This document shows, piece by piece, positions 1-64,000 of a stretch of 64,000 bases of DNA. The notes beneath the pieces are model-generated. The model saw only the letters and a list, made by a program, of their open reading frames with translations, searched no databases and was not told where the DNA came from. This stretch comes from Conexibacter arvalis (GTDB taxonomy: Bacteria; Actinomycetota; Thermoleophilia; Solirubrobacterales; Solirubrobacteraceae). The position numbers and the translations under genes are program-made. Positions within the stretch are counted from its first letter, which is position 1. Every line of letters begins with the position of its first letter. The stretch lies in assembly GCF_014199525.1 (NCBI RefSeq), contig NZ_JACHNU010000002.1, positions 416,147-480,146 on the forward strand. Direction: 5' to 3'.

Positions 1-20
1 TTGTCGGGTACAACACTAGG

Positions 21-1172
21 GTGGACAAGACCGGTCAAGGGGGCGAGATCGGGGGGCATACCGTCAGCGCGACAGAGTTCGCGGGGCTGACCGGCGTCTC
101 GCGCGAGCGCCTGCGCACGTGGGAGCGCCGCTTCGGCTTCCCGCGTCCCGCGCGGGTCGGCGACGGGCCGCGGCGCTACGCGCTCTCCGACGCGGGGCGC
201 GTCGTCGCCGTCCGCCGCGCCGCCGAGCAGGGCGTGCCGCTCGCGCGCGCGATCGAAGACGCGGGGCACGAGCCCGCGCCGGCCGTCACCGAGATGACGC
301 TCGCCGCCATGGTCGCGGCGGCGCCGACCCCCGCGCTGGTCGTCGGCGGCCCGCAGCCGCTGCGGATCCTCTACGCCAACATGCCGCTGCGGCTGCTGCC
401 CGACGACGGCGCCGGAACCGAGTTCGACACGCTCCCGTGGTTCCCCGGAAGCGACCTCGAGCGCACGCTCCAGACGCTCTTCGCCAGCGACGCGCCGGCG
501 CTCGAGTGCACCCATCCGCCGTGGAGCGGCGAGGCCGGCGCGAGCCGCTCGCTCGCCTACCGGCTGCCGCTCGCCGCCGGCGCGCCCCCGACCGTCGCCG
601 TGATCGGCATCGACCGCGCCCAGGACCGCCGCACCCGCCGCGACCTGACCGCCGCGCGCGCCGAGCTGGCGCGCATCCGCGTGCGCGAGGCGCGGCAGTC
701 GCGCTGGCTTGCGCTCGCGGCCGCGCTCGCCGACCGCTTCCAGCACGAGGCCGGCGACGCCGTGCTCGGCTCGATCACCGACACGCTCGTGCGCAGACTG
801 AGCGCCGTCGACGCCGGCATCGCCGTCTACATGGCCGGCGAGCTGGCGCTCGGCACATCCAGCCGCGGCCTGCTCGGCCCGCGGATGGTGCCGGTCACCG
901 GCTACGCCGACCTCGGCGCGCTGATGCACGCCGGCAGCCCGGGCTGGCTCTCGGCGGCGGCCGGCGGCGCCTTCGGGGCGCCGGCCGGCCTCCACAGCCT
1001 CGCCGTGCCGATCACCGTCGTCGGCGAGCGGCTCGGCATGCTCCTGCTCGTCTTCGACGAGCCGACCGAGATCGACGACGACGCGCGGCAGCTGCTGTCG
1101 GTCGTCTCGGCCGGCCTCGGCTTCACGCTCCTGCGCGAGCTGCTGCTGAAGTCGGGCAGAGGCGGCGGCTGA
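21..1172 (+). CDS. MerR-type HTH regulator with PAS-like and GAF-like sensory region
   Basis: 383 aa, GTG start. Residues about 15-75 form a MerR-family winged helix (SATEFAGLTGVSRERLRTWE, then RRYALSD and the VVAVRRAAEQG helix), so it should bind DNA. Residues about 95-200 look PAS-like (ILYANMPLRLLP, then a strand-rich segment). Residues about 235-375 look like a GAF domain (LALAAALADRFQHEAGD to LLLVFDEPTEID). There is no cobalamin-binding EXXH motif, so it is not a CarH/LitR type. The upstream TTGT-N5-ACAA at 1-13 may be an operator arm but lies at the window edge. Being alone on this strand, it is probably a one-component sensor regulator; ligand unknown. The regulator call is fairly safe, the sensory domain names less so. 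Confidence 0.75.
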   Translation: MDKTGQGGEIGGHTVSATEFAGLTGVSRERLRTWERRFGFPRPARVGDGPRRYALSDAGRVVAVRRAAEQGVPLARAIEDAGHEPAPAVTEMTLAAMVAAAPTPALVVGGPQPLRILYANMPLRLLPDDGAGTEFDTLPWFPGSDLERTLQTLFASDAPALECTHPPWSGEAGASRSLAYRLPLAAGAPPTVAVIGIDRAQDRRTRRDLTAARAELARIRVREARQSRWLALAAALADRFQHEAGDAVLGSITDTLVRRLSAVDAGIAVYMAGELALGTSSRGLLGPRMVPVTGYADLGALMHAGSPGWLSAAAGGAFGAPAGLHSLAVPITVVGERLGMLLLVFDEPTEIDDDARQLLSVVSAGLGFTLLRELLLKSGRGGG

Positions 1173-1175
1173 CGC

Positions 1176-1466
1176 TCACACCATCTTGCCGTGCCCGTGG
1201 CCGTGGCCCTCGCGCCACGACATCAGCATCCGGTAGAGCCACAGCACCAGCATCACGCCGATCACGGCGCCTATCAGGCCGCCGAGATCGAAGATGTCGG
1301 AGTCGCCGATGCCGAGCAGCTCGGTGAAGATGAAGAAGCCGGCGAGCGCGCCGACGAGCCCCAGCAGGGTCGTCGCGATGAAGCCCTGCGGCTCGTGTTC
1401 GTCGCCGGGCATCAGGAACTTGCCGAGATACCCCGCGACGATGCCGAGGATGATCGCGCCGATCAT
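1176..1466 (-). CDS. GlsB/YeaQ/YmgE-family stress-response membrane protein
   Basis: 96 aa. Three glycine-rich hydrophobic segments (MIGAIILGIVAGYLGKFLMP, the ATTLLGLVGALAGFFIF segment, and LGGLIGAVIGVMLVLWLY) give the typical small transglycosylase-associated/YeaQ fold, which is induced by stress in many bacteria but has no proven enzymatic activity. A strong Shine-Dalgarno, AAGGAGG (complement of 1471-1477), sits 4 nt before the ATG. The histidine-rich tail (EGHGHGHGK) is unusual and could bind metal. The gene ends 3 nt from the convergent regulator at 21-1172. Confidence 0.88.
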   Translation of the reverse strand: MIGAIILGIVAGYLGKFLMPGDEHEPQGFIATTLLGLVGALAGFFIFTELLGIGDSDIFDLGGLIGAVIGVMLVLWLYRMLMSWREGHGHGHGKMV

Positions 1467-1572
1467 GAGACCTCCTTGAAGGGAGTTGCTTCCGCGCGTG
1501 CGGCGCGGTCCGCTGGCCGGAAGAGTGCCCGGCGCCCGTGGTTTTCAGCCGTCGCTGGTCAGCCGGCGGCGC

Positions 1573-1989
1573 TCAGCCGCGCGGGGCCGGCGGGAGCGCG
1601 ACCAGCTCGGCGAAGAGACGGTCGATCGTCGCCTCCGCGTCCGTGCAGAGGCCGGTGTGGACGGCGGAGGGCTGGATCAGCGCGCTGGAGGGCGCCGTCA
1701 GCCAGCCGAAGCGGTCGGAGCGGTCCATCCGCGCGACCGCGCCGGCCTCGGCGTCGCCGGCGGCGATCCGCTCGACGGCGTGGAGATGGCGCTCCAGCGC
1801 GTCGAGGTCGAGCGCCGGGTCGAGCGCCCGCAGGCGGTCGCGGTCGACGAGCGTGCGCGCGGCGAGGAAGCGCAGGCGCCGCGAGTGCAGCACGACGCCG
1901 ACGTTGAGCGCCTCCCCGCGCGGCAGCGACGGGACGACGCGGAGGATCGCGTACTGGAAGACCTCCTGCGCTTCAGGCGCGCCGGGCAC
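1573..1989 (-). CDS. DUF3037 family protein
   Basis: 138 aa, GTG start. The opening FQYAILRVVPSLPRGEALNV followed by GVVLHSRR is the DUF3037 signature (aromatic-x-I-R-x-VP-x6-E-x-NVGVVL). It overlaps the upstream HipA-like gene by 17 nt, so the two are probably translationally coupled. From what is known of the families, DUF3037 proteins often sit beside HipA-like kinases, but no biochemical role is established. It has no membrane segment or signal peptide, so it should be cytosolic. Confidence 0.8.
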   Translation of the reverse strand: MPGAPEAQEVFQYAILRVVPSLPRGEALNVGVVLHSRRLRFLAARTLVDRDRLRALDPALDLDALERHLHAVERIAAGDAEAGAVARMDRSDRFGWLTAPSSALIQPSAVHTGLCTDAEATIDRLFAELVALPPAPRG

Positions 1990-2725
1990 GCTCCGCCTCC
2001 TCCGCGAAGGCGCGCGGCCCCTCCAGCCGCGCGGTCAGGTAGTCGACGTACCGCTCCGCCGGGACGTCCCCCAGCCAGGCGGGCGGGACGAGCGCCAGCA
2101 GCCGCTCGAGCAGCTCGCCGGTGACGAGCGGGGCGAGCCGCTCGTCGGCCTCCTCGATCGAGCTGGCGACCGGCAGCAGCACGTGGTCGCGGATCGCGGC
2201 GAACGATCCGCGCGCGCCGGCCGGGTCGAGCCCGGCGTGCTGCTTGTAGAGGGCGGCGCCGTGGTCGATCAGCCACAGTCTGCCGTGCCAGGTCAGCAGG
2301 TTGGGATTGCGCGGCGTGCGGTCGACGTTCTCGCTGAAGGCGTCGAGCCAGACGACCGACGCGGCCAGGCGCGGGTCGAGCGCGAGCCCTTCGGTCGCCG
2401 GGTTGTAGGGCAGCGCCCGCGGCAGGAAGTCGAGCCCGACGTTCGCGCCGGCGCTCGCCGCCAGCAGCTCCTGGATCTCCGGGTCGGGCTCGGCGTCGGG
2501 CAGGTGCGGGTCGAGCTCGACGGCGACCAGCTCGGGGACCGGCAGTCCCAGCGCCCGCGCCAGCTCGCCGACGACCAGCTCGGCGACGAGCGCCTTGGGC
2601 CCCTGGCCGGCGCCGCGCAGCTTGACGACGTAGAGGCCGTCGTCGTCGGCCTCCACCAGCGCGGGCAGCGACCCGCCCTCGCGCAGCGGGGTGACGTAGC
2701 GGGTCGCGGCGACGGTCCGGAGCAT
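1973..2725 (-). CDS. HipA-family kinase-like protein
   Basis: 250 aa from the ATG at 2725; a longer reading to 2881 would run through the divergent thioesterase gene and is rejected. Residues about 15-70 carry a nucleotide-binding lobe (LPALVEADDDGLYVVKLRGA, with a candidate ATP lysine in YVVKL, and GPKALVAELVVGELAR). A catalytic-loop-like ENVDRTPRNPN and a metal-loop-like LIDHG follow, as in HipA/PI3K-like kinases. It is much shorter than HipA toxins (about 440 aa) and no HipB-type HTH partner is present; the partner is the overlapping DUF3037 gene. A toxin role is not shown. Confidence 0.8.
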   Translation of the reverse strand: MLRTVAATRYVTPLREGGSLPALVEADDDGLYVVKLRGAGQGPKALVAELVVGELARALGLPVPELVAVELDPHLPDAEPDPEIQELLAASAGANVGLDFLPRALPYNPATEGLALDPRLAASVVWLDAFSENVDRTPRNPNLLTWHGRLWLIDHGAALYKQHAGLDPAGARGSFAAIRDHVLLPVASSIEEADERLAPLVTGELLERLLALVPPAWLGDVPAERYVDYLTARLEGPRAFAEEAERARRA

Positions 2726-2772
2726 CGCCGCGGGAGAGTACTCACACGGGGTCCGGGCCCGCGTCCGGCGAC

Positions 2773-2778
2773 TATCGT
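2773..2778 (+). promoter_or_regulatory. -10-like box of a probable leaderless promoter
   Basis: TATCGT ends 7 nt before the thioesterase ATG, which would place transcription start at or next to the start codon. The same stretch (CTATCGTGCCGGGC) recurs before the lipoprotein gene at 36828. Confidence 0.5.
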
Positions 2779-2785
2779 GCCGGGC

Positions 2786-3205
2786 ATGAGCGGTGACAGC
2801 GACGCGCTGGTGCGGGTCACGCAGCAGCTGCGACTGAACGACTTCGACGTCCTCGGCCACCTCAACCAGGCGGTCTACCACGAGCTGCTGGAGCAGGGGC
2901 GGATCGCGCTGATGACGGCGCTCGGCGGCGACTCCAACGAGTTCGTGCTCGCGCGCGTCGAGCTCGACTACCGGCGCGAGGTGCCGGTGGCGGTCCGCGA
3001 GGTCGTCGTCGAGACCGGCGTCGAGCGGGTCGGCCGCGCGAGCGTCCGGCTGGCGCAGCGGATCGTCCGTCCCGACGGCGAGCTGGCCGCCGAGGGCGCG
3101 ACCGTGCTGGTCGGCTGGAACCGCGCCGAGCGCAGCTCGCGCGCGCTCACCGACGCCGAGCGGGCGGCGCTGAGCGCGCGGCTGGTGGCGGCGCCGGCGA
3201 GCTAG
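2786..3205 (+). CDS. Acyl-CoA thioesterase, hotdog (4HBT) family
   Basis: 139 aa, the normal length for a single hotdog domain. The motif NDFDVLGHLNQAVYHELLEQ has the D-x-x-G-H-x-N core of YbgC/4HBT thioesterases, in which the first Asp is catalytic. These enzymes hydrolyse acyl-CoA or aryl-CoA thioesters; the substrate here cannot be read from sequence. A TATCGT box at 2773-2778 ends 7 nt before the ATG and there is no Shine-Dalgarno, so the mRNA is probably leaderless. Its stop overlaps the stop of the convergent gene 3202-3438 (shared CTAG). Confidence 0.85.
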   Translation: MSGDSDALVRVTQQLRLNDFDVLGHLNQAVYHELLEQGRIALMTALGGDSNEFVLARVELDYRREVPVAVREVVVETGVERVGRASVRLAQRIVRPDGELAAEGATVLVGWNRAERSSRALTDAERAALSARLVAAPAS

Positions 3206-3438
3206 TCGGCGGCGGGACGGTCGGCGGCCGGACGGTCGGCGGCGGGACGGTCGGCGGCGGGCTCGTCGCCGCCGCCCTGACGATCGCCGGTCGCCCCGGC
3301 GCGATCGGCCGGTCCCTCGATCCGCGCCAGCTCCTCGCCGCCGAGCGTCAATCTGACCGACCCGCCCGGCCCGGCCAATCTGCGCAGCAGCGAGTTCAAC
3401 TCTGATCTGTCGCCCTTGGGCGTGTCGCGGCGGAGCAT
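3202..3438 (-). CDS. Small hypothetical protein with AADRP tandem repeats
   Basis: 78 aa, function not recognised. The N-terminal half is charged (MLRRDTPKGDRSELNSLLRR, then VRLTLGGEELARI). The C-terminus is four tandem copies of a pentapeptide (AADRP, last copy AAD), encoded by a 15-bp DNA repeat at 3205-3261. TACGCT (complement of 3445-3450) lies exactly 6 nt before the ATG, matching the leaderless promoter pattern of this window and supporting a real gene. It starts 37 nt after the helicase-nuclease stop. No membrane segment; probably cytosolic. Confidence 0.55.
   Translation of the reverse strand: MLRRDTPKGDRSELNSLLRRLAGPGGSVRLTLGGEELARIEGPADRAGATGDRQGGGDEPAADRPAADRPAADRPAAD
3205..3261 (+). 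repeat. 15-bp tandem repeat, about 3.8 copies
   Basis: Units GTCGGCGGCGGGACG, GTCGGCGGCCGGACG, GTCGGCGGCGGGACG and a partial fourth. The only difference between full units is one G/C change. The period is a multiple of three, so copy-number change would alter the tail length of the 78-aa protein without a frameshift. Confidence 0.9.
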
Positions 3439-3475
3439 CGCTTCAGCGTAGCGCCCGGCGGCGGGCTGCGGCAGG

Positions 3476-6400
3476 CTAGAACAGCCGCCCCTCCTCGTGG
3501 CCGAGCGTGCGCTCCAGCGGCCACGAGCAGAGCGTTCCGCGCCCCGGGCAGCCGTCGCAGACGCGCGGCTCGGGCTCGTCGCTGACGGCGAAGTCGCGCT
3601 CGAGCACGCGCGCGGCGCGCTCCTCCAACGCCGCCTCCAGCGCCGCCGCGTCCTGCTGGCGATAGGTGGAGGCGACCGGCGCCTCCGGGCGCTCGAGGAA
3701 GCAGTGGACGATCTCGACCTCCGGCGCGCCGTCGCGCAGCGCGGCGAGCGCGTACGCGGCGCGCTGGACGGCGTAGTTGCGCGCGACCGCCTCGCCCGGG
3801 TCGCCGCCCTCCAGCCGGTCGCTCTTCCAGTCGACGACGAGCGCGCGCGTGCCCTCGCGCGCGATCAGGTCGAAGACGCCGACCAGCGGGAAGCCGCCGA
3901 GCTGGAACGAGAACGGCTGCTCGCGGCGGATCTCGCTCGCCGCCGCGACCCGCTCCCGCAGCGGCGAGGCGAGGAAGCCGACGACCAGCGCGCGCAGCTC
4001 GTCGAGCTCGTGCGGCGACGGGTCGGCGCCGGCGCGGATCGCCGCGCGGCGGACCAGCTCGGCGTCGGGCGGCTGCGCGCGCACGAGATCGCTCTCCTCC
4101 AGCAGGCGGTGGACGATCACGCCGCGCGTCGCCGCGTCGAGGCCGCGGACGGCGCCGCTGCCGCCGGCGGCCGACCCGCCGCCGAAGCGGTCGGCGACCG
4201 GCGGCAGCCTCAGGACGCGCTCGAGGTAGAAGCGGTAGCCGCAGCGCTCGTGGTCGGCGAGCGCGCTGTAGGAGAGGGTCGCGACCGGCGGCGCCGGCGG
4301 CGCAACCGTCATGACCGCCTCGCTCGCGGTCGCGGCGGACGTCGCGACCGGAGCGGCGGGGTCAGCCGGCGCCTCCGCCGGCTCCGCCGCGCCGGCCGTC
4401 GTCACCTCGATGCGCGCGAGCGCCTCCGGCCGCACGACCTCGTAGGCGATTTCGACGCCGCCGTGCGCGAGGATCCCCCTCCCCTCCCGCTCCGGCGCCG
4501 CCAGTCTGCGGATCTCCGGCACGAACGCCTCGCCGATCCACGTCATCGGCGGGCAGCCGGGCTTCCACTGCGGCCAGGGGTCGGTCGGCAGCGCGCCGCT
4601 CAGCAGCAGCTGCTCGCGGGCGCGGGTCATCGCGACGTAGAACAGGCGCGCCTCCTCGTCGGCCTCGGCGCGGGCGCGCGCCTCCCCGATCGCGTCGTAG
4701 GCGAAGGCCGGGCGCGCCCTGCCGCCGTCGAGCGCGCGCAGCTTGATCCCGACGCGGCCGTCCTTGCCGACGCGGACGAGGTCGGAGCCGGCCGACGGCG
4801 AGCCGCGGCCGAGGTCGGCGACGCAGACGACCGGGAACTCGAGCCCCTTCGCGCGGTGGATCGTCATCAGCCGCACGGCGTCGAGCGCCTCGCCCTCGAC
4901 CGGCGCCTCGCTCTCGCGGTCCTCCTCCCTGGAGCCGTCGAGCCCGCCGCCGAGCTCCATCACGAGGTCGACGAAGCCCCGCAGGTCGCGGCCGTGCTCG
5001 GCCTCGTGCTCGCGCGCCAGCCGCATCAGCTTGCGCACGTTCGCGAGCCGGCGGGCGCCGCCGGGCAGCCGCAGCAGCTCGAGGTCGTAGCGGGTGCGGG
5101 CGAGCACGCGGTCGAGCAGCGACTCGAGGCTGTGGCGCGGCGCCGCCGCCCGCTCGGCCGCCAGCCAGCCGCGCAGCGCCGCCACGCGCGCGGCGTCGCC
5201 GGGCGCCAGCTCGCCGAGCAGCCGCTCGCTGGCGGTCACCACCCACCATGGGTCGGGCGGCTCGCCCTCGCGGCGGCCGGCGCGCGCGGCGGCGGCGATC
5301 TGCACGAGCGCGTCGCTGGAGAGGCCGACCAGCGGCGAGGCGAGGAAGCTCTGCAGCGCGACGCCGTCGCGCGGGTTGGAGAGCACCGCCAGGTAGGCGA
5401 CGAGGTCGCGCACCTGCTGCTGGGACCAGTAGCCGCGGCCGCCGATCACGTAGGTCGGCACGCCGAGGTCGGTCAGCGCCCGCTCGTAGACGGCGAGGTC
5501 GCCGGTCGCGCGCAGCAGCAGGACGATCTCGCCGGCCGGCCGGCCGGCGTCGATCAGCGCGCGGACGCGGGCGGCGAGCGCCTTCGCCTCGGCGATCCGC
5601 CACAGCGGCGCCGGCGCCGCCATCCCCTCCGCGACGAGCCCGGCGCTCTGCCAGTCGGCCTTCAGGTCGACGACGAGCAGCTCGACGCGCGGCCCGGCCG
5701 GCGCGAGCGGGTCCGGCGTCTCCGGCTCGGCGCGGCCCGGCACCAGCGGCGTGAAGCTCTCGCCGAAGCGCGGCGCGAAGGCGACGTTGAGCGTCTCGAG
5801 GATCTCCGCGTGGCTGCGGAAGTTGGTCGCCAGCGAAGCGGCGCCGCCGTGCTCGGCGAGCGCCCGCCGGCGGCGCCGGAACAGCTCGACGTCGGCGTGG
5901 CGGAAGCCGTAGATCGACTGCAGCTCGTCGCCGACGGTGAACAGCTCGTCGGCGGCGATCCGCTCCAGCAGCTCCAGCTGCAGCGGGTTGGTGTCCTGGA
6001 ACTCGTCGACCATCACGTGCGCGAACCGCTCGGCGTAGCGGGCGCGCAGCTCGTCGTGCTCGCGCAGCAGCCGGTTGGCGCGCAGCTCCAGGTCCTCGAA
6101 GTCGACCGCCGAGGCGGCGTGCTTCGCCTCGGCGTAGCGGACGGCGAAGTCGCGCAGCAGCGCGTCGAGCAGCGCGTGGACGGGGACGGCGTGGGCGTCG
6201 GCGCAGGCGTCGACGTACTGCGCGAGCGCGTCGCGGTAGCCCTCGCAGCCCGGCCCCTGGAGCGCTCTGCCGTTTCTCGGCAGCGCCAGCGCGGCAACCT
6301 CGTTGGGATGGGGCGGCGGCGCGTCCGGCTCGGCGGCGGCGATCCGCTCCAGCAGCAGCTCGCACTCGGCGACCGCCAGCCGCGCGCGGTCGACCGTCTT

Positions 6401-7033
6401 GCCGTCCTTCGCGCCGGCGAGCTCCGCGGCCGCCTCGCGCTGGGCGATCGCGAGCGCGACGCGGCGCGGCTCCAGCGGCGTCGCCCGCGCCGGCGGCAGC
6501 GCCGGCAGCTCCTCGCCGCGGCTGCGCAGCTCGCCGTGGAGCGCGAGGATCGCGTCGCGCAGGTCGCCCGGGCGGTAGGCGGCGATCAGGTCGAGCGCCG
6601 CCTCGCCGTGCTCCTCGGCGAGCCGGTCGAGCGCCGCGTCGAAGGCGGCGACGGCGAGCTGTCTGGCGCCGTTCTCGTCGAGCACCGAGAAGCGCGGGTC
6701 GATCGCCGCCGCGAGCGGGTGGGTCCGCAGCAGCCGCGCGCAGAAGCCGTGGATCGTCGAGACCCACGCCCCCTCGGTCGCGCGCGCCAGCTCCGGCTCG
6801 CCGAGCGCCTCGAAGCGGCGGCGGACGCGCTCCTTCAGCTCGGCGGCGGCCTTCTCGGTGAAGGTGATCGCGAGGATCCGGCCGACGTCGACGCCGTCGT
6901 CGACGACGGCGCGGACGAACCGCTCGGCCATCACGGAGGTCTTGCCGGAGCCGGCGTTGGCCGTCAGCAGCAGGCCGCCGCGATGCTCGATCGCCGCCCG
7001 CTGCTCGGCGGTGAACGGGACCGACGCGCTCAT
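3476..7033 (-). CDS. UvrD-type helicase/RecB-type nuclease, AddA/AdnB-like subunit
   Basis: 1185 aa from the ATG at 7033. Superfamily 1 helicase motifs run in order: Walker A TANAGSGKTS (about residues 24-33), motif Ia AITFTEKAAAELKER, Walker B MVDEFQDTNPLQ, GDELQSIYGFRHAD, LATNFRSHAEI, TIHRAKGLEFPVV and YVAMTRAREQLLLSG. The C-terminal about 180 residues are a PD-(D/E)XK nuclease with VDWKSDRLEGG and QRAAYALAAL. Cysteines in HERCGYRF plus C1159, C1162 and C1169 near the end form a 4Fe-4S-type set, which classical AddA lacks. With the gene at 7107 it should unwind and resect double-strand ends for recombination. Longer upstream starts would read through a structured repeat (7048-7110). Confidence 0.92.
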   Translation of the reverse strand: MSASVPFTAEQRAAIEHRGGLLLTANAGSGKTSVMAERFVRAVVDDGVDVGRILAITFTEKAAAELKERVRRRFEALGEPELARATEGAWVSTIHGFCARLLRTHPLAAAIDPRFSVLDENGARQLAVAAFDAALDRLAEEHGEAALDLIAAYRPGDLRDAILALHGELRSRGEELPALPPARATPLEPRRVALAIAQREAAAELAGAKDGKTVDRARLAVAECELLLERIAAAEPDAPPPHPNEVAALALPRNGRALQGPGCEGYRDALAQYVDACADAHAVPVHALLDALLRDFAVRYAEAKHAASAVDFEDLELRANRLLREHDELRARYAERFAHVMVDEFQDTNPLQLELLERIAADELFTVGDELQSIYGFRHADVELFRRRRRALAEHGGAASLATNFRSHAEILETLNVAFAPRFGESFTPLVPGRAEPETPDPLAPAGPRVELLVVDLKADWQSAGLVAEGMAAPAPLWRIAEAKALAARVRALIDAGRPAGEIVLLLRATGDLAVYERALTDLGVPTYVIGGRGYWSQQQVRDLVAYLAVLSNPRDGVALQSFLASPLVGLSSDALVQIAAAARAGRREGEPPDPWWVVTASERLLGELAPGDAARVAALRGWLAAERAAAPRHSLESLLDRVLARTRYDLELLRLPGGARRLANVRKLMRLAREHEAEHGRDLRGFVDLVMELGGGLDGSREEDRESEAPVEGEALDAVRLMTIHRAKGLEFPVVCVADLGRGSPSAGSDLVRVGKDGRVGIKLRALDGGRARPAFAYDAIGEARARAEADEEARLFYVAMTRAREQLLLSGALPTDPWPQWKPGCPPMTWIGEAFVPEIRRLAAPEREGRGILAHGGVEIAYEVVRPEALARIEVTTAGAAEPAEAPADPAAPVATSAATASEAVMTVAPPAPPVATLSYSALADHERCGYRFYLERVLRLPPVADRFGGGSAAGGSGAVRGLDAATRGVIVHRLLEESDLVRAQPPDAELVRRAAIRAGADPSPHELDELRALVVGFLASPLRERVAAASEIRREQPFSFQLGGFPLVGVFDLIAREGTRALVVDWKSDRLEGGDPGEAVARNYAVQRAAYALAALRDGAPEVEIVHCFLERPEAPVASTYRQQDAAALEAALEERAARVLERDFAVSDEPEPRVCDGCPGRGTLCSWPLERTLGHEEGRLF

Positions 7034-7047
7034 CGCGCCACCGCCGT

Positions 7048-7110
7048 GCGAGAGCGAGCCGCAAGGCGAGCTCTCGCGACGTGAACCAAGGTCTCCGACC
7101 GCGGGTTCAC
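7048..7110 (-). repeat. Three-stem intergenic element, copy A
   Basis: Read on the minus strand. Stem 1 is GTGAACC/GGTTCAC; it encloses a 4-bp stem GGTC-GGA-GACC. After a short linker comes stem 3, GCGAGAGC/GCTCTCGC, with an inner GCC-TTGC-GGC. The stop codon (TGA) of the upstream nuclease subunit lies inside the first stem arm, and the element ends 14 nt before the start codon of the next gene. A second copy with compensatory changes is at 22660-22724. It could be a REP-like repeat or a structured RNA between co-transcribed genes. Confidence 0.75.
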
Positions 7111-10052
7111 GCGTCGACCACCCGGCAGATCCCCGGATAGGCACAGCCGCCCATCGCGCAGCTGTCGGGCGAGGGCACGAGCTCGCCGGCGCGCAGCTGC
7201 GCCGCCAGCTGGCAGGCGCGCAGCGACGCCGCCTCCAGCTCCGCCTCCAGCTCCTCGGCATCGCGGCGGTCGGTGTCGACGACGAGCGTGCCGGCGTTGA
7301 CGTCGGCGCGCACGACGCCGCGCGCCCGCAGATCCTCGCCGCGCAGCGGCTGGTAGACGCCGCCGGCCGGCTCTCTTCCCAGCAGCTGGCGCACGGCCAC
7401 CATGTAGAGCGCGACCTGGAGCTGGTCGCCGCTCTGCCATCTCGCCACCGGCCACTCGGCGCGGCGCCGGCCGCTCTTGTAGTCGCGCACGAGCGCCCGC
7501 CCGGCGCCGTCGAGGTCGACGCGGTCGATCACGCCGCGCAGCCGCAGCAGGCCGGCCGCCGCCCCGTCGCCCTCCAGCTCCAGCGCCGGCAGCGCCCCCT
7601 CCTCGCCCGCCATCCCGAACTGCAGCTCCAGCTCGGCGGGGCGGAAGGCGCCGCCGGCCTCGGCCTCGTGGCGCAGCAGCCGCAGCACGTCGGCGGCGAT
7701 CTCGTGGGCCGCGGCCGCCTGCGCCGCCGCCCCGCGGCCGAGCGTGAAGCGCGGCGCCTCGTCGGCGACGATCTCGCGCACGACGGCCTCGGCCTCCGCG
7801 AGGGCGGCGTCGTCGAGCGGCCACGACAGCCGCCGCAGCGTCCGCTCCAGCACCGCGTGGATGCACGAGCCGCGCGTCATCGCCTCGGGGTCGGGCTCGA
7901 ACCGCTCCGGCTGCAGCTCGCTCTCGACCAGCCAGCGGACCGGGCAGCGGGCGTACTTCTCCAGCGCGCCGGCAGACAGCACGTCGCGCTGGCGCAGCAG
8001 CCCGGTCGCGGCGCTCGACAGCGGCTGGATCGGGCGCGGCCTGACGCGCGGCCCGGCGAGCGCCTCGGCCCGCTGACGCTCGGCGGCCGTCGGCGCCTGC
8101 TCGAGCGGCCACGTGACCGCCGACAGCGGCCGGTGGGTCTCGGGCAGCTCGCGCAGCAGCGCGCGCACGTCCTCGACGAAGAACGACGGCAGCGCCGGGT
8201 TGCCGTCCTCGTCGGCGTCGCGGCAGCTGAGGATCAGCCGCCGCCGCGGCCGTGAGACGGTCGCGTAGAAGAGGTAGCGCTCGTCGGCGAGCGCGTCCTC
8301 GCGCGGCGCGAGGCGCAGGCCGGCGGCGGCGTTCAGCTCCCGCCGCACGTCGTCGGAGAGGAACGGCTCGGGGTGGGCGGGGCGCGGGAACTCGCCCTCC
8401 TGCAGGCCGCAGACGATCACCGTGTCGAACCGCCGGGCGCGGATCGCGAGCGGGTCGGCGACCAGCACCGCGCCCTCGCGGGCCGGCTCGCCGAGCGCGA
8501 CCTCAAGCTCCGCCAGCGTCGCCAGCAGCGCCGCCGGCTCCAGCAGCTCGGCGGCGCGGCGCGGCGCGACCGCCGCCAGCTCGCCGAGCTGCTCGAGCGC
8601 GCCCAGCAGCGTCGCGAGCGCCCGCGCGTCGGCCTCCTCGGCGGCGTCGAGCACGCGCGCCTGCGCTCGGTGCGGGGCGGCGAACAGCGCCCGCGCCTCG
8701 CGTGCGAGCGCCTCCAGCAGCGCCGCGGGGCCGTCGGCCGCCGCGCCGCGCAGGCGGTCGATCTCGCGCAGCGGCCAGCCGCCGGGCGCCTCCTCCCATG
8801 CCGCCCGCGCGTCGGCGAAGCGCACGAGCGCGCGTCTGCGGACGGCCAGCTCGAGCCGGTCGGCCAGCTCCAGCCGCTGCAGGCGGCCGGGGGTGCGCAG
8901 GTAGGCGAGCAGGTCGGCCGGGCGCGCCTCGTCGGGCAGCAGCGCGCAGCGGGCGAGGGCGAGCAGTCCGCGACCGAGCGCCGTGTGCGCGAGCGGCACC
9001 TGCCAGTCGAGCGCGTGCGGGATCCCGTAGGCGCCGAAGACCTGCTCGACGAGCGAGGCGCTGCGCGCCGGGCTGCGGAAGACGACGGCGATCTCCTCGC
9101 CGGGGACGCCCTCCCCCAGCAGCTCGCGCACCGTCGCGGCGACGAGCTCGACCTCGGCCCGCTCGCCGCCGGAGACGAGCAGCCGGACGGCGTCGCCGGC
9201 CTCGACCGGCGCGGCGCCGGGCTCGAACAGGCCGCGCTCAACGGCGTGGAGCGCGCCGCGCGACTCCGGCTCGTACCAGTCGTCGAGCGCCGGCAGCTGC
9301 TCGATCTCGGTCGCGAACTGGCTCAGCTCCTGGACGGTCGTCGCGCGGCCGGCGAAGGCGGCCCGGCCGGGCTCGTAGGTGAGCGAGACGGTCACGTCGG
9401 CGCCGACGACGCGGGCGAGCGTCTCGATCGCGTCGCGCTCGAGCGTCGTGAAGTCGTCGAAGCCGTAGAAGACGACCGGCGTGTCGCCCCAGGCGCCGGG
9501 CCGGTCGCGCAGCGCGTCGAGCGCCCGCCATGCGAACAGCTCGGCGTCGACGCGCCCGAGCCGGTCGAGGCCGCGCGCGTAGCGGTCGTAGATCGCCGCG
9601 ACCTCGTGCAGCGCCGGCGGCGCGTCGGGCAGCGCGCGCACCGCGGCGGTCAGGCGCTGGGGCGTCAGCAGCGTCCGCTCGAGCTCGGAGACGAAGGCGC
9701 CGGCGGCGTGGAGGAAGCCGCGCGAGGCGGCGATCGGCGCCAGCTCCTGCAGCTGCGCGGCGGCGATCGCGTCGGCGACCAGCCGCTCGCGCTGGAGCGG
9801 CGCGACGACCCGCGCCGCGTAGCCGGCCCGCTCGGCGACCTCGCGCACGAAGCCGGAGAAGGTCGCGACGCGCCCGCCGCGGCGGGGGCCGTCCTGCGCC
9901 AGCTCGCGCTCGTAGTGGGCGACGTCGGCGGCGGTCGGCACGACCAGCCACGGGTCGAGCCGCAGCCGCGCGCGGAAGGCGCCGAGCGCCGCGCCCGCCT
10001 TCGCCGCGTTCGCGGGGCCGATGACCAGCTTCAACGACATGAGGAGCGACAT
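7107..10052 (-). CDS. PD-(D/E)XK nuclease/helicase-like protein, AddB-like subunit
   Basis: 981 aa. The N-terminus has an AddB-like nucleotide-binding layout, but the P-loop is degenerate (VIGPANAAKAGAALGAF in place of GxxGxGKT), so this subunit is probably not an active ATPase. Helicase-fold remnants follow (VIVCGLQEGEFPRPA, YATVSRPRRRLILSCRDADE). The C-terminal nuclease shows VRDYKSGRRRAEWP and QLQVALYMVAV. Four cysteines, in KYARCPVRWL and at C965, C970 and C976, match the AddB iron-sulfur staple. It lies upstream of the AddA-like gene in the same operon, separated by a structured repeat. An alternative ATG is at 10040. Confidence 0.88.
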   Translation of the reverse strand: MSLLMSLKLVIGPANAAKAGAALGAFRARLRLDPWLVVPTAADVAHYERELAQDGPRRGGRVATFSGFVREVAERAGYAARVVAPLQRERLVADAIAAAQLQELAPIAASRGFLHAAGAFVSELERTLLTPQRLTAAVRALPDAPPALHEVAAIYDRYARGLDRLGRVDAELFAWRALDALRDRPGAWGDTPVVFYGFDDFTTLERDAIETLARVVGADVTVSLTYEPGRAAFAGRATTVQELSQFATEIEQLPALDDWYEPESRGALHAVERGLFEPGAAPVEAGDAVRLLVSGGERAEVELVAATVRELLGEGVPGEEIAVVFRSPARSASLVEQVFGAYGIPHALDWQVPLAHTALGRGLLALARCALLPDEARPADLLAYLRTPGRLQRLELADRLELAVRRRALVRFADARAAWEEAPGGWPLREIDRLRGAAADGPAALLEALAREARALFAAPHRAQARVLDAAEEADARALATLLGALEQLGELAAVAPRRAAELLEPAALLATLAELEVALGEPAREGAVLVADPLAIRARRFDTVIVCGLQEGEFPRPAHPEPFLSDDVRRELNAAAGLRLAPREDALADERYLFYATVSRPRRRLILSCRDADEDGNPALPSFFVEDVRALLRELPETHRPLSAVTWPLEQAPTAAERQRAEALAGPRVRPRPIQPLSSAATGLLRQRDVLSAGALEKYARCPVRWLVESELQPERFEPDPEAMTRGSCIHAVLERTLRRLSWPLDDAALAEAEAVVREIVADEAPRFTLGRGAAAQAAAAHEIAADVLRLLRHEAEAGGAFRPAELELQFGMAGEEGALPALELEGDGAAAGLLRLRGVIDRVDLDGAGRALVRDYKSGRRRAEWPVARWQSGDQLQVALYMVAVRQLLGREPAGGVYQPLRGEDLRARGVVRADVNAGTLVVDTDRRDAEELEAELEAASLRACQLAAQLRAGELVPSPDSCAMGGCAYPGICRVVDA

Positions 10053-10067
10053 GGTGGCGCGTCGACC

Positions 10068-10092
10068 CGACGGTCCGATCGCAGGACCGTCG
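10068..10092. promoter_or_regulatory. Perfect 9-bp inverted repeat in divergent promoter region
   Basis: CGACGGTCC - 7 nt - GGACCGTCG, starting 15 bp outside the start of the AddB-like gene and between it and the divergent methyltransferase gene. It could be a repressor operator or an mRNA hairpin. No bound factor can be named. Confidence 0.5.
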
Positions 10093-10194
10093 TCACCCGT
10101 TCATACCGGCTTGCTCCCCTCGGGCTGCCGCATCGAGCCAGACTCTGGTCCGTCGAGGATCGCCGCCACGTCTGACGACCCGAGAGGAGCGCGC

Positions 10195-11016
10195 ATGGCT
10201 TCCGTGACCGACACCGAGCTGAAGGCCCGCCACCGCGCGATGTGGGCCTCCGGCGACTACGCGTCGATGGTCGAGACCTTCCTGCTGCCGCTCGGGCCGC
10301 GGCTGGTCGAGGCGTGCGGGATCGGCCCCGGCATGACGGTGCTCGACGTCGCCGCCGGCACCGGCAACGCCGCGATCCCGGCCGCCCAGGCCGGCGCGCG
10401 CGTGACCGCCAGCGACCTCACGCCCGAGCTGCTCGACGCCGGTCGGGCCCGCGCCGAGACGCTCGGCGTGCAGCTCGACTGGGTCGTCGCCGATGCCGAG
10501 CACCTGCCGTTCGAGGACGGCGCCTTCGACGTCGTGATGTCGTCGATCGGCGTGATGTTCGCGCCCTTCCATCAGCCGGCCGCCGACGAGCTGGTGCGCG
10601 CCTGTCGGCCCGGCGGCACGATCGGGCTGCTGTGCTGGACGCCGGAGGGGATGATCGGCGCGCTGTTCAGAGCGATGGGCCCGTTCGCGCCGCCGCCGCC
10701 CCCGAGCGCGCAGCCGCCGCCGCTGTGGGGCAGCGAGCAGCACCTGCGCGAGCTGCTCGGCGACCGCGTCGCGTTCGAGACGCTGGAGCGGGAGCTGCTC
10801 GAGGTGACCGCGTTCGAGCGACCGCACGACTACGGCGCCCACTTCCGCGCCTGCTACGGGCCGACGATCACGGTCGAGGGCAACGCGAGGAGAGCCGGCC
10901 GCGGCGACGAGTTCGCGCAGGCGATCGACGCCTTCTGCGACGAGTGGAACAGAGGCACCGCCGAGCGGGCGCGCTTCGAGCAGGAGTACCTGCTCGCGGT
11001 CGGCACGCGCGCCTGA
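10195..11016 (+). CDS. Class I SAM-dependent methyltransferase
   Basis: 273 aa. Motif I VLDVAAGTGNAAIPAA (about residues 47-62) binds SAM, followed by the acidic residue in VTASDLTPELLDAG and motif II/III VVADAEHLPFEDGAFDVVMS; the Methyltransf_11/UbiE-like fold is clear. The substrate is unknown. The ATG at 10195 is chosen because GAGAGGAG lies 5 nt before it; an in-frame ATG at 10021 would overlap the divergent nuclease gene. The C-terminal third has a proline-rich loop (APPPPPSAQPPPLWG) and a helical segment, typical of actinobacterial small-molecule methyltransferases. Confidence 0.88.
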   Translation: MASVTDTELKARHRAMWASGDYASMVETFLLPLGPRLVEACGIGPGMTVLDVAAGTGNAAIPAAQAGARVTASDLTPELLDAGRARAETLGVQLDWVVADAEHLPFEDGAFDVVMSSIGVMFAPFHQPAADELVRACRPGGTIGLLCWTPEGMIGALFRAMGPFAPPPPPSAQPPPLWGSEQHLRELLGDRVAFETLERELLEVTAFERPHDYGAHFRACYGPTITVEGNARRAGRGDEFAQAIDAFCDEWNRGTAERARFEQEYLLAVGTRA

Positions 11017-11062
11017 GCGCGACGGCCGCGACGCGACGCGACGCGCCCGCGGCGCGCGCCTC

Positions 11063-13321
11063 TCAGGCGACCGCCGCCTGCGTGCCCGCCTGCGAGCCGG
11101 CCGCCGTCGCGTCGGCGGCGGCCGCCTCGGCGTCGGCCTCCGGCGGTCTGGCGCCCTCGCGCGCCCACGGCTCGTCGAACTCGACGCGCCATCTGCCCTC
11201 GGGCGTCTGCATCAGCGCCAGGCGCGAGCGGAACGATCTGCCGGCGCGGCTTCTGAAGCCGGTCACCGGTCTCTCCGTTCTGCCGGTGCGGATCAGCTCG
11301 CGCACGATCGGCGCCGTCAGCGTCTTGCCGGCCTTCGCCTTCCAGATCACGAAGCCGCAGCCGGGATCCTCGCGCGACCAGCAGGAGTAGCCCTTGCGGT
11401 TCTCCATGATGTCGTGGCCGCAGACCGGGCAGGGGCCGAGGTTGGCGCGCGGGATCCGCACGTCTCTGAGCTTCTCGTCGAGCTCGGCGACGGTCGACTC
11501 GGCGAACGTGACGATGTCGCCCATGAACGCCTGGCGCGAGTCCTCGCCCTGCTCGATCTTCGCCAGCCGGTGCTCCCAGTCGCCCGTCAGCGACGGCGAG
11601 GTGAGCGGGTGGCTGCCGAGCAGCCTGATGACGTTGAGGCCCTTCTCGGTCACGACCAGGGCGCGGCCGTCGCGCTCGATGTAGCCGACCTGCAGCAGGC
11701 GCTCGATGATCGCAGCGCGGGTCGCGGGCGTGCCGATGCCCGAGTCCTTCATCGCCTCGCGCAGCTCCTCCTCGTCGACGAGCTTGCCGGCCGTCTCCAT
11801 CGCCGCCAGCAGCGAGCCCTCCGAGTAGCGCCGCGGCGGTCTCGTCTCCTTCTGCTCGGAGCGGACCTCGCGCGTGTCGACCGCCTCCCCCTGCTCCAGC
11901 CTCGGCAGCTGCTGCTCGCGCCCCTCGTCCTCGTCGCCCTCTCTCGGCTCGGCGTCGGCCGCCTCGCCGTAGACGCCGCGCCAGCCCGGCACGAGCATCA
12001 CCTTGCCGCGGGTGCGGAAGACGTGGCCGGCGACCTCGGTCTCGACGTTCGTGTTCTCGAAGATCGCGTCGGGATGGAAGACGGCGAGGAAGCGCTTGGC
12101 GACGAGGTCGTAGATGCGACGGTCGTCGTCGTTCATCTTGTCGACCGGGTGGTTCGCTCTCGTCGGGATGATCGCGTGGTGGTCGGTGACTCTCGCGTCG
12201 TTGACGACGCGCGCCAGCGGCAGCACGTCGAGCCCGAGCACGTAGCGGGCGCCGTCGGCGTACTCGGGCCGGCCGCCGACGATCTCGGCGATCGGCTTGA
12301 TCTCCGGGACCATGTCGGTCGGCAGGTAGCGCGAGTTGGTGCGCGGGTACGTCAGCGCCTTGTGCTCCTCGTAGAGGCGCTGCGCGGCGGCGAGCGTCCG
12401 TCTGGCGGAGAAGCCGAAGCGGGAGTTGGCGTCGCGCTGGAGCGAGGTGAGGTCGTACAGCAGCGGGACGCGCTCTCTGCGCTTTCTCTTCTCCAGCCTG
12501 GAGATGACGCCGCTGGCGCCGCGGACCGCCTCGACGACCGCGGCGGCGAACTCGGCGCTGCCGATCCGCGGCCCTCTCCCCTCGCCGCTGCCCGCGGTGA
12601 CGTGGAAGCGGCCGTCGTAGACGCGCTCCCCGCTGGCGGCGAAGGTCGCGTCGACGGTCCAGTAGGGCTCCGGTCTGAAGGCGCGGATCTCCTCCTCGCG
12701 ACGGGCGAGGATCGCGAGCGTCGGCGTCTGCACGCGGCCGAGCGAGACGGCGCCGTCGAAGGAGGAGCGCAGGCGGATCGTCGCCGCGCGCGTCGAGTTC
12801 ATCCCGACGATCCAGTCGGCCTCCGAGCGCGAGCGGGCGGCGTCCTCCAGCGAGGCCATCTCCTCCCCGTCGCGCAGCTGGCTGAAGGCCGATCTGATCG
12901 CCGTCTGCGTCATCGACGAGAGCCACAGCCGCTTGACGGGCAGTCTCGCGCCGGCCTTCTCGTAGAGGTAGGCGAAGATCAGCTCGCCCTCGCGACCGGC
13001 GTCGCAGGCGTTGATGACGAGCTCGACGTCGTCGCGGCCGAGCTGGCGCTTGACGACGTTCATCTGTCTTCTCGAGCGCTCGTCGCGCACGACCAGTCTG
13101 AACTTGGCCGGCACGATCGGCAGATCGGCCATCCGCCATCTCTTGAACTTGTCGTCGTACTCGTCGGGCTCGGCGAGCTGGACGAGATGGCCGACCGCCC
13201 ACGTCAGGACGTGGTCGGGACCCTCGAGGAAGCCCTCGCCTCTTCTGAACGGCCCGGGCAGGACTCTGGAGAGGTCTCTCCCGACGGATGGCTTCTCGGC
13301 AATGACAAGGGTCTTCGGCAT
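11063..13321 (-). CDS. topB: DNA topoisomerase III (type IA)
   Basis: 752 aa, ATG start. TOPRIM motifs are present: LVIAEKPSVGRDL at the N-terminus and NACDAGREGELIFAYLYEK. The catalytic tyrosine is in KALTYPRTNSRYLP, and SLGRVQTPTLAILARREEEI and DHHAIIPT are type IA hallmarks. A C-terminal zinc finger (CPVCGHDIMENRKGYSCW, then a further Cys) is followed by a repeat-like domain and a disordered alanine-rich tail. The enzyme decatenates DNA by single-strand passage. It lies 62 nt after the MarP-like gene on the same strand and may be co-transcribed. Arginine is often AGA here. Confidence 0.95.
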   Translation of the reverse strand: MPKTLVIAEKPSVGRDLSRVLPGPFRRGEGFLEGPDHVLTWAVGHLVQLAEPDEYDDKFKRWRMADLPIVPAKFRLVVRDERSRRQMNVVKRQLGRDDVELVINACDAGREGELIFAYLYEKAGARLPVKRLWLSSMTQTAIRSAFSQLRDGEEMASLEDAARSRSEADWIVGMNSTRAATIRLRSSFDGAVSLGRVQTPTLAILARREEEIRAFRPEPYWTVDATFAASGERVYDGRFHVTAGSGEGRGPRIGSAEFAAAVVEAVRGASGVISRLEKRKRRERVPLLYDLTSLQRDANSRFGFSARRTLAAAQRLYEEHKALTYPRTNSRYLPTDMVPEIKPIAEIVGGRPEYADGARYVLGLDVLPLARVVNDARVTDHHAIIPTRANHPVDKMNDDDRRIYDLVAKRFLAVFHPDAIFENTNVETEVAGHVFRTRGKVMLVPGWRGVYGEAADAEPREGDEDEGREQQLPRLEQGEAVDTREVRSEQKETRPPRRYSEGSLLAAMETAGKLVDEEELREAMKDSGIGTPATRAAIIERLLQVGYIERDGRALVVTEKGLNVIRLLGSHPLTSPSLTGDWEHRLAKIEQGEDSRQAFMGDIVTFAESTVAELDEKLRDVRIPRANLGPCPVCGHDIMENRKGYSCWSREDPGCGFVIWKAKAGKTLTAPIVRELIRTGRTERPVTGFRSRAGRSFRSRLALMQTPEGRWRVEFDEPWAREGARPPEADAEAAAADATAAGSQAGTQAAVA

Positions 13322-13383
13322 GGGGCGTGGAGGGTAGCGCCCTCGGCGGGCGTCCGGCGCGAGACGGTCCGCCGCGCTCCCGC

Positions 13384-14535
13384 TCAGCGCGCGCAGGGGC
13401 CGCTGGAGACGGGCACGCCGCGCCGGGCGCCGGCGAGCGCCGAGCGCACGACCCGGTTGGGGACGCCGTAGCCGCCCCTCGGCCCGCTCGTGGTGGCGGC
13501 GAAGACGGTCGTCAGCACGCGCCCGTCGCCGTCGACGACCGGGCCGCCGGAGTTGCCGCTGCGGACGTTGCCGCGCACGACGGTCAGCGAGCGGCGCACC
13601 GGCCCGCTGCCGTACGCGTCGTCGGAGAGGACGGTGCGCGTCTCCCCCAGTCGCGCCGCGCGGGCGTCGAACGGCCCGTTGAGCGGATAGCCAAGGATCG
13701 CCCCGGCCGTCCCGGAGCGCGGCTCGGGCGCCAGCTCCAGGCCGCGCAGGTCGAGCCCCGGGACGCGCAGCACCGCGACGTCGTTGCGGACGTCGAAGTG
13801 GACGAGGCCGGCGTCGAGCGACGGCCCCTCGCCGCCGACCTGGACGATCGTGTCGTCCTGGCCCGCGACGACGTGGGCGTTGGTGACGACCAGCCCGTCG
13901 CCGGCGGCCCAGCCCGAGCCCTCGACCCCAAGGCCGCAGGCGCTGCCGAGGATCCGCACGACGTTCGGCGCCGCGTCGCGCACGCCCGGCCGTCGCAGCA
14001 CCTCGCGCGAGGGCGGGGCGACGTCGGCGTCGGGACCGCGCAGCGTCGGCAGCGGGTCGAAGCGCGCGAGCGCGTTGAGGATCGGGCCCGACGGCGGCAG
14101 CACGCCGTTCAGCTCGCGCAGCACCGCCGAGCGCTGCACCTCCCGGCGCAGCTCGCGGACCCCGGGCGTCTGCAGCACGACCGCGCCGGCGATCCAGACC
14201 AGCCCGAGCGCGACCGCCGCCGTCAGCGCCGCCCCGAGCAGCCCGTCGAGCACGCCCAACCCCGGCAGCCGCAGCGCCCCGCGCAGCCGCAGCCCGAGCG
14301 CCTCCAGCCCGCTCGACAGCAGGCCGCCGACGAGCAGCGCGCCGCCGAGCGCGAACAGCGGCGCGTACGGCGAATGGGAGCCGTCGGGGAGGATCACCGG
14401 GCCGATCCGCGCGCCGAGCAGCGCACCGGCCGCGAAGCCGCCCAGCGCCAGCGCGCCGACGATGAAGCCGCGCAGATATCCAAAGATCGCGAACAGGGCG
14501 ACGAGCGCGACGATGATCCAGTCGATTGCGGTCAC
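13384..14535 (-). CDS. MarP-like membrane serine protease (CvpA domain plus trypsin-like domain)
   Basis: 383 aa from the GTG at 14535. Residues 1-125 hold four hydrophobic helices of the CvpA type (AIDWIIVALVALFAIFGYLR, GALLGARIGPVILP and others). Residues about 185-383 are a chymotrypsin-fold protease with catalytic His221 (VVTNAHVVAG), Asp252 (VRNDVAVLRV) and Ser329 (RSGNSGGPVV). Cys200 and Cys381 are placed like the disulfide of mycobacterial MarP. In that family the protease faces the periplasm, supports acid and oxidative stress resistance and activates a wall hydrolase; the same role here is inferred from architecture. Confidence 0.9.
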   Translation of the reverse strand: MTAIDWIIVALVALFAIFGYLRGFIVGALALGGFAAGALLGARIGPVILPDGSHSPYAPLFALGGALLVGGLLSSGLEALGLRLRGALRLPGLGVLDGLLGAALTAAVALGLVWIAGAVVLQTPGVRELRREVQRSAVLRELNGVLPPSGPILNALARFDPLPTLRGPDADVAPPSREVLRRPGVRDAAPNVVRILGSACGLGVEGSGWAAGDGLVVTNAHVVAGQDDTIVQVGGEGPSLDAGLVHFDVRNDVAVLRVPGLDLRGLELAPEPRSGTAGAILGYPLNGPFDARAARLGETRTVLSDDAYGSGPVRRSLTVVRGNVRSGNSGGPVVDGDGRVLTTVFAATTSGPRGGYGVPNRVVRSALAGARRGVPVSSGPCAR

Positions 14536-14664
14536 AGCTGGCCGCAAGGATGACGGTCGCGGCGGTCCGGACCGCGTCCGGGCAGAGCACCGCTTTCCGG
14601 TCGGGGTCGGAGCTGAACACCGGTGTTTCGCATTTTGCGGGCGATCAACTACGCTCAGCGGCAC

Positions 14665-16425
14665 GTGGAGGCAGGCAGCCGGAGTGGGGGCGGACGGCAT
14701 CTTCAGCCGTCCCGATTCAACGCCGCGAGAGCGGAGCGGCGTCGACGTCTCACGCGCCGGCTCGTCCCGGCCGTGCTCGCGCTCGTCGCCCTCGCCGTGG
14801 TGGTCGGCGTCGTCGCCGGCTCGGGCGACGGCGGCAAGCGCCAGACCGCCGAGCGATTCGTCGCGCTGTGGGCCAGAGGCGACTACGGCGGGATGTACGA
14901 GCTGGTCGCCGACGACATCACGAGATCGACATCGCGCGAGGCGTTCGAGGCCGCGTACCGCGACGCCGCGGTGATCGCGACGGTCCGCTCGCTGCGGGCC
15001 GGCAAGGCGCGCGACGAGCAGCGGGGCGTCGTCGCCGTCGGGGTGACGGTCCGCACGCGCGCCTTCGGCACCGTCCGCGGCGTGCTCGACGTCCCCGTCG
15101 CCGAGCACGGCGACGAGGTGCGCGTCCTGTGGCGGCCGTCACTCGTCTTCCCGGGCCTCGAGGGCCGCGAGAGACTGTCGCGCGAGACTGAGCTGCCGGC
15201 GCGCGGCACGCTGCTCGCACGCGACGGCGCGGTGCTCGCCAAGGGGCCCGACCGCAGCTCGGAGATCCCGGACGTCGCCGGCCAGGTCGTCGGCCGGCTG
15301 GAGCCGATACCGGAGGAGCAGCGCGCGACGATGCGGGCGCTCGGCTATCCCGACGACGCCCAGATCGGCGTCTCGGGCCTCGAGCGGGTCTTCCAGCAGC
15401 AGCTCGCGGGCACGCCCGGCGGGCGGCTGCTCGCGGGCACGCGCGTGCTGGCGAGATCGGAGCCGAGAGCAGGCGCTCCCGTCAAGACGACGATCAGCCC
15501 CGCGATCGAGCGGGTCGCGATCGCCCAGCTCGGCGGCCGCTACGGCGGGATCGCGGCGATCGAGCCGAGAAGCGGCGAGATCCTCGCGCTCGCCGGGGTC
15601 GCCTACTCCGGTCTGCAGCCGCCCGGGTCGACCTTCAAGATCATCACGCTCGTCGGCGCGCTGGAGGCCGGGATCGCCAAGCCCGACACGCAGTACCCGG
15701 TCGTCAGCGAGGCGTCGCTGTCGGGCGTCGCGATCCAGAACGCCAACAGCGAGATGTGCGGCGGCTCGCTGGTCGCCTCCTTCGCCCACTCGTGCAACTC
15801 GGTCTTCGCGCCGCTCGGCGCGAGACTGGGCGCCGAGCGCCTGGTCGAGGTCGCCGAGCGGTTCGGCTTCAACAGCTCGCTCGGGATCCCGGGCTCCGCG
15901 ATCAGCTCGATACCCGCCGCCGACAAGATCGGCGACGACCTCGCGGTCGGCTCCTCGGCGATCGGCCAGGGGATGGTGCAGGCGACGACGCTGCAGATGA
16001 CGCTCGTCGCCGCGACGATCGCCAACGGCGGACTGCGGCCGGTCCCGACGCTGGAGCTCGGCAGAAGACCGCAGCACATACGCGTCACGACGCCCGCGGT
16101 CGCGCGTCAGGTCGGGCGCATGATGGCGGAGGTCGTCAGAGACGGCACCGGCGGCGCGGCGGCGATCGACGGCGTCGTCGTCGCCGGCAAGACCGGGACC
16201 GCCGAGCTGCGCTCGACCGTCTCGACCGGCGACGGCGACGACCCCGCGCACCTCCAGGACGACATCCCCGACACCGACGCCTGGTTCGTCGCCTACGCGC
16301 CCGAGCGCAAGCCGCGCGTCGCGGTCGGCGTGCTGTTCACCGAGTCGGGCGCCGGCGGCGAGATCGCCGCCCCGCCGGCGCGCGAGGTGCTCGTCACCGG
16401 CCTCCAGCAGAGACCGGCCCGCTGA
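14665..16425 (+). CDS. Penicillin-binding protein, class B-like transpeptidase with MecA-type N-terminal domain
   Basis: 586 aa from the GTG at 14665; an in-frame GTG at 14623 is possible, but TACGCT at 14650-14655 fits a near-leaderless start at 14665. One membrane helix (about residues 33-52, VPAVLALVALAVVVGVVAG) is followed by an NTF2-like MecA_N domain (QTAERFVALWARGDYGGMYE), a dimerisation-like region and the transpeptidase. The active-site motifs are S322-T-F-K325, S376-C-N378 and K509-T-G. It cross-links peptidoglycan outside the membrane. MecA-type N-domains also occur in resistance PBPs, so reduced beta-lactam sensitivity is possible but not shown. Arginine is often AGA. Confidence 0.92.
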   Translation: MEAGSRSGGGRHLQPSRFNAARAERRRRLTRRLVPAVLALVALAVVVGVVAGSGDGGKRQTAERFVALWARGDYGGMYELVADDITRSTSREAFEAAYRDAAVIATVRSLRAGKARDEQRGVVAVGVTVRTRAFGTVRGVLDVPVAEHGDEVRVLWRPSLVFPGLEGRERLSRETELPARGTLLARDGAVLAKGPDRSSEIPDVAGQVVGRLEPIPEEQRATMRALGYPDDAQIGVSGLERVFQQQLAGTPGGRLLAGTRVLARSEPRAGAPVKTTISPAIERVAIAQLGGRYGGIAAIEPRSGEILALAGVAYSGLQPPGSTFKIITLVGALEAGIAKPDTQYPVVSEASLSGVAIQNANSEMCGGSLVASFAHSCNSVFAPLGARLGAERLVEVAERFGFNSSLGIPGSAISSIPAADKIGDDLAVGSSAIGQGMVQATTLQMTLVAATIANGGLRPVPTLELGRRPQHIRVTTPAVARQVGRMMAEVVRDGTGGAAAIDGVVVAGKTGTAELRSTVSTGDGDDPAHLQDDIPDTDAWFVAYAPERKPRVAVGVLFTESGAGGEIAAPPAREVLVTGLQQRPAR

Positions 16426-16529
16426 GCGTCGCGCGCGCCGTTCGCGCGGCCACCCGCTCCGTGCGCGCCCGGCGGGCGTCGCCGCCACCGCACCTCCCGG
16501 TGCGCCCTCCACCCTGCCCGGGAACGCGA

Positions 16530-16555
16530 GAGGGACCGGCTCGCGCCGGTCCCTC
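16530..16555. terminator. Bidirectional terminator hairpin
   Basis: Perfect 11-bp stem GAGGGACCGGC/GCCGGTCCCTC with TCGC loop, between the convergent PBP gene and lipoprotein gene. No long T-run, as is common in GC-rich actinobacteria. Confidence 0.75.
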
Positions 16556-16586
16556 GGAAAGCCTGCGTCGCGTGCGGCCGGTGGGC

Positions 16587-17165
16587 CTAGAGGTCGAGCA
16601 GCACCGTCGAGGGCTCGCCGCCCTCGGTCGGGGTGATCTCCAGCTCGACCGGCGAGGCCTCGTACATCGAGTACGGGACCTTGAACAGCAGCATCGACCC
16701 CTGGATCGGACCGGAGCCGGCGGCGCTGATCGGGTCCGGGAGGACCGGCTGGCCGTTGCCGCTCGCCTGCTCGACGACGCGCGGGGCGTACTTGAACGGG
16801 TTCGAGTCGGCGATCTCGACCGGCTCGTACTCGTTGTCGAACGCGTCGCGGATCGCGAACTCGGAGGTCGCTCTGTGCGGCTGGTCGGTCGTGTTCTCCG
16901 CCCGGACCCAGACGCCGAACCACGTCTCGTCGCTTCTCAGCGTCGCCTCCGCGGGCGCGACGCCCTCGAGGTACTCGCTGTCGTCGACGGCGGCCGGGTT
17001 GAGCTGGCGGGAGATCTGCACCTGGTAGACCAGGTTGCCGGCCTGCACGTTCACGGCCTCGAGCTCACCTCTGGTGATCGGCCCGTGGTCGCTGCCGCAG
17101 GCGGAGAGCGTCAGCGCCGCGAGGAGGGCGCCGACCAGCGGTGGGGTTCGGAGAAGTCTCTTCAT
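16587..17165 (-). CDS. Secreted lipoprotein, DUF4352-like
   Basis: 192 aa from the ATG at 17165. A lipoprotein signal peptide (MKRLLRTPPLVGALLAALTL) ends in the lipobox LSAC, so Cys24 should be lipidated by Lgt. The mature part is a beta-rich domain with WFGVWVRAENTTDQPHRA and FAIRDAFDNEYEP, the pattern of DUF4352 immunoprotease-inhibitor-like domains (conserved strands around N-T-T). Function unknown, probably binding at the outer membrane face. A TAGACT box lies 11 nt before the ATG, like those before 17670 and 31727. Confidence 0.8.
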   Translation of the reverse strand: MKRLLRTPPLVGALLAALTLSACGSDHGPITRGELEAVNVQAGNLVYQVQISRQLNPAAVDDSEYLEGVAPAEATLRSDETWFGVWVRAENTTDQPHRATSEFAIRDAFDNEYEPVEIADSNPFKYAPRVVEQASGNGQPVLPDPISAAGSGPIQGSMLLFKVPYSMYEASPVELEITPTEGGEPSTVLLDL

Positions 17166-17187
17166 GAGCGGCGCGGAGTCTACCCGT

Positions 17188-17670
17188 CTAGCGGCCTGCA
17201 ACCGTCACTCGCCCGCCGCGATCCCGGTTCTCCTCCAGGATCGACTGCAGCCGACGGACCGCCTTGGCGGTCTTGCGCTTCCACCAGCCGCGGCTCTCGC
17301 GCAGGCGGTCGCTGGGCATGTTGCGCTCGGCCTCGTAGCGGTACTCGACCTTCGTCATGTCGCCGGGCGCGTCCGACAGCGTCCAGGTCCCCATCGTGCG
17401 GTTGCGGTTGAACTTGCCCGCGCGCCCGCGTTCGACGACCCGGTACGGCGAGACCTCGACGAGCGTGTAGTCGCCCCAGCCGAAGCGGTTGAACGGCATC
17501 TTCTCGCGGAAGCGGACCCCGGCCCCCGGACCGACGCTGTCCTCACGCGTCAGATGCCAGTCGACGAGGTAGTGGTCCTTGAACTCCGGGTGGTTCGCCA
17601 CGTCGCTGAGGTACTCGACGATCTCCTCGCGCGGACGGGCGATGAAGGCGGTGGCGATCACGGGCTCCAT
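17188..17670 (-). CDS. SRPBCC (START-like) family protein
   Basis: 160 aa. The opening ATAFIARPREEIVEYLSDVA, then NHPEFKDHYLVDWHL and YRVVERGRAG, fits a polyketide-cyclase/SRPBCC fold, a hydrophobic-pocket scaffold for lipid or small-molecule binding. The C-terminal helix (WWKRKTAKAVRRLQSILEEN) is characteristic. Ligand unknown. TAGACT lies 10 nt before the ATG. It may be co-transcribed with the lipoprotein gene 22 nt downstream. Confidence 0.8.
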   Translation of the reverse strand: MEPVIATAFIARPREEIVEYLSDVANHPEFKDHYLVDWHLTREDSVGPGAGVRFREKMPFNRFGWGDYTLVEVSPYRVVERGRAGKFNRNRTMGTWTLSDAPGDMTKVEYRYEAERNMPSDRLRESRGWWKRKTAKAVRRLQSILEENRDRGGRVTVAGR

Positions 17671-17724
17671 AGCGCGCCCGAGTCTAGTGGAGGACCGCCG
17701 CCGACGGCCCTCCGGTCGGACGGC

Positions 17725-18006
17725 TCAGGCGGCGCGCGGGCGGCGCAGCGGACGCTGGTCGGTGATCCGCACGGTGTTGCCGTGCTCGCCGCCGTGGACC
17801 AGCTGGGAGCTGACCGGCTGCTCGCGCCGCTCGCGGCGGCACAGCTCGCAGAGCGTGCGGCCGCCGTCGTAGACGTGGACCCGCTCCCCGATCAGCGGCG
17901 TGCGGTGGCAGCCGTCGCAGCGGTCGCGGCCGGCGGCGAGCGCCATCACGCTGCGCCGCAGCAGCTGTCGCTCGAGATCAGGGGACTTGGTCGACGAACG
18001 GAGCAT
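17725..18006 (-). CDS. Small zinc-ribbon hypothetical protein
   Basis: 93 aa, not assigned to a named family. Two CxxC pairs (CDGCHRTPLIGERVHVYDG and LCELCRRERRE) form one zinc-ribbon-like site. The N-terminus is basic and the C-terminus arginine-rich, which suggests nucleic-acid or protein contact. The start is supported by GAGGT a few bases upstream. It is divergent from the FHA gene, which also begins with CxxC pairs. Confidence 0.65.
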   Translation of the reverse strand: MLRSSTKSPDLERQLLRRSVMALAAGRDRCDGCHRTPLIGERVHVYDGGRTLCELCRRERREQPVSSQLVHGGEHGNTVRITDQRPLRRPRAA

Positions 18007-18182
18007 GCGACCTCATTCGCGCCACGCCCGACGGCTCCTCCCGTGACAGAAGTCGTGCAATGTCGGCACGCTGACGCACCAGAAGCCGGTGCTGACGCTA
18101 GGGTTTTGCCGCCCGCTCCCACGGGCAGGAGAGAGGCGCAGCCGTTCCCCCACGCGACGGCGCGCGCCGCACAACTTCGCTC

Positions 18183-18196
18183 GTAACAACTGTTAC
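18183..18196. promoter_or_regulatory. Perfect palindrome GTAACA-AC-TGTTAC
   Basis: Two 6-bp arms with a 2-nt spacer in the 235-bp region between the zinc-ribbon and FHA genes, 46 nt before the FHA start. AT-rich relative to its surroundings, hence a plausible operator or promoter element. Confidence 0.5.
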
Positions 18197-18241
18197 TTGC
18201 GTCCCGGGTCCGCCCGGGTATCGCACCGGAGGTCGAAGGAC

Positions 18242-18832
18242 ATGGAGTCTCTCACGTCGGGCACCCTCGCTGGCACCGGCACGTTTCGCTGCGTCGGCTG
18301 TGACTACGTCGTGTCCCTCGCCGCCGCCGACGCCCTGCCGTCATGCCCGGGTTGCGGCGGCGACGAGTTCGTCCGCGCCTCGCTCTTCACCGGCCAGCAC
18401 GCCACCGTCGGGGCGCCGCCGCCCGAGCAGGGCGACGGCACGTGGCTGAACGCGGTCCGCGCCGGCATCGACGCCGCGGGCCAGTACCTCGTCTTCGCCG
18501 AGGACGGCGAGGCGATCGTCCACGAGCTGACGCGCGAGTGGACCCGGATCGGCCGCAGCCTCGCCGCCGACGTCCGCTTCGACGACCCGACCGTCTCGCG
18601 CCGGCACGCGCTCGTCGTGCGCCAGGCCGACGGCGTCCGGGTCCTCGACGACCGCAGCCTCAACGGCGTCTTCGTCAACGGCGAGCGCGTCGAGTGGCGC
18701 GTGCTGCGGGACGGCGACGAGCTGGTCGTCGGCAGGCACCACCTGCACTTCGTCGACGTCCCCGCCGTCAGCGGGACGCGCGAGTTCGACGCGGTGCCGG
18801 AAGCGCAGCAGGCGCGGGCGCTGACCGGCTGA
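18242..18832 (+). CDS. FHA-domain protein with N-terminal zinc ribbon
   Basis: 196 aa. Residues about 12-40 carry two CxxC pairs (FRCVGCDYVV, SCPGCGGDE), a rubredoxin-like or zinc-ribbon module. Residues about 90-175 are a forkhead-associated domain with the classic WTRIGRSLAADVRFDDPTVS, RRHALVV and DRSLNGVFVNGERV motifs, so it should bind phosphothreonine peptides. GGAGG and AAGGAC precede the ATG. It is followed 90 nt later by a ParA-type ATPase on the same strand. Kinase partner unknown and not in the window. Confidence 0.88.
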   Translation: MESLTSGTLAGTGTFRCVGCDYVVSLAAADALPSCPGCGGDEFVRASLFTGQHATVGAPPPEQGDGTWLNAVRAGIDAAGQYLVFAEDGEAIVHELTREWTRIGRSLAADVRFDDPTVSRRHALVVRQADGVRVLDDRSLNGVFVNGERVEWRVLRDGDELVVGRHHLHFVDVPAVSGTREFDAVPEAQQARALTG

Positions 18833-18922
18833 CACCGGCCGCCCGGGCCGGTCGCGGCGTCCGCGCGCGGACGCGGCGACCGGCTTGCGCCGCGGGGCCG
18901 CCGCTCTATAGTCCGCGGCTCG

Positions 18923-19729
18923 ATGGCGCACACGATCGCGGTCCTCTCCCAGAAGGGCGGCACCGGCAAGACGACGACGGTGCGGACGCTGACCGACGTC
19001 TTCCGGCGCATCGGGCTCACGACGCTCGCGGTCGACCTCGACCCGCAGGGCAACCTCTCCGACTACCTCGACGTCGACCCCGAGGCGGCGCCGACGATCG
19101 GCGACGTGCTGACCGGCCACGCGACGGCCGCCGACGCCATCCACGACGGCGTGCTGCCCGCCAACCTCGGCCTCGCCGAGGCGGAGCTGACGCTCGGCGG
19201 GAAGCTCGGCCGCGAGCTGACGCTGAGACGGGCGCTGAGAGAGGTCACCGGCGACTACGACGTCGTGCTGATCGACTGCCCGCCGGCGCTCGGCCTGCTG
19301 ACGGTCAACGCGCTCGTCGCGGCCGACTGGGCGCTGCTGTCGGCGGAGGCCCAGTACTTCGCGATGCAGGGGGTCGAGCAGGCGCTCGAGGTGATCGAGC
19401 TGGCGCGCGACAACCTCAACCCGGAGCTGCGGTGGCTCGGCGTCGTGCTGAACATCGCCGACATGCGCACGCGTCATTCGCGGGAGGCGTTCGAGTCGCT
19501 GCAGGAGCATTTCGGCGACAAGCTCGTCGAGCAGACGATCCGCTCCTCGATCGCCTACGCCGAGTCGGCCGAGCGGGCGCTGTCGATCATCGACTACCGC
19601 CCCGACCTCGGCCTCGACTACCTCCACGTCGGCGACGAGCTGCTCCGGCGCCTCGGCCTGCGCGGCGCGCGCAGAAGGCTGCGGCCGCTGATCGACGCCG
19701 CCTCCGACGGCGGCATGCCGGCGGCGTAG
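18923..19729 (+). CDS. ParA/Soj-type P-loop ATPase
   Basis: 268 aa. Deviant Walker A SQKGGTGKTTT (K11 signature lysine, K16), Walker A' AVDLDPQGNLSDYL and Walker B VVLIDCPPALGLLT define the ParA/MinD family. No ParB is adjacent, so this is a solo ParA, perhaps positioning cell-envelope or signalling complexes rather than segregating the origin; that is inference. TATAGT at 18907-18912 ends 10 nt before the ATG, giving a very short or absent leader. It follows the FHA gene. Confidence 0.88.
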   Translation: MAHTIAVLSQKGGTGKTTTVRTLTDVFRRIGLTTLAVDLDPQGNLSDYLDVDPEAAPTIGDVLTGHATAADAIHDGVLPANLGLAEAELTLGGKLGRELTLRRALREVTGDYDVVLIDCPPALGLLTVNALVAADWALLSAEAQYFAMQGVEQALEVIELARDNLNPELRWLGVVLNIADMRTRHSREAFESLQEHFGDKLVEQTIRSSIAYAESAERALSIIDYRPDLGLDYLHVGDELLRRLGLRGARRRLRPLIDAASDGGMPAA

Positions 19730-19777
19730 GCGCGCCGCCGCTCGTCCGCCGAGCCGGCGCCCGCCGAGGCGTACCCT

Positions 19778-20707
19778 GTGGCCAGAGCCGCCGTGCCGCC
19801 GCGTTCGTCACACCCCACCCAGCCGCGCGGCGCAGCGCGTCCCCGACGTCGCGCCGCCAGCTCCGCGCTCGCGCTGCTCGGCGCGGCCGCGCTCGCCGGC
19901 TGCGGAGGCGGTGAGCAGGCGATCGTCGAGGCGATCGGCGAGCGGACGGCGACCGTGCAGGTCCCGCCGAGCCCGGCCAGCACCGTCCCAGCCGCGCCGC
20001 AGGGGCTCCCGCCGGCGCCGCCGGCCGACGAGGAGGCGCCACGGACCTCCGCGACGGCGCCGGCCGCGGCGGCCGGTCGCGAGGCCGCGGCCGCCGCGCG
20101 CCGCGTCCCCGAGCCGCAGCCGACCGTCCACGTCACGCGCGCGACGGCGCTGCGGTCGCGACCCGGCGGACCGGCGGTCGGCCGGATCGCGCCGAGAACG
20201 CAGTTCGGCTCGCCGACCGTGCTCCCCGTCGTGCGCCACTCGGGCGCGTGGCTGGGCGTCCTCACCCCGGAGCTGCCGAACGGTCGGATCGGCTGGATCT
20301 CCGCGCGCGCCGCGCTGGAGGTCCACCGCAGCGCGTGGGAGATCACCGCGTCGCTCGGCCGGCGCGAGATCGTCGTGCGCCGCGCCGGCCGCGTCGTCAG
20401 CCGCTTCCCGGTCGCGATCGGGAGCCCGAGCACCCCGACGCCGCGGGGCCGCTTTGCCGTCACCGACAAGCTCACGACCGGCAGCGACACCTCCCCGTAC
20501 GGCTGCTGCATCCTCGCGCTGAGCGGCAGGCAGACGAGGACGCCGCAGGGCTGGGGCGGCGGCGACCGGCTGGCGATCCACGGAACCAGCCTGCCGCAGA
20601 CGATCGGCACCGAGGCGAGCCTTGGCTGCCTGCGCGCGCCGACCGGCGCGATCCGCAGGCTGGTCGAGACCGTCCCGCTCGGGACGCTCGTCACGATTCG
20701 CGCCTGA
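19778..20707 (+). CDS. L,D-transpeptidase (YkuD) lipoprotein
   Basis: 309 aa, GTG start at 19778 or 19793. A signal peptide (RRRAASSALALLGAAA) ends in the lipobox LAGC. A proline/alanine-rich linker leads to an SH3-like segment (VTRATALRSRPGGPAVGRI to GRIGWISARA). The YkuD domain (about residues 190-309) has the catalytic set HGTS followed by SLGCLRAP (H, S, G, C, R). These enzymes make 3-3 cross-links in peptidoglycan or attach proteins to it. The last bases lie in a 35-bp duplication shared with the end of thrB. Confidence 0.9.
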   Translation: MARAAVPPRSSHPTQPRGAARPRRRAASSALALLGAAALAGCGGGEQAIVEAIGERTATVQVPPSPASTVPAAPQGLPPAPPADEEAPRTSATAPAAAAGREAAAAARRVPEPQPTVHVTRATALRSRPGGPAVGRIAPRTQFGSPTVLPVVRHSGAWLGVLTPELPNGRIGWISARAALEVHRSAWEITASLGRREIVVRRAGRVVSRFPVAIGSPSTPTPRGRFAVTDKLTTGSDTSPYGCCILALSGRQTRTPQGWGGGDRLAIHGTSLPQTIGTEASLGCLRAPTGAIRRLVETVPLGTLVTIRA

Positions 20708-20770
20708 CCCGCTGCCTCAGACGAGCGCGCGCTCGCGCCTGAGCCGCTGCCTCAGACGAGCGCGCGCACG
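20701..20770. repeat. 35-bp tandem duplication at the junction of two convergent genes
   Basis: Copy 1 at 20701-20735 and copy 2 at 20736-20770 agree at 33 of 35 positions. The duplicated block covers the stop of the L,D-transpeptidase and the last codons plus stop of thrB, so a ghost of the ThrB C-terminus (RALV-stop) lies downstream of the real one. Confidence 0.9.
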
Positions 20771-21609
20771 TCGGCGCCCTGCGTCTCGAACGGGACGCGC
20801 AGCAGCTGCGCCCACCCCGCGGTCCGCTCGCGCAGCCGCTCGGCGACCGCGGCGGTCTGCTCGTAGTGGGTCCAGACGAGCACCGTCGGACCGGCGCCGG
20901 AGATCGTCGCGCCGAGCGCGCCGAGCGAGCGCGCGTCCCGCACCAGCTCGGCCGAGCGCGGGTAGAGGTGGGCGCGGTAGGGCTCGTGGAGGCGGTCGTC
21001 GAGGCCGCGGCCGACGAGATCCCAGTCGCCGCGCGCGAGCCCGAGCGTCAGCAGCGCCGTGCACGCGACGTTGTGGACCGCGTCGGCCAGCGGCACCTCC
21101 GCCGGCAGCGCGGCGCGCGCCTGAGCGGTGCGCACCGCCGTGTGCGGCACGACCAGCAGGCCCTCCAGCCCGGTCGGCGGGTCGACCCGCGCGACCGCGC
21201 CGCCCGCCCCGCAGACGACGACGCCGCCGTACAGCGCGGCGGCGACGTTGTCGGGGTGGCCCTCGACCTCGCAGGCCAGTCCGAAGACGTCGGCGTCGAG
21301 CTCGAACAGGTGGTCGGCGGCGACGAGGCCGGCGACGATCGCCGCCGCGCTCGACCCGAGCCCGCCCGACAGCGGGATCTGCGATCTGATGCGGAAGGTG
21401 AAGCGGTCGGAGGGATGGAGCCGCTCGAAGGCGCGCACGCAGAGGTTGCGGCGGTCTCTGGCGATGTCGAGGTCGGTCTCGACGGCGAACCTGCCGGTCT
21501 CCACCACCTCGACCTCGACGTGGAGCGCGAGCGCCGCCGCGAGCACGTCGAAGCCGGGCCCCAGGTTCGCCGAGGAGGCGGGGACGCGGACGATGCGGCG
21601 GCGTTCCAT
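20752..21609 (-). CDS. thrB: Homoserine kinase
   Basis: 285 aa from the ATG at 21609. GHMP-kinase motifs: the N-terminal VRVPASSANLGPGFDVLAAA, the ATP loop IPLSGGLGSSAAAIVAG, and the C-terminal GALGATISGAGPTVLV. It phosphorylates homoserine to O-phosphohomoserine, the substrate of ThrC encoded just upstream (10 nt gap). It is the last gene of the lgt-lysA-hom-thrC-thrB run. A weak GTAGG precedes the start. Confidence 0.95.
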   Translation of the reverse strand: MERRRIVRVPASSANLGPGFDVLAAALALHVEVEVVETGRFAVETDLDIARDRRNLCVRAFERLHPSDRFTFRIRSQIPLSGGLGSSAAAIVAGLVAADHLFELDADVFGLACEVEGHPDNVAAALYGGVVVCGAGGAVARVDPPTGLEGLLVVPHTAVRTAQARAALPAEVPLADAVHNVACTALLTLGLARGDWDLVGRGLDDRLHEPYRAHLYPRSAELVRDARSLGALGATISGAGPTVLVWTHYEQTAAVAERLRERTAGWAQLLRVPFETQGADVRALV

Positions 21610-21619
21610 CGCGGCCGGC

Positions 21620-22633
21620 CTACCCAAGGACGGCCCGCTCGACCGCTGCGAGCGTCGGCTCGCACGGCAGCACGCCGCCGACCTGGTCGAGCGCGGTGTC
21701 GGGATCCTTCAGGCCGTGGCCGGTGAGCACGCAGACGATCCGCTGCGCGTCGCCGGCGCCGTGGACCATCAGCCCGGCGACCGACGCCGCCGACGCCGGC
21801 TCGCAGAAGACGCCCTCTCTGGACGCGAGGAAGCGGTAGGCGTCGAGGATCTGCTCGTCGGTCACCGCTCTCACGGCGCCGCCGGAGGAGGTCATCGCGT
21901 TCATCGCCTCCTCCCAGCGAGCCGGGTTGCCGATCCGGATCGCGGTCGCGACCGTCTGCGGGCTCGTGACGGGCGCGCCGTGCACGAGCGGCGCGGCGCC
22001 GGCCGCCTGGAAGCCGAACATCGCCGGTCTGCGGCCGACCTCGTTGAAGCCCTTCCAGTAGGCGGAGATGTTGCCGGCGTTGCCGACCGGGATGCAGAGC
22101 GCGTCGATCGTGTCGAGCTGCTCGACGATCTCGAACGATGCGGTCTTCTGGCCTTCGAGGCGGAACCTGTTGACCGAGTTGACGAGCGCGATCGGGTGGC
22201 GGTCGACGACGTCGCGCACGAGCTGGAGCGCCTCGTCGAAGTTGCCGTTGAGCGCGATCACGCGCGCGCCGTGCATCAGCGCCTGCGCCAGCTTGCCCGT
22301 CGCGATCTTGCCCTCGGGCACGATCACCGCGCACCGCAGCCCCGCCCGGGCGGCGTACGCGGCCGCACTGGCGGAGGTGTTGCCGGTCGAGGCGCAGATG
22401 ACGGCCTCGGCGCCCTCGCGCACCGCCGCCGAGACCGCGCAGGTCATGCCGCGGTCCTTGAACGACCCGGTCGGGTTGAGACCCTCGTACTTCAGCCACA
22501 CCTCGGCGCCGACCCGCTCCGACAGCGCCGCGGCGTGGATCAGCGGCGTCGACCCCTCGCCGAGCGTGACGACGGGGTCGTCCGCGGCGAACGGCAGCCG
22601 GTCGCGGTACCGCTCGATCAGACCGACGGACAC
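21620..22633 (-). CDS. thrC: Threonine synthase
   Basis: 337 aa from the GTG at 22633, with GAAGGAG 7 nt upstream. Fold type II PLP enzyme: PLP lysine in [12 protein letters not shown], phosphate loop [12 protein letters not shown] and the substrate motif [11 protein letters not shown]. It converts O-phosphohomoserine to threonine. The short length and lack of an extra N-terminal domain match the actinobacterial type. It is separated from hom by the three-stem repeat element (22660-22724). Confidence 0.95.
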
Positions 22634-22659
22634 GTCACGACTCCTTCCAAGCTCTGAGG

Positions 22660-22724
22660 GGGAGAGCGAGCCGCCAGGCGAGCTCTCCCGACGTGATCGC
22701 AAGGCCTCCGGCCGCAGCGATCAC
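22660..22724 (-). repeat. Three-stem intergenic element, copy B
   Basis: Minus strand. Stem 1 GTGATCGC/GCGATCAC encloses GGCC-GGA-GGCC; stem 3 is GGGAGAGC/GCTCTCCC with inner GCC-TGGC-GGC. As in copy A (7048-7110), the TGA stop of the upstream gene (hom) is in the first arm and the next gene (thrC) follows closely. Relative to copy A all three stems differ by paired, compensatory changes while the loop sequence GGA and the linker GTCG are kept. Confidence 0.75.
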
Positions 22725-23953
22725 GCGAACTCCTCCTCGATGACGCGGATCGCCCGCGGGGCGGTGCGCAGCGCCTCGAGCGCCGCGATCTGCCCGACGG
22801 CGGCGAAGAAGCGCGACTCGAGCACCGGGTGGACGACCATCACGAGCCGCGCGTTGTCGCCCAGCCCCTTCTGCACGACCGACTTGACCGAGATGCCGTG
22901 CTCACCGAGCACGCCGGTGATCTGCGACAGCACGCCGGGCGCGTCGAGCACCTCGAGGTGGAGGTAGAACGACGAGACGACGTCGGTGACGACGTGCAGC
23001 CTCGCGCTCGTCGCGGGGGTCGAGGCCGGCGGGATCATGGCGCTGACGACGTCGCCGAGCACGGCGCTCGCCGTCTGCGGGCCGCCGGCGCCGGGGCCCG
23101 ACATCGTGATCTCGGTGATCGCCTCCGACTCGACGGTGACGGCGTTGAACGGCCCGTCGACCGACGCCAGCGGATGTCTGGCGTAGAGGAAGGCCGGATG
23201 GACGCGGACCGAGATCCCGCCGTCGACGCGCTCGGCGGTGCCGATCAGCTTCAGCCCGAGGCCGAGGTCGCGGGCGTACTCGAGGTCGTCGGGGCCGATC
23301 CGCTCGATCCCCTCGTAGACGACCTGGTCGAGGTGGACCGGCGTGTCGAAGGCGAGCCGCGCGAGGATCGCCATCTTCGCGGCAGCGTCCTTGCCGTTGA
23401 CGTCCTCGCTCGGATCGGCCTCCGCGTACCCGAGCCGCTGCGCCTCCGCGAGCACCTCCGCGTACGGCGCGCCCGTGCGCGCCATCTCGCTGAGGATGAA
23501 GTTGGAGGTGCCGTTGACGATCCCGTGGATCCGCTCGACGTGCGCGGCGGCGAGCGACTCCTGCAGCACGCGGATGACCGGCACGACGCCGGCGACCGCC
23601 GCCTCGAAGCGCAGCTGCACGTTGCACTCGCGCGCGATCGCCCACAGCTCCTCGCCGTGCTGGGCGAGCAGCTGCTTGTTGGCGGTGACGACGTGCTTGC
23701 CGGCGCGCATCGCCCGGATCACGTAGTCGCGCGCCGGCTCGATCCCGCCGATCAGCTCGGCGATCAGGTCGCTCTGCTCCAGCAGCTGCTCGAAGTCGCC
23801 TCTGGAGCGCGTGAGGACGCCGACGACCTCGGGCTTGAGGCCGGTCACGTGCGCGATCTGCTCGGCGCGCTGTGGCAGCAGCTCGGCGAACGATCCGCCG
23901 ACGGTGCCGTAGCCGAGCAGGCCGATGCGGAACGGCCGCGGCTCAGAGGTCAC
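22721..23953 (-). CDS. hom: Homoserine dehydrogenase
   Basis: 410 aa from the GTG at 23953 (a TTG at 23962 is also possible). The NAD(P)-binding motif is RIGLLGYGTVGGSFAELL. The catalytic domain has VVTANKQLLAQHG, the NGTSNFIL signature and YAEADPSEDVNGKDAAAK. A C-terminal ACT domain (about residues 325-410, FYLHLEVLDAPGVLSQITGV) suggests feedback inhibition by threonine. It reduces aspartate semialdehyde to homoserine. The start overlaps the end of lysA by 11 nt, implying translational coupling. Confidence 0.95.
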   Translation of the reverse strand: MTSEPRPFRIGLLGYGTVGGSFAELLPQRAEQIAHVTGLKPEVVGVLTRSRGDFEQLLEQSDLIAELIGGIEPARDYVIRAMRAGKHVVTANKQLLAQHGEELWAIARECNVQLRFEAAVAGVVPVIRVLQESLAAAHVERIHGIVNGTSNFILSEMARTGAPYAEVLAEAQRLGYAEADPSEDVNGKDAAAKMAILARLAFDTPVHLDQVVYEGIERIGPDDLEYARDLGLGLKLIGTAERVDGGISVRVHPAFLYARHPLASVDGPFNAVTVESEAITEITMSGPGAGGPQTASAVLGDVVSAMIPPASTPATSARLHVVTDVVSSFYLHLEVLDAPGVLSQITGVLGEHGISVKSVVQKGLGDNARLVMVVHPVLESRFFAAVGQIAALEALRTAPRAIRVIEEEFA

Positions 23954-25214
23954 GGGCGGCAAGGTCGTCGTAGGTCTCGCGGCGGACGACGACGCGCGCG
24001 TCGCCCTCCCTGCAGAAGATCACCGGCGGCCGGGGGATCCCGTTGTAGTTGTTCGCCATCGCGTGGCCGTAGGCGCCGGTCGCGGGCGTGACGAGGATGT
24101 CGCCCGGCTGCGGATCGGCGAGCGGCACGTCGCGGACGATCACGTCGCCGGACTCGCAGTGCTTGCCGGCGACGTGGCAGCTCTCCCCCGTGCCGGCGAC
24201 GCCCGGGCGGTCGGCGAAGAAGGCCTCGTAGACGGAGCCGTAGAGCATCGGGCGGAGGTTGTCGGACATGCCGCCGTCGACCCCGACCCAGGTCGAGACG
24301 TTGCGCTTGATCGTCTCGACGGTGTAGAGCGTGACGGTCGAGTTGGCGACCAGCGAGCGGCCGGGCTCGATCAGCAGGCGCTTGTCCCTGCCGAGCAGCT
24401 CGTGCAGCGCGCTCACCTTCTCCTCGACGTACGCCTCGATCGCCGGCGGCTGCTGGGCGGCGGTGTAGGCGACGCCGAGTCCGCCGCCGAAGTTGTAGGT
24501 CGAGAAGTCGCCGAGCGAGGCGAGCGCCTCGACCGCCGGGCGGTACGCCTCCAGCGACAGCAGCTGCGACCCGATGTGCATGTGCAGACCGACGAGCTCG
24601 AGGCTGTCGGAGCCGCGCAGCCGCTCGATCGCGAGCCGCGCGTCGTCGAGGCCGAAGCCGAACTTCGAGTCGGCCTGGCCGGTCGAGATCTTCGCGTGCG
24701 TTCTGCCGGCGACGCCGGGGGTGACGCGGATCAGGACGCGCTGGACGACGCCGCGCTGCGCGGCGACACGCTCCGCGCGGTCGATGTCCATGAACGAGTC
24801 GAGCACGATGTGGCCGACGCCGGCGTCGATCGCCTGCTCCAGCTCGCCGAGCGACTTCGCGTTGCCGTGGAGGTAGATCCGGCTCGCGTCGAAGCCGCCG
24901 CGCAGCGCGAGGTGCAGCTCGCCGCCGGAGGCGACGTCGCAGACCAGCCCCTCCTCCGCCAGCACGCGGTAGACCGCGGTGCACGGGAAGGCCTTGGAGG
25001 CGAAGAGGACGTCGAAGTCGTCGTGGCGGGCTCTCAGCGCCTCGACGAAGGCGCGCGCCCGCGTGCGGATGTCGTCCTCGGCGACGACGAAGGCCGGCGT
25101 GCCGAACTCGCGCGCCAGCTCGACGGCGTCGCAGCCGCCGATCTCGAGGTGTCCGAGGTCGTTGACGCGGCTGCCGAGCGGCAGCACGTGGGAGAGCTGT
25201 TGAGTCGCGGCCAT
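23943..25214 (-). CDS. lysA: Diaminopimelate decarboxylase
   Basis: 423 aa. PLP-dependent alanine-racemase fold: PLP lysine in FDVLFASKAFPC, HGNAKSLGELEQAID, GGGLGVAYT, EPGRSLVANS and the CESGD motif with the catalytic Cys. It makes lysine from meso-diaminopimelate; meso-DAP is also the wall peptide residue in many relatives. It is followed by the overlapping hom gene. A CATAAT box lies 9 nt before the ATG, a possible promoter of the lysA-hom-thrC-thrB operon. Confidence 0.95.
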   Translation of the reverse strand: MAATQQLSHVLPLGSRVNDLGHLEIGGCDAVELAREFGTPAFVVAEDDIRTRARAFVEALRARHDDFDVLFASKAFPCTAVYRVLAEEGLVCDVASGGELHLALRGGFDASRIYLHGNAKSLGELEQAIDAGVGHIVLDSFMDIDRAERVAAQRGVVQRVLIRVTPGVAGRTHAKISTGQADSKFGFGLDDARLAIERLRGSDSLELVGLHMHIGSQLLSLEAYRPAVEALASLGDFSTYNFGGGLGVAYTAAQQPPAIEAYVEEKVSALHELLGRDKRLLIEPGRSLVANSTVTLYTVETIKRNVSTWVGVDGGMSDNLRPMLYGSVYEAFFADRPGVAGTGESCHVAGKHCESGDVIVRDVPLADPQPGDILVTPATGAYGHAMANNYNGIPRPPVIFCREGDARVVVRRETYDDLAARDL

Positions 25215-25298
25215 GGCGGCGTGATTATGCCGTCTTCGCCGAGCCGCCGCCGCGCGCGACCGTCGCCGCGGCGCCGTCGGGCCCTGCCGGCGCCATCG

Positions 25299-26117
25299 TC
25301 AGGCGGTCGCGGGCCGGCGACCGCCGCGCGCTCTGCCCTTGCGCTCCGGCTCGTCGGGCTTGCGCAGCTGGCCGCCGTTGCGCGCGCGCATCACCAGCAG
25401 CCAGACGATCCCGATCAGGAGCATCACGAGGCTCTCGACCTGCGCGGCCGTCATGAAGCCGACGACCTCGTCGTTGAGGCGCGCGAACTCGACGAGGAAC
25501 CGCTCGATCCCGGCGCCGATCAGGTAGAAGCCGAACAGCACGCCGGGACGGAAGCGGTCGCGCAGGTTCCACAGCACGAACGCGAGCAACCCCATCGAGA
25601 GCGTCTCGTAGAGCGGCGTCGGCTGGACGGTGACGCCGGGGTCGGTCGGCACGGCGCCGTCGGGATAGCCCATCGCCCACGGCAGACTCGACTCCTTCCC
25701 GTAGTCGCCGTCGCCGGAGATCTGGCAGCCGATGCGGCCGATCGCGTAGCCGAGCGGCAGGCCTATCGCGGCCATGTCGGTCAGCTGCAGCGAGAGGAAT
25801 CTCCGCCACTTCGCCCAGATCAGCACCGCGACGACGCCGCCGACCAGGCCGCCGTACCAGATCAGCCCCGCGCCGCTGAAGATGTTGCCGAAGACGTCGT
25901 CCTTGACGTCGTCCCAGTTCTGCAGCAGGAAGTAGCCGCGCGCGCCGACGAGGCCGCCGATCAGCGCGACGAAGAGGATCTCGTAGGCCCAGTCGACCGG
26001 CTTGCCGATCTCCTTCAGGCGACGCGCCACGACCGCGGCCCAGCAGAGGAAGTTCAGCGCGAAGAAGAGCCCGAAGGTCTGCAGCTCGATGCCGCCGAGG
26101 TCGATCGATCTGAGCAC
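25299..26117 (-). CDS. lgt: Prolipoprotein diacylglyceryl transferase
   Basis: 272 aa, GTG start. Seven hydrophobic helices; the Lgt signature is GYAIGRIGCQISGDGDYGKE, with the conserved arginine, plus VQPTPLYETLSMG and GIERFLVEFAR. It transfers diacylglyceryl to the lipobox cysteine of prolipoproteins, serving the lipoproteins seen at 16587, 19778 and 36828. TAGGCT (complement of 26124-26129) is exactly 6 nt before the GTG, so translation is probably leaderless. The C-terminal tail is basic (KPDEPERKGRARGGRR). Confidence 0.93.
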   Translation of the reverse strand: MLRSIDLGGIELQTFGLFFALNFLCWAAVVARRLKEIGKPVDWAYEILFVALIGGLVGARGYFLLQNWDDVKDDVFGNIFSGAGLIWYGGLVGGVVAVLIWAKWRRFLSLQLTDMAAIGLPLGYAIGRIGCQISGDGDYGKESSLPWAMGYPDGAVPTDPGVTVQPTPLYETLSMGLLAFVLWNLRDRFRPGVLFGFYLIGAGIERFLVEFARLNDEVVGFMTAAQVESLVMLLIGIVWLLVMRARNGGQLRKPDEPERKGRARGGRRPATA

Positions 26118-26211
26118 GCCTGGAGCCTATCGCGCGCCCGGCTGCGGCCGTTCGCCCGCGAGCGGCGGCCGCCGCCCCGCGCGCGGCGCACGGGCGCGCT
26201 GCGGCCGGCCG

Positions 26212-26217
26212 TACGAT
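26212..26217 (+). promoter_or_regulatory. -10-like box of a probable leaderless promoter
   Basis: TACGAT ends 6 nt before the GTG of the LAL regulator at 26224 and there is no Shine-Dalgarno. It decides the start, since reading frame alone would allow a longer protein overlapping lgt. Confidence 0.55.
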
Positions 26218-26223
26218 GGACCG

Positions 26224-29019
26224 GTGACCGGTCTCTTGGAACGCGCCGAACTGGTCGACGCGCTCGACGCGCAGCTCGCACGGGCCGCCGCCGGGGAGGG
26301 ACGGGTCGTCCTGGTCGAGGGCCCGGCCGGGATCGGCAAGAGCCAGCTCCTCGCGGTGGCGAGGCAGCGCGCGGAGCGGTCGATGCGGGTGCTCACCGCC
26401 CGCGGGAGCGAGCTGGAGAGCGAGTTTGCCTTCGGCGTCGTCCGTCAGCTGTTCGAGGCCGAGTTGGCGCCGCCCGAGCGCCGGCAGGCGCTGCTGTCGG
26501 GCGCCGCCGCGCCGGCGGCGGTCGTCTTCGGCGCGCCGCATGCCGACGGGCGGCACGGAGCGAGCGCGTCGTTCGCGGTCCTGCACGGCCTCTTCTGGCT
26601 GATGCTCGACATCGCCCAGGAGCGCCCGCTGCTGCTCGCCGTCGACGACCTCGACTGGAGCGATCGTCCGTCGCTCATGTTCCTCGCCTACCTCGCGCGG
26701 CGGCTCGAGCGCCAGCAGATCGTCCTGCTCGCGGGCCTGCGCGAGACCGCCGCCGGCGGCGACGGCGCACTGCTCGGGGAGATCGCCGGCTCCCCGGCCG
26801 CCCTCAGCATCCGCCCGCGACCGTTGAGCGAGGCGGCCGTCGCCGCGCTCGCCGAGGAGCGGCTGGGAGCGACGCCCGAGCCGCCGTTCACCGCCGTCTG
26901 CCACGCCGCGACGGGCGGCAATCCGCTGCTGCTCAGCCAACTGCTCACGGCGCTCCGCGCCAAGGGCGTCGCCCCCGACGCCGCGCACGCCGCGCACGTC
27001 GGGGAGATCGGCCCGCGGGCCGTGTCGCGCACGGTGCTGCTGCGGCTCGGGCGCCTGCCGCCGGCGGCAGGCGCCGTCGCCCGCGCGATCGCGGTGCTGG
27101 GCGACGGCGCCGGCCTGACCGCGGTCGCGGCGCTGGCCGGCGTCGACGTGGCGCGCGCCGCCGACGCGACCCGCGCCCTGGCGCTCGCCGAGCTCCTGCG
27201 CCCCGAGCTTCCGCTCGGCTTCGTCCACCCGCTCGTGCGCGACGCGGTCTACCACGACGCCTCCCCCGCCGAGCGCGCGCTCGAGCACGGTCGCGCCGCC
27301 GCGCTCCTGCGCGCCGGCGGCGCCCCGGCGGAGCAGGTCGCCGCGCAACTGCTCCACACGCCGCCGAGCGGCGAGCGCTGGGTCGCCGAGCTGCTGTGGG
27401 AGGCCGGCCGCGCCGCGATCCGCTCGGGCGCGCCCGACAGCGCCGCCGCGTATCTGCGGCGCGCCCTCGACGACCTCCCCGCCGGCCGCGACCGCGGCGC
27501 GCTGCTGCTCGAGCTGGGCACCGCTGAGGCGCTCACGAGCGGCCCGGCCGCCGCGCGGCACCTCGCGCGCGCCCGCGAGGAGCTGCCGGAGCCGGCCGGG
27601 CGCGCGGCCGCCGCCGCGCTGCTCGGCCGGACGCTGCTGTTCACCGGCGCGCCGGAGGACGCGGCGGCAATCGCGCGGGACGCCGCGCGGGAGCTGCCCG
27701 ACGGGCTCGATGACCTGCGCATGCAGCTGGAGGCGCTCGAGCTCGTCACCGCCTGGTTCGGCGCCGGCGACCCGCGGCGGCTGTCGTGCCTGCGCGCTCG
27801 CCGCCGCGATCCGCCCGGCGGCCCGGGGGCGCGGATGCTCGCGGCGGTGGCGGCGTGGGAGGCCGTCGGCAGCGACGGCACCGCGGCCGACTGCGCCGCG
27901 CTCGCGCTGGCGGCGCTCGCCGACGATCGCCTGCTTGCCGCCGACCCCGCCCTGCTGGCGTTCCCGGCGATCCTCTCGCTCGTCGTCGCCGACCGGCCGG
28001 AGGTCGGCGAGGTCTTCCGCCGCGGCCTCGCGGAGGCGCACGGCAGCGGGTCGCTCCTGTCGGCGGCCTCGACCCATCTGTGGCACGGCTTCTGGCAGCT
28101 GCGCTGCGGCGATCTCGCAGTCGCCGCGGAATCGCTGCGCGCCGCCGAGCAGCAGCTCACGCTGTGGGGACACGCCGGCGCCGCGATCGTCCTCAGCCGC
28201 TGCCTGCTCGCGGAGGTCGCGCGGGAGCGCGGCGGAGGACCGGGAGCCGACCGGCTGCTGGACGGGCTGGGGACGACCGACCCGGGGGCCAGCACGACCG
28301 CCTGGTGGCTGGCGACGCGCGCCCGGCTGCTCGTCGACGCCGGGCGGCCGGCCGAGGCCGTCGCCGCCGCCGACGCGCTGGCGGCGCACTGCGCGGCGGT
28401 GCCGGATCCCGCGCGGCTGTGGTGGCGGTCGCTGAAGGCCGCGGCGCTCGACCGCCTCGACCGCCGCGCGGAGGCGATCGCGCTCGCGCGCGAGGAGCTC
28501 GGCGTCGCGCGCGCGTTCGGCGCGCCGTCGTCGCTCGGGCGGACGCTGCGCGTGCTCGGCGCGCTCGAGCGCGCCGCGGGCGTCGACACGTTGCGCGAGG
28601 CCGTCGCCGTGCTCGACGACTCGACGGCGCGCCTCGAGCGCGCGAAGGCCCATGCCGCCCTCGGCGGCGCGCTGCGCCGCGCGCGGCGCCCGACCGAGGC
28701 GCGCGAGCCGCTGCGGCGCGCGCTCGAGCTCGCCGCGACCTGCGGCGCGGAGCGGCTGGTGGAGCGGATCCGCTCCGAGCTGCGGGCCGCCGGCGCCCGC
28801 CCTCGACGCGCCATGCTCAGCGGGGTCGCGGCGCTGACGCCGAGCGAGCGCCGCGTCGCCGGACTCGCGGCGGCCGGACGGACCAACCGCGCGATCGCGC
28901 AGGAGCTGTTCGTGACGCCGAAGACGATCGAGGTCCACCTCTCCAACGCCTACCGCAAGCTGGGAATCGGCTCGCGCCGGGAGCTCGCCGACGCGCTCGC
29001 CGCGCCGGACGTCCCCTAA
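26224..29019 (+). CDS. LAL-type LuxR-family transcriptional regulator (AAA/TPR/HTH)
   Basis: 931 aa. Residues about 1-350 hold an AAA-type NTPase with Walker A LVEGPAGIGKSQLL and Walker B LLLAVDDLDWSD. The middle is a helical TPR-like region (about 400-850). The C-terminal HTH (ALTPSERRVAGLAAAGRTNR, then KTIEVHLSNAYRKLGIGSR) is LuxR/GerE. Such large ATP-binding LuxR proteins act as ligand-gated activators of metabolic or secondary-metabolite genes. The FAD oxidase gene starts 107 nt downstream and is the likely target. I found no in-frame AGA codons, unlike most neighbours, which may mean a different origin. Confidence 0.9.
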   Translation: MTGLLERAELVDALDAQLARAAAGEGRVVLVEGPAGIGKSQLLAVARQRAERSMRVLTARGSELESEFAFGVVRQLFEAELAPPERRQALLSGAAAPAAVVFGAPHADGRHGASASFAVLHGLFWLMLDIAQERPLLLAVDDLDWSDRPSLMFLAYLARRLERQQIVLLAGLRETAAGGDGALLGEIAGSPAALSIRPRPLSEAAVAALAEERLGATPEPPFTAVCHAATGGNPLLLSQLLTALRAKGVAPDAAHAAHVGEIGPRAVSRTVLLRLGRLPPAAGAVARAIAVLGDGAGLTAVAALAGVDVARAADATRALALAELLRPELPLGFVHPLVRDAVYHDASPAERALEHGRAAALLRAGGAPAEQVAAQLLHTPPSGERWVAELLWEAGRAAIRSGAPDSAAAYLRRALDDLPAGRDRGALLLELGTAEALTSGPAAARHLARAREELPEPAGRAAAAALLGRTLLFTGAPEDAAAIARDAARELPDGLDDLRMQLEALELVTAWFGAGDPRRLSCLRARRRDPPGGPGARMLAAVAAWEAVGSDGTAADCAALALAALADDRLLAADPALLAFPAILSLVVADRPEVGEVFRRGLAEAHGSGSLLSAASTHLWHGFWQLRCGDLAVAAESLRAAEQQLTLWGHAGAAIVLSRCLLAEVARERGGGPGADRLLDGLGTTDPGASTTAWWLATRARLLVDAGRPAEAVAAADALAAHCAAVPDPARLWWRSLKAAALDRLDRRAEAIALAREELGVARAFGAPSSLGRTLRVLGALERAAGVDTLREAVAVLDDSTARLERAKAHAALGGALRRARRPTEAREPLRRALELAATCGAERLVERIRSELRAAGARPRRAMLSGVAALTPSERRVAGLAAAGRTNRAIAQELFVTPKTIEVHLSNAYRKLGIGSRRELADALAAPDVP

Positions 29020-29126
29020 GGGACCTCCGCGCCGCAATCTTCGGGGTCCCGGCTTGGCGGCCGCCTCGATGCGCGCACGGACCGGCGGTCGGATGCTCGT
29101 CGGACTGCGAGCGAAAGGAGCCGACC

Positions 29127-30479
29127 ATGCTCACCAGCGACAGCCGCGCCATCGGCCGCGTCGTCCGCCCCGCGGACGCCGACTGGGACGACGCCCGCGG
29201 GACGTTCAACCTCCTCGTCGACCAGCGTCCGGAGCTGATCGCCTTCCCGGCCGACGAGCGCGCCGTCGCCGCCGCGATCGCGCACGCGCAGGCGCTCGGC
29301 CTGCGCGTCGCCGCCCAGGCGACCGGCCACAACCCCGGCCCGCTCGGCTCGCTCGAAGGGACGATGATCGTCAACACCTCCGCGCTCGCCGGCGTCGCGA
29401 TCGACGCCGACGCGCGGAGCGTGCGCGTCGGCGCCGCGACGAAGTGGGAGCGCGTGACCCCGCGGCTGTCCGCGCTCGGGCTCGCGGCGCTGCACGGCTC
29501 CTCCCCCGACGTCGGGATCGTCGGCTACTCGCTCGGCGGCGGCCTCGGCTGGCTTGCGCGCAAGCACGGACTGCAGGCCGGCACGGTGACCGCGATCGAG
29601 CTCGTCACGGCCGAGGGCCATCTCGTGCGCGCCGACGCCGACCACGAGCCGGAGCTGTTCTGGGCGCTGCGCGGCGGCGGCGGCAACTTCGGCGTCGTGA
29701 CCGCGATCGAGTTCTCGGTCGTCCCGGTGCGCGAGCTGTACGCGGGGGCGCTGTTCTTCCCGCTCGAGCGGACGGCCGAGGTGCTCCATGCGTGGAGCGA
29801 GCTGCTGCCGGCGCTGCCCGAGGAGATGACCTCGTGGGCCAACGTGATCCGCTTCCCGCCGTTCCCGGAGATCCCGGCCGAAGTCCGCGGACGGGCGTTC
29901 GCGATCGTGATGGCGGCCTTCCTCGGCCGGGAGGCCGACGGCCGTGAGCTGCTGGCGCCGCTGCGCCGGCTCGGCCCGCAGCTCGACACCTTCGCGCCGC
30001 AGCCGCCCGAGGCGCTCGCGGAGCTGGCGATGGACCCGCCCGACCCGCTGCCGTACACGACCGCGCACGCGCTCGTCGACGCGCTGCCGCCGACCGCCGT
30101 CGACGCACTCGCGCGGATCGCCGCCGAGCGGGAGACGCTGACGCTCGTGCAGCTCCGCCACCTCGGCGGCGCGCTCGCGCGCCCCGCGCCGGGCGCCGGC
30201 GCCCGCGCGACGCTCCCGGGCGAGATCTGCCTCTTCGGCCTCGGCCTCGTCGCGGAGCCCGACGCGAAGGCGGCCGTCGTCGCCGACCTCGACGCGCTGT
30301 CGGCCGCGGTCGCGCCCCACCGCGTCGGCGACTACCCGAGCTTCGTCGAGGAGCCGGCCGACGCGAGCGCCTTCTTCGACCCCGCGACGTGGGCGCGCCT
30401 GCGGCGCGTGAAGTCGCTCTACGACCCGCGCGACGTCTTCAAGGGCAACCACCACGTGCCGCCCGCCGAGCGACCGTGA
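29127..30479 (+). CDS. FAD-binding oxidoreductase (PCMH/BBE type)
   Basis: 450 aa. The N-terminal FAD domain has VAAQATGHNPGPLG (flavin-linking histidine position), HGSSPDVGIVGYSLGGGLGW, ARKHGL and ELFWALRGGGGNFGVVT. The C-terminal BBE segment ends YDPRDVFKGNHHVPP. Relatives oxidise sugars, alkaloids or polyketide intermediates; the substrate here is unknown. GAAAGGAG precedes the ATG. It is paired with the LAL regulator upstream and, like it, has no AGA codons that I could find. Confidence 0.88.
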   Translation: MLTSDSRAIGRVVRPADADWDDARGTFNLLVDQRPELIAFPADERAVAAAIAHAQALGLRVAAQATGHNPGPLGSLEGTMIVNTSALAGVAIDADARSVRVGAATKWERVTPRLSALGLAALHGSSPDVGIVGYSLGGGLGWLARKHGLQAGTVTAIELVTAEGHLVRADADHEPELFWALRGGGGNFGVVTAIEFSVVPVRELYAGALFFPLERTAEVLHAWSELLPALPEEMTSWANVIRFPPFPEIPAEVRGRAFAIVMAAFLGREADGRELLAPLRRLGPQLDTFAPQPPEALAELAMDPPDPLPYTTAHALVDALPPTAVDALARIAAERETLTLVQLRHLGGALARPAPGAGARATLPGEICLFGLGLVAEPDAKAAVVADLDALSAAVAPHRVGDYPSFVEEPADASAFFDPATWARLRRVKSLYDPRDVFKGNHHVPPAERP

Positions 30480-30480
30480 G

Positions 30481-30515
30481 GCCGGGGCGGCCGCCCGTCC
30501 GCGGGCGGGCCCGGC
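30481..30515. terminator. Terminator-like hairpin between convergent genes
   Basis: Nested inverted repeat: outer GCCGGG/CCCGGC and inner CCGCCCG/CGGGCGG, filling the gap between the FAD oxidase and the M23 peptidase gene. Confidence 0.55.
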
Positions 30516-31727
30516 TCAGCCGAGGTAGTTGAGCGGCTGGACGGCGCTGCCGTTGACGCGCACCTCGAAGTGGAGGTGGGCGCCGAAGGAGAAGCCGGTG
30601 TTGCCGACCGCGCCGATCACCTGGCCCTGCGAGACGCTCTGGCCGGCGCTGACGCCGATCGACGACTGGTGGGCGTAGCAGGTCGAGATGCCGCCGCCGT
30701 GGTCGATGCAGGTGAAGTTGCCGTAGCCGCCGTTGTAGCCGGCCATGATCACCGTGCCGCCGCCGCCGGCGCGGATCGGGGTCCCGCTCGCGGCGCCGAT
30801 GTCGAGGCCCTGGTGGAATCTCGTCACCGGCGAGGTGCGCCAGCCGAACGAGCTGGTGATCGGGCCGTTGACCGGCCAGATGAAGCGGCCGCCGCCTCTG
30901 ACCGGGCCGGGGTCGGTGGCCGTCGTGGTCGGGGCCTGCGCAGCGCGGATCTTGCGCTCTATCTTCGCCTGCTCGGCCTGGAGCGCCTCGATGTCCTCGT
31001 GGATGTGGCTCGCGCTCTGGCGCACTCTGCGCAGCAGCTCGCGCTTGCCGGCGCGGGCGCGGCCGACGTCGTCGCGCTTCTTCTCGACGGCGATCCGCGC
31101 GCGGGCGACCTCGTTGCGGCGCTGGTAGATCGTGTCGGTGATCGCCTGCTGTCTTCTCTCCAGGGCGGACAGCCTGCGCGTCGCCGTCGCGGCCTCCTCC
31201 TTGGCCGATCTGACGGCCGTGATGATGCGGCGGTCCTGCTCGCCGATCCGCTGCAGGTAGGCGCCGTTCTCGAGCAGCTCGGCGAAGCCGTCGGAGTCGA
31301 GCACGACGCTGACGATGTCGGGCTCGTCGGACTTGTACAGCTCGACCAGGCGGGCGGCGAGCGTGTCGCGCGCGTCTCTCAGCCGCACTCTCAGTCTCGC
31401 CAGGCGGGCCCGCACGGTGCGCAGCTCCTCCTGGGTTCTCAGCAGCTCGCCGCGCTTCTCGTCGAGGTCGGACTGGATCGCGTCCTGTCTCTTCTGCAGC
31501 CTGTCGACCGTCCCCTGCAGCGTGTCGATTCTGCGCGTGAAGGCGGTGATGTCGCTCGTCAGCACCTGCGCTCTGCCGCGGACGCGGTTGAGCTCGTTGC
31601 GCTTGGAGTCGATCTTCCCCTCGACGCGATCGAGGTCGGACTGCGGGTCGGCGCTCGAGACGAGCGGCAGCGAGACCCAGACGACGAGCGGGAGCAGGAG
31701 GCAGGCGAGGAGGAGGCGAAGCCGCAT
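30516..31727 (-). CDS. M23-family peptidoglycan endopeptidase with coiled-coil N-terminus (EnvC-like)
   Basis: 403 aa. Signal peptide (LLLACLLLPLVVWVSLPLVS), then a long coiled coil (about residues 28-260) like EnvC/RipA-type cell-separation proteins, then a LytM/M23 domain (about 280-403). The zinc ligands are H and D in RFHQGLDIGA and the H-x-H of AHLHFEVRVNG. It should cut peptide cross-links in the wall outside the cell. A TAGACT box is 11 nt before the ATG. A ydaO-like riboswitch sits further upstream (31860-31987), as for the NlpC/P60 gene. Confidence 0.92.
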   Translation of the reverse strand: MRLRLLLACLLLPLVVWVSLPLVSSADPQSDLDRVEGKIDSKRNELNRVRGRAQVLTSDITAFTRRIDTLQGTVDRLQKRQDAIQSDLDEKRGELLRTQEELRTVRARLARLRVRLRDARDTLAARLVELYKSDEPDIVSVVLDSDGFAELLENGAYLQRIGEQDRRIITAVRSAKEEAATATRRLSALERRQQAITDTIYQRRNEVARARIAVEKKRDDVGRARAGKRELLRRVRQSASHIHEDIEALQAEQAKIERKIRAAQAPTTTATDPGPVRGGGRFIWPVNGPITSSFGWRTSPVTRFHQGLDIGAASGTPIRAGGGGTVIMAGYNGGYGNFTCIDHGGGISTCYAHQSSIGVSAGQSVSQGQVIGAVGNTGFSFGAHLHFEVRVNGSAVQPLNYLG

Positions 31728-31859
31728 GGCGACGGGCGAGTCTAGAGAGCGCGATCCCTGAGGGTCAACCTCAGGTTCACTGTTATGGAGCGCGCGTCCG
31801 GGCAGGGCACGGCACGGGCGTTGGCGGGAGCGGTCCTGGTCATTGCTTCTGGTGCTGCG

Positions 31860-31987
31860 GCGCCTGCGGGGTTAGCTGTCGGGCTCGCGCGATGCGCTAC
31901 GCGGTCAGCAGACCGCGATTCGCCCCGGGGAAACGTCGTGTGGGTCCCCCGCTCCCCCGCGCTCGGCAGGGGATTCGGCAACGCCGA
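31860..31987 (-). ncRNA. c-di-AMP riboswitch (ydaO/yuaA type)
   Basis: Reading the minus strand, the conserved blocks come in order: GCCGAATCC, CGGGGGACCCA, GGGGCGAATC, a variable hairpin, CGCGAGCCCGACAGCTAACC and CCGCAGGCG. This is the ydaO/yuaA consensus known to bind c-di-AMP. It lies about 130 nt before the M23 peptidase gene; in actinobacteria this riboswitch usually controls wall hydrolases, as it would here. A hairpin at 31759-31777 (CCTGAGG/CCTCAGG) between riboswitch and gene may belong to the expression platform. Confidence 0.88.
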
Positions 31988-32095
31988 GGGTAGCAGCGGG
32001 CCGTCCGCGCTGCGACATTGGTCCAGAACTTGCAGGAATCTGCCCCGCCCTTGACCGGTCCGCGGGTGGCGCGTGTAACCTCGCGCCTGACCGCC

Positions 32096-32848
32096 ATGGG
32101 TTCGCAGCGCGACGACAGCCACGACCGCCCCGCCTCCGCGCTCGGGCGCGACGTCGCCGCGCACGTCGAGGCGATCGTCCACGCCGCCGAGCGCGAGGCG
32201 CGAGCTGCCGAGCGCGCGATCGAGGAGCGCCGCCGCAGCGCCGAGGACGAGGTCCGCCGCTACCTCGCCGCCGCGCGCCTGCACGTCGACGCCGAGGCGG
32301 CGGCCCGCGCCGCGAAGCTCGAGGCGCTCGGCAGCGCCGTCAGGCGGCTCACCGACGAGCTGACCGACGCGACCGCCGCGCTCAACGCCGAGCTCCGCCG
32401 CGGCGAGCAGGAGCTGCACGCGGCGGTGCCGCGCGCGCCGTGGCCCCACGCCGCGCAGCAGTCCGCCGGTCACGCCGCCGCGGACGGCGCGCCGGCCCCT
32501 GCGGCGCCGCGCCGGCCCGAGCGCTCACCGGCTTCCGCCGCCGCGCCGCCGCAACCGACGTGGGCCCGCTCGACCCCGCCTCCGCCGCAGGGCGCGCCCG
32601 ACGGCGCTTCCGACGCGGTCGTCACGGCGATGCCGCACGTCGTCGCCGTGCCCGACCCGCCGGCGGTGGAGAGCTCGAACGCCGCGCGGCTGGTCGCGAT
32701 CGAGATGGCGGTCGGCGGCGCCTCGCGCGCCGAGGTCGAGCGCCATCTGCGCGACGACGTCGGCGTCGCCGACCCGGCGGCGCTGCTCGACGACGTCTTC
32801 GGCGCCGAGTCGCACGCGAGCAGCCGGCTCGCCTGGGGCGAGCCGTAG
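32096..32848 (+). CDS. Coiled-coil protein, DivIVA-like N-terminus, function unknown
   Basis: 250 aa. Residues about 15-110 are a charged alanine-rich coiled coil (VEAIVHAAEREARAAERAIE and on). A long proline/alanine linker follows (about 115-185), then a small helical domain (LVAIEMAVGGASRAEVERHL, DPAALLDDVFGAE) seen at the end of several actinobacterial coiled-coil proteins. No signal peptide. It may be a cytoskeletal or polar scaffold, but I cannot assign a family. TTGACC (32051-32056) and TAACCT (32076-32081) form a possible promoter. Confidence 0.7.
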   Translation: MGSQRDDSHDRPASALGRDVAAHVEAIVHAAEREARAAERAIEERRRSAEDEVRRYLAAARLHVDAEAAARAAKLEALGSAVRRLTDELTDATAALNAELRRGEQELHAAVPRAPWPHAAQQSAGHAAADGAPAPAAPRRPERSPASAAAPPQPTWARSTPPPPQGAPDGASDAVVTAMPHVVAVPDPPAVESSNAARLVAIEMAVGGASRAEVERHLRDDVGVADPAALLDDVFGAESHASSRLAWGEP

Positions 32849-32999
32849 CCGTTCGCGGCCGCCCCGTCCGCCTGCGACCTCCTCCCGCACGCCGGTCCCA
32901 GCGCCCGCCGAGCGCCCTCGCGCCCGCATGCTTAGGAGCGCGTGAGGAGCGTCTGCGATCATTGCGTGCAGACTCTGCACCCAGGAGGATCGCGCCGCC

Positions 33000-33893
33000 A
33001 TGCCCCGCCCATCGACATTCGGCAAGGACACCGGGCTCCAGCTCCGGATGACCCTGACCATGTTCCTGCTCGGCCTCGTCTACGCGGCCCTGATCGGCGT
33101 GATCTTCGCCTCCGGCTACACGCCGCTGCTGATCATCGTCGGCGTGATGTTCCTCGTCCAGATCTTCGCCTCCGACAAGCTCGCGCTGCATGCGATGGGC
33201 GCGCGGGAGGTCTCGCCGCAGGAGGCGCCGCAGCTGCACGCGATGGTCGAGCGCCTCTGCGTGCAGGCCAACCTGCCCAAGCCGAAGGTCGCGGTGGCGA
33301 ACACGCCGATGCCGAACGCCTTCGCGATCGGCCGCTCGCCGAAGAACGCGACCGTCTGCGCGACGACCGGGATCATGGACCTGCTCTCCCCCGCCGAGCT
33401 CGAGGGCGTGATGGCGCACGAGCTGGCGCATGTGCAGAACCGCGACGTGATGGTGATGACGATCGCGAGCTTCTTCGCCGCGGTCGCCTCCTACATCGTC
33501 CAGTTCGGCTTCTTCTTCGGCGGCGGCGGTCACGGCGACGACGACGACGGGCCGGGCGCGGCGGTCGTGATCCTGGTCTCGATCGGCGTCTACATCGTCT
33601 CGTTCCTGCTGCTGCAGGCGCTGTCGCGCTACCGCGAGTTCGCGGCCGACCGCGGCGCCGCGGTGATCACGGGGCGGCCGAGCGCGCTCGCCTCGGCGCT
33701 GATGAGAATCAGCAGCGGGATGGAGCGGATCCCCCAGCGTGACCTGCGCGCCTCCGAGGACATGGCCGCCTTCTACATCTTCCCGCCGAACGCGAAGAAC
33801 TCGCTGATGAGCCTGTTCTCGACGCATCCGCCGATGGAGAAGCGGATCGCGGCGCTGAGCCGGCTCGAGTCGCAGCTGCAGGGCGCGTCGTAG
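33000..33893 (+). CDS. htpX: Membrane zinc metalloprotease HtpX
   Basis: 297 aa. Two N-terminal helices (TLTMFLLGLVYAALIGVIFA and LLIIVGVMFLVQIFA), M48 active site H140-E-L-A-H144 (MAHELAHVQNRD), a glycine/aspartate-rich loop (FFFGGGGHGDDDDG), further membrane helices and the glutamate ligand in YREFAADRGAA. HtpX degrades misfolded membrane proteins from the cytoplasmic side. AGGAGG precedes the ATG. The PspAB gene starts 3 nt after its stop, tying it to the phage-shock system. Confidence 0.95.
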   Translation: MPRPSTFGKDTGLQLRMTLTMFLLGLVYAALIGVIFASGYTPLLIIVGVMFLVQIFASDKLALHAMGAREVSPQEAPQLHAMVERLCVQANLPKPKVAVANTPMPNAFAIGRSPKNATVCATTGIMDLLSPAELEGVMAHELAHVQNRDVMVMTIASFFAAVASYIVQFGFFFGGGGHGDDDDGPGAAVVILVSIGVYIVSFLLLQALSRYREFAADRGAAVITGRPSALASALMRISSGMERIPQRDLRASEDMAAFYIFPPNAKNSLMSLFSTHPPMEKRIAALSRLESQLQGAS

Positions 33894-33896
33894 CCG

Positions 33897-34469
33897 ATGG
33901 GCCTCTTCGACATCCTCACCGGCAAGCGCAAGCTCGCCAGACCGGCCCCCGACCGCCTGTTCGCGATGTCGACCGCGAACATCACCTTCGAGACCGAGCT
34001 CGGCCTCAGAACGGCCGGGCGCGCCGGGATCGTCTTCCAGGCGCTGGCGACCGCCGACTTCGACCAGCTCGTGAGGGACATGGTCGAGGTCGTCCAGGGC
34101 ATCTCGGAGGACTCCGACACCGAGGTCACCTCTCAGGACGACGACTACGGCTACCGCTGGATCGTGCTGGGAGACAAGGACTTCGACGACCTCGTCGTCG
34201 GCATCAACGCCGTCTCGGGCGCGATCGAGGCCGGCGGCTACGGCGACCGCCTCCTGTGCGCCGTCTTCGCGTTCGAGAACAGCGCCGGCAGACCGCTCTA
34301 CTTCATCTACAACTACAAGCGCGGGTCGTTCTACCCGTTCGTCCCCTCCGGCGGCGCCCAGCAGCGCGACAGCGAGTCGGAGCTGCGTCTGAAGGCCCAG
34401 ATCGGCGCCGAGCTGCCGATCGAGCCCGAGCTGGAGCGCTGGTTCCCGCTCTGGGGCATCCCGATCTGA
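33897..34469 (+). CDS. PspA-associated protein PspAB
   Basis: 190 aa. The start MGLFDILTGKRKLARPAPDR and the segments FQALATADFDQLVRDMVEVV, YGYRWIVLGDKDFDDLV and LYFIYNYKRGSFYPFVPSGG match the actinobacterial PspAB family. It is encoded directly after htpX and convergent to pspAA-pspA. It probably modulates the membrane-stress response together with PspA; the molecular mechanism is not established. No membrane segment. Several AGA arginines. Confidence 0.88.
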   Translation: MGLFDILTGKRKLARPAPDRLFAMSTANITFETELGLRTAGRAGIVFQALATADFDQLVRDMVEVVQGISEDSDTEVTSQDDDYGYRWIVLGDKDFDDLVVGINAVSGAIEAGGYGDRLLCAVFAFENSAGRPLYFIYNYKRGSFYPFVPSGGAQQRDSESELRLKAQIGAELPIEPELERWFPLWGIPI

Positions 34470-34482
34470 GCCGACGGACGCG

Positions 34483-34510
34483 AGAGCGCCGGCCTTGCGG
34501 CCGGCGCTCT
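34483..34510. terminator. Bidirectional terminator hairpin
   Basis: Perfect 12-bp stem AGAGCGCCGGCC/GGCCGGCGCTCT with TTGC loop, in the 115-bp gap between convergent PspAB and PspAA genes. Confidence 0.78.
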
Positions 34511-34584
34511 GGAAGCACTGCTGGGTGGTGAGCCTGCAGGCGCGCCGCACGTGACGGCGGCGCGCTCGCGGCGGGGCGGCCGGG

Positions 34585-34863
34585 TCAGCCCGGGATCAGA
34601 CCCTCGCCGGTGAACTCGTGGCGGGCGTCCTCGTAGGAGGTGTCCGGCGGCGGCACGATCACGTCGGAGCCGTGCAGCTCGTCGGCGTCGAGCGGCGTGC
34701 CCTCGGAGCGGATCAGGGCGATGATCTGCCCGAACAGCTCCGTGAAGCGCGCCTCGTCCTCGGCCTCGGCGGCGGCGACGGCCGCGTTGTCGAGCTCGTT
34801 GAGGCGGTCGGCGATCTCGTCGGCGAGCTTGTACTGGCCTTCGGTCGCGATCCGCACGATCAT
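34585..34863 (-). CDS. PspA-associated protein PspAA
   Basis: 92 aa, IVRIATEGQYKLADEIADRL and FTELFGQIIALIRSEG being the PspAA domain core, with the usual acidic helix (AAVAAAEAEDEARF). Its ATGA start overlaps the pspA stop by 4 nt, so the two are translationally coupled. PspAA proteins accompany PspA in actinobacteria and archaea and probably bind it; mechanism unknown. Confidence 0.88.
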   Translation of the reverse strand: MIVRIATEGQYKLADEIADRLNELDNAAVAAAEAEDEARFTELFGQIIALIRSEGTPLDADELHGSDVIVPPPDTSYEDARHEFTGEGLIPG

Positions 34864-35651
34864 GCCGACTGCTCCTTGCCGCCGGACTCGCCGCCCTCGC
34901 CCTCGCCGGCGCCCAGCTGGCCCGCGGAGCCGCCGCCGCTGCCGGCGGCCAGCTCGGCCTTCATCTTCTCCAGCTCGCTGTCGACGCCGGTCCCGGCGCT
35001 GAGCTGCGCGAGCTGGCGGTCGATGTCGTCCTGGCCGTCGCCGAGCTGGGTCAGGTCGTCGAATGCACCGGCTCTCTCGAGCTCGTCGACGGCCTGCGCG
35101 CGGGCGCGCATGTTCTCGGTCTTGTCGAGCGCGCGCTGCATCGCGAGGCCGACGTCGGCCATCTCCTCGCCGACGCCGGTCGCCGCCTCGGAGATCCGCA
35201 CCTGCGCCTCGGCCGCCGAGTACTGCGCCTTGACGACCTCCTTCTTGGTGCGGAAGTTCTCGATCTTCGACTGCAGCTTGGCCTGGTTGTCGACCATCGC
35301 CTGCTGCTGCTGCTCGAGCTCGGCGATCTGCGTGTCGAGACCCTGGAGCTCGCTCTGGATCGCCGACTTGCGCTCCAGCGCGGTCCGCGCGAGCGTCTCG
35401 TTGCCCGCCGCGAGCGCCTGACGCGCCTGCGTGTCGAGCTTCACGACCTGCTGCTCCATCTTCTGCGACTGGAGCTGAAGGCGCTTCTTGGACGTCACCA
35501 CGTCCGCGAGGCCCTTCTTCACGTTCTGCAGCAGCTCCATCTGCTTCTGGTAGCTGTACTCCAGCGTCTCGGAAGGATCCTCTGCTTTGTCGAGCAGCTT
35601 TGAGATCTTCGCCTTGACGACGGTGGAGAAGCGCCCGGACAGGCCGGCCAT
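34860..35651 (-). CDS. pspA: PspA/IM30 phage-shock protein
   Basis: 263 aa. Nearly all coiled coil: the N-terminal amphipathic helix (RFSTVVKAKISKLLDKAEDP) followed by ETLEYSYQKQMELLQNVKKG and long heptads, then a glycine/serine-rich acidic tail. PspA coats and stabilises damaged inner membrane and is ESCRT-III-like. SD GAGGAGG is well placed; a TAGGCT -10-like box (complement of 35691-35696) lies about 40 nt before the ATG, so this gene has a leader, unlike many here. Confidence 0.93.
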   Translation of the reverse strand: MAGLSGRFSTVVKAKISKLLDKAEDPSETLEYSYQKQMELLQNVKKGLADVVTSKKRLQLQSQKMEQQVVKLDTQARQALAAGNETLARTALERKSAIQSELQGLDTQIAELEQQQQAMVDNQAKLQSKIENFRTKKEVVKAQYSAAEAQVRISEAATGVGEEMADVGLAMQRALDKTENMRARAQAVDELERAGAFDDLTQLGDGQDDIDRQLAQLSAGTGVDSELEKMKAELAAGSGGGSAGQLGAGEGEGGESGGKEQSA

Positions 35652-35777
35652 CAGGATCCTCCTCTGGCAGGTTCGAGGGTCAGAGTTTCAAGCCTACCGC
35701 CCGACGTGCGCGACGGCAGGGTGGGAAACCCCCGGAACGGCCGTCACTTCCGGCCGATCGGGAGTCGCGACGGCAGC

Positions 35778-35802
35778 GCGGTCGCCGGTCGCCGGCGACC
35801 GC
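35778..35802 (-). terminator. Terminator-like hairpin after NlpC/P60 gene
   Basis: GCGGTCGCCGG/CCGGCGACCGC, 11 bp with a 3-nt loop, 14 nt beyond the NlpC/P60 stop codon. Confidence 0.6.
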
Positions 35803-35816
35803 TGCGGCTCGCCGGT

Positions 35817-36530
35817 TCAGTAGTTCTCGGGGTGACGGACCTTGAAGCCGGCCGTCGAGTACCTGCCGGGGCGCCAGCGCGGGCCCTTCTCGCCGGGGCC
35901 GCTGGTGTCGAGGCGCAGGCCCGCGATCACGACGAAGGCGTGGCCGGGGTTGGTGTAGACGGTGATCCATCTGCCCTTGCCGGACGCGCCCCACGACATG
36001 AAGCCGGTCGAGTCGAGCGGCGTGTCGAGCAGGCCGGCGCCGTTGAGCGCGTAGGAGACCGTCCCGGAGCAGTCGTAGCCGGCCGAGCGGAAGCTCTTGT
36101 GCCCGCCGCCGTAGAGGTACGGCTTGTCGAGCAGCTCGTTGGCGGCCCAGACCGCCTCCTGCACCTCGAGCGGCGCGGCGGCCGGGGCGTACGCGATGCC
36201 GCCTCTGAAGACGGCGCGGCTGCCGGGCACCGTCGGGCGGGGATCGGCCGGCGGGACGTAGCCGTAGGCGGCGCCGCCCGCGGCCGCGCCCGGCTGCCGC
36301 CGCTGCGCCTCGTGACCCTCGGGGGCGCCGGCGGGCTTCTTGGCCTGCGACCGCTTCTTCTTGGCCTTCTTCTTCTTGGCCTTCTTCGCCGGCTTGCCCT
36401 TCGGCGTGCTCGTCGTGACGTCGCTGGCGAGGCCGGCGCCGCCCGTGACCGCCGCGGCGGTCGCGGGCGTCAAGGCTACGGCGAACATCAGCAGACCCAG
36501 CACGACCAGGGTCGGTGCGCGCAACTGCAC
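35817..36530 (-). CDS. NlpC/P60 peptidoglycan hydrolase with polylysine linker
   Basis: 237 aa from the GTG at 36530 (a TTG at 36524 is also possible, with AGAGAG before it); longer starts would read through the riboswitch. Signal peptide (APTLVVLGLLMFAVALTPAT), a striking lysine-rich stretch (KGKPAKKAKKKKAKKKRSQA), a linker, then NlpC/P60 (about residues 125-237): catalytic Cys in YDCSGTVSYAL, His in GHAFVVIAG. It should cleave wall stem peptides. The cationic stretch may bind acidic wall polymers. It is controlled by the riboswitch at 36541-36668. Confidence 0.88.
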   Translation of the reverse strand: MQLRAPTLVVLGLLMFAVALTPATAAAVTGGAGLASDVTTSTPKGKPAKKAKKKKAKKKRSQAKKPAGAPEGHEAQRRQPGAAAGGAAYGYVPPADPRPTVPGSRAVFRGGIAYAPAAAPLEVQEAVWAANELLDKPYLYGGGHKSFRSAGYDCSGTVSYALNGAGLLDTPLDSTGFMSWGASGKGRWITVYTNPGHAFVVIAGLRLDTSGPGEKGPRWRPGRYSTAGFKVRHPENY

Positions 36531-36540
36531 TCTCTTTCGT

Positions 36541-36668
36541 CGGCCTGCGGGGTTAGCTGTCGGGCTAGCGCGGAAAGAGCCGGCGCCTCCCGCGGATCGA
36601 CCGCGGGACTCGCCCCAATAACTTGGGTCCCCCGTCCCGGGGCTCCGGGCCCCGGGTTCGGCGTTGCG
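36541..36668 (-). ncRNA. c-di-AMP riboswitch (ydaO/yuaA type), second copy
   Basis: Minus strand blocks in order: GCCGAACCC, ACGGGGGACCCA, GGGGCGAGTC, a strong variable hairpin (CCCGCGG/CCGCGGG), GGCTCTTTCCGCG, GCCCGACAGCTAACC and CCGCAGGC. The 3' end is only 10 nt from the GTG of the NlpC/P60 gene, so control could act on ribosome access. It shares about 20 identical bases around the ACAGCTAACC core with the copy at 31860-31987. Confidence 0.88.
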
Positions 36669-36813
36669 CGGCATCCTAACCGAACGCTCGGGCGTTACGT
36701 CAACCCTCAGGACGTGGGAATTCCCGCGCGTTGCGGGGACACGACGCCGGCGACGCGCCGCGGGCCTCCGCAGCTCGTCGCCGCCGACCGGCTCGGTCCG
36801 ACCGGCAGCGGGC

Positions 36814-36819
36814 TATCGT
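36814..36819 (+). promoter_or_regulatory. -10-like box of a probable leaderless promoter
   Basis: TATCGT, 8 nt before the ATG at 36828, in the context CTATCGTGCCGGGC that is identical to that before the thioesterase gene at 2786. Confidence 0.5.
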
Positions 36820-36827
36820 GCCGGGCC

Positions 36828-38024
36828 ATGCCGCGCCGCTCCCGCCTCGCCCTCGTCGGGCTGCTGCTGCTCCTGCTGACCGGCCTCGCCGCCTGCGGCG
36901 GCGGCGACGACGACGATCAGCGCGGGCTGGTCGTCACGACGCCGCAGATCGGCTCGGCCGGCGACGAGCCGCAGGCCTCCGCGCAGCTCGGCTTCCCCGG
37001 CTTCGCGACGAAGAACACGACCCGCGTCGGCGGCGCCGACGCGATCGCCAACGCGGCCGCCGTGGCGCGCGCCGTCTATCCCGGCAGCGCCCCCGGCGCC
37101 AACCCGCCGGCGGTCGTGCTCGCCGACCAGGACGACTGGCAGGCCGCCATCGCCGCCTCGGTCCTGATGAGCCAGCCGCTGCGGGCGCCGATCCTGCTGA
37201 CCGAGGGCAGAACGCTGCCGGAGGCGAGCGCCGAGGCGCTGAGAGCGCTCGCGCCGACCGGCGTCAGAGCGCTCGGCGGAGTCCAGGTCGTGCGCATCGG
37301 CGCCGAGACCCCGGCGCCCGAGGGCTACCGCTCGACGACGATCGAGGGCTCGGACCCGGTCGCACTCGCCGCGGCGATCGACAGATACCAGGCGGCCGCG
37401 ACCGGCCGCGAGACGCGGTCGGTGATGATCGCCTCCCTCGACGACGCCGCCTTCTCGATGCCGGCCGCCGCCTACGCCGCCAAGAGCGGCGTCCCGGTCC
37501 TGTTCGTCAGAAGGGACACGATCCCCGGCGCGACCTTCGCCGCGCTGCGGACCCATCGCAGACCGCGGATCTACGTGCTCGGCCCCGAGGCGGTCGTCAG
37601 CAGAAGAGTCGAGCAGGCACTGAGAGGCCTCGGGAACGTGACGCGGATCGCCGGCGAGGACGCGGTCAGAAACGCGATCGCCTTCGCCCGCTACACCGAC
37701 GGGACGTTCGGCTGGGGCGTCGTCGACCCCGGGCACGGGCTCGTCTTCGCCAACGACCGGCGGCCGGCCGACGCCGCCGCCGCCGCGCCGCTGTCGGCGA
37801 GCGGCACGTACGGCCCGCTGCTGCTGGTCGACGATCCCGACGAGCTGCCGCTGACGCTCGGCGAGTACCTGCTCGACATCCAGCCCGGCTACGAGCGCGA
37901 TCCCGTCCGCGGCGTCTACAATCACGGCTGGCTGATCGGCGACGAGGACGCGATATCGCTTCCGGTGCAGTCGCGCATCGACAGCTTCCTGGAGATCGTC
38001 CCCGTCAGAACGAGCGCGCCGTGA
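36828..38024 (+). CDS. Cell-wall-binding repeat 2 lipoprotein
   Basis: 398 aa. Lipoprotein signal (SRLALVGLLLLLLTGL) with lipobox LAAC, an acidic linker (GGGDDDD), then repeats of the CW_binding_2 type: VGGADAIANAAAVARAVYPG, VVLADQDDWQAAIAAS, APILLTEGRTLP and later GPEAVVS and RIAGEDAVRNAIAFA. This module binds anionic wall polymers in Gram-positive bacteria. No catalytic domain is seen, so it may be a wall anchor or adhesin. Many AGA arginines. Confidence 0.85.
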   Translation: MPRRSRLALVGLLLLLLTGLAACGGGDDDDQRGLVVTTPQIGSAGDEPQASAQLGFPGFATKNTTRVGGADAIANAAAVARAVYPGSAPGANPPAVVLADQDDWQAAIAASVLMSQPLRAPILLTEGRTLPEASAEALRALAPTGVRALGGVQVVRIGAETPAPEGYRSTTIEGSDPVALAAAIDRYQAAATGRETRSVMIASLDDAAFSMPAAAYAAKSGVPVLFVRRDTIPGATFAALRTHRRPRIYVLGPEAVVSRRVEQALRGLGNVTRIAGEDAVRNAIAFARYTDGTFGWGVVDPGHGLVFANDRRPADAAAAAPLSASGTYGPLLLVDDPDELPLTLGEYLLDIQPGYERDPVRGVYNHGWLIGDEDAISLPVQSRIDSFLEIVPVRTSAP

Positions 38025-38299
38025 GCAGATTCGAGCATCCCGACCGCCTGCGCCCCGGGCGCGAGGTCACCGTCGACGACGTCCGTCAGCTGATGGGCGC
38101 GTCCACCCCCCACTTCGCCCTCCAGCTGCGCGAGCGGATCGGCCGCCTGATCAGAGGCCTCCCCGCCGATCACCCCGCCCGCGTCGAGGGCGAGCGCGAG
38201 ATCGCCCGCCTCGAGGCGATCGCCTTCCACGGCGAGGTGCGCGGGACACCCGAGCAGCCGGGCATGAAGACGCTCGCCAGCGTCGACGACGCCGCCTGA
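38021..38299 (+). CDS. Small conserved hypothetical protein
   Basis: 92 aa, GTG start overlapping the previous stop by 4 nt (GTGA), so translation is coupled to the wall-binding lipoprotein. The sequence is hydrophilic and helical (VDDVRQLMGASTPHFALQLR, RIGRLIRGLPADHPARVEGE), no signal peptide, no known motif. Function not recognised; the overlap is the main evidence that it is real. Confidence 0.7.
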   Translation: MSRFEHPDRLRPGREVTVDDVRQLMGASTPHFALQLRERIGRLIRGLPADHPARVEGEREIARLEAIAFHGEVRGTPEQPGMKTLASVDDAA

Positions 38300-38340
38300 G
38301 CGGCGAGCAGCGGCCGGCCGGTGAGCTAGGCTCGCCAGGC

Positions 38341-39393
38341 ATGCGCCTCGGACTCTTTCTCGCCTATTGGCCGTGGTTCACGCCGGAGGAGCAGGTCGAG
38401 CTCGCCGTGCTCGGCGACGAGCTGGGTCTGGACTCGCTCTGGATCTCCGAGGCGTGGGGCCAGGACGCCGTCTCGCTGCTCGGCCTGCTCGCCGGCAAGA
38501 CCGAGCGGATCGGACTCGGCTCCGGCCTGATGCAGATCCCCGCCCGCCAGCCGGCCGCGACGGCGATGGCGGCCGCGTCGCTCGACGTGATCAGCGGCGG
38601 GCGCTTCCGGCTCGGGCTCGGGACCTCCGGGCCGCAGGTCTCCGAGGGCTGGTACGGCGTCCCCTTCAAGCGGCCGCTGACGCGGACGCGCGAGTACGTC
38701 GAGATCGTCCGCACGATCCTCGCGCGCAGAACCCTCACCTACGAGGGCAGCGCGTTCACGCTGCCGCTGCCGGCCGACGCGCCCGGGGCGACCGGGCTCG
38801 GGCGGCCGCTGAAGCTGCTCGCGAAGCCGGTCCAGCGGCGAATCCCGATCTACCTCGGCGCGATCGGGCCGAGATCGGTCGAGCAGACGGCCGCGATCGC
38901 CGACGGCTGGCTGCCGTTCCTGCTCAACCCCGAGCAGCCGGAGCTGCTGCTCGATCCGCTGCGCGCCGGCGCCGAGAAGGCCGGCCGCGGGCTGTCGGAG
39001 ATCGACGTCGCGCCGGTCGTGCCGGTGGCGCTCGCCGACACGGTCGAGGAGGCGCGCGACCTCGTCCGCCCGTGGCTCGCCTTCTACCTCGGCGCGATGG
39101 GCGCGAAGGACAAGAACTTCTACGTCGAGCTGGCCGCGATGTACGGCCACGGCGAGGCCGCCCGCACCTGCCAGGAGCTGTTCCTCGACGGCGACCGCCT
39201 CGGCGCCGCGCTCGCGCTGACCGACGAGCTGATCGACTCCGGCACGATCGCGACGACGCCGGACCGGCTGCCCGAGCGCGTCGCGCGCTACGCCGCGATC
39301 GGCTCCGACACGCTCGTGATCGTCCCCTGCGGCGACAAGCCGGCGGTCGTGCGCGCCGCCGCGGAAGCCGTCGCCTCGGTCGCGGCGCCGTGA
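38341..39393 (+). CDS. LLM-class (probably F420-dependent) oxidoreductase
   Basis: 350 aa, luciferase-like (beta/alpha)8 barrel: LGDELGLDSLWISEAWGQDA, RIGLGSGLMQIPARQPAATA, ISGGRFRLGLGTSGPQVSEG and IPIYLGAIGPRSVEQTAAI. These motifs fit the actinobacterial F420-dependent branch; FMN use cannot be excluded. Substrate unknown. TAGGCT (38327-38332) ends 8 nt before the ATG. The next gene, xseA, overlaps by 4 nt. Confidence 0.88.
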   Translation: MRLGLFLAYWPWFTPEEQVELAVLGDELGLDSLWISEAWGQDAVSLLGLLAGKTERIGLGSGLMQIPARQPAATAMAAASLDVISGGRFRLGLGTSGPQVSEGWYGVPFKRPLTRTREYVEIVRTILARRTLTYEGSAFTLPLPADAPGATGLGRPLKLLAKPVQRRIPIYLGAIGPRSVEQTAAIADGWLPFLLNPEQPELLLDPLRAGAEKAGRGLSEIDVAPVVPVALADTVEEARDLVRPWLAFYLGAMGAKDKNFYVELAAMYGHGEAARTCQELFLDGDRLGAALALTDELIDSGTIATTPDRLPERVARYAAIGSDTLVIVPCGDKPAVVRAAAEAVASVAAP

Positions 39394-40763
39394 GCGAGCC
39401 GGCGCCGACGCCGTCGGGGATTCCCGGCAGCTCGCTGCCCGGCCCGTTCGCCGTCGGCGTCTACGCCGAGCGGCTGCGCCAGCAGCTGCGGTCGTTCGCG
39501 CGGGTGCAGGTCTTCGGCGAGCTGTGGAACTTCCGCACCAGCCGCACCACCGTCTACTTCGAGCTGCGCGACGCGCGCGGCGCGCTGCCGTGCGCGATGT
39601 GGCGGACCGACTTCGACCGACTCGGCGTCGACCCGAGCGACGGCGCCCAGGTCGTGCTCGCCGGCGGCTGCGACTACTACCCCGGGAGCGCCACCTCCTC
39701 CCCCGCCTTCTCCTTCCGCGCCACCGACATGCGCATAGCGGGCGAGGGCGATCTGCTCGCCCAGGTCGACCGTCTGCGCAAGCTGCTCGCCGCCGAGGGG
39801 CTGCTGGAGCCGCAGAAGCACCTCCCCCGCCCGCTGCTGCCGCGCACGATCGGCGTCGTCTGCGGCGAGACCGGCAAGGCGCGCGACGACGTGCTCGCCG
39901 GGCTGCGGCGGCGCGGCTGGGAGGGAACGATCGTGTGGGGCTTCGCGCCGGTCCAGGACCGCCACGCGGCGCCGCGGATCGCCCAGGCGCTGCGCGACCT
40001 CGCCGCGCTCGAGCAGGTCGAGGTCGTGATCGTCGCGCGCGGCGGCGGCTCGCTCGCCGACCTGTTCGCCTTCTGCGACGAGACGCTCTGCCGCACCGTC
40101 GCGCTGCTGCGGGTGCCGGTGATCGCCTCGGTCGGCCACCACACCGACCGCACGCTGATCGACGACGTCGCCGCCGTCTGCTGCTCGACTCCGACCCACG
40201 CCGCCGCCGAGGCGGTGCGGATCGACGTCGGCGAGGCGCGCGCGACGCTGCTGCGCGAGACGCGCCGGCTCGACGCCCACGGCCGCCGCGCCGTGCTGGA
40301 GCGGGCGCGGACGCTCGCCGGCCTCGCGCGCGCTCCCGCCGAGCACGTCGCGCGCCACCGCCGTCGCCTCCACCAGCAGCTGCGCGAGCTGCGCGCCAGC
40401 GCCCGCCGCCGCACCGGCCGCGAGCGCGAGGTGGCGCAGACGCGACTGCTCGCGCTGCGGCGCAAGCGCGACCTCGCCGCAGCCGAGCGGACCCGGGCCG
40501 AGGCGCTGGTGAGAGCCGGCGGCGCACGGCTGCGCCACGGCGCCGACGCCGCCACCGTGCGGCGGCGGCGCGACCTCGAGCGGCTCGCGCTGGCGCTCGC
40601 CGCCCACGATCCCGAGCGGACGCTGGAGCGCGGGTACGCGCTCGTCGAGGACCGCGCCGGCGAGGTCGTCACCTCCGCCGAGCAGGCGCGCGCCGCCGGA
40701 GCGGTCGAGCTGCGCTTCCACGACGGTCGCGTCCGGGCCGACGTGGAGGATGCGACAAGATGA
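39390..40763 (+). CDS. xseA: Exodeoxyribonuclease VII large subunit
   Basis: 457 aa, GTG start overlapping the upstream stop (GTGA). N-terminal OB fold (VQVFGELWNFRTSRTTVYFE), then the catalytic domain with RTIGVVCGETGKARDDVL, VVIVARGGGSLADLFAFCDE and VIASVGHHTDRTLIDDVAA, then a long arginine-rich coiled coil and the C-terminal ERGYALVEDRAGEVV. With XseB it digests single-stranded DNA from both ends in repair. It overlaps xseB by 4 nt. Confidence 0.95.
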   Translation: MSEPAPTPSGIPGSSLPGPFAVGVYAERLRQQLRSFARVQVFGELWNFRTSRTTVYFELRDARGALPCAMWRTDFDRLGVDPSDGAQVVLAGGCDYYPGSATSSPAFSFRATDMRIAGEGDLLAQVDRLRKLLAAEGLLEPQKHLPRPLLPRTIGVVCGETGKARDDVLAGLRRRGWEGTIVWGFAPVQDRHAAPRIAQALRDLAALEQVEVVIVARGGGSLADLFAFCDETLCRTVALLRVPVIASVGHHTDRTLIDDVAAVCCSTPTHAAAEAVRIDVGEARATLLRETRRLDAHGRRAVLERARTLAGLARAPAEHVARHRRRLHQQLRELRASARRRTGREREVAQTRLLALRRKRDLAAAERTRAEALVRAGGARLRHGADAATVRRRRDLERLALALAAHDPERTLERGYALVEDRAGEVVTSAEQARAAGAVELRFHDGRVRADVEDATR

Positions 40764-41101
40764 GCAGCGTGCAGATGGACATCGGCGGCGACACGAGCGA
40801 TCCCGGCGGCGGCGAGCAGCTGAGCTACGAGCGCGCCAGCGCGCGGATCGAGGAGATCATCCGCCGTCTCGACTCCGGTGAGGCCGGCCTGCGCGAGACG
40901 CTCGAGCTGGTCGCCGAGGGGCGGCGGCTGGTCGAGTTCTGCGCCGGCGAGCTGGAGGCGGTCGGCAGAGGGCTGGAGGAGCTGCGGCTCGACGAGCTGG
41001 TCGCGCGGTTGGAGCGCGGCGGCGAGGAAGGCCCGGGCGGCGGTGGGTCGCCTGGAGGTCCCGGCGGCGCCGGCGGTCCGGGCGGAGGGTTCGGCGGATG
41101 A
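40760..41101 (+). CDS. xseB: Exodeoxyribonuclease VII small subunit
   Basis: 113 aa. The core LSYERASARIEEIIRRLDSG, LRETLELVAEGRRLVEFCAG and LEELRLDEL is the XseB helical hairpin. The tail is a glycine/proline-rich extension (about residues 90-113) that is longer than usual. ATGA overlaps join it to xseA and to the next gene, so all three are co-translated. A second in-frame ATG six codons in would give the usual shorter protein. Confidence 0.93.
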   Translation: MSSVQMDIGGDTSDPGGGEQLSYERASARIEEIIRRLDSGEAGLRETLELVAEGRRLVEFCAGELEAVGRGLEELRLDELVARLERGGEEGPGGGGSPGGPGGAGGPGGGFGG

Positions 41102-42156
41102 GCACCTACGCACTCCTCGAGGGCCTCCCGCTGACCGTCGACTCCTACGAGCTGGAGGGTCTCCAGCTCGACGTCTCCTCCGGCTTCACGCGCAAGTCGA
41201 CGGTGATCCACCTCGTCGGCGGCGGCCACGAGGGTCTCGGCGAGGACGTCGTCTACGACGCCGAGGACCAGGAGAAGCTGCAGGCGGCCGGACCGGTCCA
41301 GCCGCTCGCCGGCGAGTGGACGCTCGGCGCCTTCTGCGACCACGTCGACGCGCTCGACCTCTTCCCGGAGGAGCCGGTCGACGGCGAGGTGTCGCGGCTC
41401 TACCGCCGCTGGGCCTTCCACTCCGCCGCGCTCGACCTCGCGCTGCGCCAGGCCGGCCGGCCGCTGCACGAGGTGCTCGGGCGGACGCTGCGGCCGCTGA
41501 CCTTCGTCGTCTCGCTGGCGCTGCCGGAGCCGGCGTCGATCGCGCCGATCGCCGGCCTGCTCGCCCGCTACCCGACGCTGCGCTTCAAGCTCGACGGCAA
41601 AGCGAGCTGGGACGACGAGCTGATCGCCGCGCTGAGGGAGACCGGCGCCGTCGACTCGATCGACTACAAGGGCCAGTACCGGGGGACGGTCGTCGACACG
41701 CCGGCGGCACCCGACTGGTACCGCCGCATCGCCGAGGGCTTCCCGGAGGCGTGGCTGGAAGACCCCGACCTCGACGCGCCGGGGATCGCCGACGTGCTCG
41801 CCGCCGACCACGGCCGCATCACCTGGGACGCGCCGATCCACTCGATCGCCGACATCGAAGCGCTCCCGTTCGCGCCGCGGATGGTCAACATCAAGCCGTC
41901 GCGGCTCGGCGGCCTGAAGCGGCTCTGCGCCGCCTACGACCACTGCGCGGAGCGCGGCATCGGCGCCTACGGCGGCGGCCAGTTCGAGCTGGGCGTCGGG
42001 CGCGGACAGGCGCAGTACCTCGCCGCGCTGTTCCATCCCGACACGCCCAACGACCTCGCGCCCGGCGGCTACAACCACGCCGTGCCGGCCGACGGTCTGC
42101 CGTCGAGCCCGCTGGCGCCGCGCCCGTCGGCGACCGGCTTCCGCTGGGAGGGCTGA
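41098..42156 (+). CDS. Enolase-superfamily protein (muconate-lactonizing/OSBS-like)
   Basis: 352 aa. Barrel motifs: FKLDGK (lysines on strand 2), IDYKGQY (metal Asp position), AWLEDPDLDAPG (Glu), RITWDAPIHS (Asp) and MVNIKPSRLGGL (Lys). This is the layout of the MLE/OSBS branch, which abstracts a proton next to a carboxylate. The substrate cannot be told; the usual D-x-N of strand 3 reads D-Y-K, which is unusual. It overlaps xseB by 4 nt, an odd partner for a DNA exonuclease. Confidence 0.8.
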   Translation: MSTYALLEGLPLTVDSYELEGLQLDVSSGFTRKSTVIHLVGGGHEGLGEDVVYDAEDQEKLQAAGPVQPLAGEWTLGAFCDHVDALDLFPEEPVDGEVSRLYRRWAFHSAALDLALRQAGRPLHEVLGRTLRPLTFVVSLALPEPASIAPIAGLLARYPTLRFKLDGKASWDDELIAALRETGAVDSIDYKGQYRGTVVDTPAAPDWYRRIAEGFPEAWLEDPDLDAPGIADVLAADHGRITWDAPIHSIADIEALPFAPRMVNIKPSRLGGLKRLCAAYDHCAERGIGAYGGGQFELGVGRGQAQYLAALFHPDTPNDLAPGGYNHAVPADGLPSSPLAPRPSATGFRWEG

Positions 42157-42261
42157 CGGCGGCCGGCGCGCTCCGCGGCGGGGCGCGTGCCGACGCGGCG
42201 CGGTCATCGACGGACCCGGTCGGCGGGGCGAGGCGCGCGCCCCTCGCGACTCCGTCGGAGC

Positions 42262-42621
42262 ATGTGCCCGAACCGCCTGCTCCCGCTCGCCCGCCAGCCG
42301 CTGCTGCCGCCGCTGGACCGCCTCGACGCCCGCCGTGCCGCGACGCCGCTCGCGCGGCTGCGCGGCCTCGCCGGGATCGCGCCCGACGAGGTCGCCGCGA
42401 CGACGGCGCTGCTGCTGCCGCGGACCCGCTCGATCCACACCTTCGCGATGCGCTTCCCGCTCGACCTCGTCTGGATCGGGCACGACGGTCGCGCGGTGCG
42501 AATCGACGCCGCCGTCCCGCCGCGGCGCCTGCGCGCCTGCGCGCGCGCCGCCGAGGTGCTGGAGCTGCCGGCCGGGACGGCGCTCGTCGCGCGCCTCAGG
42601 CCGGGAGCGCCGGTGCGCTGA
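42262..42621 (+). CDS. DUF192 family protein
   Basis: 119 aa from the ATG at 42262. The region RTRSIHTFAMRFPLDLVWIG, then HDGRAVRIDAAVPP and VLELPAGTALVARLRPG, is the DUF192 barrel (R-S-I-H-T-F-x-M core). Function unknown in the family; often secreted, but no signal peptide is visible here. The 3' end overlaps the convergent GGDEF/EAL gene by 26 nt. Confidence 0.82.
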   Translation: MCPNRLLPLARQPLLPPLDRLDARRAATPLARLRGLAGIAPDEVAATTALLLPRTRSIHTFAMRFPLDLVWIGHDGRAVRIDAAVPPRRLRACARAAEVLELPAGTALVARLRPGAPVR

Positions 42622-45046
42622 GGTCGTCGTCGGGCGGCGGCTGAAGCGCCGCGACCGCCGCCTCCATCGCCTCCAGCTCCGAGTCGGGGATCGCCGCCGC
42701 GGAGACGGGAGCGGCGGCGGCCATGCCGGCGCCGGCCGCCAGCAGATCCTCCAGCGGCGCCGGTCTGCCGATGTGGAAGCCCTGGCCGTCGTCGACGCCG
42801 AGCTGGCGCAGCAGGTCCATCGTCTCCTCGTCGCCGACGAACTCCGCGACAGTCCTCTTCCCCAGCCCTCTCGCGATCTCGACGATCGCCCGCACCACCA
42901 GCTGGTCCTGGTGGCTGGTCGTCAGGTGGCGGATGAAGTCGCCGTCGATCTTGAGGTAGTCGAACGGCAGCCGCTTGAGGTAGTAGAAGGAGCCGAAGCC
43001 GGCGCCGAAGTCGTCGAGCGCCAGCTCGTAGCCGAGCTCGGCGAGCGTCGCCGCGAAGGCGCGCGCACAGTCGAGGTTGACGATCGCGGCCGTCTCGGTC
43101 ACCTCGAAGACGAGGCTGCCGGGCGGCGGCGCCATCGCCGCCAGGTCGTGCTCGATCAGCTCCAGCAGCGCGGGGTCGGAGACGGACGCGCCCGACAGGT
43201 TGACCGCCAGCCGCAGCGTGCGGCCGGCCGCCTTCTGCTCGGTGATCGTCTTGATCGCGCGGCGCGTCACCCAGCGGTCGATCTCGGCGATCAGGCCGGA
43301 GCGCTCGGCGATCGGCAGGAAGGTCGCGGGCGGGATCAGCTCGCCGTCGTCGCCGCGCATCCGCAGCAGCAGCTCGTGCGACTTCGGCTGGCCGGTGACG
43401 AGGTCGACGACCGGCTGCTGGAAGAGCACGAAGCTGTCGCGCTCGAGCGCGTCGCGCATCCGCTGCGACCACGCCATCCGCTCCGTCATCTGCGCCTGGC
43501 GCAGCTCGGTCTTGACGGAGATCGCGTGGCGGTCGCGGCCGGCCTCCTTCGCGTCGTACATCGCGATGTCGGCGCTGACGAGCAGCTCCTCCCCGCTCAG
43601 CGGCGTGCCGGCGTCGAACAGCGCGATCCCGGCGCTCGCGGTCAGGCCGATCGGGTGGCCGCCCTCGACGACGACCGACTGGTCGCGCACGACCAGCAGC
43701 AGCTCGGCGATCACGCGCTCGGCCTCCTCGCGCGAGACGCCGGTCAGCAGCATCGCGAACTCGTCGCCGCCGAGGCGGCCGAGCACGTCGGTCTTGCGCA
43801 GGCGCTTGGCGAGCAGCCGCGCGACGCGCACGATCACCTCGTCGCCGGCGGCATGGCCCATCGTGTCGTTGATGTCCTTGAAGTGGTCGAGGTCGAGCAC
43901 GCAGACGGCGCCGCCCCCGTCGGCGCCGCCGACCCGCTCGTCGAGCTCGCGCTGGAAGGCGCGGCGGTTGTAGAGGCCGGTCAGCGCGTCGTGGTCGGCG
44001 AGGTAGGCGAGCTGGCCCTCGAAGCGCTTGCGGTCGGAGATGTCCTCCAGCTGCTTGATGCAGTACCGCGGCGTGCCCTCGGCGTCGCGCACGAGCGAGA
44101 CGCTGAGGCTGACCCAGGCGCTGCGGCCGGTCGCGTGGACGATCCGGCGCTCCAGCCGGTAGGAGCGGATCTCGCCCCGCATCAGGCGGTCGACGTGCTC
44201 CTGCTCGGCGTCCGCGGCGTCGGAGTGGCCGAGCAGGTCGACGTTGGCGGCGAGCAGCTCGGCCGCCGTGTAGCCGGTGATCTCGCAGAGCGCGTCGTTG
44301 ACGCGCAGGAAGCGGCCGTCGAGGTCGGCGAGCGCGATCCCGATCGGCGCGCCCTCGAAGGCGAGCCGGAAGCGCTCCTCGGCCTCCGCGAGCGCCTCGG
44401 CGGCGCGTCGTCTGGAGCTGACGTCCTCGACCTGGGCGATGAAGTGGAGCGGCTCGCCGTTGCCGTCGCGCACGAGCGAGGCGCGCAGCTGGCACCAGAT
44501 CTCGCGTCCGTCGGCGCGGCGCAGTCGCGGCTCGGCGTGGTGGGTCTCCTTCGTCCCGGCCATCAGCGCGCGGAAGGCGGCGAGCGACTCGGGCCGGTCG
44601 GCCGGCGAGACGTGCTCGAGCACGCCGGTCCCGATCAGCTGCGACCGCTCGACGCCGACCATCTCGCAGAGCGCCCGGTTGACCTCCGTGTAGCGGCCGT
44701 CGACGTTGAACAGCGCGATCCCGATCGGGGCGCCCTCGAAGGCGGTGCGGAACTGCTCCTGGGCCTCGGCGAGGGCGTACTGACCGGCGCGGAGGTGGCG
44801 CACCAGCCCGCGCACGGCGAAGCCGATCACCGCCGCCAGGGCGACGAGCGCGATCGCCCACGCCCACGCCGCCGAGCTGTCGCGCAGCAGCGACAGCGGC
44901 ACGAGCGCGAGCGCCAGCACCGCGCCGACCAGGAACGGCGCGGCTTCGCGTGCGAGCGCGCCGGCGCGCGCGTGCCCTGACTGGGACCTCATTCCCCGAA
45001 CATCGGCCGCGATCGTCAGCTTTTGACCGCTTCCCGCGTCCGACAT
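42596..45046 (-). CDS. Membrane PAS-PAS-GGDEF-EAL cyclic-di-GMP signalling protein
   Basis: 816 aa from the ATG at 45046 (an ATG at 44992 is also possible). Two membrane helices (FLVGAVLALALVPLSLL, WAIALVALAAVIGFAVRGL), two PAS domains that share the phrase FEGAPIGIAL, a GGDEF domain with LGRLGGDEFAMLL where the site reads GGDEF and so may be an active cyclase, and an EAL domain beginning HELLLRMRGDD with the ELLLR form in place of EAL, plus LALDDFGAGFGSF. It may make or break c-di-GMP in response to a signal sensed by PAS. It is divergent from the dehydrogenase at 45171. Confidence 0.92.
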   Translation of the reverse strand: MSDAGSGQKLTIAADVRGMRSQSGHARAGALAREAAPFLVGAVLALALVPLSLLRDSSAAWAWAIALVALAAVIGFAVRGLVRHLRAGQYALAEAQEQFRTAFEGAPIGIALFNVDGRYTEVNRALCEMVGVERSQLIGTGVLEHVSPADRPESLAAFRALMAGTKETHHAEPRLRRADGREIWCQLRASLVRDGNGEPLHFIAQVEDVSSRRRAAEALAEAEERFRLAFEGAPIGIALADLDGRFLRVNDALCEITGYTAAELLAANVDLLGHSDAADAEQEHVDRLMRGEIRSYRLERRIVHATGRSAWVSLSVSLVRDAEGTPRYCIKQLEDISDRKRFEGQLAYLADHDALTGLYNRRAFQRELDERVGGADGGGAVCVLDLDHFKDINDTMGHAAGDEVIVRVARLLAKRLRKTDVLGRLGGDEFAMLLTGVSREEAERVIAELLLVVRDQSVVVEGGHPIGLTASAGIALFDAGTPLSGEELLVSADIAMYDAKEAGRDRHAISVKTELRQAQMTERMAWSQRMRDALERDSFVLFQQPVVDLVTGQPKSHELLLRMRGDDGELIPPATFLPIAERSGLIAEIDRWVTRRAIKTITEQKAAGRTLRLAVNLSGASVSDPALLELIEHDLAAMAPPPGSLVFEVTETAAIVNLDCARAFAATLAELGYELALDDFGAGFGSFYYLKRLPFDYLKIDGDFIRHLTTSHQDQLVVRAIVEIARGLGKRTVAEFVGDEETMDLLRQLGVDDGQGFHIGRPAPLEDLLAAGAGMAAAAPVSAAAIPDSELEAMEAAVAALQPPPDDDLSAPALPA

Positions 45047-45170
45047 GAGCGTCTGCGCGCCCGAACGTGACCGTTCGCTGAGATGTCCGCATCGCGGAAC
45101 CGGCGCTCCGAAGCGTGCGAGACCCCTACTGTACGCGCGGTTCGTACGAGTCGATCGAAGGAGCAAACGC

Positions 45171-45971
45171 GTGGAGGAACGGCTGGGCATCGCAGGATCC
45201 GGTGCGATCGCGTGCGGGTTGGCGGCGACAGCGGCGCAGCACGGCGAGGTACTCCTGTGGGCGCGCTCCGACAGCTCCGCCGATCGCGCTCGCGGCATGG
45301 TCTCGAAGTGGTGCGGGAAGCTGAGCGAGGAGCCGATCGCCGACCGCGTGACGATCGTCCGCTCGCTCGACGAGCTGGGCGGCGCGACCTACCTCGTCGA
45401 GGCGGTCGCCGAGGACCACGCGACGAAGGCGAGCGTCCTCGGCGAGCTCGGCCGCCATTCCAACGGCGAGGCGGTGCTGGCGACGACCACCTCGTCGCTG
45501 TCGGTCACGAGACTGGCGCAGGAGACGGGGAAGCCCGACCGCTTCGTCGGCCTGCATGTCTTCAACCCGGTGCCGAAGATGGACCTGATCGAGCTGGTCT
45601 ACGCCCCCGAGGCGAACGGCGACGTGCGCGAGCGCTCGCGCGCACTCTGCGCGAAGCTCGGCAAGACGGCGGTGGAGGTGCCCGACATCGCCGGCTTCGT
45701 CGTCAACCGGCTGCTCTTCCCGTACCTCTTCAGCGCCGTCGACCTGATCGAGGAGACGGGCCTGGAGCCGGAGGCCGTCGACACCTGCATGAAGCTCGGC
45801 GCCGGCCACCCGATGGGACCGCTGGCGCTGCTGGACTACGTCGGCCTCGACGTCTCGAAGGCGATCGGCGAGGCGATCGGAACGCCGGTTCCAGCACGCG
45901 TGGAGCAGCTCGTCGCCGACGGGCACCTCGGCAAGAAGAGCGGCCGCGGCTTCTACGACTACAGCGGCTGA
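45171..45971 (+). CDS. 3-hydroxyacyl-CoA dehydrogenase (3-hydroxybutyryl-CoA type)
   Basis: 266 aa from the GTG at 45171, with GAAGGAG 6 nt upstream. NAD-binding LGIAGSGAIACGLAATAA, then VEAVAEDHATKASVLGEL, GLHVFNPVPKMDLIELV (catalytic His), DIAGFVVNRLLFPYLF and CMKLGAGHPMGPLALLDYVG: the family signature. It oxidises 3-hydroxyacyl-CoA or reduces acetoacetyl-CoA. The P-loop-like N-terminus reads GSGAIA instead of the usual GAGxMG, which is a mild departure. Confidence 0.9.
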   Translation: MEERLGIAGSGAIACGLAATAAQHGEVLLWARSDSSADRARGMVSKWCGKLSEEPIADRVTIVRSLDELGGATYLVEAVAEDHATKASVLGELGRHSNGEAVLATTTSSLSVTRLAQETGKPDRFVGLHVFNPVPKMDLIELVYAPEANGDVRERSRALCAKLGKTAVEVPDIAGFVVNRLLFPYLFSAVDLIEETGLEPEAVDTCMKLGAGHPMGPLALLDYVGLDVSKAIGEAIGTPVPARVEQLVADGHLGKKSGRGFYDYSG

Positions 45972-46119
45972 GCGACACCTCGAAGTGCCGTCGCGACGGG
46001 TTCCCGAAACCTCCGGTCGGATGAGATTCTTCTCAGTCCCAGCTTAAGGCCGCTTCAGGTGCCCGCCACATACTCCCGGGTGCGACGTACCTCACAGCAG
46101 CACCTCCTCCCAGAAGCAC

Positions 46120-46155
46120 GAAGCCGGCCCGCTCAGCGGGCCGGCTTCGCTTTTG
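46120..46155 (+). terminator. Rho-independent terminator
   Basis: Perfect 13-bp stem GAAGCCGGCCCGC/GCGGGCCGGCTTC with loop TCA, followed by GCTTTTG. It is about 150 nt past the dehydrogenase stop, so it may end either that mRNA or a small RNA started at about 46082. The whole 320-bp gap 45972-46291 lies between convergent genes; apart from this hairpin and a CU-rich stretch (CACCTCCTCCCAG at 46101-46113) I see no gene. Confidence 0.85.
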
Positions 46156-46291
46156 CGTGAAGCGGACCCACCGAGCCCACCACGCTCCTCCTCCACCCAA
46201 CCGCCGGCTCCTCTCAGGCCGTGATGCGGTTGTGTCATATGGAACTTAGCGGTTTTGGAGCTTTCGTGCAGGCTCGTCAGCTTTTGCGGGC

Positions 46292-46573
46292 TCAGGCGGC
46301 AAGCTCGTCGAGCCGCCTCGCCAGCGCGAAGTCGGCCTCGGTGAGCCCGCCCTCGCTGTGCGTGGAGAGCGTCAGGCGGACCTTGTTCCACCCGTGGACG
46401 AGGATGTCCGGGTGGTGGTTGGCCGCCTCGGCGACCTCCGCGACGCGGTCGACGAATGCGATCGCGAGCGCGAAGTCGGGGAAGCGGAGGTCGCGCTCGA
46501 TCGCCTCCCCCTCTTGCCGCCATTCGCTGCCCTCGAGCCGGGTCGCGACCTCGTCGTCGGTCAGGCGTGCCAT
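46292..46573 (-). CDS. 4a-hydroxytetrahydrobiopterin dehydratase (pterin-4a-carbinolamine dehydratase)
   Basis: 93 aa, the family's normal size. The active-site histidines are in EAANHHPDILVHGWNKVRLT, followed by LSTHSEGGLTEADFALAR. The enzyme dehydrates 4a-hydroxy-pterin, recycling the cofactor of aromatic hydroxylases, or serves in molybdopterin-like metabolism in bacteria without them. No phenylalanine hydroxylase is nearby. Its ATG is only 12 bp from the ATG of the divergent gene at 46586. Confidence 0.92.
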   Translation of the reverse strand: MARLTDDEVATRLEGSEWRQEGEAIERDLRFPDFALAIAFVDRVAEVAEAANHHPDILVHGWNKVRLTLSTHSEGGLTEADFALARRLDELAA

Positions 46574-46578
46574 ATGGT
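46573..46578 (+). promoter_or_regulatory. -10-like box of a probable leaderless promoter overlapping the divergent start codon
   Basis: TATGGT ends 7 nt before the ATG at 46586 and overlaps the first base of the divergent dehydratase gene (ATG at 46573). The CCATATGG palindrome here joins both starts. Confidence 0.5.
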
Positions 46579-46585
46579 GTCTCCC

Positions 46586-47476
46586 ATGCGGATCGTGAGC
46601 CTCGTCCCGTCCTCCACCGAGATGCTGTTCGCGCTCGGCCTCGGTCCCGAGGTTATCGCCGTGACCCACGAATGCGACCATCCCGAGGAGGCGCGCGCCC
46701 TGCCGAAGGTGACGCGCGACGCGCTGCCCGACGACCTCACGGCCGGGCAGGTCGACGCGGCCGTCCGCGCCCGCGCCGAGCAGGGGGAGGCGATCTACGA
46801 GCTCGACGTCGAGGCGCTGAGACGGCTGCAGCCCGATCTGATCGTGACGCAGGCGCTCTGCGCCGTCTGCGCCGTCTCCTACGAGGACGTCCGCGCGATC
46901 GCCGAGCGGCTCGACAGCAGACCGAAGGTGATCGCGCTCGACCCGCGCACGCTCGGGGAGGTGCTCGGCGACGTGCGCACGCTCGCCGAGGCGACCGGCA
47001 GAAGAGATGCCGGCGTCGACCTGATCGCCGACGCCGCCGCGCGGATCGACCGCGTCCGGCTGGCGGTCCGCGACCGTCCGCCGCTGAAGGTCGCCGCGCT
47101 CGAGTGGCTCGACCCCGTCTACGTCGCCGGCCACTGGACGCCGCAGCTGATCGAGTACGCCGGCGGCGTCGACGTGCTCGGCCTCGCCGGCGAGCACTCG
47201 GAGCGCCGCAGCTGGGAGGAGGTCGCCGCCGCCGAGCCCGACGTCGTCGTCGTGATGCCGTGCGGCTACGACGCGCAGCGCGCACGCGCGGAGGCGCTCG
47301 CGTTCGGCGAGCAGCTGTCCGCGATCGGCGCCGGCCAGGTCGTCGCCGTCGACGCCGCGGCCTACTTCTCGCGCCCCGGCCCGCGCCTGGTCGACGGGCT
47401 CGAGCTGATGGCCAGCATCCTCCACCCCGAGGCCGTCCCGGACGCGCCGTCGGAGCCGTTGACGGTCGAGTTGTAG
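46586..47476 (+). CDS. Corrinoid-type periplasmic-binding-fold protein (BtuF-like), no signal peptide
   Basis: 296 aa. MRIVSLVPSSTEMLFALGLG and VIAVTHECDHP at the N-terminus, EVLGDVRTLAEATGR in the middle and WEEVAAAEPDVVVVMPCGYD are the class III binding-protein fold of cobalamin/iron carriers. There is no signal peptide or lipobox, so it should be cytosolic, which is common for 'cobalamin-binding' relatives of unclear role. No ABC transporter is nearby. The start is fixed by a leaderless box (46573-46578). Confidence 0.85.
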   Translation: MRIVSLVPSSTEMLFALGLGPEVIAVTHECDHPEEARALPKVTRDALPDDLTAGQVDAAVRARAEQGEAIYELDVEALRRLQPDLIVTQALCAVCAVSYEDVRAIAERLDSRPKVIALDPRTLGEVLGDVRTLAEATGRRDAGVDLIADAAARIDRVRLAVRDRPPLKVAALEWLDPVYVAGHWTPQLIEYAGGVDVLGLAGEHSERRSWEEVAAAEPDVVVVMPCGYDAQRARAEALAFGEQLSAIGAGQVVAVDAAAYFSRPGPRLVDGLELMASILHPEAVPDAPSEPLTVEL

Positions 47477-47587
47477 GGTGCCGGACGGGCCGCCGCGCCG
47501 GCGCCCCCTCCCACCGCATCGCCCGGCCCGAACCGCCCGATCCCGGCGCGCCGACGGTTCAAACTGGACTCTTGGAACGCGCCTGTT

Positions 47588-47593
47588 TATGGT
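47588..47593 (+). promoter_or_regulatory. -10-like box of a probable leaderless promoter
   Basis: TATGGT, 6 nt before the ATG at 47600, with no Shine-Dalgarno. A TTCAAACTGGAC element upstream (47558-47569) has a near-copy, TTCAAACGGACC, ahead of the paralog at 48508. Confidence 0.5.
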
Positions 47594-47599
47594 AGCTCG

Positions 47600-48352
47600 A
47601 TGCTCCCCAACAAACGTTCAGGCCGCGTCCTCGCAGCCGCCGCGCTCGCGGCCGCGCTGCTCGCCGCCGCCCCTGCCGCCCAGGCGCAGAACAGAACCTC
47701 GCTCAGAGGCGCGATCAACCCCAACAAGGGCAAGATCGGCACGCCGATGGACCTCAAGATCGCCTTCACGATCGACCCGCCGGCGGGCACGGTGCCCGGC
47801 ACGCTCAGCGAGCTCACCCTGCAGTTCCCGCCGAACGCGAAGGTCAACGCGAACCTCTTCCCGGTCTGCAGCGCCGCGACGATCAACGCGGCCAAGAGCT
47901 TCCGCAACTGCCCCAAGGGCTCCCAGATCGGCGGAGGCAGAGGACACGCGGACGTTACCGCCGTGCCGGTCTACAACGCGGACTTCGACGTGACGCTGTT
48001 CAACGGCAGCAGATCGGGCAAGAAGATCACCGTCCACGTCTACGCGATACGGCCGGTGCCGATCTACGAGGCCTTCGAGGCGACGCTGACGAGAACGCGC
48101 GGCAGATACGGCTACCGCTTCGTCGCGAAGCTGCCCTACTCGCTCCAGGAGATCTCGCCCGGCTGGTTCGCGCAGGTGCGCGACTTCAACAGCACGATCA
48201 GAGCGAGACGCAAGATCAGAGGCAAGACGCGCGGCTTCATCGAGTCCTCGACGCTCTGCCCGAGAAGCCTCTCGGTCCCGCTCGCCGGCTCGTTCAAGTT
48301 CCTCGACGGCACGTCGAGCTCGTCGCAGACGACGATCAGATGCCGCCGCTGA
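47600..48352 (+). CDS. Secreted basic protein of unknown family, paralog A
   Basis: 250 aa. Signal peptide (LAAAALAAALLAAAPAAQA, cleavage after AQA). The mature part is basic, beta-rich and free of known domains. It shares with paralog B (48508-49251) GxINPNKGKxGTP, FPPNAKVNANLFPVC (paralog: LPPNAVQNAKFFPVC), INAAKSFRNCPK, SQIG, TLFNGSRSGKKITVHV, RPVPIYEAF, RTRGRYGYRF, SLQEISPGWFAQVR and RGKTRG. Two conserved cysteines near FPVC and FRNCPK and two near the end suggest disulfides. About half of its arginines (11 of 22 by eye) are AGA. The function is unknown; surface location is inferred. Confidence 0.8.
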   Translation: MLPNKRSGRVLAAAALAAALLAAAPAAQAQNRTSLRGAINPNKGKIGTPMDLKIAFTIDPPAGTVPGTLSELTLQFPPNAKVNANLFPVCSAATINAAKSFRNCPKGSQIGGGRGHADVTAVPVYNADFDVTLFNGSRSGKKITVHVYAIRPVPIYEAFEATLTRTRGRYGYRFVAKLPYSLQEISPGWFAQVRDFNSTIRARRKIRGKTRGFIESSTLCPRSLSVPLAGSFKFLDGTSSSSQTTIRCRR

Positions 48353-48372
48353 GCATCACCCGCTGACCGGCA

Positions 48373-48396
48373 GCGCGGGCGCCCCAGCGCCCGCGC
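48373..48396 (+). terminator. Terminator-like hairpin
   Basis: GCGCGGGCGC/GCGCCCGCGC, 10 bp with a 4-nt loop (CCCA), 20 nt after the stop of paralog A. It separates the two paralogs into distinct transcription units. Confidence 0.65.
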
Positions 48397-48495
48397 AACG
48401 CCTCAGGATCACCCAAGTTTCGGTCTTCAAACGGACCGTGTCGCGAAGCCGACCGACGGTCTGGTTGCCCGTGGACGAGGTGGTACGCACTCGTT

Positions 48496-48501
48496 TACCA
48501 T
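48496..48501 (+). promoter_or_regulatory. -10-like box of a probable leaderless promoter
   Basis: TACCAT, 6 nt before the ATG at 48508, no Shine-Dalgarno. Same arrangement as for paralog A. Confidence 0.5.
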
Positions 48502-48507
48502 CGGCCG

Positions 48508-49251
48508 ATGTCCCCACAACGAGCAGGTCGCACGCTCGCGGCGGCAGCGGCTACGGCCCTGCTGCTCGCCACCGCCCCCACGGCGCTGGCGGCTGAATCG
48601 AGCATCTCCGGCAAGATCAACCCGAACAAGGGTAAGCCGGGCACTCCCCTCAGACTGACGGTGAACTTCACCACCGAAGGTGACGAGGGTGTCGAGTCGA
48701 GCACGCTGAGACAGGTGATCGTCCAGCTGCCGCCCAACGCCGTCCAGAACGCGAAGTTCTTCCCCGTCTGCAGAGCGGTCACGATCAACGCCGCGAAGAG
48801 CTTCCGCAACTGCCCGAAGAACTCCCAGATCGGCAGGGGTTCGCTGCGGGCGGACGTCCCGATGACCGACGTGTACAACGTCCCGGGCACCGTCACCTTC
48901 TTCAACGGCAGCAGAAAGGGCAACAGAATCACGATCCACGTGAACGCCCTGCGCCCCGTGCCGATCTACGAGGCGTTCGACGCCACCCTGCTGAGAACCC
49001 GCGGCAGATACGGCTACAAGCTGATCGCGAACATCCCGGACTCGCTGCAGGAGATCTCGCCGGGCTGGTTCGCGCAGGTGAGAAGATTCACCAGCACCTT
49101 CAACGCGCGGATCAAGGTGAGAGGCAAGACGCGCGGCTACATAGAGGCGAAGAGATGCCCGAAGGCGCGCAGAGTCCCGATCGCCGGCTCCTTCGCCTTC
49201 CGCCAGGGCTCCTCCACCTCGGCGCTGGGCTGGATCACCTGCCGGCCGTAG
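48508..49251 (+). CDS. Secreted basic protein of unknown family, paralog B
   Basis: 247 aa, tandem paralog of 47600-48352 in the same orientation. Signal peptide (LAAAAATALLLATAPTALA), then the shared motifs listed there. It differs most in the first 40 mature residues and the tail. About half of its arginines (12 of 24 by eye) are AGA. It has its own leaderless-type promoter and a terminator after it, so the copies can be regulated apart. Function unknown. Confidence 0.8.
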   Translation: MSPQRAGRTLAAAAATALLLATAPTALAAESSISGKINPNKGKPGTPLRLTVNFTTEGDEGVESSTLRQVIVQLPPNAVQNAKFFPVCRAVTINAAKSFRNCPKNSQIGRGSLRADVPMTDVYNVPGTVTFFNGSRKGNRITIHVNALRPVPIYEAFDATLLRTRGRYGYKLIANIPDSLQEISPGWFAQVRRFTSTFNARIKVRGKTRGYIEAKRCPKARRVPIAGSFAFRQGSSTSALGWITCRP

Positions 49252-49303
49252 CACCGTGAACGGGTCGCGCCGCCGCGGCGGCGCGGTCCTCCGAAGCGAC
49301 ACC

Positions 49304-49330
49304 GACGCGCCCGCGGAGCGCGGGCGCGTC
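49304..49330. terminator. Bidirectional terminator hairpin
   Basis: Perfect 11-bp stem GACGCGCCCGC/GCGGGCGCGTC, 5-nt loop, followed by GTCGTTT on the plus strand, between paralog B and the convergent rhomboid gene. Confidence 0.75.
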
Positions 49331-49349
49331 GTCGTTTCGGGCGCGCCGC

Positions 49350-50174
49350 TCAGAGGATCGTCGTCGCCGACTCCGCGGCGACGACGGCGCCGATCGCGAC
49401 CGCGACCGCCAGCGCGACGCACGCAGCGAGCGAGGCGGCGCGCGGCAGGCGCATGCGGTCGAGCTGCTGGAACAGGAGCGCGACGACGATGCCGCCGACG
49501 AAGCCGCCAAGGTGGCCGCCGATCGAGATCCCCGGGATCGCGAAGGTGATCGCGAAGTTCAGCACCGCCGTGATCCCGAGCCCCGAGGCCCAGATGTCGA
49601 TGCCGCGGGCGCGCGCCTCGACGATCGCCGCGCCAAGGAGGCCGAACGCGGCGCCGGAGGCGCCGACCGTCAGCGAGGTCGGGTCGAGCAGCATCACGCC
49701 GAGCGAGCCGCACAGCAGCGCGGTGAAGTAGAGCGCGACGAAGCGGGCGCGGCCGATCGCGGGCTCCAGCATCGAGCCCAGGATCCAGATGAAGAACATG
49801 TTGAACGCGATGTGCATGATCCCCGAGTGCAGGAAGCCCGAGGTCACGAGCCGGTACCACTCGCCGTCGGCGACGAAGGGCCCGAACAGCCCGCCGTCGA
49901 CGACCACCGTGCCGTTGCCGCCGCTGCCCATCGTGCTGCCGGTGCCGAGCTCGGCGATGAACGCGATCACGTTGAGCACGATCAGGACGATCGTCGCCGT
50001 CGGCTCGCTCGCCGGGCGCGACGGCCCGCGCACGACGCGGGTGCGCTCGCGCGAGCAGTCGGGGCAGCGCATGCCGACCGGCGTCGGCGTCATGCAGTCG
50101 GTGCAGATCGGGCGGCCGCAGTTGGAGCAGGCGACGCCTGTCTCGCGGCTCGGGTGGCGGTAACAGGTGGCCAT
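49350..50174 (-). CDS. Rhomboid intramembrane serine protease with N-terminal zinc fingers
   Basis: 274 aa. Residues about 5-45 carry paired CxxC motifs (ACSNCGRPICTDCM, RCPDCSRE). Six membrane helices follow, with the catalytic serine in TVGASGAAFGLLGA, the histidine in SIGGHLGGFVGG and the loop-1 segment LHSGIMHIAFNMFFIWILG. Rhomboids cut membrane proteins inside the bilayer. Substrate unknown. Zinc-finger rhomboids of this type are common in actinobacteria. Confidence 0.93.
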   Translation of the reverse strand: MATCYRHPSRETGVACSNCGRPICTDCMTPTPVGMRCPDCSRERTRVVRGPSRPASEPTATIVLIVLNVIAFIAELGTGSTMGSGGNGTVVVDGGLFGPFVADGEWYRLVTSGFLHSGIMHIAFNMFFIWILGSMLEPAIGRARFVALYFTALLCGSLGVMLLDPTSLTVGASGAAFGLLGAAIVEARARGIDIWASGLGITAVLNFAITFAIPGISIGGHLGGFVGGIVVALLFQQLDRMRLPRAASLAACVALAVAVAIGAVVAAESATTIL

Positions 50175-50281
50175 TTCCGGGCGGAAACTAGCAGCCGGAC
50201 CTTCACGGCAGATCAGCAGTGACGGCGGACATGCGGACGGGCCGGCGGCCGAGGCGCCGGCCGCGTGCGGCGACGGCGCGT

Positions 50282-50629
50282 TCAGTCCCGCTGCGGGAGC
50301 AGCTTGCGCGCCTCGTCGGCGACGTCGCGCACGGTCCGCTCGGCGAGGTCGAGCAGGTCGACCGACTGCGACCTGCGGCGCTTGTGACGGCTGCGGACGC
50401 GCATCGCGACGAGCGCCGTGCCGGCTCCGGCGCCGACGACCGCGGCGACCGCCGGCCGGACCCAGTTGCGCGGGTCGCGCATCGCCGACAGCTCCCACGC
50501 CTCCAGCTCGTCCGCGGCCAGCTCGGTCAGGCTGACGAGCGTCCCCTCCAGCCGGCGCGCGAGGTCCTGCGGCGGGTCGACCGGCCTCAGGGCCGCCTTC
50601 AGGCGCTCCTCGAACTCGCTCGTGCTCAC
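50282..50629 (-). CDS. Small membrane protein in sigma-factor operon, function unknown
   Basis: 115 aa, GTG start overlapping the sigma-factor stop by 4 nt. A soluble helical N-terminus (STSEFEERLKAALRPVDPPQ), one hydrophobic helix (VRPAVAAVVGAGAGTALVAM) and a basic stretch (RSRHKRRR). It has neither the ZAS zinc motif of typical anti-sigma factors nor a known domain. By position it may act as an anti-sigma or regulator of the sigma factor upstream, but nothing in the sequence proves this. Confidence 0.7.
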   Translation of the reverse strand: MSTSEFEERLKAALRPVDPPQDLARRLEGTLVSLTELAADELEAWELSAMRDPRNWVRPAVAAVVGAGAGTALVAMRVRSRHKRRRSQSVDLLDLAERTVRDVADEARKLLPQRD

Positions 50630-51180
50630 CTGTCCGACCTCTCCTCGGCGGGGGCGTTGACGAGCCCCTCCAGCTGCTTGATCGCGCGGTGCAGCAGCAC
50701 CTTCGTCGCGCCGTCGGTGCGGCCGAGCGCACGCGCGATCTCGCGGTTGTCCATGCCGAGCGCGAAGCGCATGATCAGCGCCTCGCGACGGTCGTCGGGC
50801 AGCCGCTGGACGCCCGCGAGGATCTCCTCGAGCTCCTCGCGGCCCTCGACCAGCGTCTCGGTCGTGTGCGGAGCCGAGATCACCGCCGCGTCCTCGATCG
50901 CCGCCTGCGGCTTGCGCGCGCGGTCGCGGTAGAAGTTGGCCGCGAGGTTGTGCGCGATGCGGATGAGCCACGGCCGCAGCGGGCGGCCGTCGGACTCGCG
51001 CAGCGCGCGCTCGTAGTGGCGGTAGGCCTGCAGGAACGTCTGCTCGGTGAGGTCCTCGGCGTCGTGGTGGTTGCCGACGCGGTAGTACGCGTACGAGTAG
51101 ACGTCGCGCAGATGAGTCCGGTACAGCTCGGAGAACTGGCGGTCGAGCTCGACCTTGGATCTGCCTGGGGGATCGGGCAC
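50626..51180 (-). CDS. ECF-type RNA polymerase sigma factor
   Basis: 184 aa from the GTG at 51180. Region 2 YSYAYYRVGNHHDAEDLTEQ and RPWLIRIAHNLAANFYRDRA, region 4 LPDDRREALIMRFALGMDNR and EIARALGRTDGATKVLLHRA. TACTTC (complement of 51187-51192) is 6 nt before the start, the leaderless pattern. It directs polymerase to stress or envelope promoters; target set unknown. Co-translated with the small membrane protein downstream. Confidence 0.92.
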   Translation of the reverse strand: MPDPPGRSKVELDRQFSELYRTHLRDVYSYAYYRVGNHHDAEDLTEQTFLQAYRHYERALRESDGRPLRPWLIRIAHNLAANFYRDRARKPQAAIEDAAVISAPHTTETLVEGREELEEILAGVQRLPDDRREALIMRFALGMDNREIARALGRTDGATKVLLHRAIKQLEGLVNAPAEERSDR

Positions 51181-51214
51181 CGCATCGAAGTATCCCCGGG
51201 CGGGGGCGCGGACG

Positions 51215-52879
51215 CTAGGCGGCCTTGGCCGGCGCCGGACGCGCGGCCGGGTTGACGATCGCCTCGCTCCACTGCGCCGCGTCGATCCTCCCCTCGACGA
51301 AGGCGGCCAGCGCGGCGGTGGCGGGCGCGTCGACGCGCGCCTGCTCCAACATCTCCGCCAGCAGCGGCACGCTGTCGACCGACTCCGCCGCCTGCCCGAG
51401 CGCGCGTGCGATCTCCTCAGCGCCGAGGCCCCTCGCGAGCAGCTCGCCGGCGCGGCGGTTGCGGCTGCCGTCGGCGACGACCGTGGCGACGAGGTCGCCG
51501 GCGCCGGCGAGGCCGGCGAAGGTGTCGGGACCGGCGCCGCGGCGGCCGGCGAGCTCGGCGATCTCGGAGAAGACCTTGCCGGCGGCGGCGCCGGCGACGT
51601 TCGGGCCCGCGGTCGCCGCCGCGGCCGAGGCGGCCAGCACGGCGGCGTTCTTGGCGCAGCCGGCCAGCTCGACGCCGGCGACGTCGCGCGTCGCGTGAAC
51701 GTCGAAGCCCGCTCTGGCGAGCACCCTCGCGAGCTCCTGCGCGAAGGCGTCGTCGGCGGAGGCGAGCACGATCGACGCGCCGTTGCGGAAGGCGTCGGCG
51801 GCATGCGACGGACCGCCGAGGGCGGCGACCGAGCGCGCCTGGACGCGCTCCGCCGCGTAGGCGGAGGGCAGCGTCGCCAGCGGCGGGACGAGCCCCTTGG
51901 AGACGACGAGGACGCCGGCGCGGGCCGGGATGCGGGCGCCGTGGGCGGCGAGCGCCGCGGGCAGCGCGCGCGCCGGGACCGCGAGGCAGACGAGGTCGTG
52001 GGCGCTCAGCTCCAGCTCGGCGGCCGGTGCGACGCGAACGTTGTCCGGCAGCCTGACGCCGGGCAGGTAGCGCTCGTTGACGCGCTCGCGGCCGAGCAGC
52101 TCCGCCTGCTCGCGCGTGCGCGTGCCGAGGTCGACGTCGAGGCCGGCGCGCGCGAGCATCGCGGCGAGGCTGGTCCCCCACGAGCCGGCGCCGATGACCG
52201 CGGCGCGGCGCAGCGGCGTCTGGCCGCCGAGCCACTCCCACTGCAGCATCACGTTCGGCCAGATGCGGTCGGTGACGGCTGCCGCAAGCTCGCGTGAGGC
52301 GCTCTCGACGTGCGGGAAGGTGAGCGGCTTGCCGGCGCGGACGCGGATCTTTCTGGGACGTATCCGCCAGCCTCTGCGCACGTCGGTCGTGCCGATCAGG
52401 GCGAGCGGGACGACCGGGACGCCGGTCTCGAGCACGAGGCGGCCGACACCGCGCTTCGCCCTCCCGGGCGGGCCGGGCCGGACGCGCGTGCCCTCGGGGA
52501 AGATCAGGACCGAGTCGCCGCGGGCGAGGATCGCCTTCGCGGTCTCGATCGTCTGCTGGTCGCCGTTGCCGCGGTCGACCGGGAAGGCGCCGAGCGAGTT
52601 GAGGAACCACGCCTGCAGCCTGTTCTCGAACAGCTGCTTCTTCGCCACGTAGTAGAGCGGCCGGCGCGACATCGTCCCGACGATGAACGGGTCGAGGAAG
52701 CTGCGATGGTTGGCCGCGAAGATGACGGGCCCGTCCGGGATGTGCTCGCGCCCGACCCGCGACAGCCGGAAGTACAGGTGGAAGAACGGCTGGAAGAACG
52801 CGCGGACGACCCAGTACACGACCGGGTTGACGCCGCGTTCGCGAGCGCGTCGGTGGAGGGCATCGTGTCTCTCGCTCAT
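51215..52879 (-). CDS. PlsC-GpsA fusion: acylglycerol-phosphate acyltransferase plus glycerol-3-phosphate dehydrogenase
   Basis: 554 aa. Residues 1-215 are a PlsC-type acyltransferase (N57-H-R-S-F-L-D-P with the HX4D motif; FPEGTR at 127-132). Residues about 224-540 are GpsA: NAD-binding VIGAGSWGTSLAAMLARAG, VVSKGLVPPL, ALGGPSHAADAF, GCAKNAAVLAAS (catalytic Lys) and GLAGAGDLVATV. One chain would both make sn-glycerol-3-phosphate and add the second acyl chain to form phosphatidate. The two steps are normally on separate proteins. No internal start or stop separates the domains. It lies 34 nt before the sigma-factor gene. Confidence 0.9.
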   Translation of the reverse strand: MSERHDALHRRARERGVNPVVYWVVRAFFQPFFHLYFRLSRVGREHIPDGPVIFAANHRSFLDPFIVGTMSRRPLYYVAKKQLFENRLQAWFLNSLGAFPVDRGNGDQQTIETAKAILARGDSVLIFPEGTRVRPGPPGRAKRGVGRLVLETGVPVVPLALIGTTDVRRGWRIRPRKIRVRAGKPLTFPHVESASRELAAAVTDRIWPNVMLQWEWLGGQTPLRRAAVIGAGSWGTSLAAMLARAGLDVDLGTRTREQAELLGRERVNERYLPGVRLPDNVRVAPAAELELSAHDLVCLAVPARALPAALAAHGARIPARAGVLVVSKGLVPPLATLPSAYAAERVQARSVAALGGPSHAADAFRNGASIVLASADDAFAQELARVLARAGFDVHATRDVAGVELAGCAKNAAVLAASAAAATAGPNVAGAAAGKVFSEIAELAGRRGAGPDTFAGLAGAGDLVATVVADGSRNRRAGELLARGLGAEEIARALGQAAESVDSVPLLAEMLEQARVDAPATAALAAFVEGRIDAAQWSEAIVNPAARPAPAKAA

Positions 52880-52945
52880 CGGTGTTACGTACCCACGGCC
52901 AGACGGCGCGTTACAGCCGCGCGGCGCGGAGGTATGTCAAGACCG

Positions 52946-53506
52946 ATGGCTCTCGACACCAGACGCATGCTGCGAGGCGCCGCAGCGGGCGGGATCGCCG
53001 CCGCGATCTGGGCGCTCCAGCAGCCGCTCGACAAGCGCCTGTTCGGCAGCCGCTACGACGACGTCGAGCTGCTCGGCCGCTTCGTCGTGCGCGAGGGCGA
53101 CGGCTGGGCCGCGCCCGGCGCCGCGCTGCACGTGCAGAACGGCGCCCTGTTCGGCGCGCTCTTCGCCGCCCTCTCCCCCGCGCTGCCCGGCCCGCCTGCG
53201 GCGCGCGGCGCGCTCGTCGCGCTCGGCGAGCACCTCGCGCTGTGGCCGCTCGGGCGGCTCAGCGACCGATTCCACCCCGGCCGAGCAGAGCTGCCGACCC
53301 TGACCGGCAGCCGCCGGGCCTTCTGGCAGGCGGCGTGGCGCCACGCCCTCTTCGGCGTCGTGCTCGGCGAGCTGGAGCACCGCCTCAACGGCCCGCCGGC
53401 CGAGACCGCCGCGCCGCCGCCGACCGATCACGACCTCTCCGACTACGTCACCACCAACGGCCACGGCAACCTCGAGCACGCCGCGGTCGGGGGCGGCGAG
53501 GGGTGA
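52946..53506 (+). CDS. Hypothetical protein with conserved hydrophobic N-terminus
   Basis: 186 aa from the ATG at 52946 (an ATG at 52934 with GGAGGT directly before it is also possible). The opening RMLRGAAAGGIAAAIWALQQ, then PLDKRLFGSRYDDVELLGRF, resembles actinobacterial membrane-associated hypothetical proteins; a second hydrophobic stretch is ALFGALFAALSPALPG. No catalytic motif seen. TATGTC lies 7 nt before the ATG. It is divergent from the PlsC-GpsA gene. Confidence 0.7.
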   Translation: MALDTRRMLRGAAAGGIAAAIWALQQPLDKRLFGSRYDDVELLGRFVVREGDGWAAPGAALHVQNGALFGALFAALSPALPGPPAARGALVALGEHLALWPLGRLSDRFHPGRAELPTLTGSRRAFWQAAWRHALFGVVLGELEHRLNGPPAETAAPPPTDHDLSDYVTTNGHGNLEHAAVGGGEG

Positions 53507-53581
53507 GGGGCCGGAGGTTGACCGGCACTCACCGGTTGGGCGGCGAATGCTGCGTGCCGCCCGAGCGGGGCAGAACCCGAA

Positions 53582-53654
53582 AGCCGGAGACGGGACTCGA
53601 ACCCGTGACCCCCTGTTTACAAGACAGGTGCTCTACCAACTGAGCTACTCCGGC
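53582..53654 (-). tRNA. tRNA-Thr (anticodon UGU)
   Basis: 73 nt. Acceptor GCCGGAG/CTCCGGC, D-arm TAGCTCAGTTGGTAGAGC, anticodon arm CCTGT-CTTGTAA-ACAGG with anticodon TGT, T-arm CGGGTTCGAGTCCCG. The 3' CCA is not encoded. It reads ACA and ACG threonine codons. Confidence 0.97.
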
Positions 53655-53704
53655 GCGACGGTGCATTGTACGCGCAGCCGGGGCATCGGCCGCGACGGGC
53701 GCCG

Positions 53705-53932
53705 CTAGACGATCCCGGCCTCTCTCAGCTCCGCCAGCCAGGCGGCCGGGCGGGCCGGGCCCTCGTGGACGACGATCACGGTGCCGGGCGTCGTCGAGGG
53801 CAGCACGTCGACGACGGCCGGGAAGAGCTCCAGCTCGGTGCGGACGAGCTGGGCGGCCATCGTCGCCGGGGTCAGCTCGTAGCCGAGCGACAGCGGCGTC
53901 GCCCACACGACCGAGGAGGCGGCTCTGCTCAT
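53705..53932 (-). CDS. Small hypothetical protein
   Basis: 75 aa, no recognised family; sequence AASSVVWATPLSLGYELTPA, then AELREAGIV at the end. TACGGT (complement of 53940-53945) is 7 nt before the ATG, matching the leaderless pattern, which is the main support. No signal peptide or membrane segment. Confidence 0.6.
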   Translation of the reverse strand: MSRAASSVVWATPLSLGYELTPATMAAQLVRTELELFPAVVDVLPSTTPGTVIVVHEGPARPAAWLAELREAGIV

Positions 53933-54003
53933 GCGGCTCACCGTAGCAGCGGCGGGCCGTCCGGCCGGACCGAACCGGAGCGGCCGCGCGACCGGCGACG
54001 CGC

Positions 54004-54234
54004 TCAGTAGCCGGCGGTCGGCGGGGGCGGCGGCGCGGTCGGGCCGCCGGGGCCGGCGCCGCGGTCGCGGTTGGCCATCACGATCATCGCCAGCGAGATC
54101 ACGAGGGCGAGCGCTCCCGCGATCATCAGGATCAGGCCGACCGTCTGGATGTCGACGCCCGCCACCTGCGCGGTCACCGCGTACTTGAGGATCGCGCCGA
54201 CCGCGATCAGGAAGATGGAGCCGCCTATCGACAC
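54004..54234 (-). CDS. DUF6458 small membrane protein
   Basis: 76 aa, GTG start. Two hydrophobic helices (SIGGSIFLIAVGAILKYAVT and VGLILMIAGALALVISLAMI) and a glycine/proline-rich tail (PGGPTAPPPPP) are the DUF6458 pattern, found in many actinobacteria. Function unknown. TAGGAT (complement of 54241-54246) is exactly 6 nt before the GTG. It is 9 nt after the AI-2E-type permease stop. Confidence 0.82.
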   Translation of the reverse strand: MSIGGSIFLIAVGAILKYAVTAQVAGVDIQTVGLILMIAGALALVISLAMIVMANRDRGAGPGGPTAPPPPPTAGY

Positions 54235-54243
54235 GGGACGATC

Positions 54244-55356
54244 CTACCCCGACCCGGCGGACGGCTCCACGGCAGGCGCGGCGCCCGGCGGCAGCTCGAG
54301 CCCCGCCGCCTTCTCCGCGCGCCAATGCCACCAGTCCTTGACCGCGATCTGGATCGAGGCGGCGACCGGGACGGCCAGCAGCGCTCCCGGCACGCCGAGC
54401 AGCGTGCCGCCGCACAGCACCGCGAAGATCACGCCGAACGGGTGGACGCCGACCGCGCGGTTCTGGATTCGCGGCTGGATCAGGTTGTTCTCGATCTGCT
54501 GGTAGACGATCGCCCAGATCACCCAGATGATCGTGTCGAGCGGGAAGTCGGCGAAGACGGTCACGATGCCGACGATGACCGCTCCGATCGTCGCGCCGAC
54601 CATCGGGATCAGGTCGAACAGCGCGGTCATCACCGCCAGCGGCGCCGCGAACGGGATCCCAAGGATCGTCAGCACGATGAAGGTCGTTATGCCGGCGACG
54701 AACGCCTGCAGCAGCGCGCCGGCGACGTAGGCGCCGACCGCCTGGCCCATCCGCTCCAGCGTCGCGCCGAGCCGCCTCCCCCGCTCCGCCGGCTGCAGCG
54801 CCAGCAGCCCCCGCACCCAGCGCGGCCCGCTGCCGAGGATGAACGCGACCATGATGAAGATCGTCACGGCGGCGAAGACCGAGTTGACGATCCCGACACC
54901 GAGGTTGCCGAGCAGCTCCGCCGCGTCGCCGATTCTCGACGGCAGGTCGTTGGCCCAGTCCTGGACCTTGCCGGTGATGTCGTACTCCTCGTTGATTCTC
55001 TGGAGCCGCTCGTTGTTGTTGACGTAGTCGTTGAACTCGCGCGCGTAGTCGGGAACCTTCTCGACCAGGTTGGAGCCCTCGCGCACGAGCGGCGGGACCA
55101 CGATCGCGATCACCGCGACCGGGATCAGCAGCACCGAGATCAGCGTCAGCGTGATCGCCCAGCCGCGTCTCATCCAGCGGCTGAGGAAGGCGACGGGACC
55201 GGACAGCGCGACCGCGATGAAGCTGGCGATCAGCAGCCAGCCGATCGGTCTGCGCAGCAGGAACAGCAGGTAGAGGCCCGCGACGACGGCGACGACGGTG
55301 ATCGTCGTCGTGAAGACCGTGCGGGCGAGCGAGGTCGAGCGGGGCTCCGCGTTCAT
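54244..55356 (-). CDS. AI-2E family (PerM-like) membrane protein
   Basis: 370 aa, about eight membrane helices: VFTTTITVVAVVAGLYLLFL, AITLTLISVLLIPVAVIAIV, a soluble middle with VEKVPDYAREFNDYVNNNER, and FLDLIPMVGATIGAVIVG-like ALFDLIPMVGATIGAVIVGI, the family core. The family moves small solutes (Na+/H+ or autoinducer-2 are cited); substrate here unknown. The C-terminus is acidic and cytosolic. Confidence 0.88.
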   Translation of the reverse strand: MNAEPRSTSLARTVFTTTITVVAVVAGLYLLFLLRRPIGWLLIASFIAVALSGPVAFLSRWMRRGWAITLTLISVLLIPVAVIAIVVPPLVREGSNLVEKVPDYAREFNDYVNNNERLQRINEEYDITGKVQDWANDLPSRIGDAAELLGNLGVGIVNSVFAAVTIFIMVAFILGSGPRWVRGLLALQPAERGRRLGATLERMGQAVGAYVAGALLQAFVAGITTFIVLTILGIPFAAPLAVMTALFDLIPMVGATIGAVIVGIVTVFADFPLDTIIWVIWAIVYQQIENNLIQPRIQNRAVGVHPFGVIFAVLCGGTLLGVPGALLAVPVAASIQIAVKDWWHWRAEKAAGLELPPGAAPAVEPSAGSG

Positions 55357-55407
55357 CGGCGATCAGTTCGCCGCCTGCCGCCGAGCACCTGCCCCGTCGC
55401 GCCGCGA

Positions 55408-57870
55408 TCAGCCGGATGAGCCGGCCGCCGCCCGCCGCTCCAGCACTCTCACGACCCGCAGCGCGAGCGCGAGCAGCACGAGCGTGACCGCGGTGCCGAT
55501 CGCCCACGCGGCGGTCATCCCGCCGGTCGGCGTCGCGAGATCGAAGAAGTCGCGGCCGGCCGGGACCGCGGCGACGAGCACGAAGCCGAGCGCCATCAGC
55601 AGGCAGAGGCCGCCGACCGCGAACCGCCGCTTGCCGGGCTCGTCCTCCAGCACCATCACGATCGCCAGGCCGGCCGTGACGACCGTCGCCGCCGTGACCG
55701 TGCGCGCCTCGACCAGCGAGCCGTCGAAGGCGTGGCGCGACAGCAGATACGCCGACAGGATGCCGGCGCCGGTCGCCAGCCCGGCCGGCAGCGAGAAGCG
55801 CGCGATCGCCTTCAGGAAGCCCTCCGGCCGCCACGGCCCGGTGCTCGGCGCGAGCGCGAGGAAGAAGGCCGGGATGCCGATCGTCAGCGACGAGGTGAGC
55901 GTGAACTGGCGCGGCAGCAGCGGGAAGACGCCGCTGGGGATCGCGATCGTCAGCAGCAGGAAGGCGGTGAACAGCGCCTTCGTCACGAACAGGCGCGCGA
56001 CGCGCTGGATGTTGCGCAGGATCTGGCGGCCCTCGTGGACCATCCGCGGAACCTCGTCGAACTCGCCGGAGACGAGCACGAGGTCGGAGACCGAGCGCGC
56101 CATCTGCGTCCCGCTCCCCTGCGCGATCGCCAGCCGCGCCTGCTTCAGCGCCGGCACGTCGTTGACGCCGTCGCCGAGCATGCCGACGTACTCGCCGGCG
56201 TCGGCCAGCACGCGCACGACGCGCGCCTTGTCCTCCGGCGAGATGCGGCCGATCGCCGGCGCGGCGCGGACCGCCTCCAGCAGCTCCTCGTCGCCGTCGG
56301 GGAGCGCGCCGCCGTCGAGCGCGTCGGTGCGCGCCGGGACGCCTGCGTCGCGGGCAATCGCGTTGACCGTCGAGGGGTTGTCGCCGGAGAGGACCTTCAG
56401 CGCCACCTCCTCTCTGCCGAAGAACGCGACCGTCTCGTCGGCGCTGCTGCGCAGCCGCTCGGCCAGCACGACGATCCCGAGCGGGCGTGTCCCCTCCGGC
56501 AGCGGCGCGTCGGGCGCGGCCTCAGGCAGCGGGCCCTGGGCGCCGACGAGCGCGAGCACGCGGCGGCCGCCGGCAGCGCGCTCGGCCGCCCGCGCCCGCA
56601 GCTCGGCGGCGGAGCGGGCGCTCGCGCCGTCGCGCTCCTCCCCAGCGCCGTCGCGGCCGGGCGCGGAGGTCGGCCCGGCGCCGTCGAGCAGCGCCTCCGG
56701 CGCGCCGAGCACGTACCGCTGCCCGTCCAGCTCCAGCGCGCTCCAGCGGCGCCGGGACGAGAACGGCACCTGCGCGGTCGGCTCGACCGCCGCGTCGTCG
56801 CCGTCGAGGCGGGCGGCGTGGACGGCCTCGAGCGTCGAGTTGCGCGACGGGGCGCTGGCGGCGAAGCGGCCGAGCGCCGCGCGCAGCTGGGACTCGGTGA
56901 CGCCGTCGGCCGGGGTCGTCTCGACGACGCGCAGCGACGCCTCCGTCAACGTGCCGGTCTTGTCGGTGCACATCACCGAGACCGACGCGAGCGACTCGAT
57001 CGCGTTCAGCTGCTGCGCGAGCACGCCGCGGCGGGCCATCTTCGCCGCCGACACCGCCGCCGTCAGGCTGACGAGCAGGATCAGCCCCTCCGGGACGATG
57101 TTGACGACCGCCGCGGTCAGCGTCTCGACCGCCTGCGCCTGGCCGACGTCGCGGATCGCGAGCGAGATCCCGAGCGCGAGCCCGAGCGGCGCCATCACGC
57201 CGACGAGGATGATCAGCAGCCGGTCCATCGCCTTCTCCAGCGGCGAGCGCGGATGGCGGAAGGCGCGCGCGGTCGCGGCCAATCTCGCCGCGCGGCTGTC
57301 GGGGCCGACCGCGGTCGCCTCGAAGGCGCCGTCGCCCTCGACGACGAACGAGCCGGAGAAGACCTCGCGGTCGACCTCGCCGCGGACCGGCTCGGACTCG
57401 CCGGTCAGGTTCGACTCGTCGAGCGCGAGCCCGTCGGCGCGCACGAGCCGGCCGTCGGCGACGACCTGGTCGCCGGTTCTCACCTGGACGAGGTCGCCGA
57501 CGACGACGTCGGCGATCGGCAGCTCGCGGGCGCTGCCGTCGCGGACCACCGTCGCGTGCGGGGCGACGAGCGCCGCCAGCGCGTCGAGCGCCCGCTTGGC
57601 GCGGATCTCCTGGAAGGTGCCGATCGCCGTGTTGGCGACCAGGATGCCGAGGAAGAGCGCGTCCTTGGGATTCCCGAACGCGATCGTCGCCGCGCCGAAG
57701 ACCGCGAGGATCAGGTTGAAGACCGTGAAGGTGTTGGCGACGAAGATCGAGCGGTAGGAGCGGCTCGACGCCTGGTCGGGCAGCGGCCCGCGCTCGCGCA
57801 GCCGCCGCTGCGCCTCGGCCTCGGTGAGGCCGGTCGGCCGCGTTGCGCGCTCGACGTCGGTGCCCGTCAC
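55408..57870 (-). CDS. P-type ATPase (HAD-IC, E1-E2 type cation pump)
   Basis: 820 aa from the GTG at 57870; TAGCCT (complement of 57878-57883) is 7 nt before it. Phosphorylated Asp in MCTDKTGTLTE, actuator LDESNLTGESEPV, hinge MLGDGVNDVPALKQA and a cation-pump layout of about ten membrane helices. An insert around the nucleotide domain (GAGPTSAPGRDGAGEERDGA) is unusual. Best match is the uncharacterised cation-transporting branch; the ion cannot be read from sequence. I see no metal-binding N-terminal domain. Confidence 0.9.
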   Translation of the reverse strand: MTGTDVERATRPTGLTEAEAQRRLRERGPLPDQASSRSYRSIFVANTFTVFNLILAVFGAATIAFGNPKDALFLGILVANTAIGTFQEIRAKRALDALAALVAPHATVVRDGSARELPIADVVVGDLVQVRTGDQVVADGRLVRADGLALDESNLTGESEPVRGEVDREVFSGSFVVEGDGAFEATAVGPDSRAARLAATARAFRHPRSPLEKAMDRLLIILVGVMAPLGLALGISLAIRDVGQAQAVETLTAAVVNIVPEGLILLVSLTAAVSAAKMARRGVLAQQLNAIESLASVSVMCTDKTGTLTEASLRVVETTPADGVTESQLRAALGRFAASAPSRNSTLEAVHAARLDGDDAAVEPTAQVPFSSRRRWSALELDGQRYVLGAPEALLDGAGPTSAPGRDGAGEERDGASARSAAELRARAAERAAGGRRVLALVGAQGPLPEAAPDAPLPEGTRPLGIVVLAERLRSSADETVAFFGREEVALKVLSGDNPSTVNAIARDAGVPARTDALDGGALPDGDEELLEAVRAAPAIGRISPEDKARVVRVLADAGEYVGMLGDGVNDVPALKQARLAIAQGSGTQMARSVSDLVLVSGEFDEVPRMVHEGRQILRNIQRVARLFVTKALFTAFLLLTIAIPSGVFPLLPRQFTLTSSLTIGIPAFFLALAPSTGPWRPEGFLKAIARFSLPAGLATGAGILSAYLLSRHAFDGSLVEARTVTAATVVTAGLAIVMVLEDEPGKRRFAVGGLCLLMALGFVLVAAVPAGRDFFDLATPTGGMTAAWAIGTAVTLVLLALALRVVRVLERRAAAGSSG

Positions 57871-57934
57871 AGCAGGCAGGCTACCGCGGCCTCCGCCCGC
57901 CGACCGTGCGGGCGCCCACACCTCTCGCGGGCGC

Positions 57935-58444
57935 TCAACCGCCGCTCCTGCCGCGCGGCGTCGGGGCGCCGGCGCGCAGCGTGCGCATGCCGGGATGGAC
58001 GCCGGCCGGCACGCCCTGCTCCTCGGCGACGCGGCGCAGCAGCTCGGCGAGCGTCCGGCGCTCGTCGTCGTCGAGCGCCGCCGTGACCGTGCGCTCGTGC
58101 TCGGCGCCGATCGCGCGGACCCGCTGGTCCATCTCCTCCCCGGCCGCGGTCAGGCGGAGGGCGAAGACGCGGCGGTCGGTCGGCGAGCGGTCGCGGCGGA
58201 TCAGCTCGCGTCTCTCCAGCTCGTCGATCAGCGCGACGAGGCGGTTGGGCGCGATCCCGATCTTGCGCGCCAGCGCCTGCTGGCTCTGGCCCGGCTCCTC
58301 GCCGACCAGCCGCAGGATCCCGGCATGCGGCGGGACCAGGCCGAGCGGCGCGACCGCCTCGGCGAAGCGGTGCGAGACGTGGAAGCCGAGCTTCGACATC
58401 AGGAACGTCACGCCGTGCATCGCGTCGGGGGCTGGCGGGCACAT
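57935..58444 (-). CDS. MarR-family transcriptional regulator
   Basis: 169 aa. Winged helix: QQALARKIGIAPNRLVALID (recognition helix), ELERRELIRRDRSPTDRRVF (wing) and LRLTAAGEEMDQRVRAIGAE (dimerisation helix). It is divergent from the MFS pump, the classical MarR-efflux pairing, and a large inverted repeat (58477-58519) lies between them, so it probably represses the pump until a toxic ligand binds. Confidence 0.92.
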   Translation of the reverse strand: MCPPAPDAMHGVTFLMSKLGFHVSHRFAEAVAPLGLVPPHAGILRLVGEEPGQSQQALARKIGIAPNRLVALIDELERRELIRRDRSPTDRRVFALRLTAAGEEMDQRVRAIGAEHERTVTAALDDDERRTLAELLRRVAEEQGVPAGVHPGMRTLRAGAPTPRGRSGG

Positions 58445-58476
58445 GAGAAGGCCAGGGTATCAATCTGTTCACGGTC

Positions 58477-58519
58477 AGAATCGTTACTTGCAAGAATCAT
58501 TCCCGAGTGGAACGATTCT
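58477..58519. promoter_or_regulatory. Probable MarR operator in the regulator-pump intergenic region
   Basis: Outer arms AGAATCGTT (58477-58485) and AACGATTCT (58511-58519) are perfect inverted repeats; inside lies the 8-bp palindrome CTTGCAAG (58487-58494), extended as TTACTTGCAAGAAT. AT-rich against a GC-rich background and within 30 nt of both starts. Confidence 0.7.
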
Positions 58520-58545
58520 CCGCCAGACCGATCTGAGGAGACTCG

Positions 58546-60189
58546 ATGTCAGGCCCCGACGCAGCTCCAACCGCCCCGCCGCCCGATGCCGAACCGCTGC
58601 CCCGCCACGTCTTGGTGGTGGCCGGCGTCGTCGTGCTCGGCGCCTTCATGACCATCCTCGACACGACGATCGTCAACGTCGCGATCAACGACCTCGGACG
58701 CGATTTCGACGTCTCGCTCTCGACGATCCAATGGGTCTCGACCGCCTACCTGCTGGCGCTCGCGACCGTGATCCCGCTCACCGGCTGGGCGGCCGACCGC
58801 TTCGGCACGAAGCGGCTGTGGATGTCGTCGGTCGCGCTGTTCGTGCTCGGCTCGGCGCTCTGCGGGCTGGCGTGGGACGCCCACTCGCTGATTGCCTTCC
58901 GCGTGCTGCAGGGGATCGGCGGCGGGATGGTGATGCCGGCCGGCATGACCGTGCTCGCCCAGACGGCCGGACCGGCCCGCGTCGGCCGCGTCATGTCGGT
59001 GGTCGGCGTGCCGATGCTGCTCGGGCCGATCCTCGGCCCGGTGCTCGGCGGCTGGCTGGTCGACGACGTCTCGTGGCGGTGGATCTTCTACGTCAACGTC
59101 CCGATCGGGATGGTCGCGCTGCCGCTCGCATGGCGGATCCTCGAGGCCGACGTGCCGAGACCGCACATGCGGCTCGACGTGCTCGGCGTGCTGCTGCTCT
59201 CCCCCGGCCTCGCGCTGTTCGTCTACGGCCTCGCCGAGACCTCCGCCAGCGGCGGGCTCGGCGCCTTGAGAGCGTGGCTGCCGATGACGGCGGGGATCGC
59301 GCTCGTCGTCCTGTTCGTCCTCCACGCGCTGCGCAGCGACCACCCGCTGCTCGACCTGCGGCTGTTCAAGCAGCGCGCCTTCGCCGCGGCCGCCGGCGTC
59401 ACCTTCCTGTTCGGCACGGCGATGTTCGGCGCGATGCTGCTGTTCCCGCTCTACTACCAGGTGGTGCGCGGCGAGTCGGCGCTCGACGCCGGACTGCTGA
59501 TGGCGCCGCAGGGGCTCGGCGCGGCGATGATGATGCCGATCTCCGGACGGATCGTCGACAGAGGCGCCGCCGGCAGGGTCGTCCTCTGCGGCCTGCCGCT
59601 CGTCGCGCTCGGCTACTTCTCCTACACGCAGCTCGGCGCCGACACCTCCTACGTCCTGCTCGCGCTGTCGCTGTGGGTCGCCGGCCTCGGCGTCGGCGCC
59701 ACGATGATGCCGGCGATGGCGGCGGCCTACCAGACGCTCTCGCACGCGGCCGTCCCGCGCGCGACGACGACGCTGAACATCATCGTCCGCGTCGGCGGCT
59801 CGATCGGCACGGCGCTGTTCGCGGTCGTCCTCCAGCACCAGATCAGAGGAGCGCTGCCGGCGGCCGGAACGGGCGCGGCGGGCGGCGAGTCGGGCCTCGG
59901 CGCGCTCAGCGCGATCCCCGACGCCGTGCGCGACCGGCTCACCCCGGCGCTTTCCGACGCCTTCGCCCACACCTTCTGGTGGCCGGTCGCCTTCCTGCTC
60001 GTCGCCCTGATCCCGGCGCTCCTGCTCCCCCGCCGCCGCCCGGCGGCCCCGGTGCCCAGTGGCGCCGGTCCCGGCGAGCCGGTCGGCGCGGCAGGCGTTC
60101 CGGCCGGCGGGGACGGCGCACGTCCGCCGGCGAGCGGCCCCGGCGTCCCCGCCCCCGGCGGCTCGACGGCCGGCGCGGGTCGGCGCTGA
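58546..60189 (+). CDS. MFS drug:H+ antiporter, DHA2 (14-helix, EmrB/QacA) family
   Basis: 547 aa. Motif C-like and DHA2 motifs: LDTTIVNVAINDLGRDFDVS, WVSTAYLLALATVIPLTGWA, ADRFGTKRLW and VLGPIL-type LGPILGPVLGGWLVDDVSWR. About 14 helices, then a long proline/glycine-rich tail (about residues 490-547), unusual for the family. It pumps drugs or other toxic molecules out using the proton gradient. GAGGAG precedes the ATG. The GC-rich minisatellite starts 3 bp after its stop. Confidence 0.93.
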   Translation: MSGPDAAPTAPPPDAEPLPRHVLVVAGVVVLGAFMTILDTTIVNVAINDLGRDFDVSLSTIQWVSTAYLLALATVIPLTGWAADRFGTKRLWMSSVALFVLGSALCGLAWDAHSLIAFRVLQGIGGGMVMPAGMTVLAQTAGPARVGRVMSVVGVPMLLGPILGPVLGGWLVDDVSWRWIFYVNVPIGMVALPLAWRILEADVPRPHMRLDVLGVLLLSPGLALFVYGLAETSASGGLGALRAWLPMTAGIALVVLFVLHALRSDHPLLDLRLFKQRAFAAAAGVTFLFGTAMFGAMLLFPLYYQVVRGESALDAGLLMAPQGLGAAMMMPISGRIVDRGAAGRVVLCGLPLVALGYFSYTQLGADTSYVLLALSLWVAGLGVGATMMPAMAAAYQTLSHAAVPRATTTLNIIVRVGGSIGTALFAVVLQHQIRGALPAAGTGAAGGESGLGALSAIPDAVRDRLTPALSDAFAHTFWWPVAFLLVALIPALLLPRRRPAAPVPSGAGPGEPVGAAGVPAGGDGARPPASGPGVPAPGGSTAGAGRR

Positions 60190-60191
60190 GC

Positions 60192-60389
60192 GAGCCGGCC
60201 GCGGCGCGCCGGGCGGGGCCGAGCCGACCGCGGCACGCGGGCGGGGCCTAGCAGGCCGCGGCACGCCGGGCGGGGCCGAGCCGACCGCGGCACGCGGGCG
60301 GGGCCTAGCAGGCCGCGGCACGCCGGGCGGGGCCGAGCCGGCCGCGGCACGCCGGGCGGGGCCGAGCCGGCCGCGGCACGCCGGGCGGG
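60192..60389. repeat. GC-rich minisatellite, seven units of 28-29 bp
   Basis: Units begin at 60192, 60221, 60249, 60278, 60306, 60335 and 60364. Two unit types alternate (opening GAGCCGACC and TAGCAGGCC), giving a 57-bp higher-order repeat at 60221-60334, followed by near-identical GAGCCGGCC units. Common core CCGCGGCACGC, then GGGCGG. It fills most of the 318-bp gap 60190-60507; the remainder to 60507 shows no gene. Confidence 0.92.
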
Positions 60390-60507
60390 CATCGCCGCCG
60401 GCGGGAGTCGCGTCGTCCGCGCCGACGGCACCGCCTCAGCCGCTCCCGCTGAGCCCCGGCGCGATCCGCGCCCCACACGCGCGCCGCGCCCCGGCACGCT
60501 TGCCCGC

Positions 60508-61521
60508 ATGCCCACCCACACCACCCCACCCCGCACGGACCTTTGTCATCCAACTGTTGGTGAGCAACAGCTCGATGACAAAGGTCGCTCGGCGGACGCG
60601 GTCGTCACACAGTTAGCTGGGAGGCAGCACGGGGTGGTCAGCCGGCAGCAGCTCGAGCAGGCAGGGCTGTCGGCGCAACAGGTCCGTACACGGATGGGCG
60701 ACGGCCGGCTCGTGCGGCTGCATCGCGGGGTCTATGCGGTCGGGCACGACCGGCTGCGCGAGGAGGGGCGGTGGCTGGCGGCCGTGATGGCGTGCGGGCC
60801 GGGGGCGCTGTTGAGTCACCGCTCGGCGGCCGTGCTGCACGGGCTGCGGCCGGCATGGCGCGGAGCGATCGAGGTGACGACCGGATGGCATCGCGCCGCG
60901 AGCGCCGGCGTCTGCGTCCACGCGCGGCGGCGGCTCGCGCCCGCGGACGGCGCCGTCGTGCGCGGCGTGCCGGTGACGACCGTCGAGCGGACGCTCGTCG
61001 ACCTCGCCGACGTCCTGCGGCCAGAGCAGCTGCGCAGCGCGCTCGTCCGCGCCGAGGAGGCGCGCAGCGCCGATGTGCGCGAGATCGAGCGGGCGCTGGG
61101 ACGGCTGCGCGGGCGGCCGGGCAGAGGCCACGCCGCACTGCTCGACGCGCTCGCCGAGATGCGCGAGCGCGGCGGCGACCGCACACGCTCGGACCTCGAG
61201 GAGCTGTTCCTGTCGCTCGTCGCGCGCGCCGGGCTGCCGCGGCCGCGCACCAACGTCTGGTTCCCGTCGCCGGACGGCGGCGGGGTCGAGGTCGATGCGG
61301 TGTGGCGCGACGAGCGGGTCGCGGTCGAGCTCGACAGCTGGCGCCACCATCGCGGCCGCGACGCCTTCGAGCGGGACCGTCGCAAGGCGAACGCGCTGCT
61401 GCTCGCCGGCTGGACCGTCCTGCGCTTCGCCGACGCCGACCTCACGCGCCGCGCGGACGAGACGGTCGCGCTGCTCGACGCCGCGCTGCGGCGCGGACCT
61501 GTGTCGTCGAGCCGTCGCTGA
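60508..61521 (+). CDS. AbiEi-type HTH plus DUF559-like nuclease-fold protein
   Basis: 337 aa. Residues about 30-95 are an AbiEi_4-like winged helix (AGRQHGVVSRQQLEQAGLSA, then RLVRLHRGVYAVG). Residues about 235-325 resemble DUF559/Vsr-type endonuclease fold (VWFPSPDGGGVEVDAVWRDE, RVAVELDSWRHHRGRDAFERD, RRKANALLLAGWTVLRFADAD; D and E-x-D). Such proteins occur in many copies in Solirubrobacterales; a defence or toxin-antitoxin role is inferred only, and no AbiEii toxin partner lies beside it. The first 25 codons span a long hairpin (60538-60586). Confidence 0.8.
   Translation: MPTHTTPPRTDLCHPTVGEQQLDDKGRSADAVVTQLAGRQHGVVSRQQLEQAGLSAQQVRTRMGDGRLVRLHRGVYAVGHDRLREEGRWLAAVMACGPGALLSHRSAAVLHGLRPAWRGAIEVTTGWHRAASAGVCVHARRRLAPADGAVVRGVPVTTVERTLVDLADVLRPEQLRSALVRAEEARSADVREIERALGRLRGRPGRGHAALLDALAEMRERGGDRTRSDLEELFLSLVARAGLPRPRTNVWFPSPDGGGVEVDAVWRDERVAVELDSWRHHRGRDAFERDRRKANALLLAGWTVLRFADADLTRRADETVALLDAALRRGPVSSSRR
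60538..60586. repeat. Long imperfect palindrome inside the start of the DUF559 gene
   Basis: GACCTTTGTCATC (60538-60550) pairs perfectly with GATGACAAAGGTC (60574-60586), 13 bp; a 3-nt internal loop follows on each side, then CTGTTG/CAACAG (60554-60559, 60565-60570) with a 5-nt loop GTGAG. Local AT content is higher than the surroundings. Confidence 0.85.
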
Positions 61522-61662
61522 GCGACGGCTGCATGACAGAGGTCCGAGACGGGACCAGGGCGGCGTGGCTCGGCGGCCGCGCGCGATGGGGCTCGGCCGC
61601 CAGCTCAAGGGCCAGCGCGTTGGGGCCTCGGACGCCGGCTCGGCGGCTGCGGGCGGCGGGGC

Positions 61663-62457
61663 TCAGCCGCCGATCGGTGCTCGGGGGTTCGCTCCCCAGA
61701 ACAGCTGCGTGCCCATCATGCCGATCAGATGGACGTAGACGAGGTTGAGCACCATCGACTTCGCCGTCGCGGTGCCGACGCCGACCGGCCCGCCGCTGGC
61801 GTTGTAGCCGTAGTAGCAGCCGACGATCACCACACCGGTCGCCATGAAGGCGCCCTTGATCAACGAGTACAAGAGGTCGGTCGGGTTCTGGAAGGCCCAG
61901 AAGATCAGCTCGTAGCCGCCTGCCGACACCTCGTGGATCTGCACCACCACCGCGAGGTAGGAGGCGATGAAGGCCGCGCCGACGCCGCCGATGTAGACGA
62001 ACGGCAGCACCATCCAGGAGGCGAGCAGGCGCGTCCCGCAGAGGAAGGTCATCGAGCTGATGCCCATCACCTCGAGCGCGTCGATCTCCTCGGTGATCCG
62101 CATCGAGCCGATCTCGGCGACGATGCCGGTGCCGACCTTGGCGGCCATCATGTAGCCGAAGGCGTACGGGACCAGCTCGCGCAGGTCGCACCACGCGGTG
62201 AAGACGCCGGCGTAGTTCGGCGTGCCGGTGCCGCGCGTGAAGTACGCGCCCTCGATGCCGCACTGGAGGCCGATGATGAAGACGAGGCCCCAGATCACCA
62301 GCGTCGAGGAGAGGATCAGCAGGCCGGCCTGACGCAGCGCCTCGCCGAAGAAGCGGAAGACGCGGCCGCCGTAGACCTCGCCGAAGATCCGCAAAGCGAA
62401 GCGAACGATGTCGCCGAAGCTCTCGATCCAACTGCGCGGAACCGCCCACCAGCTCAT
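61663..62457 (-). CDS. MlaE/YrbE-type ABC transporter permease
   Basis: 264 aa. Five or so helices with AFGYMMAAKVGTGIVAEIGS, MRITEEIDALEVMGISSMTF and YGYNASGGPVGVGTATAKSM, the MlaE EQ-like loop signature (E-E-I-D-A-L-x-V-M-G). In actinobacteria two such permeases normally precede mce genes and import lipids; here it stands alone with unrelated neighbours. TAGACT (complement of 62504-62509) is a likely -10. Confidence 0.9.
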   Translation of the reverse strand: MSWWAVPRSWIESFGDIVRFALRIFGEVYGGRVFRFFGEALRQAGLLILSSTLVIWGLVFIIGLQCGIEGAYFTRGTGTPNYAGVFTAWCDLRELVPYAFGYMMAAKVGTGIVAEIGSMRITEEIDALEVMGISSMTFLCGTRLLASWMVLPFVYIGGVGAAFIASYLAVVVQIHEVSAGGYELIFWAFQNPTDLLYSLIKGAFMATGVVIVGCYYGYNASGGPVGVGTATAKSMVLNLVYVHLIGMMGTQLFWGANPRAPIGG

Positions 62458-62627
62458 GCGGCGCCTCCGCCGTTCGCTCTCCTCCACGCCATGCTGGGGC
62501 GCGAGTCTAAGGGAGGGGCGCGCAGACCACCAAGTGGGAACCGTCGCGGGCGCTGCGGGCGAGCGCGAAGCGGCGCGGGCGGACGTGGAGCGACGGACGG
62601 CCGAGCGGCGCGCGACCGGTGGCGCGC

Positions 62628-64000
62628 CTACGCACCCTCGGCGGCGAGCAGGCGCGTCAGCTCGGTGCGGGAGCGGACGTCGAGCTTGCGGTAGATCCGC
62701 GACAGGTGGCGCTCGATCGTCTTCGGCGAGAGGAAGAGGGCGGCGGCGACCTCGCGGTTGGTCATCCCGTGCGCGACCATCAGCGCGACCTTCAGCTCGT
62801 GCGGGCTCAGCTCGTCGCGGCCGGGCGGCGCCTCGCGATCGCGGTGCGCGCCGCCGGCCGCCGCCAGCTCGTCGGCGGCGCGCCGCGCCCACGGCTCGGC
62901 CCCCAGCGCCCTGAACGTCTGCAGCGCCCGCTCGAGCGGCTCGCGCGCGTCCATCCGGCGCCGCCGCCGGCGCAGCCGCTCGCCCCACGCCAGCTCGGTC
63001 CGCGCCCGCTCGAACGGCGCCCCGTCGCGCGCGTGCCAGGCGAGCGCGGCGCGCGCGTGGTCGTCGACCGCCTCGACCGGCGCCAGCAGCATCCGCCCCC
63101 GCTCCAGCGCCGCGTGCGCCCAGGCGCCGCCGGTCCGCTCGGCGTCGGCGGCGAGCTCGGAGAGCTCCTGCTCTGCCTCGGCCGTCGCCCCGATCCGCAC
63201 GAGCGCCTCGACGAGGTCGCCCGCGAAGCGGACGACGTTCGGCTCGCGCCACTGCAGCAGCCGCGCCCGTTCCCGCGCCTGCCGCAGCGCGGCGGCGGCC
63301 GCCTCCGGCCGATCGGCCGCCAGCTCCGCGAGGCCCTCCGCGGCGAGCAGGTGGGTGCCGAGGTTGCGGGCGTGCGCGGCGTCGGTCAGCCGCAGCCCCT
63401 CGCGCGCGTGCGCGCGCGCCTGCTCGCTGCGCCCGCGCGCCGCCTCCAGGCGTGCGAGCGTCGAGAGGCAGAAGCCGTGGATCGTCTCCTGGTCGATCTC
63501 GCGCGCCAGCCGCACCGCCTCCTCGGCGTCGGCTTCGGCCTCGACCCAGCGGCCCTGGCGCTCGCGCAGCATCGCGCGCACCGTCAGCGGGTATGGCAGC
63601 GCGCCGAAGGCGCTGGCGGCGCGATAGCGGTCGATCAGCAGCTCGACGACGCGCTCGGCGCGCGCCGTGTCGTCGAGCCACAGCGACGCGTGCGCGAACA
63701 GCCCGACCTGCTCGCCGAGACCGGTCAGGTCGATCCCCGCCAGCCGCGGCTCGATCTCCGCCAGCTCGGGCGCGACCGCCGGCCCCTGCCCGTGGACGAC
63801 CCGCTGGACGCAGCTCATGATCCACGTCACCAGCTCGGCGACGCCGCCGACGCGCGCCGCCGAGGCTCGCGCGCGCTCCAGCACCGACGTCATCCCCGCG
63901 GGATCGCCCGTCATCGTGTAGCTGAACGACGACTCGAGCAGCAGCGCGGCCGCGCTCTCGTGGTCGCCGTCGGCGGCGGCGCGCGCCGCCTCCCCCTCGA
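62628..64000 (-). CDS. LuxR-family transcriptional regulator, 5' part beyond the window
   Basis: At least 457 aa; the reading frame stays open to the window end (EGEAARAAADGDHESAAALL precedes the methionine at 63914), so the start lies outside. The visible part is a TPR-like helical array ending in a LuxR HTH (LSPHELKVALMVAHGMTNRE, then KTIERHLSRIYRKLDVRSR). It is probably the C-terminal half of a LAL-type regulator like that at 26224. Few AGA codons. Confidence 0.85.
   Translation of the reverse strand, partial: EGEAARAAADGDHESAAALLLESSFSYTMTGDPAGMTSVLERARASAARVGGVAELVTWIMSCVQRVVHGQGPAVAPELAEIEPRLAGIDLTGLGEQVGLFAHASLWLDDTARAERVVELLIDRYRAASAFGALPYPLTVRAMLRERQGRWVEAEADAEEAVRLAREIDQETIHGFCLSTLARLEAARGRSEQARAHAREGLRLTDAAHARNLGTHLLAAEGLAELAADRPEAAAAALRQARERARLLQWREPNVVRFAGDLVEALVRIGATAEAEQELSELAADAERTGGAWAHAALERGRMLLAPVEAVDDHARAALAWHARDGAPFERARTELAWGERLRRRRRRMDAREPLERALQTFRALGAEPWARRAADELAAAGGAHRDREAPPGRDELSPHELKVALMVAHGMTNREVAAALFLSPKTIERHLSRIYRKLDVRSRTELTRLLAAEGA

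What the first reader, a model, noticed from the sequence alone, without database searches (positions are those of the whole stretch)
47600..49251. Tandem secreted paralogs of an unrecognised family
Two 250-residue exported basic proteins share long motifs (INPNKGK, FRNCPK, RPVPIYEAF, SLQEISPGWFAQVR) and four conserved cysteines, but no known domain. Each has its own leaderless-type promoter and terminator, so they look independently regulated and selected for. They could be surface, wall or extracellular components specific to this lineage.
Basis: seen in the sequence. Interest (0 to 1): 0.75.

Follow-up and report, generated by a model that had tools for sequence, protein, structure and literature searches.

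The report
Conexibacter four-cysteine secreted module proteins
Two neighbouring genes in a Conexibacter soil bacterium encode small, strongly positively charged, exported proteins that are single-unit members of an unnamed four-cysteine domain family, found so far only in one bacterial order, where the same domain is also strung together 4 to about 31 times in giant proteins; they are probably structural or adhesive parts of the cell exterior, which nobody has tested.

Summary
Window 47600-48352 and 48508-49251 encode 250- and 247-aa exported basic paralogs (61% identical, pI 10.6 and 10.9, four cysteines) with no Pfam, NCBIfam, PHROGs or PDB-sequence relative. They belong to a family seen only in the host's order (Solirubrobacterales; genus Conexibacter), with up to about 10 copies per genome, often in tandem. 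Over 65 members the four cysteines are essentially invariant and no catalytic-type residue is conserved. AlphaFold gives both a confident single beta-sandwich (pLDDT 84 and 86), closest at background-level scores to Ig-like domains of adhesins, pilins and BslA/YweA. The same four-cysteine module forms four-domain (~930 aa) proteins in this genome and a 7,223-aa frame with about 31 modules in a relative. Conexibacter copies carry a dedicated leaderless promoter (TGGAC-N3/4-YGGWAC-N6-GTTTAYNNT, six bases before ATG): 8 exact hits in 7 genomes, all upstream of this family. Conserved G+C-rich hairpins follow the genes. The likeliest role is a cationic, disulfide-locked structural or adhesive protein on the anionic cell exterior; function is inferred, not shown.

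The parts
47565..47593 (+). Promoter 1: TGGACTCTTGGAACGCGCCTGTTTATGGT, -10 TATGGT ends 6 bases before ATG (leaderless type)
   Evidence: exact match to the genus motif, 2 hits in the own genome; conserved in orthologs
47600..48352 (+). Paralog 1, 250 aa exported basic four-cysteine protein (signal peptide about 47600-47686)
   Evidence: AlphaFold model pLDDT 86.2
48373..48396 (+). G+C-rich hairpin after paralog 1 (likely terminator without U tract)
   Evidence: fold z -4.4; hairpins at the same place in orthologs
48472..48501 (+). Promoter 2: TGGACGAGGTGGTACGCACTCGTTTACCAT, -10 TACCAT ends 6 bases before ATG (leaderless type)
48508..49251 (+). Paralog 2, 247 aa exported basic four-cysteine protein (signal peptide about 48508-48591)
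   Evidence: AlphaFold model pLDDT 83.8
49303..49331 (+). G+C-rich hairpin after paralog 2, between it and the convergent rhomboid-type gene
   Evidence: fold z -6.4

Best explanation
The two genes encode secreted, single-module members of an unnamed four-cysteine, Ig-like beta-sandwich family of the order Solirubrobacterales. Shown: the module, its invariant cysteines, its tandem use in giant proteins, export signals, very basic charge, and a dedicated conserved leaderless-type promoter in Conexibacter. Inferred: after Sec export the two cysteine pairs (C88-C102, C217-C245) form local disulfides, and the rigid cationic module is held by charge on anionic wall polymers, polysaccharide or extracellular DNA, where it acts as a structural or adhesive envelope/matrix component; multi-module relatives would be longer versions of the same scaffold. 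It has no wall anchor, no transmembrane tail and no conserved catalytic residue.
For: Family of 65 collected members: cysteines 100/98/100/100%, no charged or catalytic-type residue above about 51%; 64 of 65 have pI > 8, median 9.9. Confident beta-sandwich models of both paralogs, nearest solved folds mostly surface adhesins, pilins, cohesins and BslA/YweA. Same module in giants: hhalign P 96%, E 4e-9; Cys spacing 10-15/94-125/28-34 in four-module proteins; 31 modules in a 7,223-aa frame against at most 6 in 1000 random placements. Genus-wide promoter pattern 8/8 upstream of members, 0 control hits. C. woesei cells aggregate and form an undulate structure of self-aggregated flagella with entangled cells (PMC3035278): a phenotype to which such a protein could contribute; no direct link is known.
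Against: No localisation, proteomic or binding data. The fold scores (Z 7-8.6) are at the level that unrelated models reach, so they show the fold class at most. Disulfide pairing was not measured on the models. No sortase, pilus or wall-polymer gene neighbours the pair. A soluble extracellular role (inhibitor, scavenger, toxin-like) would look similar.
Confidence: 0.5

Rival explanations
1. Soluble extracellular binding protein: the module binds a small ligand, a polymer or a protein (protease inhibitor, scavenger) in the medium rather than building the envelope.
For: Exported, no anchor, small; conserved loop residues N81, N133-G134, G109-x-G111.
Against: Conserved residues look structural (Gly, Pro, Cys, Asn), not a polar pocket; reuse of the module 4-31 times in single proteins fits a scaffold better.
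Confidence: 0.25
2. BslA/YweA-like surface-active protein that coats cells or colonies.
For: YweA is the top structural match of paralog 1 (Z 8.6, 2.9 A over 117 residues) and BslA ranks third.
Against: Z is at background; no Pfam hit to any model; the proteins are hydrophilic (GRAVY -0.28 and -0.35) and very basic. A hydrophobic cap could not be inspected.
Confidence: 0.1
3. Secreted toxin, bacteriocin or other antagonistic factor.
For: Cationic, secreted, multi-copy, tandem.
Against: No immunity gene beside the pair, no toxin-domain hit above cutoff, no catalytic residues, conserved at one place between housekeeping genes across the genus.
Confidence: 0.08

Closest known systems
Unnamed four-module giants of Solirubrobacterales (this report; no Pfam or NCBIfam name)
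   Same: same four-cysteine module, export signal, same order of bacteria
   Different: four to about 31 modules, the dedicated promoter motif is not in front of them; several are encoded directly after an exported PD40-repeat protein
MSCRAMM / CNA-type collagen-binding domains and AgI/II C-terminal domains
   Same: secreted beta-sandwich surface domains; Z about 7
   Different: those carry LPXTG anchors and often isopeptide bonds (established knowledge); here cysteine pairs and no anchor
BslA / YweA hydrophobins (Bacillus)
   Same: small secreted Ig-like protein, best match of paralog 1
   Different: no sequence similarity found; about 100 more residues; basic and hydrophilic
YcnI copper-binding domain
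   Same: small Ig-like exported domain, Z about 8
   Different: no conserved histidine; cysteines taken by two putative disulfides

Membership tests
Four-cysteine module family (defined here) | C-x(9-20)-C ... about 110 ... C-x(26-38)-C with CPxxSxxGxG after the second cysteine | tested here: met
   cysteines in 65/65, 64/65, 65/65, 65/65 members; spacing medians 14, 112.5, 28
Four-cysteine module family (defined here) | profile relationship to the multi-module giants | tested here: met
   hhalign probability 96%, E 4.2e-9; family HMM recovers up to four modules per giant
MSCRAMM / LPXTG surface adhesins | C-terminal LPXTG sorting signal and membrane anchor | tested here: not met
   proteins end ...TTIRCRR and ...WITCRP
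MSCRAMM / LPXTG surface adhesins | Ig-like N2-type fold | tested here: inconclusive
   Z 6-7.6 to ACE, CNA, Cnm, background level
BslA / YweA hydrophobins | sequence match to a known family model | tested here: not met
   no Pfam hit above cutoff in 2 paralogs or 19 members
BslA / YweA hydrophobins | exposed hydrophobic cap | not testable with these tools
YcnI copper-binding | N-terminal histidine copper ligand in the mature protein | tested here: not met
   predicted mature N-termini QNRTS and AESS; no His column conserved above 50% in 65 members
Secreted enzyme | conserved catalytic residues | tested here: not met
   no conserved Ser/His/Asp/Glu/Lys set among 65 members

The most novel reading that the evidence does not exclude
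The order Solirubrobacterales has its own extracellular scaffold system: a disulfide-locked Ig-like module used as a free cationic subunit and, in the same genomes, as 4- to 31-module giants, with the single-module subunits in Conexibacter driven by a dedicated leaderless promoter and its own regulator.
Probability: 0.3. Interest if true: 0.7.

Novelty: new variant of a known kind. Interest (0 to 1): 0.5.

Why it matters
Solirubrobacterales are common soil bacteria with almost no cell biology. A multi-copy exported domain family with no name in Pfam or NCBIfam, used from one to about 31 modules per protein, is a concrete entry to what their surface is made of. The promoter motif, exclusive to this family in seven genomes, gives a direct handle on an unknown regulator.

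Tried and rejected
Pfam, NCBIfam, PHROGs and PDB-sequence searches gave only chance hits. Foldseek against PDB gave nothing at E <= 1e-3 for either model; one BFVD hit (Bacillus phage G Gp680, E 1e-4) covers only half the target and was not pursued. Phage and plasmid origin: no tblastn match. Regulon search: with one mismatch only two further sites, about level with the control, one near a collagen-like exported gene; treated as chance. A sigma-70 consensus scan finds no promoter; the conserved motif was found only by comparing orthologs. No paper on this family was found.

Full report
What is there. Window 47600-48352 (+) and 48508-49251 (+) encode 250- and 247-aa proteins that are 61% identical. 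Both have a Sec-type signal sequence ending in an AxA motif, four cysteines, mature pI 10.6 and 10.9 and net charges near +20 and +22, and no wall anchor. Pfam, NCBIfam, PHROGs and PDB sequences give no relative.

Where it occurs. The nearest named records are Conexibacter, and a same-genus genome of 6,359,369 bases has exactly the published length of C. woesei. Of 61 genomes (own plus relatives) 27 hold a copy at E <= 1e-5 with one query sequence. With a 19-member profile, 58 of 249 genomes of the class hit, every listed hit being in the same family or order, and nothing hit in the sampled rest of the phylum. This is a sample of one phylum; other phyla were not searched genome-wide. Genomes hold up to about ten copies, sometimes five or six within about 6 kb. 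The own genome has six stand-alone members.

What it is. In 65 collected members the four cysteines are present in 65, 64, 65 and 65; the next most conserved positions are Gly, Pro, Asn and Phe, and nothing looks catalytic. 64 of 65 are basic. AlphaFold, with six sequences, gives pLDDT 83.8 / pTM 0.84 for paralog 2 and 86.2 / 0.85 for paralog 1, almost all beta. The nearest solved structures are Ig-like domains: YcnI Z 8.1, YweA 8.6, BslA 7.8, collagen-binding ACE/CNA, AgI/II and pilin domains about 7. Such Z values are common for unrelated models, so only the fold class is supported.

Giants. The profile also hits frames of 919-1329 aa in the own genome. Their modules carry the same cysteine pattern, up to four modules per protein, and profile-profile comparison agrees (E 4e-9). 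In a relative of another family of the order a single 7,223-aa frame has 31 modules by cysteine spacing, against at most 6 in 1000 random placements. Giants too are confined to the order in the samples and have no Pfam name.

Regulation. Upstream regions of Conexibacter members line up from about -45 to the start codon, with motif TGGAC-N3/4-YGGWAC-N6-GTTTAYNNT, whose TAYNNT ends six to seven bases before ATG in the window pair and most others. In the own genome the exact pattern occurs twice, at this pair. In seven genomes of the genus it occurs eight times, each time directly before a family member, with no hit for the reversed control. The two tandem copies of C. woesei differ from it by one or a few bases. 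Most family members of other genera have Shine-Dalgarno-like AGGAGG instead. Copies at the first and second tandem position keep distinct variants of the motif across species (GGAAC...CCTGTTTAT and GGTAC...CTCGTTTAC), while the coding parts of the pair are closest within the own genome (support 99/98), most so in the middle; an old duplication plus gene conversion would explain this, but was not tested further. Stable hairpins follow the tandem genes in four species although their sequences differ, which supports termination without a U tract.

How it probably works. Inference: after export the two close cysteine pairs lock a rigid sandwich; the high positive charge holds it to anionic wall polymer, polysaccharide or DNA; it serves as a structural or adhesive element. 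C. woesei cells aggregate in old cultures with entangled flagella (PMC3035278), a phenotype to test. Nothing here measures binding or location, and no neighbouring gene points to a pathway: the pair sits between a BtuF-like gene and a rhomboid-type gene, conserved across Conexibacter.

Verdict. A real, conserved, previously unnamed family; the fold class is ordinary; the order-wide module expansion and the family-exclusive leaderless-type promoter are the interesting parts.

Noticed in passing
window 47600-49251 and about 200 kb of the same genome (window, L076, L077, L107-L111): The rare arginine codon AGA is enriched in genes for exported proteins: 199 of 1232 Arg codons against 110 of 2224 in cytosolic genes (Mann-Whitney p 1.4e-7, simple hydrophobicity classification); the pair is the extreme with 23 of 46. 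Not seen in family members of other genera.
   Followed up: partly
L102-L103 (G042:C7, about 254000-276000): A single open frame of 7,223 aa made of about 31 four-cysteine modules, largely alternating between two module types.
   Followed up: partly
L107:7037-12405, L110:4880-9996, L109:6612-8942: Four-module giants are encoded directly downstream of a 780-830-aa exported protein with PD40 propeller repeats; in two loci the giant starts where the propeller gene stops.
   Followed up: partly
L104:5004-10642, L105:2281-12772: In two other genera a single-module member lies beside or near a giant and near MCE/MlaD genes and, in one, an SLT-M23 wall hydrolase.
   Followed up: no
L077:5875-11428, L080, L081: Another single-module member is near a metallophosphoesterase and an IspH-like gene in the own genome, as are the five- to six-copy clusters of another genus.
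   Followed up: no
L110:4041-4637 and L089 about 1577-2173: Small exported proteins with collagen-like GPA repeats; one gene lies 50-60 bases after a near match to the promoter motif.
   Followed up: no
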